Assembly (NCBI RefSeq): GCF_016097555.1
Contig: NC_054712.1
Span: 45,978,233-46,042,232 of the forward strand
Reading direction: 5' to 3'
Origin: Gigantopelta aegis
Taxonomy: Eukaryota > Mollusca > Gastropoda > Neomphalida > Peltospiridae
DNA: 64,000 nt
This document shows positions 1-64,000 of this stretch, piece after piece. Position 1 is the first letter of the stretch; the number at the start of each line of letters is the position of its first letter. Position numbers and translations under genes: made by a program. The notes under the pieces are model-generated. The model ran no database searches. It was not told the origin of the DNA and worked only from the letters and a program-made list of their open reading frames with translations.

Positions 1-118
1 GGAGTGCAAATAATTCAAGGGGGAGTGCGTATTATAAGTATAATATTAACTGGGGGAATGCAAATTATACGTATAATAATGACTGGGGAGTGCATATTCT
101 TGGGGAGTGCAAATTAAA
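1..118. repeat. Degenerate short tandem repeat
   Basis: About four diverged copies of a unit around GGGGAGTGCAAATTA separated by AT-rich spacers. The array is cut by the left edge of the window, so its full size is unknown. No coding signal is seen. Confidence 0.5.
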
Positions 119-418
119 TGCTACAGGTACTTTCAGTGGCCTCCACCTGTGATTCCTGGTTGACAGGTGTAGGCCTATATTTGGTAGGTAGACAAGCCAT
201 TAATAACCGCCGTCTAGACACAAAGTTACGTACAGGCGGTATTTTTCAACATCACAGGATATTGGAATATACCTGCCACCCCTAAAATGGTAATGGACAT
301 TATCATCCGTCATGCTTTATTACTGTAAATCATTCTGTATTGTGCTCGAGTACCCGTACCAGTGTAGATAATTAATTTCAGCAGTAACTAATCAGTAATA
401 CAAGTTACACAATAATCT

Positions 419-1775
419 TTTTTTTTTTTTCAATTCATTTATTAACCTTGAACATTTACAGTTCATCAGTCATACAAATACATATACAACAATGACACAA
501 TGGAAGATGTTGGCATAAAAAGGACACGGAAAATATAAATGCTTTTGTATAGAACTCTGTATATAGACTATTAACTATCGATTCTCGTCTTTTAAACATT
601 TTGAACAGATATTTTCCTAATTTACATAAATCATTTACATTGTTAGTTGATAGTAATTCTATCAATTTAAACATATATGGATGGATTCTATAATATTTCT
701 TGATATATAATATTCTATAATCACTGAAAAAGGGACAACATAATATCACATGAAACTCGTCCTCAATTTCACCTATTTTACACAAGACACACAATCATTT
801 AGATCTACTTATGTTATGATAGCGACCAACTTCAATAGCTAAACTATGTGATGATAATCTTATCTTTGTAATGCATTTTTTATATAGACTTGGAATAGGT
901 TTCATCAGGTAATTTTGTAAAATAAGCTCTTTTACTAAATATTTATACAAATATGAATATTTGATAGACGTGTCCAGGAGCCCATTAAGATCTTGCTTAC
1001 ACTGGTCCATAATTCTCTGTTTTGTTAATGACAAATGAAAATTATAGTTTAATGTTTCTTGGTTACACCACAGTGCATATAAACCTAATGAACACAGTTT
1101 TTGCCTTATTTGTCTTGCCCAGTTAGTACCTGTATCACATTTTGATCTAAGTTCCACATATGCAAAGTACAAGATACAATTCTTTGTGTTCAATAATTTA
1201 AACCAATATTTTATCATACGATACATACGAGTATACAAAAGGGGATATCTACCTAATTCAAAATATAACATAATAGTAGTAGTGGAACTTTTAACATTTA
1301 GAATATTCTTACAAAATTCTATGTATAAATTCTCTATAGAGTTTGCCTTGTAAAACCCCCAAATCTCGGCACAATAATTCAAAATACTTGCTGTGTATGT
1401 ATCAAATAAAGACAAAGAAGACCTATGGTTTAACATTAACTTATTTGTATTTTTCTTTAATGCATATATGGCTTTTCGTCCCTGATCTGTCAATAAATTG
1501 ACCGCATACGTAAATTTACCATTATAATTAAAACCTAATCCGAGATAAGTAAAATGGTCTACAGCCTCGAGTAACAAATCATTATAATACCATTTTTCAT
1601 AATCATATCGTCACCCACCCTTTCTGAAAACTACTATTTTAGTTTTTTTCAACATTAAGACACAAACCCCATTTTATATTATAGTAATGTAAAGTGTTTA
1701 ACATTTTCTGAAGACCTTCAGCCGTTTGTGAAAAAATCACCATATCATCAGCGTATAGTATATGATAATGCACTA
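419..1775 (-). mobile_element. LINE (non-LTR retrotransposon), 5'-truncated 3' end
   Basis: On the minus strand the RT catalytic motif LYADDM is readable near 1742-1759. It is followed (1577-795) by the thumb and connection region, with FTYLGLGFNYNG, ILNYCAEIWGFY and similar signatures. Then (794-456) comes a C-terminal cysteine/histidine knuckle, CVLCKIGEIEDEFHVILCC, typical of Jockey/CR1-type LINEs. A run of T at about 419-431 on the plus strand is the poly(A) tail. The 5' part (endonuclease and most of the RT) is absent. A stop/frame change at 794-797 separates the last two blocks, so this is a dead copy. Exact clade is not decided. Confidence 0.8.
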
Positions 1776-2211
1776 GTTTCTGTTTTTAATCTGGCTGTCC
1801 ATCCGCCATAATACTGAACGTATCAACCGGTTTCTAAATGCAATTCAATGGAATGATTTCGGATTCATGTTCAGCGCTGGAATTAAGATGCATATATTTT
1901 ACTTTATTCTTTAGTTTCATTATCATCTAGTAGTAAGTGTCGGATACTCGGGTCCGGGTCGAGTTTGACCCTCGAGTACTCGAGTCCAATATTCTGGACT
2001 TGTGGACGCCCTATTTCCCATCTAAAATCACTCCAACGTACCCTACCAATAGGCCTAATAAGTATGCATTTTTTTCTTTGGATTTTTTAAAGAAAGATTT
2101 TCGTTTTATTAATGCAAATTGAAATATATTTAGTTAAATAGTTTATTATATTATCAAGTCATTTATGTTGTTTTACAAGCCAGGTTGATGAAAGCGAAGC
2201 GCCTTGTCGTA

Positions 2212-2358
2212 AATGATCAGAAACACATTTAATATACAGCCACTAATATTTTATGCAGAAAAAATATATTTGATATGTAACTATAGTTGTTAAAAAGTCT
2301 CTGTTACAGTGTTAGTCGATAACATCTTAAACATTGCAGCAAATTCGGTAATGTCCCT
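2212..2358 (+). mobile_element. TTAA-type MITE (family 1), right-hand fragment
   Basis: Matches the 3' part of the family seen whole at 41954-42324, including CAGCCACTAATATTTTATGC, GTTAGTCGATAACATCTTAA and the terminal AATGTCCCT followed by TTAA. The left half is missing. It lies inside dispersed repeat A: the intact copy at about 49700 continues through AAAGTGTCAGTATG without it. Confidence 0.65.
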
Positions 2359-2794
2359 TTAAAGTGTCAGTATGTGTTGGTGGTCCGTGTATGCATCTTT
2401 CCGTCACATAAGGTTCATATAAGAGTTTAGTTTCCCCTTTAATAAAACTAAAACATGATTTAAGGGAGAGAACTCTGTTATTGATTAGTGTTAAATAAAG
2501 GAGGAATTATCAATAAAGAAGAGGAAATCATGGCTGCGTCCTTGCGATACATTAGTGTTGTAGTTACAAAAGGTATTTAGTTGCTTTATTCTCAACCATA
2601 ACTGTGCAAAAACATTCTGTAAATTGTGTTGTTATGAAGTACGATGTCGTAACGTAAAAGAAAAGTTGTTTACTAAAATCAAATGTTTCATACTTAAAAC
2701 ATGCATGACATTTCGCCCCAAGTCTGTTCGCCCCCAACTCATTTCGTCCCAAACTCTGTTCGTCTTATACAAGTTACGGTATTGTAACGGAAAC

Positions 2795-4187
2795 GGAAAA
2801 ATATCCGCCCGGTCCCCCCCCCCCCTCCTCCCCTAACCCTAACCTTAACTCCAACCCTAACCCTAACCCTAGTTCACCACGGTAAACATCTACGGTCCGT
2901 TTTTTAACATTTTGACATTTATTTGGACCCGATGTTTACAATGTTAATAGCAAAAACAAGCGTGCAGTTTCCGCCCAGATTTCAGGCGGAATCGATACAA
3001 CCATGGAATTAATTATTTCGTGGCGAAATATGAGATGTAGCAATAAATATAAACACTTACTGTATAAAGAAAACTTCCCGAGTCACGTTTTACGCATAAA
3101 TAGACAGTTTGTCCAAATAGTAATCCTGCATTAATCCAATTTTCAGTTACGAACAAAATCTCGAATATTCCCGCCGGCCATTGTGAGCATAGTTAAAATG
3201 TGATTGAAAACTGTTGGTGGAATCGGATTATTTTTATTATTATTCGTCTCGGGTTCACGAGTTTATTCCACGATATTTAATGGAATATCACGTTTTATAA
3301 TAATAAATAAATAAACTTAATTAATGAATAATATTGTTTAAAAATCAATTAATTGATAATAAATTAATAATAACAATTAAATTTAACTGAATAAAACTCC
3401 TAAAATAACTAATGACCAGTAATTATGGCTAAAAAAAATAAATAAAATTAAAACAAAAAAGAAGAGAAAAAAAGAAGAAAAAAAACCTTTGAAACACATG
3501 TAAGCAATGGCCTGTAATAATAATATTTAAAAACAATTACTAAAGGAAATAATAATTTTGGAAAAAGTAAATAAATGAAGGCCTTTAAAATAAGTAATGA
3601 CCTGTACTAACAATCATTATTTTTTTAATAATAATAAAAAAGAATAATACACCCCAAAACTTTAATGTGATAATATTATTAACAATGCATATAATGCAAC
3701 CCACACAAAGCACATATGTAGAAACAAAAATAACAAAATAAATACATTTAATAATCAATTCCATTCAGTTCCGCAATATTTCTTTTTACGTAAAATGCTT
3801 GATACGAATAATTCTCGTTCCGCAAAATTTTCATTCCGCATTTTCGATGTGCCAGGATAAAAATAGTTTTCAAATGTTTAAATGTGTCATCTTCAAACAT
3901 CTAATCCTGGAAAGGTTACCAAAGGTATTGTACTTAATATTTTTGTCTAAAATTTATTAAAATATGTTGTTGTACGTGTTGAGGCTCTTAAATAAAGCAC
4001 ATATGCCTGATTTTATTAAATCGTGATTGCAAATGGAAAATTCGATCCAATGGATAAACGTTACGGCACAGCAATAAACATCACAATAATAAATATCGTG
4101 CCGGAGACGTTTATCTTGATGAACTAACCCTAACCCCTAACCCCTAACCCAAAATAATAATGGAGGGGACCGGGCGGATATTATACC
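2795..4187. mobile_element. Non-autonomous DNA transposon with 8-bp TSD and telomere-like subterminal repeats
   Basis: The ends are inverted copies: GGAAAAATATCCGCCCGG at 2795 and, on the other strand, GGTATAATATCCGCCCGG ending at 4187. The exact 8-mer ACGGAAAC flanks both sides (2787-2794 and 4188-4195), as expected for an 8-bp target-site duplication. Inside each end is a short array of CCCTAA-like units (2834-2873 and 4126-4150). After it comes a second similar block: TAGTTCACCACGGTAAAC at the left, TAGTTCATCAAGATAAAC on the opposite strand at the right. The roughly 1.2-kb interior is AT-rich and codes for nothing I can see. The superfamily is undecided; hAT, Merlin and some rarer groups make 8-bp duplications. 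Confidence 0.75.
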
Positions 4188-4758
4188 ACGGAAACTTTCG
4201 ACTACTTCTCGGTTACTCTTTAAATAAATAACAGACACGCCACTGTGACAACCCACTGTCACTGTCAATACATTTGTGGTATTTCCAACAAACAAAGATG
4301 CTTGCGTTCACCAAAAGTTGAGCACTGGTATAACCGACACAACCCCTTCCTCCTCCACCCCATCTCAATGAAATAATAATAATTAAAAAAAACCCTAAAA
4401 TATAATGTTCAGTGGATACGATCAATGACGTGTACACATAACCAGGGCTGAATCTTGTCGACATGAATTTATGCCCAATTTTACATGCCACTTACCGGGT
4501 AACTTACCTTACACCTATTCTTATATTGGTCATATGTTTATATGTAAAAGCAGACATACACTTTTTCATGGTGTAAAGTAGGCTACATAGCTGTACTTTT
4601 ATTTATTTATTAATTATTGATTTAAAAAAAATAATAATAATAGGTCGCCAGGTGGGCAACCTTACTGTGGGTTTTTAGTTGCCCATCGTCGTTTTCAGTC
4701 GCCAGGGGCGATCGGGCAACCGTTAAGTTCGAACCCTGAGTTAGAATTATATGAACTT
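4188..4758. other. Gene-free stretch with a possible hAT-like MITE end
   Basis: No convincing coding potential. Near 4643-4739 a GC-richer block ends in GTTCGAACCCTGA, the inverted form of CAGGGTTCGAAC, which resembles hAT-type MITE ends. Its partner end was not found. Confidence 0.35.
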
Positions 4759-4985
4759 CAGAAGGATTTCAATTATTAGGACTGTGCATCTAAGGTCGTG
4801 GTATGTGCTATCGTGTCTGTGGGATGGTGCATATAAAAGATCCCTTGCAGCTAATGGAAAACTGTAGCAGGTTTCCTCTCTGACTGTCAACATGACCATA
4901 TGTTTGACATCCAATAGCCGATTATTATTAAATCAATGTGCTCTAGTGGTGTTGATAAACAAAACAAACTTTATATTGTGTTCCC
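4759..4985 (+). mobile_element. SINE, tail type 2, head missing
   Basis: Carries the shared SINE core (GTGGTATGTGCTATC, GGATGGTGCATATAAAAGAT) and the type 2 tail (GACATCCAATAGCCGAT, GTGCTCTAGTGGTGTTG, AACAAAACAAACTTT). The tRNA-like head is lost. Confidence 0.75.
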
Positions 4986-5392
4986 AGGGAGAGAGCCCAC
5001 ACATTGCTAATATTCTACATTTAATATGTACATTTATTATATACATAGCAATGAAATACATAGATCTACAGAAACCATAAAAGTGATATTCAATGATTGA
5101 ATAAAAACTGGCAAGCTAAATAATGATAACACAATGTCCTGTCGTTTAGACTCAACGAGTGTAAGTCTTTAAACTTGCTGTTCGATTTGTTATGTATAAT
5201 TTATGGGTTTTTGGTAAGACCATTTTGTCAGATATGTTTGTACAGCAATATTATTAAGTAATTACTAATTAAATAAAGATACTTTTTATTCATATTTCTT
5301 TTAATTATGACATGGTCAAGTACATTTTCAACAAAGGTTCAACTGGAAGAAATATATTATGGCGTTATATATAATATTTTATTAATAAATAG

Positions 5393-5553
5393 ACCATTTC
5401 ATGGTGTTTTTTCTACTACAATTTTTCTGTCAACTTGTGATGTTTGAAAACCATATTTTTACTCATTGCTTTGCATTTCATGAAAATATGGTTTTCACAC
5501 ATCACTCGTTGACATAAAAATCATATTTGAAAAAAAACCCCATGAAATAGCCT
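5393..5553. repeat. Palindromic (fold-back) element
   Basis: ACCATTTCATGGTGTTTTTT at the left pairs with AAAAAAAACCCCATGAAAT at the right. Inner segments also pair, for example GTTTGAAAACCATATTTTTA with ATGAAAATATGGTTTTCA. A MITE-like hairpin with no coding content. The rest of 4990-5890 shows only AT-rich sequence. Confidence 0.55.
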
Positions 5554-5895
5554 CTATGTATTCAATGTCTGTACACATGAAGACAAGTCCAAACTCCAGC
5601 ATATTTACATCAAGCCTATCGTATAAACTGTAGAAAAATTACAGTTAACATGTTCCTTGACAATTGATGGCTTTTTATAATCAATCATTCCATTGGTAGA
5701 ACCGAACAAATCAATGGGTTTCTAAAATTAATTTTTGTATTTTTATTCTAATCAATCAAAGAAGGACCACTAATGTTTACTAATATTTAAGTCAAATATT
5801 TATATGTTTTAAAGGGAGAAGTTTATTTGTTGGCTTTGTATTAGTGTACAATTTCTAATACATTTTCAATATTTATTGTAATTAATAATCATACA

Positions 5896-6062
5896 CAGGG
5901 CTCGAAAATTATGGCGGCACTGACTGCAATTGCCGTAATTGCAATATGAATTGCCGTCGGTCAAGGCCTGACTGATGGCAGTGATTGCTGTCGGTGAGCA
6001 TTCTGCCTATGGCAAAAACAAAAAAAGTGTCGTACGTAACAAATTCTTGTGTTCGAGCCCTA
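5896..6062. mobile_element. hAT-like MITE, CAGGGCTCGAA ends
   Basis: Begins CAGGGCTCGAAAATTA and ends TTCGAGCCCTA, giving 10-11 bp inverted ends. The interior has GGCGGCACTGACTGCAATTGC and variants. A second copy lies at 58166-58275. Both copies happen to sit about 160-170 bp upstream of a coding exon. Confidence 0.6.
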
Positions 6063-6230
6063 CTATATAATGGAGCTATGAACATACCATGTTGAAAGAC
6101 AACATTTGTGTGTCTAATCAAGTCAAAAATTACATTTTTTTTTGCTAACTTGCTTAGTCTTCTTTGTATCAAATTATGTAAAGTGTACATTACAAAACAG
6201 CCAACAAGTAACTTTTCTCTCTTTTTCCAG

Positions 6231-6288
6231 ATCCTTGTGCATAAACGTTGACCTTTTGAATGCTGAGCTAATCCTACTAATTGTAACC
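6231..6288 (+). other. GLMN: GLMN 5' leader at start of coding exon
   Basis: A polypyrimidine tract and CAG end at 6230, so the exon probably begins at 6231 with an untranslated leader. At least one upstream non-coding exon is implied but I could not locate it. This argues that the gene is expressed through splicing rather than being a dead retrocopy. Confidence 0.55.
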
Positions 6289-8313
6289 ATGGAAACTGAT
6301 CAGGATCCTCCAGTTATGAAAAGAATCGACGACCCTGAAAAATTCCTTAAACAGATTAAGGAATGCTTGCAGTACAGTGACGACCGAGGGCTGAAGACGC
6401 ATATCTTGGAGAAGAAGTTTTCAAATAAGGACCTCTACTGGGAACTAACCAGCGAACTGTCGAAGTATATTACCAAGGAGACGTATGAACAAACACCGGG
6501 CTTTTTTGATGCCTGTAAAAGATGTCTTGCCTATTTTGTGAGGACGGGGAAACCCAAGGAAATGCTGCTGGCTCTTTTAGAGCAAGCAGACTGTTTCAAT
6601 GATGACATCAAGTACAAGACTCTCATGGAGCTGATTCAGAAGACGTTGCTACAGCTACCAAGGAAGAGGTTTCATTCTCTTGATATCACCATGGAAACAT
6701 TGTCCGCTCACGTTCAACAACTGCCATTACCCGAGGACGGATGTTTAGAAGGCAAAGAGAGGCTCGTTCTGGATGCAGATGAAAACATTCAAAGAATCTG
6801 CGACATTGTAGATGCCTTTCTCAAGTTCGTTAAACCATTTGCAGAAGAGGTGTCTGTGAGTAGGAGGATGGAGAGAGATGACCAGTTAGACCCCCAGGTG
6901 TTCGTTCTTAAGAAACATCTCATGTCTACTTTAAATCACCCTTTGGTGTTTCTGGACCTTAGTTACGATGTGACCATATCCAAGGCAAAATCTAGAAGTA
7001 GATTTTTAGCCGAGACGGTGATGGAACTGCTGGTTCACTTGGAAACTGATTTTCATAAGTTGATGGACGTGTACCTCAGAGAAGGTGGCATGAATGTAGT
7101 GGAAGAGGAAGAAGATGATGAGAATGTAGTCGAGGAGAAAGAGGATGATGTGAACATGGCTGAGGGTGAAGACAGGGGAGACATGAAGAGATCTGAGGAT
7201 CAAAGTGCTGATAATGATATGGACTCCCAGAATAAACACAACGAGGAGATTGAACTGAAGAAGAATAAGAGAGACAAATCACCGAATTCCAAGTCAAGTA
7301 GATCTTCAAGACTTAAAAACAAGGACAAAGTCCAGAACTGGAAATTTCAGAAGAACCTTTCCAAACTGTCCCTGTCATGTCTAGCGTACCTTGTTCATGT
7401 GGAGCATCTTGGTGCTGAAAAACTGCCATCGGTATTCACTCACATACACATTCTGGAGGTTTGTCTTCCTCTCATATTGCCACTTGTGGACACCACCGAG
7501 TCCCTTCTTGTGTACAAGGGTCTTCATCTCCTCCGTGCCCTTGTAGAATTGATCCCACGCGAGTCTGTGTGCAATAGAAGCTTACAGGACAACGAATCCT
7601 TCACTCCAGTTCTCCGTGCCCTCATCAACATCATGGTCATGTGTCCAGTGAAAGAACTACGTCAGTGTGCTGTCAAGATCCTTCCCAAACTGATCACCAT
7701 GTTCTCTCACGAAGGCCAGTACACGCTGTTCAAGAAGGTCTTTGGTCTGTGCTCTCACTCTGGTGTCCGTGGTTACACCGTCCAGCTCCTGAAGGATCAG
7801 GTGGACAGAAACCTGCAGGAGAAGTCTCCGTCTGCCTGCTTCGTCGGCCCGCAGCTGGAGAACCTTCTGAAGATGGCGATGACTCTACCCGACGGGCCGA
7901 CGACGGATCTGATGGAGAACTCTGACTGCATCATCTCTGTCCTCAACCTCCTCCGCTTCCTCGTCCTCAGGGATCCTCCGCATCAGGACCTCACTGGCAT
8001 CTGGAGCAAGTTTGACAAACTGGAGAAAGAATACCTGGAACCAATTCGCACAGGTCTGGAGATGTCCCGGGCGCACTATAACCTGGAGCTGAGTAATGTG
8101 CAGCAAGGCAAAGACAAAAAAAAGCCTGAGAGTGAAATGGACTTCAGTATGTCTGTTGCCGGGCAACCATTGTCGGCCATGACTAAAGACGAGAGGGTCA
8201 AGGTTCTTGAGAAGGCACTGAACACATTTGATCTGATGAGTAGTCTGTTGGCTAGACTGTATGAGGTTAAGGATCAAGTAACATCAGCATCAAAGTCAGA
8301 AATGATGCAGTAG
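6289..8313 (+). CDS. GLMN: Glomulin (FKBP-associated protein), single coding exon
   Basis: Predicted 674 aa. Glomulin is an all-helical HEAT-like repeat protein that binds the RING domain of RBX1 and blocks E2 docking on cullin-RING ubiquitin ligases; it also binds FKBP. Similarity to vertebrate glomulin is clear in the C-terminal half: LAYLVHVEHL, GQYTLFKKVFGLCSHSGV, GPQLENLLKMAMTLP, TDLMENSDCIISVLNLLRF and RAHYNLELSN all align to the human protein by memory. Residues about 265-345 form an acidic then basic low-complexity linker (EEEEDDE..., later KKNKRDK), which makes it longer than human GLMN (594 aa). I chose the ATG at 6289 (context ACCATGG). An acceptor (CTTTTTCCAG, ending 6230) precedes a 58-nt 5' leader, so the open frame to 6142 upstream is intronic. 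No internal intron is seen, unlike the many-exon vertebrate gene. Confidence 0.93.
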   Translation: METDQDPPVMKRIDDPEKFLKQIKECLQYSDDRGLKTHILEKKFSNKDLYWELTSELSKYITKETYEQTPGFFDACKRCLAYFVRTGKPKEMLLALLEQADCFNDDIKYKTLMELIQKTLLQLPRKRFHSLDITMETLSAHVQQLPLPEDGCLEGKERLVLDADENIQRICDIVDAFLKFVKPFAEEVSVSRRMERDDQLDPQVFVLKKHLMSTLNHPLVFLDLSYDVTISKAKSRSRFLAETVMELLVHLETDFHKLMDVYLREGGMNVVEEEEDDENVVEEKEDDVNMAEGEDRGDMKRSEDQSADNDMDSQNKHNEEIELKKNKRDKSPNSKSSRSSRLKNKDKVQNWKFQKNLSKLSLSCLAYLVHVEHLGAEKLPSVFTHIHILEVCLPLILPLVDTTESLLVYKGLHLLRALVELIPRESVCNRSLQDNESFTPVLRALINIMVMCPVKELRQCAVKILPKLITMFSHEGQYTLFKKVFGLCSHSGVRGYTVQLLKDQVDRNLQEKSPSACFVGPQLENLLKMAMTLPDGPTTDLMENSDCIISVLNLLRFLVLRDPPHQDLTGIWSKFDKLEKEYLEPIRTGLEMSRAHYNLELSNVQQGKDKKKPESEMDFSMSVAGQPLSAMTKDERVKVLEKALNTFDLMSSLLARLYEVKDQVTSASKSEMMQ

Positions 8314-8380
8314 TCCAGTCACGACTTAAACTGACTGTCCTAATTTGTATGCCATTATAAAATGTTCCATAACAAAGCCC

Positions 8381-8386
8381 ATTAAA
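8381..8386 (+). terminator. GLMN: Candidate polyadenylation signal of GLMN (ATTAAA)
   Basis: ATTAAA lies 68 bp past the stop codon. No AATAAA is closer. An A-run at about 8483-8494 follows 100 bp later and might be a genomic A tract rather than a processed-copy tail. Confidence 0.4.
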
Positions 8387-9095
8387 CAACTAGAAAACAC
8401 ATTTAAACACGTTTTCTGGTTTAGAACTGTATTAGTGTAAACCCCTGCAATTAAGAAAATGTCCACGGCAAAAACATATGCCAAAAAAAAAAAACCTGAA
8501 TATAGTCCAAGGCAAAAAAGTGTTGTGGATAATTAAAACATTGCCGGTTGCTGTGGGAAATTGCAGGGGTTGTTAGTGGGACACATTACAATGGCAGCAG
8601 ACTCGGGACAGTCTCTTTAACACATGTTTGTATATCGCACTCTCTTCAAACGGTAACCTCACCATTATTGTATTTAATGGTTCCTTTTTTGCTTTGGTGT
8701 AATGATTTGCTTGACATATAAAATGCCTCTTAAGGATGTTTGTTTCAATATTTGAAAAAAAGTGAATATAAACATTCATACATGAACATGAACCTGTATT
8801 GTACATTTTTAATTGTTTCATTTGTCAGTTCATAAAGCCAGGATCACATGGCACACTTTAGCTACTAAAGGCAGGATCACACAGATTAAGTGATTTAAAC
8901 TTTACACTATGCAGGATGTTTTTTAAAACATTTTAAATGACTACTATTAGCTAAAAAAAGAACCAATGTTTTTTGTGGGGTTTTTTTGCTTTTGTTTCTG
9001 AGTTATACATCTATGTTGCCACAATTCAGTTATGCTAAAAAAATATATGAATAACAAGTAGGATATATAACTCTTCTTCTGCGATCCTGGCCATG
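8387..9095. other. Gene-free AT-rich stretch
   Basis: No exon or element ends recognised apart from homopolymer A and T runs. Short ORFs here look random. Confidence 0.4.
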
Positions 9096-9345
9096 TTAGA
9101 TGGGTAGTCTGGTATTGTGAACGAAGTCCACAGTCAGCCTTAGCGACGTCGCCGGTCCCCACAGCTTCTCCCTTAGATCCACTGCACTGGGCCACGTTTG
9201 CTGTCGCAGAGTGTCGAAAGTGGGACAGGATTGGAGAGTGTGGGCTAGTGTCTGTGGACCAATGCCACATGGGCACTCGTCCGTGTGAGAGATTTTCAGC
9301 CTGAAGAGATGGGATATATAACAACCAGGCATGTGACTTTTCAGA
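9096..9345 (-). mobile_element. LINE C-terminal remnant
   Basis: Minus-strand reading gives RLKISHTDECPCGIGPQT, HTLQSCPTFDTLRQQTWP and DLREKLWGP, then ends LPI and a stop at 9096. This is the C-terminal CPCG...H...C knuckle common to a group of LINEs abundant in aquatic invertebrates. Only about 80 residues are left. Upstream sequence on this strand degenerates at about 9350. Confidence 0.65.
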
Positions 9346-9546
9346 TATCTCCGCTTTCTTTTTTTGTGTGAAATGATTTTCACAAAGTACAGTGTATATT
9401 GAATAATGCAGTACACAGAGACTGTAGGTAGCACTTCCTATATAATTTCCTTACCTCACCTTCATCCCTGGTTGGTTTACAGTTAGTACAGATGATTCCT
9501 ATGGTGCAGTCTCAAATAAAGTCTTAAATACATTGTAACAGCTGAT

Positions 9547-10085
9547 CCGAGCTATATTATGGTAGCCCCACTCCCATGGCTAGTGATATTCAATGTTTGG
9601 CTAGTAAATGACTACTGTTGCCATGCCTGATGGAAAGTAAATTGTTTTTGGTCAAATGTTGCAGATAAGTCTGTTTTGTAAATATGAATATCCTGCCCCA
9701 TCCCAAACCCCCAATGAGTGGAATGTAGCCCAGTGGTAAAGCATATGTTTGATGCGCGGTCGGTCTAGGATCGATCCTCGTCGGTGGACCCATTGGGCTA
9801 TTTCTCATTCCAGCCAGTGCTCCACAACTGGTGTAACAAAGGCTGTCGTATGTACTATCCTGTCTGTGGGATGGTGCATATAAAAGATCCCTTGCTGCCC
9901 ATGAAGTAGCGACAACAGGTTTCCTCTTTCAATATCTGTTTGATCCTTAACCATATGTCTGATGCCATATAACTGTAAAAAAATATTTGTTGAGTGCATC
10001 ATTAAATAAAACATTTTCTTCTTTTCCTTTTTAAATCACTGATCCCATGGCTAGTGGATTTTATAAAAATTCTAGAATCCCTGCA
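9547..10085 (+). mobile_element. MITE family 2 (CTAGCCATGGG), split by a SINE
   Basis: The left part (9547-9713) reads TATGGTAGCCCCACTCCCAT, GGCTAGTGATATTCAATG and GTAAATATGAATATCCTGCC. The right part (10034-10085) reads ATCACTGATCCCATGGCTAG and TTCTAGAATCCCTG. Both match the uninterrupted copy at 39100-39450. The missing middle is replaced by a SINE, so the MITE is older than the SINE. Confidence 0.65.
9714..10022 (+). mobile_element. SINE, tail type 1, nested in MITE family 2
   Basis: Nearly complete: tRNA-like head with A box TAGCCCAGTGG and B box GGATCGATCC, core GGATGGTGCATATAAAAGAT, and type 1 tail (CATATGTCTGATGCCATATA, GAGTGCATCATTAAATAAAA). Confidence 0.85.
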
Positions 10086-10736
10086 TCCATGAAGTTCATA
10101 CGCCTACAGTGGGATGTGGTTTGGCTTCAGATACAAAGAGTGTTTTATGGGGAGGAAGGTGTTTACTGCCCTTCGAAAAATGTACCAGCGTAAGCGTTAA
10201 AAAATAAAACCTATTAAATCATAGTTCAGAAATGTAACCGTGCATTACAATGTATTAAAATTATTGAAATGTAATTTTTATTGAAAACATTTATCAATGA
10301 GCATTATTTTTTATGTAAAATATATATAATTCTATTTAGTAATGATACTTTTCGTTGTGTTGTTTCGACTGCAATGTGCACTGATGCCTTACACCTTACA
10401 CATACATGCACTATTCATAGGTGGTTTTTTCTTCTTTCACAACTTGTTAAAATATTTTCTGTAAATGTTCTTTGTTGGATGGACTTGGATAATAGTGACA
10501 GTGATGATGATGGCATATTTTCATTTTATTTTATTTTATGCATATATATATATATATATACTGAGCAATGCGAAGAAAATAAACATTATCCTTTTTCCAA
10601 TGTCATGGTGTTGACTTGTTCCTTTGAAGGGAATTTTTGCATGATTCCAATGTATTTTTGTTTTAGAATTGAAAAAGAACACCCATACCACATTGTCTAG
10701 AAAGGAGCACTTCAGGCCATACCTTATTAAGAAGCT
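10086..10736. other. Gene-free AT-rich stretch
   Basis: Contains a short (TA)n run at about 10543-10561. A 139-codon ORF (10281-10700) is AT-rich, ends in this low-complexity DNA and lacks family resemblance, so it is not called. Confidence 0.4.
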
Positions 10737-10855
10737 GGGGCCTAATTCACTAAACTCTCGCAACTTTGCGATCTCGCAGTGCAGTGCTGTAATACTTGCA
10801 AAGAGGATGCTTTGTTGTCTAGCAGAGCCTAAGAGACCATTGTCAATTAGGCCTC
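10737..10855. mobile_element. MITE family 3 (GGGGCCTAATTCACTAA), 119 bp
   Basis: Begins GGGGCCTAATTCACTAAA and ends with the inverted CAATTAGGCCTC. The inside is CTCGCAACTTTGCGATCTCG then TGTTGTCTAGCAGAGCC. Other copies: 18176-18294 (reverse), 46074-46167, 51089-51136, and a fragment near 61349. Confidence 0.65.
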
Positions 10856-10871
10856 TGCACTGTAAGGCAGA

Positions 10872-11195
10872 AGGGCGGGATGTAGCCCAGTGGTAAAGGA
10901 CTCGCTTGATGCTCGGTGGGTCTGGGATCGATCCCTGTCGGTGGGCCCATTGGGCTATTTCTCGCTCCATCCAGTGCACCACAATTGATACATCAAAGGC
11001 CATGGTATGTGCTATCCTGTCTGTGGGATGGTGCATAAATAAAAGATCCCTTGCTGCTAATCGAAAAAAAGTAGCCCATGAAGTGGCGACAGCAGGTTTC
11101 CTCTCAAAATCTGTGTGGTCCTTAACCATATGTCTGATGCCATATAACCGTAAATAAAATGTGTTGAGTGTTGTTAAATAAAACATTTCTTTCTT
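10872..11195 (+). mobile_element. SINE, tail type 1, full length
   Basis: Head GGCGGGATGTAGCCCAGTGG with a B box in TCTGGGATCGATCCC, core GTGGGATGGTGCATAAATAA, and tail GTTGAGTGTTGTTAAATAAA followed by a TTCTTTC-rich end. Confidence 0.85.
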
Positions 11196-11459
11196 CTTTT
11201 TTTTGGTATGAACGAGAAATAGCCCAAGGCATCAACTTTTGCATTTGCAGTGTTAAGTTGTCTCATTTTGCTCCATATGTCACTAACTAAATCCGAGATC
11301 GATGAAACTGGTTTATAGTTTCATCTCGTTGCACGTTAAAAAACTTAAAATCTATTCAATTAAAAAAAATTAATTTCTTTTATTTAAATTTTATTTTAAA
11401 TGTCTAATTTTGGTTTCATTTCACATTATACATTGATTTATGAATCATTAGCTTATGCA

Positions 11460-11767
11460 TGTCAAACATTTGGTTGTTCTGATATAGTCTCAGAGAGAAA
11501 ACCTGCTGCATTTTTCAGTTAGTTGCAAGGAATCTTTTTATATGTACCACCCCACGGCCTTCGATATATCAGTGGTGGTGGTCTGGCTAGGCAGAATTAA
11601 AAACATTAAAAAATGCCCTTGCACGATTGACGGACTCCTAAATACATTACCACATACCAGTAATGCATTAGGACAGAGGAAACCCACTACATTTTCTGTT
11701 AGTACAAAGAAATCTTTTATATGTACTTTCCAACAGACAGGTCACACATAATACAGCCTTTGATATA
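11460..11767 (-). mobile_element. SINE fragments, minus strand
   Basis: Two broken copies. The first (about 11460-11590) has GTCAAACATTTGG and CTTTTTATATGTACCACCCC. The second (about 11640-11767) has ATCTTTTATATGTACTTTCC and GCCTTTGATATAC. The second appears to continue after the palindrome as AGTTGTG at about 12314. Confidence 0.55.
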
Positions 11768-12315
11768 CTAAAGTACTAATCAAAATTATACCCAGGTGAT
11801 TTTTCAGTCTTATATATTGGTTATGAAAATCCCTGGAATAAAAACCATAAAAATGTGTCAGTATTATCATGACCTGTTGTGGTATTCAAACAACCGGTAG
11901 TAAAAAGGAAAATAAATGACCTGTTATAGATGGAAATATGAGATGTATTTACAATTTTACTGCAAAACATATGTAATTTGGAACAGACTATAACTCCCAG
12001 GTTTATATTGATTACACTTGACAGGTGAAATCACAAATACTAAGGTAAGCAGAGAGGTGGTCTCAGGCGTGTTCAATATCAAACTGGGTGTTATAGTCTG
12101 TTTCATATTATATATGTTTGCAGTAAAATTGTTAATAAATCTCGTATTTCTATCTATAACAGATCATTTATTGTCATTTTAGGTACTGGTTGTTTGAATA
12201 CCATAACAGGTCATGATAATACTGACACATTTTTATGGTTTTTATTTGAGAGATTTTCATAAATAATATATAAGATTGGAAAATCACCTGGGTATAATTT
12301 TGATTAGTACTTTAG
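11768..12315. mobile_element. 548-bp near-perfect inverted repeat (fold-back MITE)
   Basis: Starts CTAAAGTACTAATCAAAATT and ends with its complement AATTTTGATTAGTACTTTAG. The arms pair for well over 200 bp: for example GTATTATCATGACCTGTTGT at about 11860 against AACAGGTCATGATAATACTG at about 12205, and CAATTTTACTGCAAAACATA against TATGTTTGCAGTAAAATTGT. The central loop is about 11985-12080. It seems inserted within an older SINE fragment. Confidence 0.8.
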
Positions 12316-12459
12316 TTGTGAGCTAGGTCCCGCCCCAAGTACTAGTAGTATGTGTCTGTCTGATCTTGGACAGTCGGGCAACAAACCAGTTTCGTTGTGA
12401 TCATTCCTCAGATAACAGATTGGCAGTCTACAACATCAAAAGTCTAATAATCTCTGATA

Positions 12460-12607
12460 CAGTGAAACCTTTCAAATTCCCTCAAAACCAGACTTTTTTC
12501 AAGGTCCTTAAAACTGGACATTCCCTCAAAACTGGACTTTTTCATGGTCCTTAAAACTGGATATTTTACTTGGCACTGAAGGTGTCCGGTTTAGAGGGGT
12601 TTCTCTG
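12460..12607. mobile_element. pogo/Tigger-like MITE
   Basis: Starts CAGTGAAACCTTTCAAATTC after a TA and ends CCGGTTTAGAGGGGTTTCTCTG on the plus strand (complement CAGAGAAACCCCTCTAAACC). These are the usual pogo/Tigger ends. Internally CTCAAAACTGGAC and CTTAAAACTGGA are repeated three to four times. Confidence 0.6.
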
Positions 12608-12612
12608 CTGTT

Positions 12613-12800
12613 TGTGTTGAGTGCGTCGTTAAATAAAACATTTCTTTCTTTCTCTGCTGTTTATCATCTATGGGATGGTGCATATAAAAGATACCTCGCT
12701 ACTAATTAAAACATGAAGTGGGTTTCCTTTCTCAGACTATGTTGAAATTACCAAGCTGATGATTAATAAATCAATGCAATCTTATGGTGTCATTAAACAA
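12613..12800 (+). mobile_element. Two SINE tail fragments
   Basis: About 12615-12646 is only the last part of a type 1 tail (GAGTGCGTCGTTAAATAAAA), flanked by the direct repeat TTTCTCTGCTGTTT. About 12660-12800 is a headless copy with a type 2 tail (GGATGGTGCATATAAAAGAT, TGATGATTAATAAATC). Confidence 0.6.
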
Positions 12801-12876
12801 AAATAAACAGAGTTAGGGTTAGCTGCACATCATAATAAAACCCAGCATGGCTGGATCTGGCAGTTACCTTTCTGTT

Positions 12877-13042
12877 ATCCTTTCTGTGGGATGGTGCATA
12901 TAAAAGATCCCTTGTTGCTAATCGAAAAGAGTAGCCCATGAAGTGGCGACAGCGGGTTTCCTCTCTCAGTATCTGTGTGGTCCGACGCCATATAACTGTA
13001 AATAAAATGTGTTGAGTGTGTTGTTAAATAAAACATTTCCTG
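12877..13042 (+). mobile_element. SINE, tail type 1, 5'-truncated
   Basis: Starts inside the core at CTGTGGGATGGTGCATATA and runs through GAGTGTGTTGTTAAATAAAA. Head and left core are absent. Confidence 0.75.
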
Positions 13043-13284
13043 GTTATTGATATTGATATGTGTTGCCCACATCAAAATCAGTAAGGGGTAGGGCTGGAGG
13101 TGACTCAAGCTATCTATTAATATACCATGGCTCCATTTGTATCCTATCCTCCTCCACACACCCCACCCCTATAGTTATATTATGCTAACTGGTGTAGTGA
13201 TTGGTGGTTTTAGGAAAATGAACAAGTGATTGTTGGTTATAACAAATGTTTCTAACAGCTTGTATGTGTTTATATTTTGAACAG

Positions 13285-16200
13285 CAGTGCAGCCTGCGAT
13301 TCATGTATGTAGACTCAGCCCGAAAAGACTTTCTGCAAATGGACTCAGCACAAGCAGATTATTTGTGTCTCGTGGTCTTACTACAAGTGGAACATCGTCC
13401 GATTTAGAAACAGAACACAACACAGAACAGTGAGAAACATTCAGTTGAATATTTCTACTGATAAATGTTTTTATTACATTCTCATTATTGCCTTTAAATA
13501 ATGCTTGCATAGAGGTGGCAGTACTTGTCTAAACTGATTCAATGGTAAAACCAACCTCAGACTGGATAAGTGTTTTCCTGTTCCGACCTATGTCACACAA
13601 CTAGTACATCAAAACCTGTGGTATATACTGTCCTGTCTGGGAAGTGCATATAAAAATCCATATTTGCGGTTTGATAAAAGTAGCCTATGTGGAGAAGTAT
13701 CAGGGAAATATTTTGGAAAAATACTATTCATGTTAATTTTAGTGCTTCGACACGATTTTATTGCTGTATCCGATTACATTAATTATTTTAACTTCTTTTT
13801 TCTCCTCAGTGCCAGTTCAAACCAGTTTGAGGAAGAAGACCACCAGATTAGAGTTAAAGTCTTGAAAGCATCACTTCCCTTTGTGTCGTCACACGGGTGG
13901 ACGAAGAAAACTCTGGCAGCGGGTGAGTTCTTTTCAAACTTTGTGTCGTCACACGGGTGGACGAAGAAAACTCTGGCAGCAGGTGAGTTCTTTTCAAACT
14001 TTGTGTCGTCACATGGGTGGACGAAGAAAACTCTGGCAGCAGGTGAGTTCTTTTCAAACTTTGTGTCGTCACACGGGTGGACGAAGAAAACTCTGGCAGC
14101 AGGTGAGTTCTTTTCAAACTTTGTGTCGTCACACGGGTGGACGAAGAAAACTCTAGCAGCGGGTGAGTTCTTTTCAAACTTTGTGTCGTCACACGGGTGG
14201 ACGAAGAAAACTCTGGCAGCGGGTGAGTTCTTTTCAAACTTTGTGTCATCACACGGGTGGACGAAGAAAACTCTAGCAGCAGGTGAGTTCTTTTCAAACT
14301 TTGTGTCGTCACACGGGTGGACGAAGAAAACTCTGACAGCGAGTGAGTTCTTTTCAAACTTTGTGTCGTCACACGGGTGGACGAAGAAAACTCTGGCAGC
14401 AGGTGAGTTCTTTCCAAACTTTGTGTCGTCACACGGGTGGACTAAGAAAACTCTGGCAGCAGGTGAGTTCTTTTCAAACTTTGTGTCGTCACACGGGTGG
14501 ACGAAGAAAACTCTGGCAGCGGGTGAGTTCTTTTCAAACTTTGTGTCGTCACACGGGTGGACGAAGAAAACTCTGGCAGCAGGTGAGTTCTTTTCAAACT
14601 TTGTGTCGTCACATGGGTGGACGAAGAAAACTCTGGCAGCGGGTGAGTTCTTTTCAAACTTTGTGTCGTCACACGGGTGGACGAAGAAAACTCTGGCAGC
14701 AGGTGAGTTCTTTTCAAACTTTGTGTCGTCACACGGGTGGACGAAGAAAACTCTGGCAGCAGGTGAGTTCTTTTCAAACCAGGATGGAAATAACCAGACT
14801 TGATGGTAAAGAGGTCAACACATCTACTAAAACTTACATTTATAGATTTTGAAATAAGACTATCTAATGATTACTGAAATGTTGAAAGTTACATGATATT
14901 ATTACACACCAGTGTGAGATATGGCTCATGTCATAACAATCACTCATTATCTAGCTAGTGTAATATTGGCGTGATGTAGATCACTTGCTTACCCAATTTG
15001 TAGAAAAACAACATGTAGTAGGTCTAGACATCTTCTTACTTCTGCATTGCGGCATGTTTGCAGTTGGTTTGTAAAAAATTAAATACTAAACTAGCTTGCC
15101 TGCCATACCATTTTTATGAAACTCGTGAACAGTGTTGGTATCCGAGTCGCTTTCGCTGGTCAGATACCAAAACTGTTCACTCATTTCATTAAAATGGTAT
15201 CGTTTATAGGTGTAGATTGTTATCATTTATAGGTGTAGATTGTTATCGTTTGTAGGTGTAGATTGTTATCGTTTGTAGGTGTAGATTGTTATCATTTGTA
15301 GGAGTAGATTGTTATCATTTGTAGGTGTAGATTGTTATCATTTGTAGGAGTGGTGTTAATAGCCTATTGTAGATTGTTATCGTTTGTAGGTGTAGATTAT
15401 TATCGTTTGTAGGTGTAGATTGTTATCGTTTGTAGGTGTAGATTGTTATCATTTGTAGGAGTGGTGTTAATAGCCTATTGTAGATTGTTATCATTTATAG
15501 GTGTAGATTGTTATCGTTTGTAGCTGTAGATTGTTATCGTTTGTAGCTGTAGATTGTTATCGTTTGTAGCTGTAGATTGTTATCATTTGTAGGAGTGGCG
15601 TTAATAGCCTATTGTAGATTGTTATCGTTTGTAGGTGTAGATTGTTATCGTTTGTAGGTGTAGATTGTTGTCGTTTGTAGGTGTAGATTGTTATCATTTG
15701 TAGGAGTAGATTGTTATCATTTGTAGGAGTGGTGTTAATAGCATATTGTAGATTGTTTTGTTTGTAGGTGTAGATTGTTATCATTTGTAGGTGTAGATTG
15801 TTATCATTTGTAGGAGTGGTGTTAATAGCCTATTGTAGATTGTTTTGTTTGTAGGTGTAGATTGTTATCGTTTTTAGGTGTAGATTGTTGTCATTTGTAG
15901 GTGTAGATTGTTGTCTTTTGTAGGTGTAGATTGTTATCGTTTGTAGGTGTAGATTGTTATCGTTTGTAGGTGTAGATTGTTATCATTTCTAGGAGTGGTG
16001 TTAATAGCCTATTGTAGATTGTTAACGTTTGTAGGTGTAGATTGTTATCGTTTGTAGGTGTAGATTGTTATCGTTTGTAGGTGTATATTGTTATAATTTG
16101 TAGGAGTGGTGTTAATAGCCTATTGTAGATTGTTTTGTTTGTAGGTGTAGATTGTTATCGTTTGTAGGTGTAGATTGTTATCGTTTGTAGGTGTAGATTG

Positions 16201-19200
16201 TTATCGTTTGTAGGTGTAGATTGTTATCATTTGTAGGAGTGGTGTTAATAGCCTATTGTAGATTGTTATCGTTTGTAGGTGTAGATTGTTATCGTTTGTA
16301 GGTATAGATTGTTATCGTTTGTAGGTGTAGATTGTTATCATTTGTAAGAGTGGTGTTAATAGCCTATTGTAGATTGTTATCGTTTGTAGGTGTAGATTGT
16401 TATTGTTTGTAGGTGTAGATTGTTATCGTTTGTAGGTGTAGATTGTTATCATTTGTAAGAGTGGTGTTAATAGCCTATTGTAGATTGTTATCGTTTGTAG
16501 GTGTAGATTGTTATTGTTTGTAGGTGTAGATTGTTATCGTTTGTAGGTGTAGATTGTTATCATTTGTAGGAGTGGTGTTAATAGCCTATTGTAGATTGTT
16601 ATCGTTTGTAGGTGTAGATTGTTATTGTTTGTAGGTGTAGATTGTTATCGTTTGTAGGTGTAGATTGTTATCGTTTGTAGGTGTAGATTGTTATCATTTG
16701 TAGGAGTGGTGTTAATAGCCTATTGTAGATTGTTTTGTTTGTAGGTGTAGATTGTTATCGTTTGTAGGTGTAGATTGTTATCATTTGTAGGAGTGGTGTT
16801 AATGCCTATTGTAGATTGTTTTGTTTGTAGGTGTAGATTGTTATCATTTGTAGGTGTAGATTGTTATCATTTGTAGGAGTGGTGTTAATAGCCTATTGTA
16901 GATTGTTTTGTTTGTATCTGTTGGGCTGGATGTAGCCCAGTGGTAACACGCTATGTTGATGTGCGGTTGGTCTGGGATCGATTTCCCTCGGTGACCTATT
17001 GGTCTTATTTCTCATTCCAGCCAGTGCACCACAACTGGTATATCAATGGCCATGGTATGTGCTGTCCTGTCTTGGGATGGTGCATATAAAAGATCCCATG
17101 CTACTAGTGAAAAAATACAGCAGGTTTCTTCTCTAAGACTATATGTCAAAATTACCAATTGTTTGACATCCATTAGCCAATGATTGATTTATCAATATGC
17201 TCTAGTGATGTTGTTAAACAAAACAAACTTAACTTTTTTTTTTTTTATCTTTCATTATTTAGAGATGAATTCAGCTGAATATTCAGGGCCTTAGCTAGGA
17301 TATTTTGTGTGTGGGCAGATGAATTCTTGAAGAACAAACAAGCATGGAAGACACAATTCACTAGGAGGTCCGGGGGCATGTCCTTCCAGGACATGTTAGA
17401 ATCTAGAGGCTCTGAAATACCATCTTGTAGCCATTTCAGGGAGGTTACATGCTTAAAATGTCCATATCAATAACCAGTATATATTTTTTAACCGCCACTA
17501 GCTACGGCCCTGATGTTTTACTGACTAAAATACTGTTTGTAGGTGCTGAAGTAGAAGGGTATACCTCCGTCGCTCACGGCATGTTTCCACGTGGAGGAGT
17601 CGAACTGATAGAGTATTTCTACACCTCGGCCAATGAGGAGCTCGCTAACATACTGAAGGCAGAAGTGGAGGAACTCAAGACAAAGGGTGAAAAGTAAATT
17701 CACAGAATATTTGGTTTTTAAAATTTTGATTAGCGACATTTAAAAATTGATAAGCAACTACTATTTAATGTTTTAGACTTGTGTAGTGATCTCTGAAACT
17801 TACATAGAAAATTGTGATGTGATACTGAAAAAAATATTCGTTGAAATTTTCTTTTTGTAACTGGTGGAACAGCCAAGATACCGGTACGTCATTTCCACGT
17901 GCTGATCTGCCTTTAGTTTCTTTGTTCAAAATATTGATTACCAGTATTACTTCAGGTGCAATTGCCTAAATTGGCTCTTCCAGCAGTTTTGCATTCATCC
18001 CTGTATTAAAATTGAGATTTAATCCATATAATTTGATGGTAATTTGCATTGACATTGATTTTTTTTTTTGACATAGGAATTTATAAAAAAAAGTTTAAAT
18101 GGGAGTTGGTATAGGCTTAAAACTTACTATGTTTTTATACATATTTCAGCATTTTTTGTATAAAGTTACATGCCAGGGGACTCATTCACAAAGGTCTCTT
18201 AGGCTCTGCTAGACAACAAAGCATCCTCTTTGCAAGTATTTTAGCATTGCACTGCGAGATCGCAAAGTTGCGAGAGTTTAGTGAATTAGGCCCCAGTTCA
18301 TTAGTACCTATTTGACACAAACAGACTGTAAATAATAGCTGTGATTTAAAATATGCAGATGTATTATTAAAGGAAAAAAACAAATTGCTTTGATTAGTTT
18401 TAAAATATCACACCGTATAAGATGAAAATTCCATTAGTCCTTAATCTGTATCTGTATATGTAATTCATAATACATATTCTTGCCCACTGGACAAAGTTAT
18501 CCAGCTTTTGCACGGTGCTAGAAAAATCTGTCTGACACGAGGCTAGATAAATCTGTCCGACTCGAGGGCTAGACGATTTCTACATACGCGTGATGTCGTA
18601 ACTTGTGCTTTACAACGATTGACATCATAACTCATGCTTTTCAGAATTCTGTTTGCCATTTCTCGTTGTATCATTGTTTTAAAAATATTTAAACAAATTA
18701 ATATTTTCAACTTTATATTTATTGGTAAGTTGTTACATTTTTATGTCGTTGCATGAGGTGGGCTATATTTCCCCACATATGATTAAATGAGTTTGTAGGT
18801 AAAATATTTACAAATCATTTTACAACAAACAAACTGTCTTTTACAAAATTAATGTTTTGTTACTGAAATTAAATGGGCAAGAAAAAGAATCAATCACCTC
18901 AGAACAAACTGTTTTTATACCAGCCTCGGTAAACCTCGGCCCTCACAAAAAACATTTTGTCCCTCGGGTTGCAATTGTCTTGTCTATACTTCACAATGAT
19001 GATAGATTCTATTAATCTATAACAGTCACTTTCTGAACAAATGGGTTGAGTAGATTCCATTTATTAATATAACTTGCCCATGATATCCATGTCATAAACC
19101 CATGTGATAATTTAATGTATTAACCCGGTCTCTAGGTAATATGTTGCTGTGGATCGGTGATTTGTTTACAAGCCAACAAGACCTGTGTACCTGAGAGTAA

Positions 19201-22200
19201 TGTTTTGAAAGATTTACTTAAAATGTGTGACATCAAACTAATTTGTCACAATCGTGATGATGTCATATTACCGATGGCGGCGACTTTAGTACTGTCATTC
19301 ACTAAAGATTGAATTAAAATGTTATTTTAGAAGTGTTATAGGATAAATAAAATTCACTACTCATGTTTTTTAATATGGAAAATACCAACCTCGTCTAATT
19401 AATCGGTATTTGTCTCAGCAGAGCCTCGACAAATACCGATTAACATAGACTTGGTTGATATTTTCCATCTATTTATGCATCTCTGTATGCATGTAATTAT
19501 CCAATCATGTGCTCTATGCATTATTAATTATGTATATATTTATACATATGGATTATGTATCTGACTATGTTTATTTCGTGTGTTTACCATGATAAAAGAT
19601 AATTTTATTTCACATATTGTATTGATGTTTTTTCAGACCCAAAACGAGACCATTTATCCGAAGTGCTGTTGAAAAGAGACTACGAATGATCACACCATAC
19701 ATAGACCAATGGCCCCAGGTTTGTCTGTCTGGTGTTTCGTCTCTCAGTCTCTGACAATAGCTAACATTTGATTGGTTAATGTCAAGACTAGAGCATATTG
19801 ATTTATTATTCATCGGCTATTGAATGTCAAATATTTGGTAACTTTTTACCCCCACTTTTGTCTCGGATCTTTTATGTACACTTTCAAGCAGCCATTGAAA
19901 TACCAGTGGTGGTGCATTGGTTGGGATGGGAAAAAATCCAATCACAGAATGGGTCTACCAAGGGTGTTCAATCTTACAATGCAAACACCTAAGGTGAGCG
20001 GTCTACCCACTGAGCTAGACCCTGCTTCTCTCGTTGGGTAATAGTGATTAGTTAAAGAATGCATTACGCCTTCATTAAACAAGGCCCATTGGGCTATTCC
20101 TCCCTCCAGCCAGTGCACCATGACTGGTATATCAAAGGACATGGTGTGTGTTATCCTGTCTGTGGGATGGTGCATATAAAAGATCCCTTGCTGCTAATCG
20201 AAAGCTCATGAAGTGGCAACAGCAGGTTTCCTCTCTCAATATCTGTGTGGTCCTTAACCATATGTCCGATGCCATATAACCGTAAATAAAATGTGTTGAG
20301 TGCGTTGTTAAATAAAACCCTTCCTTCCTTCCTTCCCATAATCACAAGGCACGGAACTGAAAAAGTGTTTGAAATTTGAAATCCTATAGCCTGCTGTCAT
20401 AAAGTGTGCTTTTTCTAATTCTGTTTACAACCTTCAAAACATTACCCAGACACCTGGAGGATGTTTAATTGTATTGTCAGATATAATATAAAGTCTGAAA
20501 TCTTGTCACACAGGTTGTTGTGTAACGAGTGCGTGCAGGATGTTTAATTGTATTGTCAGATGTAATATAAAGTCTGAAATCTTGTCACACAGGTTGTTGT
20601 GTAACGAGTGCGTGCAGGATGTTTAATTGTATGGTCAGATGTAATATAAAGTCTGAAATCTTGTCATACAAGTTGTTGTGTAACGAGTGCGTGCAGGATG
20701 TTTAATTGTATGGTCAGATGTAATATAAAGTCTGAAATCTTGTCATACAAGTTGTTGTGTAACGAGTGCGTGCAGGATGTTTAATTGTATTGTCAGATGT
20801 AATATCAAGTCTGAAATCTTGTCATACAGGTTGTTGTGTAACGAGTGCGTGCTTTCCTTTCTCTCCATGCGTGAGGGGTGGGATGTAGCCCAGTGGTAAA
20901 GCGTTCTCTTGATGTGCGATCGGTCTGGGATCGATCCCCGTTGGGGGGCCCATTGAACTATTTCTCGCTTCAGCCAGTGCTCCACAACTGGTGTAACAAA
21001 GGCCATGGTATGTGTTATTCTGTCTATGGGATGGTGCATATAAAAGATCCCTTGCTTCTAACCGATAAGAGTAGCACATAAAGTGGCGACAGCGGGTTTC
21101 CTCTCTCAATATCTGTGTGGTCCTTAACCATATGTCTGACACCATATAACAGTAAATAAAATGTGTTGAGTGCATCGTTAAATAAAACATTTCCTTCCTT
21201 TCTCTCCAGGCGATGGCTATCCAGGCTCTGCCCCTGAATGCCGTGCAGTCGTGGAAAAATCTTGGTCAACTGATGGACGACATCTGGTTCTACGCGGGAG
21301 ATGATTCTGTAGATGTGAGTCAAAATTGTGACCAGGTCTCAACCCCGACAGTCAAGAATCTCTGGGGACAATAAAAAAAAAAAAAAAAAATTAAAAAAAT
21401 TGAACCAGGTCTTGACCGTAAGTTTTTCGTTGGTAGCCCACCAGTCTACCAGGTTATAAAAATTGGCAGCCTTCAGTAAAAATTGGTAGCTCCATAATTT
21501 TAATAAATTAAAAAAAAAAGAGTAAAAATCTAAATCATTTATTTTGATTTAAAGATGTTGTTTCAGGTGGGGGTTTTAAAAGTGTTTTAGTGTCTTGTTG
21601 ATTGCGGAGTAACTGGATGTACTATACAAATCTAGTAGCCCGACGGACTACTGGGTTTAGACAACTGGTAGCCCGAGTAACAAATTGGTAGCCAAAACAC
21701 CCCAGCTAGTGCTAAGGCCAAGCCCTGAATTCTCTTAAAAAGATCAGTCTAGGGACGTGTGATATTACTGGTATTGTTTAACAACACTACAAGGGCACCT
21801 TGGTTAATTAATCATTGATTATTGGATGTCGAACATTTAAAAAATTGATAATCAGACATGTAGTCTTCAATGATGACCTACTACATTAGCAAAAAAGGGA
21901 TTTTTTTATTTTATATATACAATTTTTCGAGACAGGACAGCGCATACCAGGGCCTTTAGTAATAACATCTTTGTAACAATAGACAGTGCTTGTGTATCAG
22001 AACATACATATACCCGTATTGGTTGTATGGGTAGTAGTGTTGGGGAGTGCATTTTGCTTGAAGAATATTTCGTCTCAATCATAGTAACGACTACACTGTT
22101 TTACATCTGTTTCAGTTCAAGTGGTACACTAAAAGAGTATCTCTGGCGGGTGTTTACAAGAGTACGGAGATCTACATGATACAAGACCGATCGGAGGACA

Positions 22201-25200
22201 ACGCGAACACCTGGACGTTTCTAGACAGGCGACTCGATGACCTCACACAACTGGCATCAACTCTCAGAAACGTATGCATGTTACTTGATCATCTACATGA
22301 TAAACACATGTGTCAAATCAACTCTCAGAAACGTATGATAAACATGTGTCAAATCAACTCTCAGAAATGTATGCATGTTACTTGATCATCTACATGATAA
22401 ACACACGTCAAATCAACTCTCAGAAACGTATGCATATTACTTGATCATCTACATGATAAACACACGTGTCAAATCAACTCTCAGAAACGTATGCATGTTA
22501 CTTGATCATCTACATGATAAACACACGTCAAATCAACTCAGAAATGTATACATGTTACAATGATCATCTACATGATAAACACACGTCAAATCAACTCTCA
22601 GAAATGTATGCATATTACTTGATCATCTACATGATAAACATGTGTCAATCAACTCTCAGAAACGTATGCATGTTACTTGATCATCTGAATGATAAACACA
22701 TGTGTCAAATCAACTCTCAGAAACGTATGCATGTTACTTGATCATCTGCATGATAAACACACGGGTCATATCAACTCTCAGAAATGTATGCATGTTACTT
22801 GATCATCTCAATGATAAACGTGTGTCATATCAACTCTCAGAAATGTATGCATGTTACTTGATCATCTACATGATAAACATGTGTCATATCAACTCTCAGA
22901 AATGTATGCATGTTACTTGATCATCTACATGATAAACACACGTCAAATCAACTCTCAGAAATGTATGCATGTTACTTGATCATCTCAATGATAAACATGT
23001 GTCAAATCAACCACCTTGAATTACTAACCTTTTTTTTATGCACCCGTGTATGTATGATGGGTCATTTTATGGTATGGTGTTGTCTGTCCGTCCGTCCGTC
23101 CGTCCGTCCATTCATTTTTCTTGTCCAGACTATATCTTCCATACAGATGCATACAGGACCATCAGACAATCACGTGTAGGAACAACTTGGGATGGTATTA
23201 TTACTAGGTCACTGTGAGTTACTTTTCATGGTCTACTGCACATAACAGTAAATTCTTGTCTGGACCATATCTTGCTTACAGATCCATACAGGACCATCGA
23301 ACCTCACATGTAGGAACAACTTGGGATGGCGGTGTGTTGCGTACTATTACTAGATCACTGTGACCTACTTTTCATGGTCTAATGCACATAACAGTAAATC
23401 CTTGTCCGGATCGTATCTTGCATTCAGGACCATCAAACCTCACATGTAGGAACAACTTGGGATAGTGGTGTGTCGCGTACTATTACTAGGTCACTGTGAC
23501 CTACTTTTCGTGGTCTAATGCACATAACAGTAAATCCTTGTCCGGATCATATCTTGCATACAGGACTATCAAACCTCACATGTAGGAACAACTTGGGATA
23601 GTGGTGTGTAACATACAATTACTAGGTCTCTGTGATACAAATAAATAATTTGTCTATATTCTGAACATCATATGGTTTTCCATCAAACTCCTGATGGGCG
23701 TATCATGTACCTCACCAGTACTCTTGTTAACTATATTTTTCAGGTCACTCAGTGTGGAGATGTTGTTGGAGAAGGCCTCAACGGGATATTCATAATGGTA
23801 CGAGTTTTAAAGAGCCACTGTCAGTCCAGTTATGTAATGAAATATGTTGGGAATACTAGTTTAATATCCGATACTGAAACATACATAAGATATTAATCAG
23901 ACTGGGGCTTTTTTTTGTGTTAAATTGGATGCACCTTAGTCTCAGACTTAGTGAGTTATTCAGTTTGTGCAGCTTGTATGAAATGTACAACTTGCCGTCA
24001 TTAAAATGACAGAATTAAAATAATAAAATGAAACACATGTTTGCTGGGTCTTGAAAAGTAGGCTTGACTATTGTGGACTTTTCACCAAAAAACAAGAACT
24101 GACATAGATTCCAGGTGACATTAAAATCTGGAATAGAGGTTTTTCATCTCTGAACTTTTAACGTTTTATGCTAATTTGTAATGTTAAAAATGTGTTTTGG
24201 CCACTGGATGTCAAACATTTGATAATTATGATAAGTCTCCAGAGAAAACCTGCTATATTTTTACATTAGCAGCAAGAAATCTTTTATATGCACCCTCCCA
24301 CAGACAGGACAGCACATACCATGTCTTTGATATATACTGGAGTACTGGTTGGGATGGGGAAAAACTTAACAGGTCCGCTGAGGAGATTCGATCCTACAAC
24401 TCAAGCTCATCAGATGAGCGCTCTACCAACTGATTTTAACGCCATCACTGTAACCAGTTTAAGATTTGAGCAGTAGATTTACCGTAATTTTAACGCCGTC
24501 ACTGTAACCAGTTTAAGATTTGAGCAGTAATTTACTGTAATTTTAACCCCGTCACTGTAACCAGTTTAAGATTTGAGCAGTAGATTTACCGTAATTTTAA
24601 CGCCGTCACTGTAACCAGTTTAAGATTTGAGCAGTAGATTTACTGTAATTTTAACCCCGTCACTGTAACCAGTTTAAGATTTGAGCAGTAGATTTACCAT
24701 AATTTTAACCCTGTCACTGTAACCAGTTTAAGATTTGAGCAGTGGATTTACCTTAATCTTATTGATAACAGTTGTTGTTTGTATTAACAGCAAAACAGAT
24801 TCAGTGAGTAAACGGAGACATTGCTACTTTAATAATATAAACCGGTATCGACTATAGTCCATTCCCAGCCTCCATGAACATTGTTTTTTGTAAATAATTT
24901 CGGTTTGATTTGACATAATGGAAAGTGAAAGTATTTTGGAAATAAAAAATAAAAAAAACCCCAAAACAACAACCCCCTCCTGCCAAAAAACCCCCAACCC
25001 TCCTCTGTGCAATTCAAAAAAACTTGTAATAAATTAAATACCATAGTGCAGGCCTGGAAATAATTATTTGGACCATGCCTGTCAAGCTGTCCTATATCAG
25101 TCAGTTTGTGCCTGTCACAAATTAAAATGTACCTGTCACCAAATTGCATGCCAGTGTGTAAATATCGAAAGCAATTATTACAAATTTTAGAATGTTATTT

Positions 25201-28200
25201 ATCTTTTATTAATCCTGTAATATTAATAAATGCATGAAATTATAGTATGACTGATAAATTACTTATATGGTCATTGTTATTGTATTCAGATCAACAACTG
25301 CCAATATCACTTTGGTAAGAAACCTTCAAATCTTAAGCAGCCACTGTTGTCAGAATCAGATAAGAAACAATGTTGTCAGCATAACTTTGACTTGTATCTG
25401 ATTTCGGTTTCTAGTTTCTAGTTTATGATATCGTTCATGTTATATATCCGTAGGCAGGAAACCTTCAAATGTTGAACTGTCACTACTGTCAGATAAACAG
25501 AATACATTTTCATTATCACTAAAACTTTCACTTGTGTCACCAGACTCCGAATCAGATCCACTAATCTCCTTTCTTTCAGTTTCTAGTTTCTGGTATTTTA
25601 CTTTTGGGGGTCTCTTTTTGTACATTTGCCTTTTCTTCTGATTTGGTCTCCTCCTTTTCACCTGGTTCCACAGATGAACTACAGGGCTTACATCAAATGA
25701 TCCCAGTGGGGGACCTTCCTCAACAATTCGTAGGATATTTGTTAACCTGTCCTCACCTAAAGAACACCTGCTATGACTCTTTGTTCTTTTTAAGCGAGAA
25801 AACATTCTCTCAAGTTTTGCATTACAAACTGGTACAGAAAACAAAAGTTCAATGAAAGTCAGTATATTCTTCCACTTAGTGGACTTAGAGCAGTTAAACA
25901 AAATTTTCCAGGTTTTTTTGTAACAACTTTTATGTGGCTGTAAAAAGTCCAGTGTGTACCTGACCATGTCGTGCCATTCCTCTAGAATATTTTGAGGAGA
26001 GGCATCTGGAGAAAATCCTTGTTTCAGCAATACAGGCTGAAAGTTCTCTATCAGTTCAGTAACATTGACATCCGTAAAGTCTACACCTGCCACATCAACA
26101 TTTGATTTCCAGTGTTCAGTGTTTAATATAGTGGCAACATTATTCAGCTGTATACTGCTGGCACCCTTTAGTCTGGAATCCATGGTCAGTGTACAGCATT
26201 TATAATGGTATTCTTTGCTGATTTTACATCTTCAGTGGCCTTCAGAAAACTTGTTTTAGTGAATTCTATCCCCTGATAAGTGTACACTGAATCAGTCTTT
26301 TGTAACTTTCCAAACAGAAATTTAACAGCAGGAAGATCCTCAAAAGACCTAGTTAACAATTGATCAAGAGATTCTTCAGAACACTTGATATTATGTAGAA
26401 CTCCAACACTGTCAATAACATCTTCTTGAAATGCTTTGGACAATATAGCTGCTGGGTTCAGGACATCAATAAAGAATGCAACATACAAAAGCATGCGACT
26501 AGAATTCCACTCACACAGATAACCACATATCTTTTTATGATCTTTACATTTTTTGTCACCAGCTAAGTGCTGTAGATGTTGCATGTAAACACCATATTTA
26601 TCCAGGACCATCCACAGTGCTGACAACTTGAAAGAAATCCACCTTGTACCACAAGCACGTTTTTGGTTTCAGAGAGCCCTCTTCAAATTCAAATGTATCT
26701 TTGACTAAATTGTGCAAAGTTTTCAGTTCCTGTAGTTTTTTGGGAGATTTATGGTAAAGGTAATACAACCTCAGCAGCATATTGTCCACCTTTTGAAATA
26801 CGGTAGTATTTAAGGCATCTTTCAGGGCCAATTCTAATTTGTGAGCCACACACCATGTATATATTAGCCATGGTGCTTTTTGTTCCAGAAGTGCTTTTAC
26901 TCCACTTTTATTACCACTGTTGACTGATGCACCATCAGCACCAAAACCAATAAGCTTTGAATAAAGTTCACTTGGCATGATACCCAGTGAGTGAAAACTC
27001 TCCTCAATTGCACCAAGTATTCCAGGTGCATCTCCCTTTTTGACATCTTTTAGGTAAAGAAATGAAAGCTTCACTTCAATTTCATCATTTTTAGAATAAG
27101 GATCAAAATACAGTACATATACAACTTCCTTTTCTGTAACAGACTTGTCTGTGCTCCCATCTGTTAAAACACTATAGAATTTGGCTTTTGAAAGATCATC
27201 ATGCAGCTTTGATGCTATAAAACTGTCCATGAATGTCCACAAATTCTGCACATTGTTTACGGTTAGTGTAAGCTTGATCACCTATATCTACACCATGGTA
27301 AGTTTCCAGTTTAATCAAATCTTCATACAGAGAATGGGAGCTCTTTTTTGGCAATAAAATATGCTATTTCAAATTTTTTTATTTGTTGAAGTTCTTGTAC
27401 TTTAGTCATACTACAAAAGCTGTCACCAAGCGTTTGTTGTTGGGGGTCTGGTTCAAATACATTGTGAAGATGTTCAACACATTCACCCCTAGCGTTCATG
27501 TCCTTGACGTAAAGTTTGTATGCATGTTTATGGTAGTTTGTTGAAGAATGGTCTCTAGCATTTGATAAGCGCATGTTTGTAGACCCTCTTATCCAAACGT
27601 CAGTGAAATCTCTACTACACCGTATCTCTTTCTCAAACTGTGTGCAGACGACACACCTCATTGCGGTCACCTCACCTTTAGAATTTGTTTCGTGTTTTAA
27701 CCAAACGGATGCATTAGTTTTTACCAAGTCGTCATTTATCCATTTTTGCAACGTTGTTGATCGTAGAGTTCTAACCTGCTTCTTTGTAATGCTGGTAATT
27801 TGTGGGGATGAATCTGATGTTTCGCTACCGACATTAGTATCACACGTACTACTACTTGTACTTGCTACACTTGTAGTTTTATCAAAAAAAGATGTTATCT
27901 TTTTCGACATTCTAAATTCTTTACCTTTACGGACACCACGTGATATCCGTTGTGCATGCACGGGCGATGACGTCACTATATTCTCGGTTTCACGTTTTAT
28001 TGTTATTATTTTTAAATATATATTGACCCGTATAAAGTATAAGACGTGTTCTGTTGATTTGTTATTTTATGTTATTTACTGACATAATTAACTTCGCTCG
28101 GGGGGGGGGGGGGCAAAAATTTTGTGCTGTCGGCTATTCGGGTCACTCGGAACACATTTGCCGATTAACGATTTTCTGATCGGACCCGCGTTCCGTATAA

Positions 28201-29155
28201 GCAGCGTAAGTGCAGCAGACATATTTCGCGAGACGCGATTTCTGCCAATTCGTCAAGGAAATAAAAGTTATAAATTTTTTAGTAGTACGTTTGGGTGTTT
28301 TCTTCCTTGTATTTAAATATGTTTGCGTGCAGATCTATTCGTTGTGCATAGTTGAGCAGAAATGCGTAGCGTTCACAGTGGGTTTTTTGGTGTGCAATGC
28401 GGCCCCGCTCTATTAATAGACACCAGCTGTAGTAATCGGTTGAGGTGTCTCTTCCCCCAAAATAATATTAATAATGACCGATGTGTGACCGTTCCGTTTT
28501 AGAGGTACAATAACATTCCATTAAATAATTATAATCGGAATCAATTAATTGTCAGTTAATTTTAAAGGTAAACTTTAGTGCTAAAAGACGCTTATAATTA
28601 TCACGCCGTTTGTGTCAACCATTGAACCAATGATTCGCCGAGGTGAGGTCATTAGGCGTGTCTATTAATAGACAAAAACAATTTGTGTGTTGTTTTTTCT
28701 CGTGGAAAACGTAAATGCCTTCTCGTTTGTATTTAGTTACCATAAAAACTAATGTAAGCTTCGTGCACGTGCACACTAGTCGGAAAATATTCAAAATATG
28801 CCTCTCTTTTTTTTCTCAAAATATAGAGAAATCGGCTAAGACAAAATAAAAATAGCAGTTTTTGTGCCGGACAAGATGACCGCTAATATTAAAAACGCGA
28901 CTGTCAAATCGTGACAAATCACAAATACGTACCGGACAATGACCGTGACCGGACACTTATTTCCAGGCTTGTAGTGACAAAACAATGTTCCCTGATGGGA
29001 ATGTTTATAATTTAAATTGACCAAATAACATTAATTTAATTCAATAATTAATTGGTTAATTAATTCAGACATTGGCTTCATTATTATACATATATAAAAG
29101 CATTTTCTTTTTTCAGGGTCGGAATGTTCTTGGAATAAATTCTCGGAAAAGATGA
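13285..29155 (+). CDS. COQ9: COQ9, mitochondrial ubiquinone biosynthesis protein (exons 2-9)
   Basis: COQ9 is a TetR-like, lipid-binding partner of COQ7 in the mitochondrial coenzyme Q complex. Coding exons read: 13285-13429 (start uncertain, basic/Ser-rich transit-like), 13810-13922, 17543-17693, 19637-19718, 21210-21314, 22116-22271, 23744-23797, 29117-29155 (stop TGA). All junctions keep frame with GT/AG borders. Matches to human COQ9: FVSSHGWTKKTLAAG, SVAHGMFPRGGVELIEYFY, RSAVEKRLRMITPYIDQWP, LMDDIWFYAGDDSVDFKWYT, RVSLAGVYKSTEIYMIQDRS. About 281 codons are seen against 318 in human. The ATG exon was not found upstream, so the N-terminus is incomplete. The gene is nearly 16 kb for about 0.85 kb of code because the introns hold tandem arrays, SINEs and a hAT transposon. 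If a donor in the 60-bp array other than the first is used, each further unit adds 20 residues. Confidence 0.92.
13590..13700 (+). mobile_element. SINE core fragment in COQ9 intron
   Basis: Diverged core: ACACAACTAGTACATCAAAA, TGTGGTATATACTGTCCTGT, GTGCATATAAAA. It ends about 110 bp before the exon at 13810. Head and tail are not recognisable. Confidence 0.5.
13880..14779 (+). repeat. COQ9: 60-bp x 15 tandem array made of a COQ9 exon end plus its splice donor
   Basis: Fifteen units of exactly 60 bp with very few differences. Each holds 43 nt of exon coding for FVSSHGWTKKTLAAG, the donor GGTGAGT or AGGTGAGT, and the first 17 intron bases (to CTTTTCAAAC). The first unit is the genuine exon end (exon 13810-13922). 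Because 60 is a multiple of three and no unit carries a stop, the coding frame stays open through the array, adding GEFFSN linkers. Fourteen donors are GGTGAGT; the one at 14341 reads AGTGAGT preceded by GCG. Near identity suggests recent, homogenised expansion. The array could also be partly mis-sized in assembly. Confidence 0.95.
15106..15199. repeat. Short palindromic element
   Basis: TACCATTTTTATGAAACTCG at the left pairs with TCATTTCATTAAAATGGTA at the right; GAACAGTGTTGGTATC pairs with GATACCAAAACTGTTC. A 94-bp hairpin bordering the next array. Confidence 0.6.
15200..16917 (+). repeat. 23-bp minisatellite with higher-order structure in COQ9 intron
   Basis: About 1.7 kb of GTGTAGATTGTTATCGTTTG plus TAG units. 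Every three to six units a longer variant appears, GGAGTGGTGTTAATAGCCTA followed by TTGTAGATTGTT, about fourteen times in all. The motif TGTTTGTAGGTG inside many units is identical to the real acceptor of the next exon (TACTGTTTGTAG/GTGCTGAAG at 17531-17551). The array ends where a SINE begins. ORFs read in either strand here are repeat artefacts. Confidence 0.9.
16922..17250 (+). mobile_element. SINE, tail type 2
   Basis: Head GCTGGATGTAGCCCAGTGG and TCTGGGATCGATTTCC, core GGATGGTGCATATAAAAGAT, tail TTGACATCCATTAGCCAATG and GATGTTGTTAAACAAAACAA, then a T-rich stretch. Confidence 0.8.
17284..17512. mobile_element. hAT-like MITE ending 30 bp before a COQ9 exon
   Basis: Inverted ends CAGGGCCTTAGCTAGGATAT and, at the right, CCACTAGCTACGGCCCTG. 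The interior is unremarkable. Only 30 bp remain between it and the exon at 17543. That remnant holds a good branch-point sequence (TTTACTGACTAA at 17517-17528) and the acceptor TTTGTAG but almost no polypyrimidine tract. Confidence 0.65.
18176..18294. mobile_element. MITE family 3, reverse copy
   Basis: Starts GGGGACTCATTCACAAAG and ends TTTAGTGAATTAGGCCCC. Full-length (119 bp) and collinear on the opposite strand with the copy at 10737-10855. Confidence 0.7.
18500..19480. other. COQ9 intron stretch with palindromes, no gene
   Basis: About 19375-19470 is a hairpin: GAAAATACCAACCTCGTCTA pairs with TAGACTTGGTTGATATTTTC, and TCGGTATTTGTC with GACAAATACCGA. The rest is AT-rich intron. Confidence 0.45.
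19795..20035 (-). mobile_element. SINE, tail type 2, diverged
   Basis: Minus-strand copy with TGATTTATTATTCATCGGCT, TGAATGTCAAATATTTGG, ATCTTTTATGTACACTTTC and GAAATACCAGTGGTGGTGCA. The head has drifted: it ends in a tRNA-like ACCCACTGAGCTAGACCCT. Confidence 0.6.
20083..20335 (+). mobile_element. SINE, tail type 1, head-truncated
   Basis: Starts at GGCCCATTGGGCTATTCC, after the B box, and continues to GAGTGCGTTGTTAAATAAAA with a CCTTCCTTCC end. Confidence 0.75.
20459..20851 (+). repeat. 79-bp x 5 tandem array abutting a COQ9 acceptor region
   Basis: GGATGTTTAATTGTATTGTC recurs at 20459, 20538, 20617, 20696 and 20775, exactly 79 bp apart, and the last unit ends GAGTGCGTGC at 20851. Differences between units are a few per cent. 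The array stops just before a polypyrimidine stretch that is duplicated on the other side of a SINE, next to the exon at 21210. Confidence 0.9.
20875..21202 (+). mobile_element. SINE, tail type 1, inserted at a COQ9 splice acceptor
   Basis: Full-length copy: head GATGTAGCCCAGTGG and TCTGGGATCGATCCC, core GGATGGTGCATATAAAAGAT, tail GAGTGCATCGTTAAATAAAA. The same string TTCCTTTCTCTCCA occurs just before the element (about 20854-20867) and just after it (21195-21208). On the right it forms the polypyrimidine tract and CAG of the exon starting at 21210. On the left the following bases are TG instead of GG. Confidence 0.85.
21406..21728. mobile_element. hAT-like MITE (CAGG-CTTGACC ends)
   Basis: Left end CAGGTCTTGACCGTAAG, right end GCTAAGGCCAAGCCCTG. 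The interior repeats GGTAGCCCACCAGTCTACCA and similar TGGTAGCCC words. A relative at 55931-57971 carries a Tc1 insertion. Confidence 0.6.
21755..21965 (-). mobile_element. SINE, tail type 2, decayed
   Basis: GTTTAACAACACTACAAGGG, TGATTATTGGATGTCGAAC and GACAGGACAGCGCATACC place it as a minus-strand copy lacking most of its head. Confidence 0.5.
22257..23011 (+). repeat. COQ9: About 60-bp x 13 tandem array made of a second COQ9 exon end plus donor
   Basis: The exon 22116-22271 ends ATCAACTCTCAGAAAC/GTATGC. That boundary (about 16 nt of exon, the donor and about 44 nt of intron with ACTTGATCATCTACATGATA) is repeated about thirteen times. Units are 57-61 bp, plus one short unit of about 36 bp. 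Some units keep AAC/GTATGC and others read AAT/GTATGC. Read through from the exon, the frame meets a stop at about 22383, so only the first donor gives a normal protein. Less uniform than the array at 13880. Confidence 0.9.
23085..23640 (+). repeat. About 135-bp x 4 tandem repeat in COQ9 intron
   Basis: AGGAACAACTTGGGAT recurs at 23178, 23312, 23448 and 23584. Each unit also has CACATAACAGTAAAT and ATATCTTGC. A short (CCGT)n run at about 23088-23107 precedes it. Confidence 0.85.
24205..24432 (-). mobile_element. SINE, tail type 2, decayed
   Basis: GATGTCAAACATTTGATAA, AATCTTTTATATGCACCCTC, GACAGGACAGCACATACCAT and a tRNA-like end ATGAGCGCTCTACCAACTGA. Minus strand. Confidence 0.6.
24434..24757 (+). 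repeat. 54-bp x 6 tandem array in last COQ9 intron
   Basis: TTTTAACGCCGTCACTGTAA units start at 24434, 24488, 24541, 24595, 24649 and 24703. Each contains CCAGTTTAAGATTTGAGCAG. It begins exactly at the end of a SINE copy. Confidence 0.9.
25049..28971 (-). mobile_element. hAT transposon, 3.9 kb, in last COQ9 intron
   Basis: Inverted ends CAGGCCTGGAAATAA at 25049 and, on the other strand, CAAGCCTGGAAATAAG ending at 28971. The pentamer TAGTG directly precedes the left end and directly follows the right end, a possible 5-bp target duplication; an 8-bp one is not seen. The transposase reads on the minus strand, opposite to COQ9. Non-coding flanks of the element lie at 25049-25440 and 27977-28971, the latter with a 14-G run at 28100. 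Confidence 0.75.
25440..27976 (-). pseudogene. hAT transposase (ZNF862/KIAA1586-like group), frame-disrupted
   Basis: Order on the minus strand: N-terminal low-complexity with SKKITSFFDK; a TTF-type zinc finger (MRCVVCTQF, then H in NARDHSSTNYHKHA); catalytic core with FYSVLTDGSTDKSV and LIGFGADGASVNSG, each supplying an Asp; the CxxH motif TWCVAHKLELALKDAL; and a C-terminal dimerisation block SVPVCNAKLERMFSRLKR with the catalytic Glu. An acidic Ser-rich tail follows. The frame changes near 27330, 27240, 26660 and 26185, so at least four shifts; no single complete protein is made. Spliced host-domesticated genes of this group exist, but I see no splice borders here. Confidence 0.8.
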
Positions 29156-30030
29156 TAGAGCACGACGTGTAACATGTGGTATGTCCATACTGGACATTAA
29201 CAGAGATTTACTAATTTGCATAACAGTAACAGTCAGCTTGTGATGTTTTTAGTGGACTGTGACAGTCAGCTGGTTATGTTGAACATGCTAATATTTTGAC
29301 CCCATCCTGACCTATCACATTTGTTTAACATTAAGAGTAAAAATCGGGCTAGTGAGTATTTTATGCATTCAGATTGGAAATTGTGTCTTTAAAATAGGAA
29401 ATTAAAAAATGACATAGCTTTGGGGGAATGGTGTCAGATATCCAACCAGGCAAGCGATAGAAAACTGTACATAGTAATATTTTGTTATTACATTTTGGTG
29501 AAAACGTCATCTTCACAGTTATATATACACACCCCCCCCCCAAAAAAAAAAAAAAAAGAGAAGAAGATTACAATAATGTTTGTATTGTATTGTATTGTAC
29601 AATTTACATCAGCTGAGATGAAAAAATATGTACTGAACATTTTTAATGACTCATTCTTAATAAACAATATGTGTCTTGTTATTGGAAGTTTGGTGGTATA
29701 ATCAAATATTAACATTCACTATTGATCAAGCCATTAAAATGTGTGTTTCCAGGAATATGTTGAAAAAACTTGATTATATAGGTTGTTTTTGTTTGTTTGG
29801 GTTGTGTGTTGTTTTTTTTTGGGGGGGGGGGGGGGGGGTGAGGGTGTGGGGTGATAAATTACATTGACCCATATATGCCCAGCTTTCAACTACATATTAA
29901 TAGAAAATTGAAGAATTATATAAGACATCAAAAATGAAAGAAATAAGGATTTGGCCCCTTTTCTAAGTACTGTTGGGTTCCTGGAAATACACTTTTAAGG
30001 CCTAATTATCACCAATCCTGTTGATACAGT
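29156..30030. other. COQ9 3' flank, no gene
   Basis: AT-rich with homopolymer runs (C and A runs at 29530-29558, 18 G at 29821-29838). AATAAA occurs at about 29659 but is 500 bp from the COQ9 stop, so its role is uncertain. Confidence 0.4.
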
Positions 30031-30033
30031 GGT

Positions 30034-30367
30034 TAAGGTAGTACCAAACCAAATACCTTCCAGCTGGGTGAAAGATTGAGGTGCACCCAACTTTTGATAC
30101 AGAAGTAGCCTTGTGCTTGAAACATGTATGGGGTACCTGTAAAAAAAAAAAAAAAAAAAAAACATTGTGTGAAACTAGGGTAGTCATAGATAGAAATGAG
30201 CATCTTGACACACCCCCCCCCCCCAATGTTTTCTGATTCACTTTTAGGGTGAGGGTGGTAGTATTTATATCTGTGGCGTTTATGTTGATTGATACGCTGC
30301 AGGTAGGAGTTCTAGCCACATATGTTACTATTGTCGTCTATGGGATTTGATTTGGTAGTATACACCC
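30034..30367 (-). mobile_element. MITE family 5 (TACTACCAAATCAAAT ends), reverse copy
   Basis: Left end GGTAGTACCAAACCAAATAC and right end ATTTGATTTGGTAGTATACA are imperfect inverted repeats. The interior GAAACATGTATGGGGTACC and GGTGGTAGTATTTATATCTG matches plus-strand copies at 59089-59520 and 63718-64000. Internal A (about 20) and C (12) runs lie at 30139-30160 and 30213-30224. Confidence 0.65.
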
Positions 30368-30520
30368 GTAAGTCTTAACTCATGAGGCTCATAGGTACTG
30401 GGTTCACCTCCTGGTACTGGCACCAATCCAGAGTGAGTTCGAGTCTCTCACTGACAGTGACAACTACCATTAACACATGGCCAGGACAGACAGCCCAGAT
30501 TGCTGGAAATGATGACAAAA
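30368..30520. mobile_element. Possible second tRNA-derived SINE family
   Basis: TCATGAGGCTCATAGGTACT followed by GGGTTCACCTCCTGG resembles an A/B-box tRNA head, then GAGTGAGTTCGAGTC. Only one copy is in the window, so the call is tentative. Confidence 0.3.
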
Positions 30521-30540
30521 CTGAATGTTAAAATGAATGA

Positions 30541-30893
30541 ATGAAGGAAGGAAATGTTTTATTTAATGACGCACTCAACACATTTTATTTATGGTTATAT
30601 GGCGTCGGACATATGGTTAAGGACCATACAGATATTGAGAGAGGAAACCCGCTGTCGCCACTTCATGGGCTACTCTTTTTCATTTAGCAGCAAGGGATCT
30701 TTTATATGCACCATCCCACAGACAAGATAGTACATATCACGGCCTTTGGTACACCAGTTGTGGAACACTGGCTGAAACGAGAAACGAGAAATACAGGGGC
30801 GTCCGAACCCCCCTAGTCTATGCCCCTGAAATAGCCCAATCGGTCCACTGACTGGAATCGATCCTAGATCGATCGCGCATCAGGCGAGCGCTG
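30541..30893 (-). mobile_element. SINE, tail type 1, with exact 14-bp target duplication
   Basis: Flanked by GTTAAAATGAATGA at 30527-30540 and 30894-30907. Complete minus-strand copy from TTTTATTTAATGACGCACTC to GATCGCGCATCAGGCGAGCG. It carries an extra block of about 35 bp at 30792-30826 whose ends are CAGGGGC and GCCCCTG. Confidence 0.9.
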
Positions 30894-31059
30894 GTTAAAA
30901 TGAATGATGTATGCCTGGAAATCACATGCAATTAAGCACCTCCCCGTTTTAACCACGTGGCTTACACTTCACAAGTTATTGTGACCGTTCGTGAATACAA
31001 AACACAATAATATATGTTGTATATATTCAGAGGATATTAATAATAAAAAAGAAGCCTGT

Positions 31060-31235
31060 TTTGTTTAACAACACTACTAGAGCACTTTGATAATTAATTA
31101 TCAGCAATTTGATGTGAAACATTTGGTAATTTTGACAGTCTTAGGGAGGAAACACGATACAGTTCCATCAGTAGCAATTGGCCCACCGACGGGGATCGAT
31201 CCCAGACCCACCATGCATCAGGCGAGTGCTCCCAT
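31060..31235 (-). mobile_element. SINE, tail type 2, internally deleted
   Basis: Tail GTTTAACAACACTACTAGAG and head CACCGACGGGGATCGATCCC are joined without the GGTGCATATAAAAG core. Confidence 0.65.
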
Positions 31236-31663
31236 CTTGACGCAATAAAGAACTTAAACTTGAACATGAACTCATCTGGACAGTGTCACAGTGATAATAT
31301 GAGTCTAGGCTCACGCCAGCCGATCGCCAATTCGCCATGGGCCAATTGAAATACCAGCTGGCGAACAAAATAATTCCCGTTTCGCCAAACTAGCGAAATC
31401 GAAATCTGATATTTGGGGATAAAGATACTTAAGTCGGTGTTTCTACAGACCCGACCGTGGTGACTTTTTGTCAAATCACCTTTTTGTCGATTTTATTTTT
31501 CACGCACACGGTCATGTTTACAATGAGTTAGGTCTGTCACTGAATATAGTCCTGACATCTTATTAATTAAAGACCATTTCTGTGGACTTTAACACAATTT
31601 CCAGAAACAGGTGTGCCACGATAATCAAGTTTAATTTTCATAACGTCTGTGTACATTCAGTTT

Positions 31664-31852
31664 CTTACACTCCCGTTGGTGAGAACACTATGCGTTATTT
31701 TTGATGGCACATGGGTTGTTTACACACGTACATGTGTCAACGAGTTCAAGGCATACGACTGGCTGCTCCTAGGTGATGACCAGGTCACCAGTGCCATGCA
31801 CCCAATGAAAAACAACACGGTGGAAATAGATTACACTGTGACGTATTATTAA
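31664..31852 (+). other. Unassigned exon-like ORF
   Basis: An open frame of 63 residues after an acceptor-like TACATTCAG (ending 31661). It reads TLPLVRTLCVIFDGTWVVYT, then EFKAYDWLLLGDDQVTS and ends VEIDYTVTYY before a TAA. Base composition is richer in G and C than the flanks and looks codon-like. I do not recognise the protein. It could be the last exon of an unknown gene between COQ9 and SOCS6, or chance. Confidence 0.25.
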
Positions 31853-31974
31853 ACCTGACAATCATGTGTTTGTGACGCGTAAGTTAGTTACAAGTGCAAC
31901 GGCTATAAATAACTTTTAGTCGAAATAGATGTTAAAAGTTGCTTAAAACCTGGTTTTTGAGGATATGTAAGAAA

Positions 31975-32112
31975 TAGAATAATACATGAGTGTCCGTTAG
32001 ATACCATTTATCTCACAACTCGTTTGAAAACGTATCAAACTTGTTTTCACTTGTTAGATACATGTTAAAACAACTCATAAGATAAATGATATCTAACGGC
32101 CACTCATGTAGT
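31975..32112. repeat. Small inverted-repeat element
   Basis: AGAATAATACATGAGTGTCC / GTTAGATACCATTTATCT on the left pairs with AGATAAATGATATCTAAC / GGCCACTCATGTAGTATTCT on the right, loop about 32025-32070. Confidence 0.6.
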
Positions 32113-34588
32113 ATTCTTTATATACTACACTGATATGGTATCAGTATGTTGATCTATAGTCCATTCCATCAGGGAATGTCGTTTTCTTACTATTGGATTT
32201 ACTACAAGTTATTTATTTCTGAGCCGATTGTTTTCTAAATAATAGTTGTTTTGGGGTTGTTATGTTTTTTTACTTACGTTATATTAAACTGAAATTATTT
32301 TTTTAAAAACCCCAATGTTCATTGAGGCTGTGAAGGATTAGAGGTTGTTAACAAATAACAATATCTGTCAACATACGTAATGTTAGGTCAACGGTGTCAC
32401 GAAATGATGCGGATGCAGTCAAATACAATCATGTTTTCACTAACATGATGGTGTTTAATTAAACTGTGACTATACGTAATGTGTATGACAAAAGATTTTA
32501 ATTGAACCATTAGGTGTGTACAGATGACCCTGGCGTATGACTGATATTCATAGCTCTGTAAACGCCTGTAAATAAGCGGCCAGTCCAGTACAAATACAAA
32601 TACATTGTCAAACTTTTTATACTTTAAAAAAAAAAAATCTATATTTAATATAGGACAGCTGCATACAACAAATGTTCTTGGCTTAATCCAAAATTAAGCC
32701 CTATAAGCTGAATATCCATGCATGGAAACCAGATTTTGTTGTTTAATTGGGGCTCAAGTTGACCCATGGATATTCGGTTTTGGGAGTTTCACTGTATCGT
32801 GTTATGTCATGGTAGATGATTATTAAAAGAGAACAGTAACAAATATAGATATACACTGTAGCTCATTTAACAGGCACTATCTAAATTATTTCCAGGTCTC
32901 CAAACCAAATCGGACATAACCATATATGCAGGCATGCGAAGTTAGTTTAGTGTTAACTTCACAGAACACAACTTTCTTTACACTCAGACCATTCCACAAC
33001 GGCATAGAGGAACATATATAATAAATTAATTATATATGACAAGTTGATTTAAAACAATATACTAGGATATACAACAGTGAATGCATTGCTTGATTCAGCT
33101 ATTAGTTATTAACTGTCTTGAGTAACTAAGTTGTTAATTACACTAGGTAACAGAAAATCTGGATACGCCTTGTGTATCGATCAAAGTCTTATGTAACGGT
33201 AAGTTGATAATTAAAAATAAAACAGGGTTGTGGGGAAAGTAGGAGGGCAAAAAACAACATTCATCCAATATTCTTTACACCGACTTTCTGTGACCATCCC
33301 CAAATAATTAGCTTTTTCAAGCCTGAAAAATAACATTCGTAACTTTCCTTTTCCTTTTATAAACCCATTTAAATAAAGGTTTTCAGTATTAGTTTCGATC
33401 ATTCGGGCTAAACCATTTCAAATTTGGCTAAAACAAAATTGAACTTTTAGCCAAATTGGCTATTAAAAAAAAAAAAACTAGACTGAACCCAGAGAGTGGA
33501 TATCGGGTATAAAAAGGGTGCCAGATTAGCCACCATTAAAAACTATTCTTGGATAAACCAAATCATTTTACCATAACAGACTTTGCTGTGATTATTGGGA
33601 GCCAATTAAAATATTACCATATTATTGAGCATTGATATTTAATCCTTTTGCTCATGTGGTACTATTGCCCCCCCCCCCCCCCCCCCCCCCCCCCCACCCC
33701 CACCACCTCCGCCACTGCATAGGCAGTATTGCCATGTTAGGTTATAAAGAGATCAAAATTATTCTGAAAGTACCGCCAAAACAATACATGTCCTCTACTG
33801 GGCCCAACACATGTTTATATCGCTTAAGTTTAAGGGTCATAACTATGTCATAAGAGGACAAATTTCCATCAAGCATTATCTGTAAAGCTACGATATTGAT
33901 AAAGCTATACAAACAATTTCAGCTCCATATCTGAGTTATACTGGAGTGTGTGTGTGGTGTGTGTGTGTGTGTGTGTGTGTGTGGGGGGGGGGGGCTGAGA
34001 AAAGAGTCTGGAAACCTATAATTCGGTCAGATGGATAGACAGGTGTAGCTGTTTGGTAGTAATGCTGATATGAATTAATGTTGTTATCCAGATTCGGGCA
34101 TTTTTGTTTATACATATCATCACCCATCTTGATCCAGCCCCAACTGGTAGGCAAAAGGAGCAAAGGTTGTGGGAGCAAGATATGGCCACCATAGTAGACT
34201 GCCCTCTTTACACATTGCCTGTGGTTAGCTTGATAAAATTCGAGTTTCTTCTTGCAAACCGCTTCTTTCTGGCCTTATTCTGATCAGTGCGATACCTTGC
34301 TCAGTCAGAGCAGTATTATAATAATCTCATTAGTGAGGACACTTTTTACTGTGATGTGGCTTGAGTGTCACATTAATCAGTGCACCGGCATGCATCAGAA
34401 GGGACCTCCATATGTAGCCCATGCCACCTACGGTTCTTGGCAGGCCCCAGAAAAAGATGGTACCGTGTTGCATCATGTTAGTGCCAGAAATATAGGCTAT
34501 GAAGGGATCGCGATTTTTGCAGTTTGAAGGTAGTAGAATCTGTGGGGCAGTCAAGTAACGAAAACGTTTCCTTGTACTATTTGCTGTC
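32113..34588. other. Gene-free intergenic stretch
   Basis: AT-rich sequence, a 28-C run at 33668-33695, a (GT)n tract at 33947-33983 followed by 12 G. Minus-strand ORF 34330-34554 is not recognisable. No element ends were convincingly paired. Confidence 0.35.
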
Positions 34589-34752
34589 CAGGGCCGTACC
34601 CTCCGGGGGGGGGGGGGGGGGTCTCACTTTTTTTTTTTTACTCCAGAAAATAGCATACGCATCTCAGGGTTTAATTTGTATAGCGTTTCATTTGTTTATA
34701 AAAAGTAGTGCTCTCCCCCACCCCCTAGGATTTTGATCATGGTACGGCCCTG
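34589..34752. mobile_element. hAT-like MITE (CAGGGCCGTACC ends)
   Basis: CAGGGCCGTACCCTCCGG at the left and TTTGATCATGGTACGGCCCTG at the right form inverted ends. A 17-G run follows the left end directly (34605-34621). Confidence 0.6.
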
Positions 34753-34865
34753 CAGTCATCATCAGCTGGAAGTGTCTGTGCATCAACAATAAACAACACC
34801 CTCCCGCCCCGGAGTCGGTCACTGGCGAAGTCAGAGGCTGAATCCGGGGTGGGTGTGCCTGAACC

Positions 34866-35398
34866 TTAGTGGATAGGGGCACGCAAAATGAGTTGCCAGT
34901 TGCCAGATAAACAACACTGCATCATCAGTGTCAGCAGTACATATTGAAATCTCTTGTGATGACTGTGCCGTGATGTTTGCACCACATACTGGTGTCTGCC
35001 TATTGTGGTTTCATGGAGAGAGCGAGCTGATATAAAGGTTTTGATAGTACAGACATAAGACATAAACTGTTCCACGTCTGCAACACGTTGCTTTCCATCC
35101 TCAGCAAATGCATAAAAGAGATGGAAAGCCAAAAAGCATCGATCCTAGTTCTGTCAAATTCTGTTATAACGCTGGTGACCTGGATTTTTAGGAAAATGAA
35201 GTACACCTCCATCTGCTTTGAAGCATGCATTATTCTGTCCACGTGCTTGGTCAGTCTGAACAGATAGCAACACATTGTCTTTACATAGTGAAGTGGCCAT
35301 ATCTCCAATTGGTGTAGTCTTTGCAAAGAATCAGGCACATTAAAACACTGGCCTGTCATAGTGAACAGTTTAAAGTTCGTTTTGTTTAACGACACCAC
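34866..35398 (-). pseudogene. Coding-like remnant, unassigned
   Basis: The minus strand is open in more than one frame (FHLFYAFAEDGKQRV and VEQFMSYVCTIKTF in one, MATSLCKDNVLLSVQTDQAR in another) with coding-like composition. Alternating frames suggest a decayed gene or multi-copy repeat protein. I do not recognise the family and no splice borders are clear. Confidence 0.25.
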
Positions 35399-35670
35399 TA
35401 AAGTACATTGATTTATTAATCATCGGCTATTGGATATCAAGCATTTAGCAAGTTTCACACAGTCTTAAGAGAAGAAACTTGCTAGATCTTTCCATTTAGT
35501 AGCAAGGGATCTTTTATATGCACCATCGCAGACAGGATAGCACATACATGTACCACGGCCTTTGACATACCAGTCGTGGTGCACTGGCTGAAATGACAAA
35601 TAGCCCAATGAGCCCATCGACGGGGATCGATCCCAAACCAACCGCCCATCAAGCATGTGTTTTACCTGTG
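35378..35670 (-). mobile_element. SINE, tail type 2
   Basis: GTTTAACGACACCACTAAAG, TTAATCATCGGCTATTGG, AGGGATCTTTTATATGCACC and CGACGGGGATCGATCCC. Near complete on the minus strand. Confidence 0.85.
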
Positions 35671-35686
35671 GGGGAAAAAAAAGAAA

Positions 35687-36001
35687 AAAGAAATGTTTTA
35701 TTTAAAGACACACTCAAAACATTTTATTTACAGTTATATGGCTGACGTCAACCACACAGATCTATATTGATAGAGGAAACCCGCTGTCGCCACTTCATGG
35801 GCTACTCTTTCCGATTAGCAGCAAGGGATCTTTTATGTGCACCATCCCACAGACAGGGTAGTACATACCACAGCCTCTAATATACCAGTCATGGTGCACT
35901 GGCTGGAACGAGAAATTGCCCAATGGGCTCCACCGACGAAGATCGATCCCACACCGACCGCACATCAAACAAACATGTACCACTGAGTTACGTCTCGCCC
36001 C
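35687..36001 (-). mobile_element. SINE, tail type 1
   Basis: ATGTTTTATTTAAAGACACA, CAGTTATATGGCTGACGTC, TTATGTGCACCATCCCACAG, then head GAAGATCGATCCCACACCGA. Sits only about 20 bp from the preceding type 2 SINE, in the same orientation. Confidence 0.8.
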
Positions 36002-36099
36002 AGTGAACACCGATAGACAGGAATAGGTGCTTCTTCATTTTGCATACAACTGGAGGCACATCAGTAGATTTCCATACATGGCTTTAATGTATATATATG

Positions 36100-36890
36100 A
36101 TACATTTACGTACATCACTGTGCATGCGCACACAGGAATACCTTTAGGCGACTCAATATTTGAAAATTATCTGTAGATATATTAGATTATTTATGTACCA
36201 AGTTGTTTGCTTTTAATATCACGTGTTTTTATTGAAATCAAAGTTAAAGAGTAATAAAACACATTTTAAGGTAGCCATTTTCCATTTCAAAATGGCTACC
36301 TACTGTGCGAATTAAACTGATCTTAATGTCAACGTTCAATACATTCCAGCATATAAATAATATTTATAGATACTCATTAAACAATAAATTGGCGTTAAAG
36401 TACATAGCTGGTACAAACAGGCCTTAGTTGAATTTGGCATCACTGGGCATGTCACGTGTACGATTTTATGTGACTCAATATCTGAAAATGATCTATATTT
36501 ACATGTATTACTATTAGTTTACATATTTGAAGTTTTTTTGTTTTTATCACAACTACGTTTTTTTAATAAAACCAGTTATAGTAATAATTCTGAACGACAA
36601 AAACGTTATGAATTTTAAAGTAGTCATTTTCAATTTTATGATGGCTACCTAGTGTGCGAATTAATTTGATATTAATTTCAACTTTCAATATATTCTTGCA
36701 TATGAATATTATTTAAAGACACACACTATTCTCCATATTAAAAAAACCCAGACCCTAAGTCAATTAAACATCAATGTGCATGCACACATGTATGATTTCA
36801 AGTGGCGCAATATCTAAAAAAGATCTTTATAATATATTAGTTGATATATCTGCCAAGTTTTTTTCTTTTATCACAAAATGCACAATTGCT
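36100..36890 (+). repeat. About 330-bp x 2.3 diverged tandem repeat with internal hairpins
   Basis: ACTCAATATTTGAAAATTAT at 36151, ACTCAATATCTGAAAATGAT at 36473 and GCGCAATATCTAAAAAAGAT at 36805 mark three units. Each starts near GTGCATGCGCACAC-like words, and the two complete ones carry a hairpin: GGTAGCCATTTT / AAAATGGCTACC (36270-36300) and a drifted version near 36620-36651. Confidence 0.7.
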
Positions 36891-37490
36891 ACAATATTAG
36901 AAACTATGCCAGAGCGTAACTAGGATTTGTTTTTAAGGGGGGGGGGGGGGGGGGGCAACTGAGTAGTTAATAGTCGAAAACTCCTTAAACGGTTAAGAGA
37001 ATAAAAGTCTATACTTTTTCAGGATTTTTTCATTTTAAAGCCACTTTTTGCTACTGTGCCGCTATACTACTATGTATGTGCCAACATGTACATAAAATGT
37101 ATTTAAATGTAATCAAAACAATAATAATGAACACCATTCAGTATAAAACACATACTGTATTCACAAAGAGTTAACAATGCCCATTGCTGAATGAATAATG
37201 AGTACTGTTATACGATGTACACATTGCACACAATAGGTATTAAAATATGTGTATGATTTAAGCCATCTTTGCCAAATATGCTTAAATTATTGAAGCCTAC
37301 TATGATTGAAAACATTTTTATGTAACCATTTCACAAGAGAAATCAATTGAGTATTGATTCGTTCAAGAGGCCTCGTTCTATTTATTTGAGTTACTTGAGC
37401 ATCCCCAATCTTCCTCCTCCCACCCCCATCCCCAAGATTTGGATAAATAATATGCAATACTTGACAAAAGAATTTTTTTTTTTTTATCAA
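36891..37490. other. Gene-free stretch
   Basis: Begins with a possible MITE end (CAGAGCGTAACTAGG) followed by an 18-G run at 36938-36955. The rest is AT-rich without coding signal. Confidence 0.35.
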
Positions 37491-37491
37491 G

Positions 37492-37636
37492 GCTAGCTCT
37501 GGGCCAGCAGAAAATTTTGGCAAATTATCTAGTAAACTTCAACAACTGCAGAAATCCAGTTATTTTGGTACAAAATATCAATTATTTCATATTTTTTAAT
37601 TATCAATTGTCAAATTTGGCCAGTGCCAGAGCTAGC
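37492..37636. mobile_element. MITE family 4 (GCTAGCTCTGG ends)
   Basis: GCTAGCTCTGGGCCAG at the left pairs with TGGCCAGTGCCAGAGCTAGC at the right. The interior has GGCAAATTATCTAG and similar words shared with 43491-43678, 45640-45752 and 47405-47640. Confidence 0.6.
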
Positions 37637-37861
37637 ACAGACTATGTTGATGCGACAGTACACAGACCGTATCCATGTAGAAACAGATAGGTCCATATTC
37701 AAGGGCACCCTGTCAATAGCCATCTTACACATGGCTCAATGCTTGTTTTTATGCATGTTGCATAAAACAAATGGGGGGGGGGGGGGGGTAATAAGACTTT
37801 ACAGTTCACTTCAATTAGCTGTCAGGGATTGGGGTGGCAAGTAGGTACTGATGTAGACTTA

Positions 37862-38504
37862 AGGCCGTCCCACACTAGCGCAGCACGTCAGCAGTGAGGC
37901 GTCAATCATGCCCACATATAGGCCTATGCAGCGTGTCAAGCAGAATTAAAAGAGCAGAAAAAAGCTGAAAAGAGGAAAAGAAAAATGGATTTGATTTGAA
38001 AACATGGCTCCCACAAAGATAATTTCGAGTAAATTGGTTTTAATGTATTTGTACAGGAGATTACTTGATAAAAAAACGCAAGAGGAAATTTTGGGTACAT
38101 GACATCATTAACCAGGCATTGGCTGCCATTTCCATGTCTTTGTAACTAACCGATTGGATGTTGTATATATGCATGGGTGTTTCTGCACCTCTATGATCAA
38201 CCTTTCATTAATATTTAGTTTTGGCACTGTTTTTCAGTAAAATAAAGATATTCGTCAATGGTGGGGTGTTTTTTTGGGAGGGGGGGGGGGGGGGGGGTTG
38301 GTGGAAGACCTAAAATATTACAACATTATAACATCATAAACTAGGGGTTTCTGCACGCGTCAGGAGCAGCAAGCAGCAAAAATCACTTCTGGAACTATAA
38401 AAAAAAACACGACATTGACGCACTGTGCTAGTGAGGGTATGTATATGGTAATTCATTGGAAGTGATTTTTTGTGCCAACGCGCTGCACTAGTGTGGGATG
38501 GCCT
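37862..38504. mobile_element. PIF/Harbinger-like MITE with TTA duplication
   Basis: Ends AGGCCGTCCCACACTAGCGC and, on the other strand, AGGCCATCCCACACTAGTGC, flanked on both sides by TTA (37859-37861, 38505-38507). A 3-bp TWA duplication and 20-bp or longer inverted ends fit PIF/Harbinger. The inside (643 bp) has an 18-G run at 38280-38297 and no transposase. Confidence 0.75.
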
Positions 38505-39099
38505 TTACAAGTGTTAAAAAAAAAAACCCAGTGCCCTCTTAAATTAAAAAGGGCATTTCCCTTCCCAGGGTTTCTGCCAAAGGGTAAAATGCGTATGGCA
38601 CCACACCCAATTTTGTTGGCAGATTTGTTTGTTTTTTAAATTAACCCTTTGACAAAATGAATCACTCTTACCATTACTGTATGATTTTCTTGGGATGCAG
38701 ATGATTCATCCTCTGGACATTTCGTCCACTGTTGAACTCGAGACGATTCGTCCACAACCAAAAATTGTTCTTGGACAATTTGTCCACTATAATTTTTATA
38801 GTTAAGTTTAGAACTTAGCTGGAACCTGGTAGCGGTATGGACATAATATTGTTTATTGGTTGGTTACCTCAAATGACATCACATTATGGTATTTTTGACA
38901 TAAATGATGAAATTTGTTTAGTTACTAGCTTTGTTTTCTAAACAGTATGTCAGAATTATAGGTGTAATTGAAGAGCAACTTAAATGACAATATATCTGTG
39001 AAGTATTATAATGGATACAGGCAGACAAGTTGATAGTGCCATTTTACTGGCTAAGAAATAACATTTTAAGATTTATTGGTATATTTGTTTAATGCCATT
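38505..39099. other. Gene-free stretch
   Basis: Contains a lone copy of a CAGGGTTTCTGCCAAAGG end at about 38568 (compare the MITE at 51374) and ATTCGTCCACAACC-type words near 38745 related to the TTCGCCCC repeats. No gene seen. Confidence 0.4.
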
Positions 39100-39450
39100 A
39101 GGGCTTCTAGATTATGGTAGCCCACTCCCATGGCTAGTGATATTTAATGTTGGGTTTGTAAATAACTACCATTGCCATGCCAAACGGCTATTGAATATTT
39201 TTTGTCAAATGTTGCAGTTAAATCCATTTTGTAAATATGAATATCCTGCCCCCACCCCAACCCCCTAATATTAGTGTTTTTAAGCTCTATCTCCAACTTT
39301 AGGTGACATATTTAATTATTACTAATATTATTTAGTAAAATTGTATTAACTTAAAGGAAAGTAGGACAATGAATTTTTAATCGTGGCTAGTAAATGTGTT
39401 AAATCACTGATCCCATGGCTAGTGGATTATATAAAAATTCTAAAAGCCCT
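39100..39450. mobile_element. MITE family 2, intact copy
   Basis: AGGGCTTCTAGATTATGGTA at the left and TTCTAAAAGCCCT at the right are inverted ends. CCATGGCTAGTG (left) and CCCATGGCTAGTGG (right) also lie symmetrically. About 350 bp. Other copies: 9547-10085 (split), 43825-44153, 57585-57830 (part). Confidence 0.7.
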
Positions 39451-39769
39451 GATTGTATGGTGGACGAACCGTCTGGAAAGCATTTTCTTAACCCTAACCG
39501 TAACCCATTTTCTTTCTTGGGAAGCCCCAACCTCCCCCCAACTCCTTTTCCATACCAAAAAAATTATTTATGGCAAAAACCTTGCCCCTCCCCACCATTT
39601 TATGGTGAGGATCTTTTCACCTATTCACCCCACCACCCCTGCCAAGATACTGTCAAATAATTTCCATGAAAAATTAACTGCTAATTAATGTGAACTGAGG
39701 GAGAGTATTGCAGATTTTTAAACAACTTAATTGCAGTTCACTGATCCTTAAGATCAAGAGGCTTTAAAA

Positions 39770-40996
39770 TCAGTACTGGTTTTCTTCTATCCATCCCTTG
39801 AGACTGGTGGGTAATGGGAGTTGCTGGATGTGGTCGTAACGTGTGTACTGCCTAATCACAAAACGACACAGGTACTGTAAAGTTCTAACTTGAGTGAATC
39901 TAGACACAGGTTTTGTAAGTCTGACAGGGAATGATGGCGCACCAGGTGATCTTGACCGTGAGTAACAGAATATTCCAGTCTGAGAGTCAGTCATAGAATG
40001 TTCTATTAGATCTACAATGGAGGGGTAGCCCTCCGTGTCAGGTTGTGCATAGAAACTAAACATGCCATTACAGTGTTCGATACGAGTGTGCAGCGTCCTG
40101 CCGTACGAACGAAAGCTCAAGCTCAACAAATATCTTTCGTCTGAACTGTCGCGTACAAGAAAAGCACCGTCTGACTGATGCGCCAATTTTTCTTCAGCTT
40201 CATTCCGCGTGATCGGTCCCCAGTACCACCCAAATTTGGAAAGACGGAACAGCTCCTGGGTAAGGCTCCACACTTTTGGTGGTTCAGAGTCATCATATGC
40301 GAGAGCAAATTTCTGAGACATATCAAATGTTTCACAAGAATCATAAGTTGGGATAGCTTGGCATAAAAGACGTCGACCGTCAATCATTATACTGTGATGC
40401 GAACTCCCTTCTCCTGAATCTTCACTATTGCAATCACTCCTGGCACAACAGTCGGGATGAAATTTTGATATATCTTTTGTTCGGCAGCTTGGTTTGTCTC
40501 TCCTCACATCGTTACTGTCCGTATTGGAATGCATTTCACTTATCTTCGGTGATGTGTATGTCTGTCCATTCAAGTTCAAACTGTCACAGCTGCGCGAACC
40601 TGCACTTGATCTTACAGTCTTTTCACACAACACAACCAGATGTTTCCCTTTAGGTTTGCATTTCTTTGTTTCTAATTTTAATGAAGCATTTGGGCAATCT
40701 TCAACACGGTTGCTTTCACTTTCATCCGTTTTTCGATGAACCGACTGCGTAAATTTACGTCTTAAATTTCTTAGAAGTCCTATCTTGTCTCTTTTTCTGT
40801 GATTGACATCAGATTCTGTCGTTGTGTGCTCATCTGCATAGTTTTGTTGTGATAAACCTTGTGAGTCATTTGACAAATTGGAACATTCACGAGTAATCTC
40901 GGAATCGCAACTCATAACTTCGTGTTTCGGGGACGCACCACGATTGCGTCGCTGTGCTGAAAGTTTTATCCCTTTAAAGGTTATTTTCTTCATCAT
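39770..40996 (-). CDS. SOCS6: SOCS6-type suppressor of cytokine signalling, single exon
   Basis: 408 aa. SOCS6 binds phosphotyrosine proteins (KIT, IRS and others) through its SH2 domain and recruits elongin B/C and cullin-5 through the SOCS box to ubiquitinate them. Residues 1-240 are Ser-rich with a basic patch (KIGLLRNLRRKFTQ, 71-84) and no fold I recognise. SH2 is about 257-360: GWYWGPITRNEAEEKL, then FLVRDSS with the pTyr-binding Arg at 282, and RTLHTRIEHCNG. The SOCS box is about 364-408: BC box TLQYLCRFVIRQ (372-383) and Cul box core LPLP (393-396). The SH2-SOCS half follows human SOCS6 almost residue by residue and is closer to it than to SOCS7; human SOCS6 is also intronless in its coding part (535 aa). 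Two adjacent ATGs begin the frame; the second (40993) matches the vertebrate MKKI start. Confidence 0.95.
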   Translation of the reverse strand: MMKKITFKGIKLSAQRRNRGASPKHEVMSCDSEITRECSNLSNDSQGLSQQNYADEHTTTESDVNHRKRDKIGLLRNLRRKFTQSVHRKTDESESNRVEDCPNASLKLETKKCKPKGKHLVVLCEKTVRSSAGSRSCDSLNLNGQTYTSPKISEMHSNTDSNDVRRDKPSCRTKDISKFHPDCCARSDCNSEDSGEGSSHHSIMIDGRRLLCQAIPTYDSCETFDMSQKFALAYDDSEPPKVWSLTQELFRLSKFGWYWGPITRNEAEEKLAHQSDGAFLVRDSSDERYLLSLSFRSYGRTLHTRIEHCNGMFSFYAQPDTEGYPSIVDLIEHSMTDSQTGIFCYSRSRSPGAPSFPVRLTKPVSRFTQVRTLQYLCRFVIRQYTRYDHIQQLPLPTSLKGWIEENQY

Positions 40997-41359
40997 CTTC
41001 CAAGCCCATGAAACACATCAAACTGCATTTTGATGCATATTTTGTAAAGCAATTTACAGCAAAAAAAAAGAGAGATCACCTTTATAACTACGGGCGAAAC
41101 TCTCTGGAATATCTTTGAGCATGCGTAATAGAAAGCTTCCGTATTTTGACCCGTGCAGAAAACATTTTTACTAACTTTATTGGTGAAAAAGTATATTTTT
41201 CAGTATTATTAAAAACTATATTATCTATATCATTAGTTTACTATAAATAATATATGACAAACTGTAACAATCTGTTTAGTATATTTTGTAAAATATAAGC
41301 GATATATGTTAACCAATCCAACACAAGATGCATTTTGTGCGGTAAAGAAATTTTTCAAG
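40997..41359. promoter_or_regulatory. Shared divergent promoter region, SOCS6 / GPATCH1
   Basis: The two start codons face away from each other with 363 bp between them, so both 5' leaders and promoters must lie here or overlap. The part near SOCS6 is moderately GC-rich and contains GAGCATGCGTAATAG at 41118, part of an NRF1-like GCATGC site. The part near GPATCH1 is AT-rich. No clear TATA box is placed correctly for either gene. Confidence 0.55.
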
Positions 41360-44300
41360 ATGTCAGCTTCCATGGATTCAGACGAAGAAACGTTTGTAAC
41401 ACTAGGATCGCCGTTGGAAGTGTTTGAAGATGGTCATTGCTACTTTTATTTGAATTATATTAAAACTGTTATTATTTTTCATTAATATACATAATTTAAA
41501 ATCAATTGTCATTCTTTCCGTACGCGGATTACAATGATTTAGTGATTGAAATTAACGTAAATATTTAGGAATGCCTGACGTTTCGCTCCAAGCCTGTTCG
41601 CCCCAGTCAGTTCTCTCCCAAGTCACTTCGCCCCATACCAGTTCGCCCCCAATCTAGTACATGTTAGCCCTAGTGCACGGGGAACATTAAGTCAACACTG
41701 TTCGTAGCAAGAACGCCACTTTCTACGTTAGCCTCCACTTGGGGTTTATTGTGTCCGTTTTTGAATATCATATTATCAATAAATTGAATAAGAAAAAAAC
41801 AGAAATTTATGAAACAGACACAAGGCTTTTGATTGCATGAATTTCTGGGTGATAAATGTTATGCCCAAAATAATCACGCCCAAATTAACTACAAACGTCA
41901 GTGCTGCCACTTTATACTTTTTTCTTGGAAATATACTTTTTATACTTTTTTAAAGGGACATTCCTGAGTTTGCTGCATTATAAGACGTTTCCGACTAATA
42001 AAATAATTCTACGATTAAACTTACATATTAAATATATTTTCTTGTTTAGAATATCAGTGTCTGTATATTCAATGTCATTCTGGTCGTCTTAATATTTGTG
42101 AGAAGCCCAAAATGGATTTTGTCTTTAAATAATTTTGTACGTACGAAAAAATATTTTTTAGGAATTAAAATAAAAATTAACCTAGTACACATATTAGAAC
42201 GATCAGAAACACGTTTAATATACAGCCACTAATATTCTAAACAAGAAAATATATTTAATGTGTACGTTTAATCGTATTAGTCGATAACATTTTAAAACAT
42301 TGCAGCAAACTCAGGAATGTCCCTTTAATACTTTTTCACATCAAAATACTTCTTCTTTTTTTTAAAATACGTTTTCTACAAAAAATAACTTAAGAAAACC
42401 TATTTCAAATTTGACCATTGTAAGATTTATGCTTTGCTAGTTTTTTTTTCAGGAATGGTTTGTTCTTTGTTGAGTGGAGTGTTTGTTGAGCTCTCTGATC
42501 CTGCTGCTCTCAATGACCAAGTGACAGGGTACTGAAATATGCAGAAAAGAGTGTTCAACAATTGCAAATGCTCACAACATGGTACACACCATTCCTTGAG
42601 GTTGGTCATAAGCAGCAAACATTAGTAGGACAAAGGTAGTGAATGTTATATGGTTACCTATCGGGGTAAGTTGATGAAAAATTAAACTTTTTTAATACAT
42701 TTTTTTAAAGACTATTTTGACACTTTTTCCCCCTGCATGATTCCATACTTTCTTTTAAAAATACAAAGTGGCAGCACTGAAATATGTTTTATTTAATAAT
42801 GCACTCAACACATTTTATTTACGTTTATATGGCGTCAGAATATTAATTATGTCAATAATATAATGGGATTGGCCAACAGGCTTAGGCTATATTAAGACCT
42901 ATCTCTACATTTTACCTCCAGATACATGTTACAATACAATAGACTTACATAGGTGTACAAAGAGGAAGAAAAAGAGAAGGGGTAGAGAAAGATTGGGGTA
43001 GGGTGGGTGGGTATAGTGAGTAGTAAACTGCATAACTTTTACATTGGATTGGGCGATGTCTAGCATAAAATTAATGTATTAACTTTAACAAAAATTTTAG
43101 TAGCAGTTATGAATTTTAAAGTAGTTTTAATAATTTCTTCATTTTTTTTTGTTCACTAAATTCTGGATTTCCCAATAAGATCATTTTATAATTGAGATAT
43201 AATTCAAAACGGGCCTCTGAGAATTGAAAATCTGCGTGACCCATTTATCGATCACGCAGAAATAAATTCAGGTAACCCATTTCATTTTTGCGTAGCCCGT
43301 TATATCCAAGTAAATGGTGTTTGAAATTTTGCACGAACAAAAAATAGGTTACTTAAATTAAATTTGTACACGCAAAGTGCGAAAAAAAACGATCGCTCTC
43401 ACAATTTTTAGAGGCCTATAAAACCAGTGAAATGTTAAGTTTAATTACATTAAATTAACTTGAAATGCATTTCTGAATAATAACTCCGGGCTAGCTCTGG
43501 CACTCACCAAATTCGCCAGTTGCAAATTTTGAACACAATTGGCAAATTTGATTTTATTTTGGCAAAATAATTTCATGTAATAATTGACATTTTAAAGAAA
43601 ATAACTGTCAATTTCTGCAATTGTTTAAGTTTAATAGACAATTTGACGAAATATTTTGCTCACCCAGAACTAGCCCTGTGACTCCAGCAGCTGTTGATGA
43701 CAGTACTGAACTAAAACAACCTTTCTGTGCTCTGAAAAGACAAAAGTCCCTGTTGTGCCCCAAAAAGTGAGATCTAAAGCTCTGAGATGTTTAATTACTG
43801 ACAGCCATATTGTTTAATGCCATTAGGGTTTCTAGATTATGATAGCCCCACTTCCACGGCTAGTGTTATTCAATGTTGGGCTAGTAAATAACTACTATTG
43901 CCCTGCCCAACGGTTAATGAAATTGTTTTGTCAAATGTTGCAGTTAAGTCTATTTTGCCCCCACCCCAACCCCCTAATGTTAGTGTTTTTAAGTGATATC
44001 TCCATCTTTAGGTGAAATATCTGACTATTACTAATATTTAGTAAAATTGTATTAAAGTAAAGTAGGGCTAGAGAATTTTTAATCATGGCTAGTAAAACAT
44101 TTTAATCATTGATCCCATAGCTAGTGGGTTTTATAAACATTCTAGAAGTCCTGTGTCATTTAAAGGGACATTCCTGACTTTGCTGCATTGTAAGATGTTT
44201 TAAAGGGACATTCCTGACTTTGCTGCATTGTAAGATGTTTTAAAGGGACATTCCTGACTTTGCTGCATTGTAAGATGTTTCCGACTAATAAAATATTTCT

Positions 44301-47300
44301 ATGATTAAACTTACATATTAAATATATTTGCTAGTTTAGAATATCATTGTCTGTATATTCAATGTGTTTCTGGTTGTCTTAATATTTGTAAGAAGCCCAA
44401 ACTGGATTTTGTCTTCAAATAATTTCGTACGTATGAAAACACAATATTTTAGGAAATAATATGAAATTTAACCTAGTACAAAATTAGAACGGTCAGAAAC
44501 ACGTTTAATATACAGCCACTAATATTTTGTGCAGAAAAATATATTTGATATGTAATTACAATATTTGTAAGAAGCCCAAACTGGATTTTGTCTTCAAATA
44601 ATTTCGTACGTATGAAAAAACAATATTTTAGGAAATAATATGAAATTTAACCTAGTACAAAATTAGAACGTTCAGAAACACGTTTAATATACAGCCACTA
44701 ATATTTTGTGCAGAAAAATATATTTGATATGTAATTACAATCGTTAAAAAGTCTCTGTTAGTCGATAACATCTTAAAAAGTGCAGAAAACTCAGGAATGT
44801 CCCTTAAATATTGGAAAGAAATTCAAATTCAGGTAAAAAGAAATTCAAATTACAATTTGGTCCTTACTTTAAAAAAAAAAAAAAAATACTGTAGATCATG
44901 AAATTAATGCAATCATAATATTAATGCGAAAAATGCAAGTTTGTGTTATTCGCATTTATTTTTATGTTTTGTCCAGCAGTAGTCCAGCAAGCTTTGTGTC
45001 ACACTCTATTAAAACAAAGAAAAATTAAAATTCTAATACATTTATAAAAAAACAGCCACAATTCATCGTAGGCAAGACAGACTAATTGTCCAATAGTCCA
45101 GCAAAAGCCGACACTATTTGTCACGCGTGAATGGGTTTTAGCATGCTAATCCTGAGGTTGACCATTCCTTTGTTTTTACTGTTCAAGTTCGCTGCAACTT
45201 TCTTGGCATATCTTTAATCTTAAGAAGATACAGTTGTAATGGTACATGTATGCTAATGTTTAGCCAGATTTAGGTAACTATACACGTGAGGTAAATGATT
45301 GCGTTGAGTTGATCTCATGAAAAACACTAGGGACTAAACAGGTTAATTGATGTGTACACTGACATGTCATTGAAGACGTTTGGAACTGACAATTACTTTG
45401 TGGCAAACTGAAAATTTTTTGGGGTTGAAATGATTGGGGACGAACTGGTCAAACGGGAGGCGAACTGGTTTGGGGCGAAACATACCCAACCCTGATTACT
45501 ACAATATATTAACTGTGGTGGTGTGGGAACTCTTAGTAATTATGTAACGCTTGATGTGGGACATGGAATGCCAGGGATGACTCAGGTTGAGTAGAAACGT
45601 TCGCCACATTACAAGAAAGCCACAGTTATTTCCCAACAAAATATCAACCAATACAGGAAATTATTTTGACCAAATTAAAATAAAATTAGCCATTTATTTT
45701 TAAAATTTGCAATTGGCAAATATGGTGAGTGCCAGAGATAGCTGTGTATGCCGTATGCATTGAAGCTATGATTCCAAGCTTTGGAACCCAAATTCTGCAA
45801 AATCTTCATGTTTTAGACAACCACCCCACCCCCATCCCTCATCACTCAACTTAGGTTGGAACTTCAGAATTTATTACTAATAAATTTGAGTGCAAAGTAT
45901 GTTGTTGTTTTTTAGCTTTCAGAATGTGTTGAAATTGAATACTGAACTTTTTTTATTATATATATTTTTTATTGTAATTTAAACCCACCCCACATTAACT
46001 AACATCAATTGATTATATTGACATTTTGATCATGTTTGTTGTAACAAGTTCCCTTTGGGAAAATTAAATAGCTGGGGTCTAATTCACTAAACTCTCGCAA
46101 CTTTGCGATCTCACAGTGCAATGCTAAAAGACTTGCAAAGAGGATGCTAATTGTGAATTAGGCCCCTGGTCTGTAGGCATTTGTGATATTGTGGTCGTTA
46201 TTTGACACATAATAATAATAACGACTGCTACATGTAGTTGAGCATTAAACCAACAAACTGCGAGTAACCAAATGACCAAGAAGTGAAGTAATCAGACTAC
46301 GTGTTTAAATGTCATTAATTAAATTTCCTGGGTAGGCAGTTGATCAATTAATCAGGCTACATTTGTTTTTGTTTTTAATACCTGCTACAGAAAATCAGGA
46401 AACATTATACTGCAGAAACTACGAGTAATTTAGGACTGAAAAAGTATTGTTGCAAACCATGATTGTTCCCATTAATTACAAAAACTATATTTATAAATTA
46501 ATACCTGTCTATATTTTTAGATGAACCTATTAAGAAACCGGTGTCTATTTATGACATTCAAGCAAGAGATTCCAAAGGCCGGCCGAGATTTCATGGAGCT
46601 TTCACAGGTGGCTTCTCTGCGGGTTTCTTCAATACTGTTGGATCCAAAGAAGGTTGTTTATTAGTGTGATTTAATTTACAAATTTACAGATTTCCTTTTT
46701 CTGATTTAAAACCTGTGTTTTACTGCCCATACTGATGGCATTTCCATCCTTGCTTCACCAGCGTAGCCATTGGTGGCATGAAGTCCATGCCCCCCACCCC
46801 AGCCCTGTCACACCTTTTCTTTTTCCCACACCTCTTTGTATGTCTCCTTATAACGTGACACATAGATAGTATGAGTGCCCTCCCTTTCCAATATGGGTGT
46901 CTCCCCCCCCCCCCGTATAAAATCATGGCTATTCCAAAGCCTTGTCATAGTTTGTAACATTTTTTACTTTTTAATTTAACATTAGATAGTGTTGAGACGA
47001 GGTAAAAACTAAAATGATTTGAAACAGCATTTTATTTATTTTGTTAATTTTAATTATCTTCATTTTTATTAACATAAACTGAGGTCCAATCATACAGTCC
47101 TGAGTACATACCAGCACTTGTTAACATATTAAATATCAAACACTGTAACATCAAGGCAGTTACCGACTCATATCTTAAATCCTTGAAAATGGCCTTTATT
47201 TGAATATGAGTTTTCATCTTTTTATAGATCATTTGAACTTTTATTTCTAAATGTGTATCACATCCTGGGTTTTCATTTTATCAGTTGTTATTTTTCCTGT

Positions 47301-50300
47301 TAGGTTTCACACCGTCTACGTTTGTGTCATCGAGAAGTTCCAAGGCTGAGGCTTCATCACGCAATGTTGAAGACTTCATGGATGAGGAGGTGTGAATTAG
47401 TGTTACATATGTTTTGAGGGCCTGGAAATGAAGTGCTGTAATTCTTGGTGATCAGAAAATGTTGCCAATTTATGTCAAAAATAAACAACACCTGGGGCTA
47501 ATTTCCAACATATTATCAGTAATTACACAAATTTGTTTTGCCAAATTAAAATAAAAGTTGCCAGTTATTCTTAAAAGTTGCCAGTTATTCTTAAAATTTG
47601 CAGTTGGCGAATTTGGCAAGTGGCAAATCTAGCACCGTGTTTGATGTTTGTTTACTACAGTTTTTTCTTTGGAAGAAAAGTTTGTTTAATGACATCTTAG
47701 TACAAAGACTGTATTACCTGCCAGGCAAATTGCCTAGCAGTGACTGCTAATGCTGAGCTTTATAATATAACATTTAGTGAAATATCTTAAAATATCAGTG
47801 AAATAAAAGTGTTATCAGTCACTCAGTGACGATAACACATTTTAGAGGAAAATTTCACTATTTCACTCTGAAATGTGTTATTGTCACTGTAGAAAGTGTT
47901 ATCTTCACTATAAGAAAGCCGGAACTGTTTTGCTGCTGGCATTTTAAAAATAAAGGTAAATTGCCAAAAGTTCTATAATAAATATGATTTATATTTCATC
48001 GAGTGAAGTCTGCAATCACATCACACTCATGAGATGATTGTGCGACTCGTGTGATATGATTGTGCGACTCGTGTGATATGATTGTGCGACTCGTGTGATA
48101 TGATTGCAGACTTCACTCGATGAAATATAAATGATATTTGACAAAAAGATGAAATATCCTCTGTATATCGCACTGTGACAGTTTTGAAGACAGCAGTTAA
48201 TTCAAGTTGTTACTGAGTTGCAAACATATATGTTTTGTTTTAATGAAATGTAAAAATTAATTTTATAGTATTTTAAAGGAGAGGACAATTAAGGCATTTG
48301 GCCTGGTATGCATATTCAACGATATATAATGCACATTATTGCATATATAACGGGCACAGCCATTTTGTACCATCTCAGTGAGTACGCCTTCTGGTGAGCT
48401 GGTGGTTACGTAATACTTAATGCGTCACGACAGGAATGAGCCTTAGAACTAGAGAAACACAATCTACCTGGTTTTTGCAGGATGATAAATAGTCATACAT
48501 TGCAATGTTCTGTAATAATACACATCCCAGTAAGTATATCCAGCATTATATATATTATTTTTTAATACAAAATAAAATACCATTGTCAAAGTGCCTACAC
48601 AACAAGTCGAAACAATTAACAATGTTTTGCCCATGCATTAACCTACGTACTGAAATGATACACGGAGTGTTTTTTTAGTTAATTGGTCTATGCTGTTAGT
48701 TGCTTCTACCTGTGATTCCTGATTGGCAGGTGTGTATTTGATTGGTAACCAGACAAGCCAATTAATTGACGCTGTCTAGAAACAAAAATACATACTGGTA
48801 TTGTGGAATATTACCTGTCGCCCCTAAAATTATAATGGACATGTAGTGATTTCCCTAGAAATTTGGCAAGGCATGGTAGACCAAACACTTTCGGGGCATT
48901 TTCACCATTTTCAGGACACTTGTATTTCATTAAAAATACACAGAAATTAATTGAAATATACATTAATGTAATTTATGTGCTTGCTTTAATAAATGAATGG
49001 CAAAAGATATAAAAGGCATATTTTATTAATTAATAATACCTTTTTGGGTGTTTTATAAAGGCAATTTTAGAATTAATTAGTGAAAAAGGCTTGTTTAATC
49101 TCAGGGCAGCATGGTGCTGGTTAAGGCAAGATGGTGCTAGACTATTGAGGCATGGTTGCTGCACCATGCTAAAACAAGCTAGGGAAAACACTAGTCATGG
49201 TTTATTACTGTAAATAGTTCTGTAAAACTATTGATTAAGTAGACTTTTCCATCTAAAACCACAGAACTGACCAATTACGTAGTCCCAAAGAAAAGAAAAT
49301 TATCCCTTGGGTATCGTGGGTTGTCGTTTTTGCTCCAACGTAGCATATCAGTAGGTGTAATAGTGTACATTTTTCGTTTGGATTATTAAACAGAGGAAAA
49401 TACTATAACCCCATTTTGTTCCATTAATGCAACTTGAAATATATTTAGTTAAATAGTTTATTATATTATTACGTCATTTATGCTGTTTTACAAGTCAGGT
49501 TGATCAAAGAGAAGCGCCTTGTCGAAAATTACTGCTTTTGTTTACACTGTACATACAGGAGATGGTCAGGAGCTGACGTCACTTCTCCCCAAGCTATCCC
49601 ACCGGACGTCACAAAAACGAAACAAAATGGCTGCCCCCAGTTAGCAGGAATAATCATGTTTTTTTTATTAACTCTAAAATTATGTGTTTTTCATTTGCTA
49701 AAGTGTCAGTATGTGTTGGTGGTCCAGGTATGCATCTTTCCAACACATAAGGCTCTTGTTTGAGTTGACCCTACCTTTAAATGGATGAGATGTTAAATGC
49801 GGGATGACCAGGTAATATATGATCTTTATTTGGATTTCTACAACAATAACTCTCTTTTTTTTGTACCAAATTAAATTGGAACTGCTACAAAGTGACCAGT
49901 AACATGTTGGACTTATCGTGATTGATAATTCAAATAAATTGCGGTAAGAAATGTGTATGTTAATGGTGAAACAAAATCTGTAATAGCCAAAAATATTTTA
50001 CATTAATAGCTTTTTTTCTTCTTTTTTTAAATAACACCACTAGAGCACATTGATTTATTAATCATCGGCTATTGGATGTCAAACATATGGTCATTTTGAC
50101 AGTCATAGAGAGGAAACCCTCTACATTTTTCGATTAGTAGCAAGGGATCTTTTATATGCACCATCCCGTATACAGGATAGCACATACCACAAGCTTTGAT
50201 ATACCAGTCATGGTGCACTGGCTGGAATGAGAAATAGCCCAATGGGCCCACCGACGGGGATCGATCCTAGACCGACCGTGCATCAGGCATGCACTTTTCC

Positions 50301-53300
50301 ACTGGGCTACATCCCGCCCATAACAGTTGGGGTTAGTGACTTTAGTGGGTTTTATTCATGGCTGTAAAATCAATGTATTTGTATGGTTTGCAGGACTTAG
50401 GAGAACATGGAATTGCTCCTCAGAAATACACCACATCATCAGAGTACACATCCGAGGAGCGAAGTCGGAAAAGAAAAGCTATGGCTGCATCCTTATCAAG
50501 TTCCTCTATAATTCCTGGAGAACCAGCTCTTGTGGATCTTATAATACCAGAAAGGTTTGTATTTAGTTATATTTCTCCATACGTCATGGAGAATATACAG
50601 GATTTAGTTTTTTTAACAAGTGATGTATGATTTGAATAATTTGAAATAAAAAAATATGTTATTGCCTCCAACTGTCCTAATGGTATGGACATGACCAGAA
50701 CAAGGTAACTGGTTCACCAAAGGCTGTGGTATGTGCTATCCTGTCTGTGAGAAAATAAATACAAAAAATCCCTTGCTTCTAATGGAAAAATGTAGCAAGT
50801 TTTTTCTAAAGACTTTATGTCAGAATTAATTAAAAGGGTATACAATGTGCTCTATTCACAGTGGTATCGTTAAACAAAACAAACGTTAACTTCAGAGCTA
50901 ATTTACATTTTCCTGTGCAACACTAATTGTTTAGTTGGATGTACGGTTTTTAAATATTAAGTTTTCTGAAGTATATGCTTGTAAAATTTGTGACATAAAG
51001 CCTTTCAGCAGACTTTGATGTAATGTTGTGTTACACTAACAGGAATTCTAGCTTAAATAATGATCACAATTCGGAATGTTACATTGTTGGGGCCTGATTC
51101 ACTAAACTCTCGTCGCAACTTTGTGAATTCGGCCCCTGAGCACTAATTATCACAGTTAGTTCCACAACAAGTAAACTCATTAATAATGGTTGACAGTTTT
51201 ATGACAAACAATAAAAAACCCACATGTAAAACTAGGAGTAACACTTGTATTGCACAGGGCAGGTATACTTTAGGTTGCTTCTACTGTAGTGTTTTCAAAC
51301 ATATTAACAATGGGTGGTTTTTTTCTGAATAAAACAAATTACTCAAACAGAATTGAAAAGAGGCATATGTAGACAGGGTTTCTGCCAGAAAGAAATTTTT
51401 GGGTATGGTGCTATGGAATTGAATATTTACAGTGTGTGTGATGAATGCAACCGCAGTCGACAGAGTATGGAGGACCTCCACCCAAAAGAAAATAGGTTTA
51501 GGGTTAGGGTTAGGGTTAGGGTTAAGAAAATCATAGTCATTAATTGTGTCCAACAGTTAGCTTAAAAAAATAAAATTTGGTAATGGTGCCATAACCGTCT
51601 TACCCTCTGGCAGAAACCCTGGTAAATATTAAACCTGGCCCTATGTTTGTAAATTATTAATGGTTTAGATGTGATTTAACATTTTCATCTTTTTTTTCCC
51701 TCAAGGTTGTCGGTGGGAGTGAGACTTCTCAGAAAGATGGGATGGAAAGAAGGACAGGGGATCGGTCCGAGACGCAAAAAGAAGAAAAAGAAAAAAGGTG
51801 AATTTTATAAATTTAATATTTTGACATACACAAATGAATTTAAGGCATTTGTAATTAATTTGGTGCTTCACAGAATACGTTTAAGGCATAAGCTTTAAAA
51901 GAAAGAATTTAATGCTTTGAACTGTTTGACCACAAATAATTTTATACGCTATTTTACAGTGTGTTGGTATAATTTTCACATATATGCAACAATATAATGA
52001 GGGTTAATCATTACATTTTTGTCACATTTCATTGCTTACTACTGAGTATTAATAAATTAATATACTTTTAATTGAATTCTGAGCAAATAGAGGGTTTTAT
52101 TTATTTCCAATATTGTCTTTGTTCTTTTACATGTGGACAAACTAAAGTTATGGATGATGATTTCTGACAAGCACAATCGGTGTACATTTAGATGAAATGA
52201 TTAATATGCTTCTTTCTCTTACTGCCAGGTTCATCGGTACGAGTTGTCGGCTGTGCACTGCTACCATCGGAAAGTGATGAGGTAAGTTTAACAACTTTGT
52301 GTAGAGTTCTCAGTCCCCAGCTTGTGGCGAGAGTACTGAAGAGACAGGTTTGTGGAGTTAAATAGTAAAGAAGTTGATTACAGCAAGGTACTGAACGATT
52401 GAAAAGAAATAGGTAAAGCTGATACTCCATGTAATATTATGGTTACAGTAGGGTTAGGATTGGAGGCATTGGTAATATAATAATAGCTTATTCTACACAT
52501 TGTAAGCTAACCATAAGGAATGATGTTGGTGAAAGGCGTTCAGTGCTGTAATATACTGGTGAAATAATTCATTACCAATAATAGCGGCATGGACTGACTG
52601 AAGCTATATATGTATATATTCCCATATGGTGATTTGGTGTACATAGAGTCTTTTTACGATATTTATTCAGTTGCCTGCTAATTAATGTCTTTATAAACAT
52701 GATATTGTGTTTTTCTATAGGAATCTGATGATGATTTTATTTGTGATGTGACGTTTGCCCCTAAAGACACGACCCCAATCTCGTTTGAAGCGAAGGACAA
52801 TGTGCACGGTCTCGGATATCATGGCTTGGATCCTACAGCCGCCCTCCCGTCTAGTCACGTCAACCTGTTCGGTCCACCGCCGGTTAGATCTGGGGGACGC
52901 AAAGGCATCCGCGGTCAGGTAAGGTACATCTTCCTTTTACAAGCCAGGTGGTGTATCTAGGAGTCGAGAGACATAAGTGCATCTTAGGTTCACAAGGTAC
53001 CTGGGATCAGTTAAAATATATACATGTACTCCATGTTCAAACTGAACAAATATATTGTTGACAATTTGGTACATTTTATATGAAAATGTGTGGCCAAAAT
53101 CAGATTGTCTATGCCAAAAGAAAAGTCCTATACAGATAAAGATTTCAAATCTTGTTTTTTTTGTCAAAATTATAATAATAAAACAATGTAGGTTTGTTTA
53201 TATACTGTTACTATTATGTGTTCCCTTATATCTTCCATCAGTATTTTTTTATATTAGGCAAATATACATGTATTATTTGCAAATTAAATTAAATTTTTCT

Positions 53301-56300
53301 ACCATTTATTCTTAATCTGTTGATAGCCATAGTTTAAAGTGTTCTGAAGTGTCATTAAATAAATATTTGTTTTGTTTTCATCAAAGTAGACTCAGCCTGT
53401 TTATATTTTTCAGGCGTTTGGTGTCGGAGCTCTGGAGGAGGAAGATTCAGATATTTATTCGACGGATCACCTCTCCAACTACGACATGACGATGGAGATC
53501 GAAGACAAAGACAACAACTTTGGCTGGACGGCCCCAGGAAAACACAAACCTGGTAACCAGTTTCTTATCATCTGTCATTATATTTTTACATTCTGAAATA
53601 TATTTGTGAAGTGAAATTTCATTCAGTTTAGTACGTAGGAAGGGGACATAACCTTTTTTAAATTCTTGTTTAAAGACCTGTTTTTACCTATTGGGAGGTT
53701 TACCATCATTTCCTGCATATTAACTGCAGGGTTTATATCTTTTCAAAATTATGGATGTGATTTTTCAGCTTTTGTAAAAATTTCAGCTACTTTTGTTTTG
53801 ACAAAATAGTTATCACAGTAGACTGGATTTCATCAGAAATGCTGAAAAAATTACCTTTAAGTGTGGTATAGAATTTTCAACTTCACTTCAGCATCACATG
53901 AGTATAAAACATCTCAAAATTCCACCTGTGTGCTGTTTACTGGAGCTAATTATGTGGCCATTGTTGTAGCTCACTAGCAAGCTAGCAAGTGGTCAATATG
54001 AAATACTTGTTGATGAAAGCATGTCAGTAATGGCCTAAGTGTACGGGGTGTGTGTGTGTTCGTGTTTGAGTGTGTTTGTGTGTGTGTGTGTTCGTGTTTG
54101 TGTGTGTGTTCGTGTTTGTGTGTGTTTGTGTGTGTGTTCGTGTTTGTGTGTGTGTGTGTGTTCGTGTTTGTGTGTGTGTGTGTGTTTGTGTGTGTTTGTG
54201 TTTGTGTGTGTGTGTGTTTGTGTGTGTTCGCGTTTGTGTGTGTTCGTGTTTGTGTGTGTTTGTGTTTGTGTGTGTTCGTGTTTGTGTGTGTTCCTGTGTG
54301 TTCATGTGTGTTCGTGTTTGTGTTTGTGTGTGTTCGTGTTTGTGTGTGTTCGTGTTTGTGTGTGTTCGTGTTTGTTTGTGTGTGTTTGTGTGTGTTCGTG
54401 TTTGTGTGTGTTCGTGTGTGTGTGTGTGTTCGTGTTTGTGTGTGTTCGTGTTTGTGTCTTCGTGTTTGTGTGTGTTTGTGTTTGTGTGTGTGTTTGTTTG
54501 TGTGTGTGTGTTTGTGTGTTTGTGTGTGTGTTTGTGTTTGTGTTTGTGTGTGTGTGTGTTTGTGTTTGTGTGTGTGTGTGTTTGTGTGTGTTTGTGTGTG
54601 TGTTTGTGTTTGTGTTTGTGTGTGTGTGTTTGTGTTTGTGTGTTTGTGTTTGTGTGTGTTTGTGTGTGTGTGTTCGTGTTTGTGTGTGTGTGTGTTTGTG
54701 TTCGTGTTTGTGTGTGTTCGTGTTTGTGTGTGTTTTCGTGTTTGTGTTTGTGTGTGTTCGTGTTTGTGTTTGTGTGTGTTCATGTTTGTGTTTGTGTGTG
54801 TTCGTGTTTGTGTGTGTGTGGGTTCAGGCAGGGCACCTGCACCTGCCAACACACACACACCTGCCAACACACACACACCCCATACAGGATCAAATCTTCA
54901 AATTCGGGCAAAAACGATGGAGACATTCGAGCAAAATAATCTGACCTGAAACCTTTTGACCCATTTATTTCCATCATTTATTGACAATATTAGTTATACT
55001 TTGTATATGTAGTGATTTGTTTTGAACGCTATATAGCTGTCAATGTGTGTCACTGAGGGATTAATGAATTGGTGTGTAATCATAAAATAAATAATGTTAA
55101 AATTCATTTCTGGATTATTCTCTTTCTGTTCAGCATCACCGTCATCTCTTCCTGTTGGATACCTCGGGAAACTTCTCGCAGGTTTCACGCTGTCTTCTAA
55201 ACCACTGTCCCAGAAAAAAGTGTTTAAACCTCCAAGTTTACCACGTCACTACCGACCAGTCCATCACTTCAAAAAGATCCAACCAGAGGCTGCAGTACAA
55301 CAAACGTTGAACCAATCGGATTCCATGACACAGCCAAGAAGGAAAGAGCCACTAAATGCTGTTGACCGAGGCCTCATGCTAGGAGAAACTCCCATTTTTA
55401 GTATGTATCTCATTTATAGCTTTTTATCTTTTTCTTTTTCTTTTTTTTTTTCTTTTAAGTACTGTAAACCCGATTAATATTGCAATGTATTTTTTCTGAA
55501 ATATGCACCTTAGCGCATGTTCACGATATTTAAATTTCGCGAAAGACTATTGGCATCTGTAAAAAATAATGCATGTAAAAATAATGTGTGTGTATCAAGT
55601 TCGCGATTTGAGATCGGCCGTGAACTATGCAAAATTAATACACACAATTTTTTTCTGGTTTACAGTAATAATATTCTACAAAATTGTTAATAACTTAAGT
55701 TAAAGTTAGCCCATATACTTAAGAGAGGTATGCATGGTTATTCAATGTTTTGATTACTAGCCATTTGACCCGAGAGCAAATTTTATATGCACACATTTCC
55801 CCCTCACCCTGGGTTACAATAAATATTAAGCAAATGCTCTCTAAGCACATTACATGATTTGTTTTTGAAATTACTGTAGTTCGGAGCTGATACTGGAAGA
55901 CATATCCCACACACACCTAATATTCAGTATCAGGGCTTGACCTTAGCAATAGCCCAGCGTGTTTTAGCTACCAAATGTTTGCTCAGGCTACCAGATGTCT
56001 AAACCTGGTAGTCCACCAGGCTACTATACTAGCCGTCATTAATAACGCAATTTCCTTTTAACAAAATAATATACGTTCTGGTTGGACTTCGTTGACGCTA
56101 TTCGTCAATGTACATGGTACAGTGGTACACATTATTTCAGCAGCATGTAAAGGTCGACTTCCGGCCTGTTCCCAACATATGGGGAACAACGCTAAAAACG
56201 CATTATCCGGTAAATCGCGTACACGCAACCACTTGGCGAAATAACACTTTGCACGTGCATTTCCTGATACCCGGGCACACTCAGAACACGCGGGTGGCAA

Positions 56301-59300
56301 TGAGTATCTCACTCCTACACGATGCCTCGGTTGAACAACGCCGATCGGAATCAAGCCATTGGCTTGTTGAATGCAGGAAACTCGCAATTGCGGGTAGCAC
56401 AACGGTTCCACGTGCACCCGTCAACCATTAATCGGCTCCTCAACCGATATCAGACGACAGGGACCGTCAATGACCGCCGTCGTTCGGGCACACCACGCGT
56501 AATAACCAATAGACAGGACCGGAACATACGGTTGCGGCACCTGTGCAATCGGTTTTTGACAGCCGCAAGCACTGCCAGGACTGAAGTGGGAACCAGGGGA
56601 CGACTCATCAGCGCCCGAACTGTCCGGAGACGTATTGCCGCAGAACGACTGCATTGCCACCGACCCTACCGTGGCCTATCGTCAAGCAAGACTCTTATGG
56701 GCCAGGAATGGTGGGCATTTGCGACCCAGGAGATGGCGAGATGTCATCTTCTCGGATGAATCGAGATTTAACGTGAGTGTCACGGACAGACGTCGTTGCA
56801 TTTACCGCCGTCGTGGAGAATGTGTCGCGCAGGCCTGTGTTCTGGAGAGGGACCGCTACGGGGGCGGCGGAGTCATGGTTTGGGGCGCCATCAATGCTGA
56901 CTTCCGGTCCGAACTCGTGGTGGTACAGGGAAACCTTAATGCACAACACTACGTCGACAACATCCTGCGGCCGGTCCTCCTCCCATTGATGAGACGGCAT
57001 GGCGGAAACAGGCTCGTCTTCCAGCAAGACAACGCTCGGCCGCACACTGCCAGGCGTACACAGGCGTTTCTTCGTGCCCACCATGTCACTGTGTTGGACT
57101 GGCCAGCAGTTTCCCCGGACATGAACCCAATAGAGCACATGTGGGATGAGCTGGGACGTCGTGTTCAAAACCAACCGAATCCACCACAGAACTTCGCTGA
57201 GCTGCAGCAGGCATTGCAGCATCACTGGGCAGCCATCCCACGACGTGTGGTGAGGCACCTGTGCATGTCCATGCCTAGGAGGCTGCAGGCGTGCATCGCA
57301 GCACATGGAGGTCACACGAAATACTGACCCCCATGACGTTGACATCGCCAGAGACGTTATGCGCGATTCACTGTTGGCGGCTGACAGTGCCAGTCAGATG
57401 GGCCAGTGGTTGGTCTCACTGGTGGTATCAGTTTCATTTTTGTGGGATCTTGCATAATAAAATAAACCATGATCATTTCCGAGATTGCGTTTTTATTGCC
57501 GCCTAGTATATATATTTGTTTTACACGTCCAGTTACTCTGCAATCAACATGTACAAGTGTATATTTCACGGTATATTTCCAGCGCTTCTAGAACGTTTAT
57601 AAAATCCACTAGCCATGGGATCAGTGATTTAAAACATTTACTAACCACGATTAAAATTTCACTAGCCCTACTTTACTTTGAGTTAATACAGTTTTAATAA
57701 ATAATAGTAAAAATTGGATATGTCACCTAAAGAGAGATATAGCTTACGAACACTAACCTTGGGTGTCGGGGTTGGGGTCAGGATATTCATATTTACAAAA
57801 TAGACTTAACTGCAACATTTTACAAAAAATACAAAGAAATGATTTTAATATTTTCTCTCATTTTAATATTTTTTTAAATTATGGGTCAACCCATTTTAAC
57901 TGAGGACTACCAGATTTTATAACCTGGTAGCCAGGATGGCTACCACTGAAAAAAGTTAAGGTCATGGCCTGATGACAACCGTTTGTATGAAACAGTTACT
58001 TGTTTATTTGTTACAATGCCAATGCCTCATTAATTTTAAAGAATTCAGTAGCTACAGTACATTGTTACTTGGTTTATTATGTTACAACACCTGTGTTTGA
58101 CCTCATTAACTTTAACACTCAAACAATTCAGTACATAGGCCTACAACACTTTGTATGAAACAGTTCAGGGCTTGAACTTAACGGCGGCATTGACAGCAAT
58201 TGCCGTCGTTGACATATAAATTTCCGTAGGTAGGTAAAAATGACTGTGAAAGACAAATTCTTAAATGTGAGCCCTACAGTTACTTGTTCATTTGTTACAG
58301 TGCCTGTGTTTGACTGTATTAAGTTTATCTTATACAATTACTGTTTACAAAACTGTTTTGCATTCTCGTGTGACATTTAGTTTACTTTGTGACACTGCCG
58401 AGGTGTAATGTTATTAAAGTTTTTACTTTATTACAGCGTCAGTGTTTGATCTTGTTTCAAAGGATGATAAGAAAAAGATGGAAGAGGTTAAACTGTCGAC
58501 TCATCACACAGATGGAAAAGATAACCGCGATAAATCTGATGACAATTGCATTCACAATCGTGGTCACGATCACTCGTCTACTGATCAAACAGCTGCCCAC
58601 ACTGAGGTAGAAGTTTCACAGATACTAACAAGTGCTTTGATTAAAATCTCTAAAACAGCTAAAATTACACTATTCTATTATTTCTTTATTAATATTATTA
58701 GAAGCTATAACATTTTTTTTTAATAAAGTATGTTTTTGACCATTCTGTTGGTTTGATGAAAATAGAAATTGCTATAAAAATAAATCTGTTTTCTTATAGT
58801 TTGAAGATTGACTTTCCTTTCATTCTACAAAATTGCGTCTTATTGCGAATTGTTGTCTGACAGCGTGTACAGCACAAGCCTAGAATACTTGACACAATGC
58901 TATTGTTTTAAGTAAAATTTAATGTATTTATTGTTCGGACAAAATAATGTTTTTGATGACAACCAATGTCACATTAATTATCATTAGCAGGAACGGCAGT
59001 ATTAATAGAGTTTAGTGACATGTTTGGTCCACATCAAGCGTTGTTACCTGAAGCTTGTTACTTTTGTTGAATATTGGTATTCATTACTGGGTGTATACTA
59101 CCAAATCAAATCCCATAGATGACAGTAGTAACATATGTGGCTAAAACTCCTATCTGCAGTGTATCAATCGACATCAATGCCACGGATATAAATACTACCA
59201 CCCCTCACCCTTAAAGTGAATAAGAAAAAAATTGGGGGTCAATCTGCTAATTTCTGAGATAATGGGTAGGGTCTATGACTACCCTAGTTCCGCACAAAAT

Positions 59301-62300
59301 TCGAGTACCTTTTTTTACAGGTACACCATATATGTTTCAAGCACAAGGCTACTTGACACAGTGGTACTAGATGAAATAAAATTGCATACATTGTTTTGCC
59401 CAGATGAAAGTTTTTTTTTTACAACCAACTCACTAACACTTGTGGTGTTCACTTCTTTATCAAAAGTTGGGTGCACCTCGAACTTTGACCCAGCCGGAAG
59501 TTATTTAGTTTAGTACTACCTGTAAACAAATTATAAAGTAAAGTATAAGAAATATTTTGTATCTGTTTTTCTATCAGGCCAGTGAACACAGACCTGATCT
59601 CACAAAGACTGAAACCAGTCAACCGGTTGCACTGATCAAGGGAAACCTGTCGTTTAAACCTTTCTTACGCGACTCGGAGAAACAAGCACGATACGAGTTA
59701 TACCTCAACCACATCAGACAGGGACATAAAGGTAGACTGTAATATAATTTCTCTTTACTTTAACTGTAGTTATAGTTAATTTGTATCATATTCGTAGTCT
59801 CTTTGTATCATAGGGGCGGGATGTAGCCTAGTGGTAAAGCACTCGCTTGATGCATGGTCAGTCTGGGATCGATCCCCGTCGGTGGGCCCATTGTGTTATT
59901 TCTCATTCCAGCTAATGCACTACGACTGGTATATCAAAGGCCGTGGTATTTGTTATCCTGTCTGTGGGATGGTGCATATAAAAGATCCCTTGCTGCTAAT
60001 CGAAAAAAGAGAAGCCCATGAAGTGGTGACAGCGGGTTTCTTCTCTCAATATCTGTGTGGTCCTTAACCATATTTATGATGCCATATGACCGTAAATAAA
60101 ATGTGTTGAGTGCATTGTTAAATGAAATATTTCCTTTGTATCATATGCACTGACCATCACCAGAAATTCACTGGTCAGATTTGTAGTCCTAAAAAGGATA
60201 TGAGAAGAAAAAATAATATACTTTTAATTTTTGAATACAGTAACTAGTTGTATTCTGGTAAGCAGTAAATGACCCCCCAATTGTATACATGAGTTAGAAG
60301 TATTGTGCATTTTATAGCAAATTCACAAATGAAAAATGGGTGGTAGATTTTCAGTGGAGTTCAATACACTAATAGGGTGCATCATGTTTATCTAGTAAGG
60401 TTATGTGGCATTGTGTAGTTGATCCAAGTTTATTTTTTATCATCAAGTGGATGGAAAATATTGCCACCACATCTGAGAATGATATTGATATTTACGGTGA
60501 AACCTTTTTGAGGTTGTTAATTTCAGTATTAAATTCAACATTATTGATAGTATTTCTCAGTTTATTAATTGCGTGAGGACTATTAAAAATACTCATGCTA
60601 GTAAAGTACTTTTGGCTATTACAACAGCTATTTTACCATATGTTTCACCTTACTTACAACTTACAAATTATCAAAAAAAAATCCATTGTGTTTTTTGTTC
60701 TGTTTTTTGTAGTACATTAGAATGTATTTTATGTGAAATGGAAAAGGTACATACCTCAAGAACTAGGATGATGTGTCGATGTTTGCTCTGTTTATTTATT
60801 TACAAATTGTTTCCAGACCCTTATGCTGCTGCATCAGATAAACACATGACTGAGTGGGAGCACGATAAAGAGAGAGAGGAATTTACCAAATCAGCCAAAC
60901 TGTACAAGCCGATGGTTGGTTTAATGGCGCACCGCTTCACCACAGCCAAGTACTCGGATGAAGTGGACAAAGCCGATATTCCAGTTGATGAGACGGTGAC
61001 TGATACTTAAAATTAAATAAATGGAAGGAAGAAAATGTTTTATTTAACAACACACTCAACACATTTTATTTACAGTTATATGGCGTCAGAAATATGGTTA
61101 CGGACCACACAGATATTGAGAGAGGAAACCCGCTATTGCCACTTCATGGTCTACTCTTTTCGATTAGCAGCACGGGATCTTTTATATACTCCATCCCACA
61201 GACAGTATAGTACATACCACAGCCTTTGTTACACCAGTTGTGGAGCACTGGCTGGAACAAGAAATAGTCCCATGGGTCCACCAACGGGGATCGATCCTAG
61301 ACTGACCGTGCATCAAGTGAACACTTTACCACTGGGCTGATATAAATGGGGGCCTAATTCAGTAAACAAGGTCAAAATGAATGTGTGGGGCTCTTCATTT
61401 CAAATTATATTTTGCATGAAAAATAACCCACTTTCCAAAGACCTATATGTTCACAAAACAATACTGGGCAGGCTGTAGATCAGTGGTGGAATCTTCTCTA
61501 TTTCAAGTTTATTTTGCCATGAGACTTTGTAGCGGTCGAGTGGTATGTTCTTGCGCCAAATAAATGAATGCTATAAATAGGAAGCGAAAACAACATATGT
61601 GAACTTCTGTATTTATTACATACCTTCTTTTATGTTTCACAAAAATGGTTTTTAATTTAACGTCATAACAACACTTTGTTAAATCAATGATGAAAACTCC
61701 TTTCATGAATTTGCTTAACGTTCAGAATTATACTTTGCGGCCGCCTTGTGTAATGTTTCAAATACAATGTGATGTCAGTAAATAAAAGGCGGTATTTGCA
61801 GCAAAAAGAAAAAGGGAATTCCCCATTTAAAAGTTCCGGTCCAGATTGCACCTATGTGCGATACAAAATAAATTTATCACACGGTTTCAAAATGTCTTTA
61901 TCACTATAGTAAGATTGAATAGGTATGTAATAAATAGAGGGATCAGATACCCACATAACTGGAATTTACTCAACCTATTTCATTGTTACAGATTACACAT
62001 TGCGGATTATATATTATACAAATAAGCACACAGATGACAGACAAATGGAATTTGTGCCTTATACTCAAACCCATGTGTCAAAATAACTATACTCTTCAAA
62101 AAAAGTAAAGGAACCTGAAATAGTAATGTTAATATCAACTAGTGGACTGAACATGCGTTTTGACCACAGACATCCTAGTAAAGAACATTCAAGTCTGTTT
62201 ATCAACACACCAAAACACATTTCATAGTTTGCACATGCATCACGCAGTTGCCCCGTACACATGCGTGGGGTGTCATTTTTGATTTTGACAATTTCCAGGA

Positions 62301-63439
62301 AGGTCCATTAATCACTGTGGAACATTATTTCTGTCAATCATTATCATTCTGTTGATCATACAGTTGTTATTGTTTTGTTTTCAGTCGTTTTTATTCTTTG
62401 AATATATTTGCGATTTACTGATAAAAAAACATCAACTTTCAATTTTCACTTCTGACCCCAATTGTCCTTTAAGATCTTTGGTGGTCATAAAACCTACTGT
62501 GATACTGAACTACCATTTGTAATGTTTGCCCAATTAATTCACTATAACCATTCCCCAAAGCTAATATACCTTACAATTTTGGCAATTGTAATTTCTTATT
62601 TTCCCCAACTTTTTTGAAGAGTATATTTATTGAGCAGGAAGTAGCTGTGACCTAACCCTTCTGTAGAGTGATGGCATGCAGTGCATCATCAATTGAATCA
62701 CATTGTGGATGTGATGATGTGCTGCACTGCACACCAACATTAATTAAAGGGACATTCCTGAGTTTGCTGCATTGTAAGATATTTCCGACTAATAAAATAT
62801 TTCTACGATTAAACTTACATATATGTATTACATATATTTTCTTGTTTAGAATATCAGCGTCTGTGTATTCAATGTGTTTCTGGTCGTCTTAATATTTGTA
62901 AGAAGCCCAAGCTGGATTTTGTCTTCAAATAATTTTGTATGTATGAAAAAATATATTTTAGGAAATCAAATCAAATTTAACATAATACAAATATTGGAAG
63001 GATCAGAAACACATTTAATATACAGCCACTAATATTTTATGCAGGAAAATATATTTGATATGTAATTACAATCGTTAAAATGTCTCTGTTAGTCGATAAC
63101 ATCATTAAAATTGCAGAAAACTCAGAATGTCCCTTTAACACCATTCCAGTACAGACATAAAAATGTTAACAGGTGCTCATTTAGCAAATAGTTCTCTCCT
63201 TTGAAACATTATTGCATGGCCATGTTAAAATGTAAACTGCTTTATTATAAGAAAATGATAAAGTTTCAGATAAAGCCTATTTAAAACTAAAAATTGTGAT
63301 AAATATTTCAGGTTGAGAAATCTGAACAGGCGAAAGCGGCGGAGATGAAAATGTTCGGGCATCTGACGCGCGACGAATGTGAATGGGTTCCTGACAAACT
63401 GCTGTGTCGGAGATTCAACGTGCCGCACCCATACCCCGG
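41360..63439 (+). CDS. GPATCH1: GPATCH1, G-patch spliceosomal protein (exons 1-13, 3' end beyond window)
   Basis: GPATCH1 is a nuclear, spliceosome C-complex associated protein whose G-patch activates a DEAH helicase. Exons: 41360-41432, 46521-46652, 47304-47389, 50394-50554, 51706-51797, 52229-52281, 52721-52918, 53414-53552, 55134-55400, 58437-58606, 59578-59731, 60817-60995, 63312-63439; all keep frame (610 codons). The N-terminal family block reads [20 protein letters not shown] and [10 protein letters not shown]. The G-patch starts at about residue 152 in the fifth exon ([20 protein letters not shown]). Then come [68 protein letters not shown] and [19 protein letters not shown], each aligning with human GPATCH1. 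Exon 1 (start [20 protein letters not shown]) is supported by frame and position, but its donor GTCATT is weak. The basic/Ser-rich C-terminus lies off the right edge. Confidence 0.94.
41954..42324. mobile_element. TTAA-type MITE (family 1), intact
   Basis: Ends AGGGACATTCCTGAGTTTGC and its inverse GCAAACTCAGGAATGTCCCT, flanked on both sides by TTAA (41950-41953, 42325-42328). 371 bp. Perfect TTAA duplication suggests piggyBac mobilisation, although other TTAA users exist. Confidence 0.8.
42330..43490. other. GPATCH1 intron 1 stretch, no gene
   Basis: AT-rich; about 42782-42840 is a type 1 SINE tail on the minus strand (ATGTTTTATTTAATAATGCA, ACGTTTATATGGCGTCAG) without the rest. No exon recognised. 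Confidence 0.4.
43491..43678. mobile_element. MITE family 4
   Basis: Starts CTAGCTCTGGCACTCACCA and ends CACCCAGAACTAGCCCTG. The interior GGCAAATTTGATTTTATTTT and TTTAGTTTAATAGACAATTT-like words are shared with the other copies. Confidence 0.55.
43825..44153. mobile_element. MITE family 2
   Basis: AGGGTTTCTAGATTATGATA to TTCTAGAAGTCCT. Its left flank TGTTTAATGCCATT is shared with the copy at 39100, so the true end may lie about 15 bp further left. Confidence 0.65.
44164..44804. mobile_element. TTAA-type MITE (family 1) with internal tandem duplications
   Basis: The first about 41 bp (TTTAAAGGGACATTCCTGAC to GTAAGATG) are present three times in tandem (44160-44282). An internal block of about 180 bp (AATATTTGTAAGAAGCCCAA to ATTTGATATGTAATTACAAT) is present twice (about 44383-44560 and 44561-44738). 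The right end GAATGTCCCT is normal but the flanking TTAA has lost a T. Confidence 0.75.
45496..46070. other. GPATCH1 intron 1 stretch with MITE family 4 remnant
   Basis: 45640-45752 repeats GGCAAATATGGTGAGTGCCA and AAATTTGCAATTGGCAAAT, a partial family 4 copy. The remainder is AT-rich without genes. Confidence 0.4.
46074..46167. mobile_element. MITE family 3, shortened (94 bp)
   Basis: GGGGTCTAATTCACTAAAC at the left and TTGTGAATTAGGCCCC at the right, with the TGTTGTCTAGCAGAGCC part missing. Confidence 0.6.
47405..48290. repeat. GPATCH1 intron 3: MITE 4 remnant and a palindrome
   Basis: 47405-47640 has family 4 words, with TTGCCAGTTATTCTTAAAA doubled. 48001-48129 is a hairpin: ATCGAGTGAAGTCTGCAATC pairs with GATTGCAGACTTCACTCGAT, and its loop holds three copies of a 22-bp unit GATTGTGCGACTCGTGTGAT plus AT. 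Confidence 0.55.
48277..49782. mobile_element. Dispersed repeat 'A', more intact copy, about 1.5 kb
   Basis: Possible short inverted ends TTTAAAGGAGAGGACAA (left) and, on the other strand, TTTAAAGGTAGGGTCAA (right). It contains the same ordered blocks as 119-2430 without the LINE. No ORF of note; the 87-codon frame at 49500-49763 lacks family resemblance. Non-autonomous DNA element is the best guess. Confidence 0.5.
50028..50319 (-). mobile_element. SINE, tail type 2, full length
   Basis: AACACCACTAGAGCACATTG, TTAATCATCGGCTATTGGAT, GGATCTTTTATATGCACCAT, CGACGGGGATCGATCC and CCACTGGGCTACATCCCGCC. Ends 75 bp before the GPATCH1 exon at 50394. Confidence 0.85.
50700..50890 (+). mobile_element. 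SINE, tail type 2, decayed
   Basis: GCTGTGGTATGTGCTATCCT, CCCTTGCTTCTAATGG, GGTATCGTTAAACAAAACAA. Head missing. Confidence 0.55.
51089..51136. mobile_element. MITE family 3, minimal (48 bp)
   Basis: GGGGCCTGATTCACTAAAC directly followed by CTCGTCGCAACTTTG and TGAATTCGGCCCC. Both ends are kept but the centre is gone. Confidence 0.6.
51374..51621. mobile_element. hAT-like MITE with telomere-like repeat inside
   Basis: Ends CAGGGTTTCTGCCAGA and TCTGGCAGAAACCCTG. At about 51500-51524 it holds four TTAGGG units in a row (GGGTTAGGGTTAGGGTTAGG). No matching 8-bp flanks were found. A lone related end is at about 38568. Confidence 0.65.
54046..54880. repeat. (TG)n compound microsatellite, about 0.8 kb, then a (CA)n block
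   Basis: Mixture of GTGTGT, GTTTGTG and GTTCGTG units on the plus strand, without interruption to about 54822. Then CAGGCAGGGCACCTGCACCT and (CA)n at 54848-54878 on the same strand. It lies in GPATCH1 intron 8. All the long Cys/Val or Thr/His ORFs in this stretch are repeat artefacts. Confidence 0.9.
56029..57506 (+). mobile_element. Tc1-like transposon, 1.48 kb, TA-flanked
   Basis: Inverted ends CTAGCCGTCATTAATAACGC (left) and CTAGGCGGCAATAAAAACGC (right, other strand), both next to TA. Coding part GC-rich against an AT-rich intron, consistent with recent arrival. Confidence 0.8.
56322..57327 (+). pseudogene. Tc1-family DD34E transposase, one frame change
   Basis: N-terminal helix-turn-helix pair ([20 protein letters not shown], then a second with RRSGTPRV). 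Catalytic Asp 1 is in [11 protein letters not shown], Asp 2 in [12 protein letters not shown], Glu in [17 protein letters not shown]; exactly 34 residues separate Asp 2 and Glu, so DD34E. The frame changes near 56670, within RPYRG...[10 protein letters not shown], separating the DNA-binding part (56322-56675) from the catalytic part (to 57327). The protein is therefore not made intact. Otherwise length (about 335 codons) is normal. Confidence 0.85.
58166..58275. mobile_element. hAT-like MITE, CAGGGCTTGAA ends
   Basis: CAGGGCTTGAACTTAACGGC to AATGTGAGCCCTA. Shorter (110 bp) relative of the copy at 5896-6062, located 160 bp before a GPATCH1 exon. Confidence 0.55.
59089..59520 (+). mobile_element. 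MITE family 5, plus-strand copy
   Basis: GTGTATACTACCAAATCAAA at the left, ATTTAGTTTAGTACTACCTG at the right. Interior ACTCCTATCTGCAGTGTATC, CACCATATATGTTTCAAGCA and GGTGCACCTCGAACTTTGAC match the copy at 30034-30367. It ends about 57 bp before a GPATCH1 exon. Confidence 0.65.
59813..60133 (+). mobile_element. SINE, tail type 1, with 12-bp target duplication
   Basis: Flanked by CTTTGTATCATA at 59801-59812 and 60134-60145. Complete from GGGGCGGGATGTAGCCTAGT to GTTGAGTGCATTGTTAAATG. This copy defines the true SINE ends best. Confidence 0.92.
60146..60816. other. GPATCH1 intron 11 remainder, no element recognised
   Basis: AT-rich sequence up to the acceptor TTTCCAG at 60816. The open frame running back to 60573 is the intronic extension of the exon 60817-60995. 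Confidence 0.45.
61027..61340 (-). mobile_element. SINE, tail type 1
   Basis: ATGTTTTATTTAACAACACA, CAGTTATATGGCGTCAGAAA, AACGGGGATCGATCCTAGAC and CACTTTACCACTGGGC. A probable ATAAATGG duplication flanks it. A MITE family 3 fragment (GGGGGCCTAATTCAGTAAAC) follows immediately. Confidence 0.85.
61380..62740. other. GPATCH1 intron 12 stretch, no gene
   Basis: AT-rich; short ORFs at 61509-61706 and 62065-62262 are not recognisable. ACTCTTCAAAAAAAGTAAAG at 62092 and CCAACTTTTTTGAAGAGTAT at 62605 are nearly complementary and bound about 530 bp, a possible further MITE. Confidence 0.4.
62748..63134. mobile_element. TTAA-type MITE (family 1), intact
   Basis: AGGGACATTCCTGAGTTTGC to GAATGTCCCT with TTAA on both sides (62744-62747, 63135-63138). 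387 bp. Confidence 0.8.
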
Positions 63440-63633
63440 GTAGGAGTTCTAACTTGTTGTTTACCGTGACTGCATGCTAAAGTCTTAACTCTTCACAGCT
63501 GGTCGAAGTTAGTGGTATGAAAACTGGAAAGATTTCTTCCTACACCCCAACATTTGTTATTGTTTACACTGTCTGGGCTTGGGTATCAATCTATAACTTT
63601 GGGCACAATGCATTGTTCTTTGCTAGAGCGCGT

Positions 63634-63715
63634 CGGGATCTGGCTCAGTCGGTAGAGCGATCGCCTGAGGTGCTTCAGTTGTACGATCAGACCACCTCGG
63701 TGGACCCATTCTCTT
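63634..63715 (+). mobile_element. tRNA-like SINE head of a different family
   Basis: GGATCTGGCTCAGTCGGTAG followed by AGCGATCGCCTGAGGTGC resembles a tRNA D-arm/anticodon-arm half with a good A box. No B-box match (GGTTCGA) is seen, so it is not a working tRNA gene. It is directly followed by MITE family 5. Confidence 0.45.
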
Positions 63716-63717
63716 AT

Positions 63718-64000
63718 TAAGGGTGTATACTACCAAATCAAATCCCATAGACGACAATAGTAACATATGCGGCTAAAACTCCTACCTGCAACATATCAAC
63801 CGACATAAACGCCACGGATATAAATACTACCACCCCTTACACTTAAAGTGAATCAGAAAAAAATGGGGGTCAAGCTGCTCGTTTCTGAGATAACGGGTAG
63901 CGTCTATGACTACCCTAGTTTCGCACAAAATTTGAGTACTTTTTTTTACAGGTACCCCATACATGTTTCAAGCACAAGGCTACTTGACACATTGGTACTA
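63718..64000 (+). mobile_element. MITE family 5, cut by window edge
   Basis: GTGTATACTACCAAATCAAA and GCACAAGGCTACTTGACACA; same order as 59089-59520, right end outside the window. Confidence 0.6.

Follow-up and report, generated by a model that had tools for sequence, protein, structure and literature searches.

Which splice donor does a gene use when the end of one of its coding exons, donor included, has been copied many times in a row, and can it tolerate the others? This question is raised by the COQ9 gene of Gigantopelta aegis in the 64,000 nucleotides of DNA analysed here (the window). The first-pass annotation had claimed 15 nearly homogeneous copies of a 60-bp unit at 13880-14779, a unit that crosses the exon-intron border and thus repeats the donor 15 times, and a coding frame open in every copy.

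A COQ9 exon end in 15 tandem copies

The elements of this array (array 1) are the following.
13880..14779, forward strand: tandem array 1, 15 x 60 bp (TRF and unit table)
13923..13928, forward strand: donor 1, CGG/GTGAGT, phase 1 junction to exon B
13983..14768, forward strand: 14 further GTGAGT donors, at 13983+60k, 9 of the 14 being CAG/GTGAGT

All of these claims were borne out. TRF reported the array at 13879-14779 with a period of 60, 15.0 copies, 96% matches, 0% indels and a score of 1697. Once the array is cut into 15 units from 13880, pairwise identity averages 97.2%; 8 of the 60 positions are variable, in several combinations among the copies. The unit consists of 43 nt of exon tail, GTGAGT and 11 nt of intron, and GTGAGT is kept in 15 of 15 units. 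The donor GTs lie at 13923+60k, one base further right than the 13922+60k first given. The donor is preceded by CAG in 9 of the 15 copies, by CGG in 5 (including copy 1) and by CGA in copy 8. When donor strength was measured as U1 duplex energy, donor 1 (-11.7 kcal/mol) was slightly weaker than the CAG copies (-12.4 kcal/mol); by U1 pairing, 9 of the 14 downstream donors are therefore stronger than donor 1. The reading frame FVSSHGWTKKTLAAGEFFSN is free of stops through all 15 copies, the first in-frame stop past donor 1 being met 878 nt into the intron, 3′ of the array, and the translated read-through gives 15 matches to the COQ9_N domain. A DNA search across all 5216 contigs of the genome (1.149 Gb) placed array 1 at a single locus. 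The array is real and far beyond chance; arrays are nonetheless common in this genome. The same COQ9 intron also carries, 3′ of array 1, a 1.7-kb array of 23-bp units at 15198-16877 (TRF).

Homology to human COQ9 up to the first donor

The exons of the gene were placed as follows.
13810..13922, forward strand: COQ9 exon A, human residues about 89-124 (PF21392, 5.7e-8; tblastn; acceptor ctcctcag ending 13809)
17543..17688, 3′ end tentative, forward strand: COQ9 exon B, human from residue 124 (tblastn; acceptor tttgtag ending 17542)
19637..19718, forward strand: COQ9 exon C, human 177-202 (tblastn)
21210..21314, forward strand: COQ9 exon D, human 202-237 (donor GAT/GTGAGT; tblastn, Pfam)
22116..22271, forward strand: COQ9 exon E, human 238-289 (PF08511, 1e-20; PDB 4rhp, 1.8e-10)
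23744..23809, end tentative, forward strand: probable COQ9 exon F, C-terminal, VTQCGDVVGEGLNG... (gapless match, acceptor tttttcag, phase)

The identification as COQ9 was confirmed by Pfam and by tblastn with the human protein. Pfam assigned exon A to COQ9_N (PF21392, 5.7e-8) and two later exons to COQ9 (PF08511, 1e-20 and 2.5e-6), both domains being present in collinear exons of the window gene; exon B, searched alone as 17545-17697, gave no COQ9 match in Pfam. The human query for tblastn, which differs by 1 residue from PDB 6awl, found five collinear blocks (13829-13924, 17542-17664, 19641-19718, 21207-21314 and 22116-22274). The exon F block did not have the top score in the gapless scan and was chosen for order, phase and acceptor. 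No COQ9 exons were found 5′ of 13810.

Array 1 overlaps exon A over 43-44 nt, its donor included, and the last 43 nt of the exon fall within unit 1. At donor 1, where exon A ends, the phase is 1, and exon B continues in it from 17543. Since homology to the human protein extends as far as donor 1 and is taken up again in phase at 17543, donor 1 gives a normal COQ9. With regard to intron gain by tandem duplication, the gene model is explained with the old donor and exon B alone; a pyrimidine-rich acceptor was, by eye, absent from the array 1 unit.

COQ9 retrocopies were considered as a record of past splicing and set aside, the 6 matches to PF08511 being confined to the window gene and contig C1683. 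On this small contig, two more pairs of COQ9 matches (9833-10092 and 12641-12899) lie in tandem and are split differently; they perhaps come from another organism within the assembly. In the window gene, a 79-bp x 5 array (20458-20852) adjoins a tRNA-like, SINE-like element (20853-21209), recognised by eye, that seems to have inserted into the acceptor pyrimidine tract of exon D. The sequence CCTTTCTCTCCA is found on both sides of this element, a possible target-site duplication.

A second array at exon E

The end of another COQ9 exon has been amplified as well.
22256..23011, forward strand: tandem array 2, about 12 copies, exon E end plus donor GTAT (TRF, donor table, unit alignment)

The array opens with the last 16 nt of exon E, which ends in phase 0 at 22271. 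The spacing is mostly 57-61 bp, with one step of 36. The 13 weak donors AA[CT]/GTAT (22272-22963) lie in all three frames relative to the first of them, with stops present, and read-through past this first donor runs into a stop after 111 nt of intron. Because the donors are of mixed frame and stops are present, a normal COQ9 needs donor 1 of array 2. Two of 11 COQ9 borders are thus inside arrays, for which the chance is 0.15-0.19 at a sampled minisatellite cover of 6.4-7.4%, in a gene that was itself picked for having an array.

The open frame of array 1

The kept frame of array 1 had been taken as meaningful. At this base composition, a period divisible by 3 together with a stop-free intron tail of 17 nt has a chance of about 0.22. 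Five of the 8 variable sites are synonymous, and 4 of these 5 are at CpG. The synonymous excess has a P of 0.05-0.14, depending on the CpG rate assumed, and is mostly CpG, which is why we make no claim of selection on the copies; array 1 gives no convincing indication of selection at the protein level. Conservation of the donor hexamer among the copies was likewise discarded as evidence: given 8 variable sites in a 60-nt unit, about 0.8 changes are all that the hexamer would be expected to show, so that intact GTGAGT copies say little. With the chance of about 0.22, the CpG bias of the synonymous sites and the stop or frameshift that donor 2 would bring in 8 of the 12 arrays described below, a meaning of the kept frame is not supported.

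Tandem arrays and donor motifs across the genome

To estimate the abundance of arrays, 10-kb pieces were sampled at 20 evenly spaced points along the same chromosome, amounting to 192 kb without N. For units of 20-200 bp, cover in this sample is 7.3% when at least 3 copies are required and 6.5% when at least 5 are, against 7.8% and 7.4% in the window. For the narrower class of 30-90 bp, again in at least 5 copies, it is 6.4% in the sample and 3.6% in the window. The distribution is uneven, about half of the sampled pieces being without any array of at least 4 copies.

The whole genome was then searched for three donor motifs in series, 30-60 bp apart, with the reversed motif as control. CAGGTRAGT gave 1819 triple matches versus 366 reversed (singles 19902 versus 12702), CAGGTGAGTT gave 234 versus 24 (singles 2250 versus 914) and CAGGTAAGT gave 467 versus 213, 2.2 fold in matches. 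The share of motifs in triple arrays was 9.1% versus 2.9% reversed for CAGGTRAGT and 10.4% versus 2.6% for CAGGTGAGTT. Matches overlap within arrays, so places were counted by eye. Among the matches listed, there were 4 arrays of CAGGTRAGT in the first 9.9 Mb of contig C1, 6 of CAGGTAAGT over about 78 Mb and 12 of CAGGTGAGTT over about 339 Mb; the control for these counts, a shorter two-fold degenerate motif, had about 15 arrays over about 492 Mb, again among the matches listed. On contig C1, CAGGTGAGTT occupies 63 independent places among the matches listed, 5 of them with at least 3 copies.

Donor-covering arrays in other genes

The 5′ side was examined for 24 donor-motif arrays: 11 (L027-L037), 11 with the motif CAGGTGAGTT (L041-L051) and 2 (L061, L062). 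A recognisable coding exon stands at the array start in 10 of the 24 (1/11, 8/11 and 1/2), or in 10 of 21 when L029, L037 and L062, in which the 5′ start is not or hardly within the stretch, are left out. Outside COQ9 these exons are the following.
GKAP1, C2:15861743-15862500 (L034, L038): 89-bp array, collinear exons around
SRCR exon, L042: PF00530, 2e-18
CLPX, L043: PDB 9dvy, 5.3e-7
importin-9, L044: PDB 10sm, 6.3e-11
transmembrane-type exon, L046: recognised by type
UTP20, L047: PF20416, 4.5e-18
KCNQ-like channel, L049: PDB 10nl, 3.5e-15
MRP1-like ABC transporter, L050: PDB 8vt4, 0.00095
tyrosine kinase, L051: PF07714, 7.3e-9
LIM exon, L061: PF00412, 4.4e-7

Eight of the ten were named by Pfam or PDB and one is of transmembrane type; GKAP1 was named by collinear exons against a protein sequence. 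The units of the GKAP1 array mostly carry CAGGTAAGT twice, 16 in total, and a stop follows 36 nt into the intron. In the 8 exons named by Pfam or PDB, the match reaches the last residue before donor 1 or ends at most 4 residues short of it. For 14 of the 24 arrays no coding exon was recognised on the 5′ side (L032, L036 and L045 by lack of a Pfam match, the others as judged by eye), and for this reason no special enrichment at real exons is claimed. On contig C1, a coding exon was seen in 1 of 5 CAGGTGAGTT arrays, one of the five being hardly visible at its 5′ start.

With COQ9, the total amounts to 12 donor-covering arrays in 11 genes, which overlap their exons by 2 to 49 nt. Uniqueness of the COQ9 array is rejected in view of array 2 in the same gene and of the 10 of 24 donor-motif arrays that start in a coding exon elsewhere. 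The periods of the first ten arrays are 60, 59 (97), 89, 60, 41, 24, 33, 46, 36 (72) and 56, divisible by 3 in 5 of the 10 (P 0.21); the LIM array has a period of 76-78 and the KCNQ-like array one of 42-44. Ten of the 12 arrays run into an in-frame stop, 1-47 nt into the intron in 7 and after 111, 117 and 135 nt in 3. COQ9 array 1 is without a stop throughout, as is the array of the transmembrane exon over the 150 nt examined. Splicing at donor 2 would result in a stop or frameshift in 8 of the 12 (COQ9 exon E, GKAP1, SRCR, CLPX, UTP20, MRP1-like, kinase and LIM), and would stay in frame without a stop in COQ9 exon A, importin-9, the transmembrane exon and the KCNQ-like channel. With 4 of 12, a frame kept at donor 2 is not a general trait of donor-covering arrays.

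Comparison with acceptors

As a counterpart we used the acceptor motif TTTTTACAGG, whose surplus over the reversed control resembles that of the donor motifs. It gave 31 triples versus 20 reversed (singles 12605 versus 8097), a triple-array share of 0.25% versus 0.25%. None of 9 acceptor-motif arrays met an exon at the last acceptor, as judged by eye from open frames. In L052 and L060 the array filled the 301-bp stretch, which leaves 0 of 7 arrays seen to end; in L053 and L059 an exon seems to lie shortly 3′ of the array. Compared with the donor arrays, 0 of 7 gives a Fisher P of 0.03 against 10/21 and of 0.013 against 8/12, and of 0.007-0.07 on tallies with one exon fewer. All 31 triples are on the forward strand and 0 on the reverse, whereas single copies of the motif divide about evenly between the strands (6372 and 6233). 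The flanks read were shorter for acceptors (301 versus about 400-1700 bases for donors). An asymmetry between donors and acceptors looks new, but is only suggestive, because the motif is T-rich, its matches are on one strand, the flanks are shorter and the triple-array shares are weighted by array size.

Discussion

The array in COQ9 had been regarded as something undescribed. However, the minisatellite of human IFI6 (6-16, G1P3) is already described as a source of several donors, two downstream repeat units acting as donors to give three mRNA species (PMC4526556); the title of Turri et al. (1995) likewise states that it supplies multiple splice donors. IFI6 so described resembles array 1, which includes the donor of a coding exon and has a donor-like sequence in every unit (GTGAGT in 15 of 15). 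The two cases differ in that multiple-donor use is reported for IFI6 and is at most conceivable for array 1, and in that such arrays recur here, mostly out of frame, across many genes of a single genome. They also differ in the size of the unit, which is 12 bp in the IFI6 minisatellite and 60 bp in array 1. In the potato RdRp gene, a tandem duplication across the intron 1-exon 2 border is reported to have given a new intron (PMC4974935). Like the COQ9 arrays, this duplication spans a border between intron and exon and carries splice signals with it, but COQ9 has many donor copies and no new intron was recognised in it. Intronic minisatellites, as found here, are also described in intron 3 of an abalone TSSK1-like gene (27-bp unit, copy number varying between individuals; PMC6905558) and in intron 1 of an earthworm metallothionein gene (PMC12783039), neither being described there as including an exon end or donor. 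Our literature search, mainly of titles and abstract openings, met no report of recurrent donor-covering arrays across one genome. The COQ9 array is thus of a known but rarely reported kind, and its recurrence within one genome, mostly regardless of frame, looks new.

It seems likely that minisatellites catch exon ends in this very repeat-rich DNA and that the spliceosome mostly takes the first donor. Array 1 would then be an ordinary minisatellite that by chance took in an exon end: a 60-bp stretch of 43 nt exon tail and 17 nt intron would have been tandemly duplicated and then grown in copy number, with the 14 extra donor copies now being intronic decoys. The exon would be recognised from its acceptor and paired mainly with the first donor (113-nt exon), giving normal COQ9, while donors 2-4 (exons of 173-293 nt) might see some low-level use, lengthening the protein by 20, 40 or 60 residues. 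Another COQ9 donor, and donors of at least 10 other genes, have been caught in the same way. Because donor 2 would spoil the protein in two thirds of the arrays and homology extends up to about donor 1, we infer use of the first donor as the simplest account. Several points count against it. Donor motifs are enriched in arrays relative to the reversed motifs, a bias that chance alone would leave unexplained. Donor 1 of array 1 pairs slightly worse with U1 than the CAG copies, and 14 of the 24 donor-motif arrays are without a recognisable coding exon. Moreover, in classical duplicated-donor experiments the intron-proximal copy can be favoured.

The decoys of exon A are in frame, and therefore a minor ladder of longer products is possible; copies 2-4, with their stronger U1 pairing, would be the likeliest leaks. 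Where donor 2 is in frame, as in 4 of 12 arrays, leakage could go unpunished. A true ladder of COQ9 isoforms in 20-residue steps, with a range set by array length, would go further than this, and we consider it unlikely. It would accord with the frame open through 15 of 15 copies, with the 9 of 14 stronger downstream donors, with the restoration of FVSSHGWTKKTLAAG before exon B by each insert and the 15 read-through matches to COQ9_N, with the frame kept at donor 2 in three other arrays, and with IFI6, a small-scale case of the kind, which is described as employing two downstream units. However, the open frame has a chance of about 0.22 and 8 of 12 arrays lack it at donor 2, the synonymous excess (5/8, P 0.05-0.14) is mostly CpG, and the insert would sit within the conserved N-terminal domain. 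The peptide GEFFSNFVSSHGWTK would exist only if a downstream donor is used. That array 1 is an assembly artefact, its true length being one or few units, is hardly credible: long arrays are often mis-sized in assemblies, but the 8 variable sites in several combinations among 15 copies, the single locus and the many similar arrays across the assembly speak against it.

The arrays might be kept since repeated U1 sites help the gene, for example by blocking premature intronic cleavage or by strengthening exon recognition. The donor motifs are about 3-4 fold enriched in arrays versus reversed (CAGGTAAGT alone 2.2 fold), the one acceptor motif shows no enrichment (0.25% versus 0.25%), and GTGAGT is intact in 15 of 15 copies. 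We nevertheless regard such a benefit as quite improbable, given the 14 of 24 arrays without a recognisable coding exon, the mere 0.8 or so hexamer changes expected, which make the intact donors weak evidence, and the amplification of the weak exon E donor of COQ9 too. A wider and tentative proposal, somewhat doubtful in our view, is that minisatellites in this genome preferentially arise or find refuge at 5′ splice sites: by rough inference a few per cent of strong donors would be amplified and acceptors not, a rule of using the first donor would provide tolerance, and the arrays would possibly serve as U1 platforms. If this were true, each of the many arrays would be a natural experiment in donor choice.

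How the spliceosome selects one of several equally good donors has so far been studied mostly in artificial constructs. Real genes with three to dozens of near-identical serial donors offer a ready-made test of donor choice. The arrays that break the frame (CLPX, UTP20, GKAP1 and COQ9 exon E) would be expected to persist only where splicing keeps to the first donor, and in minisatellite-rich genomes gene predictors may misplace exon ends.
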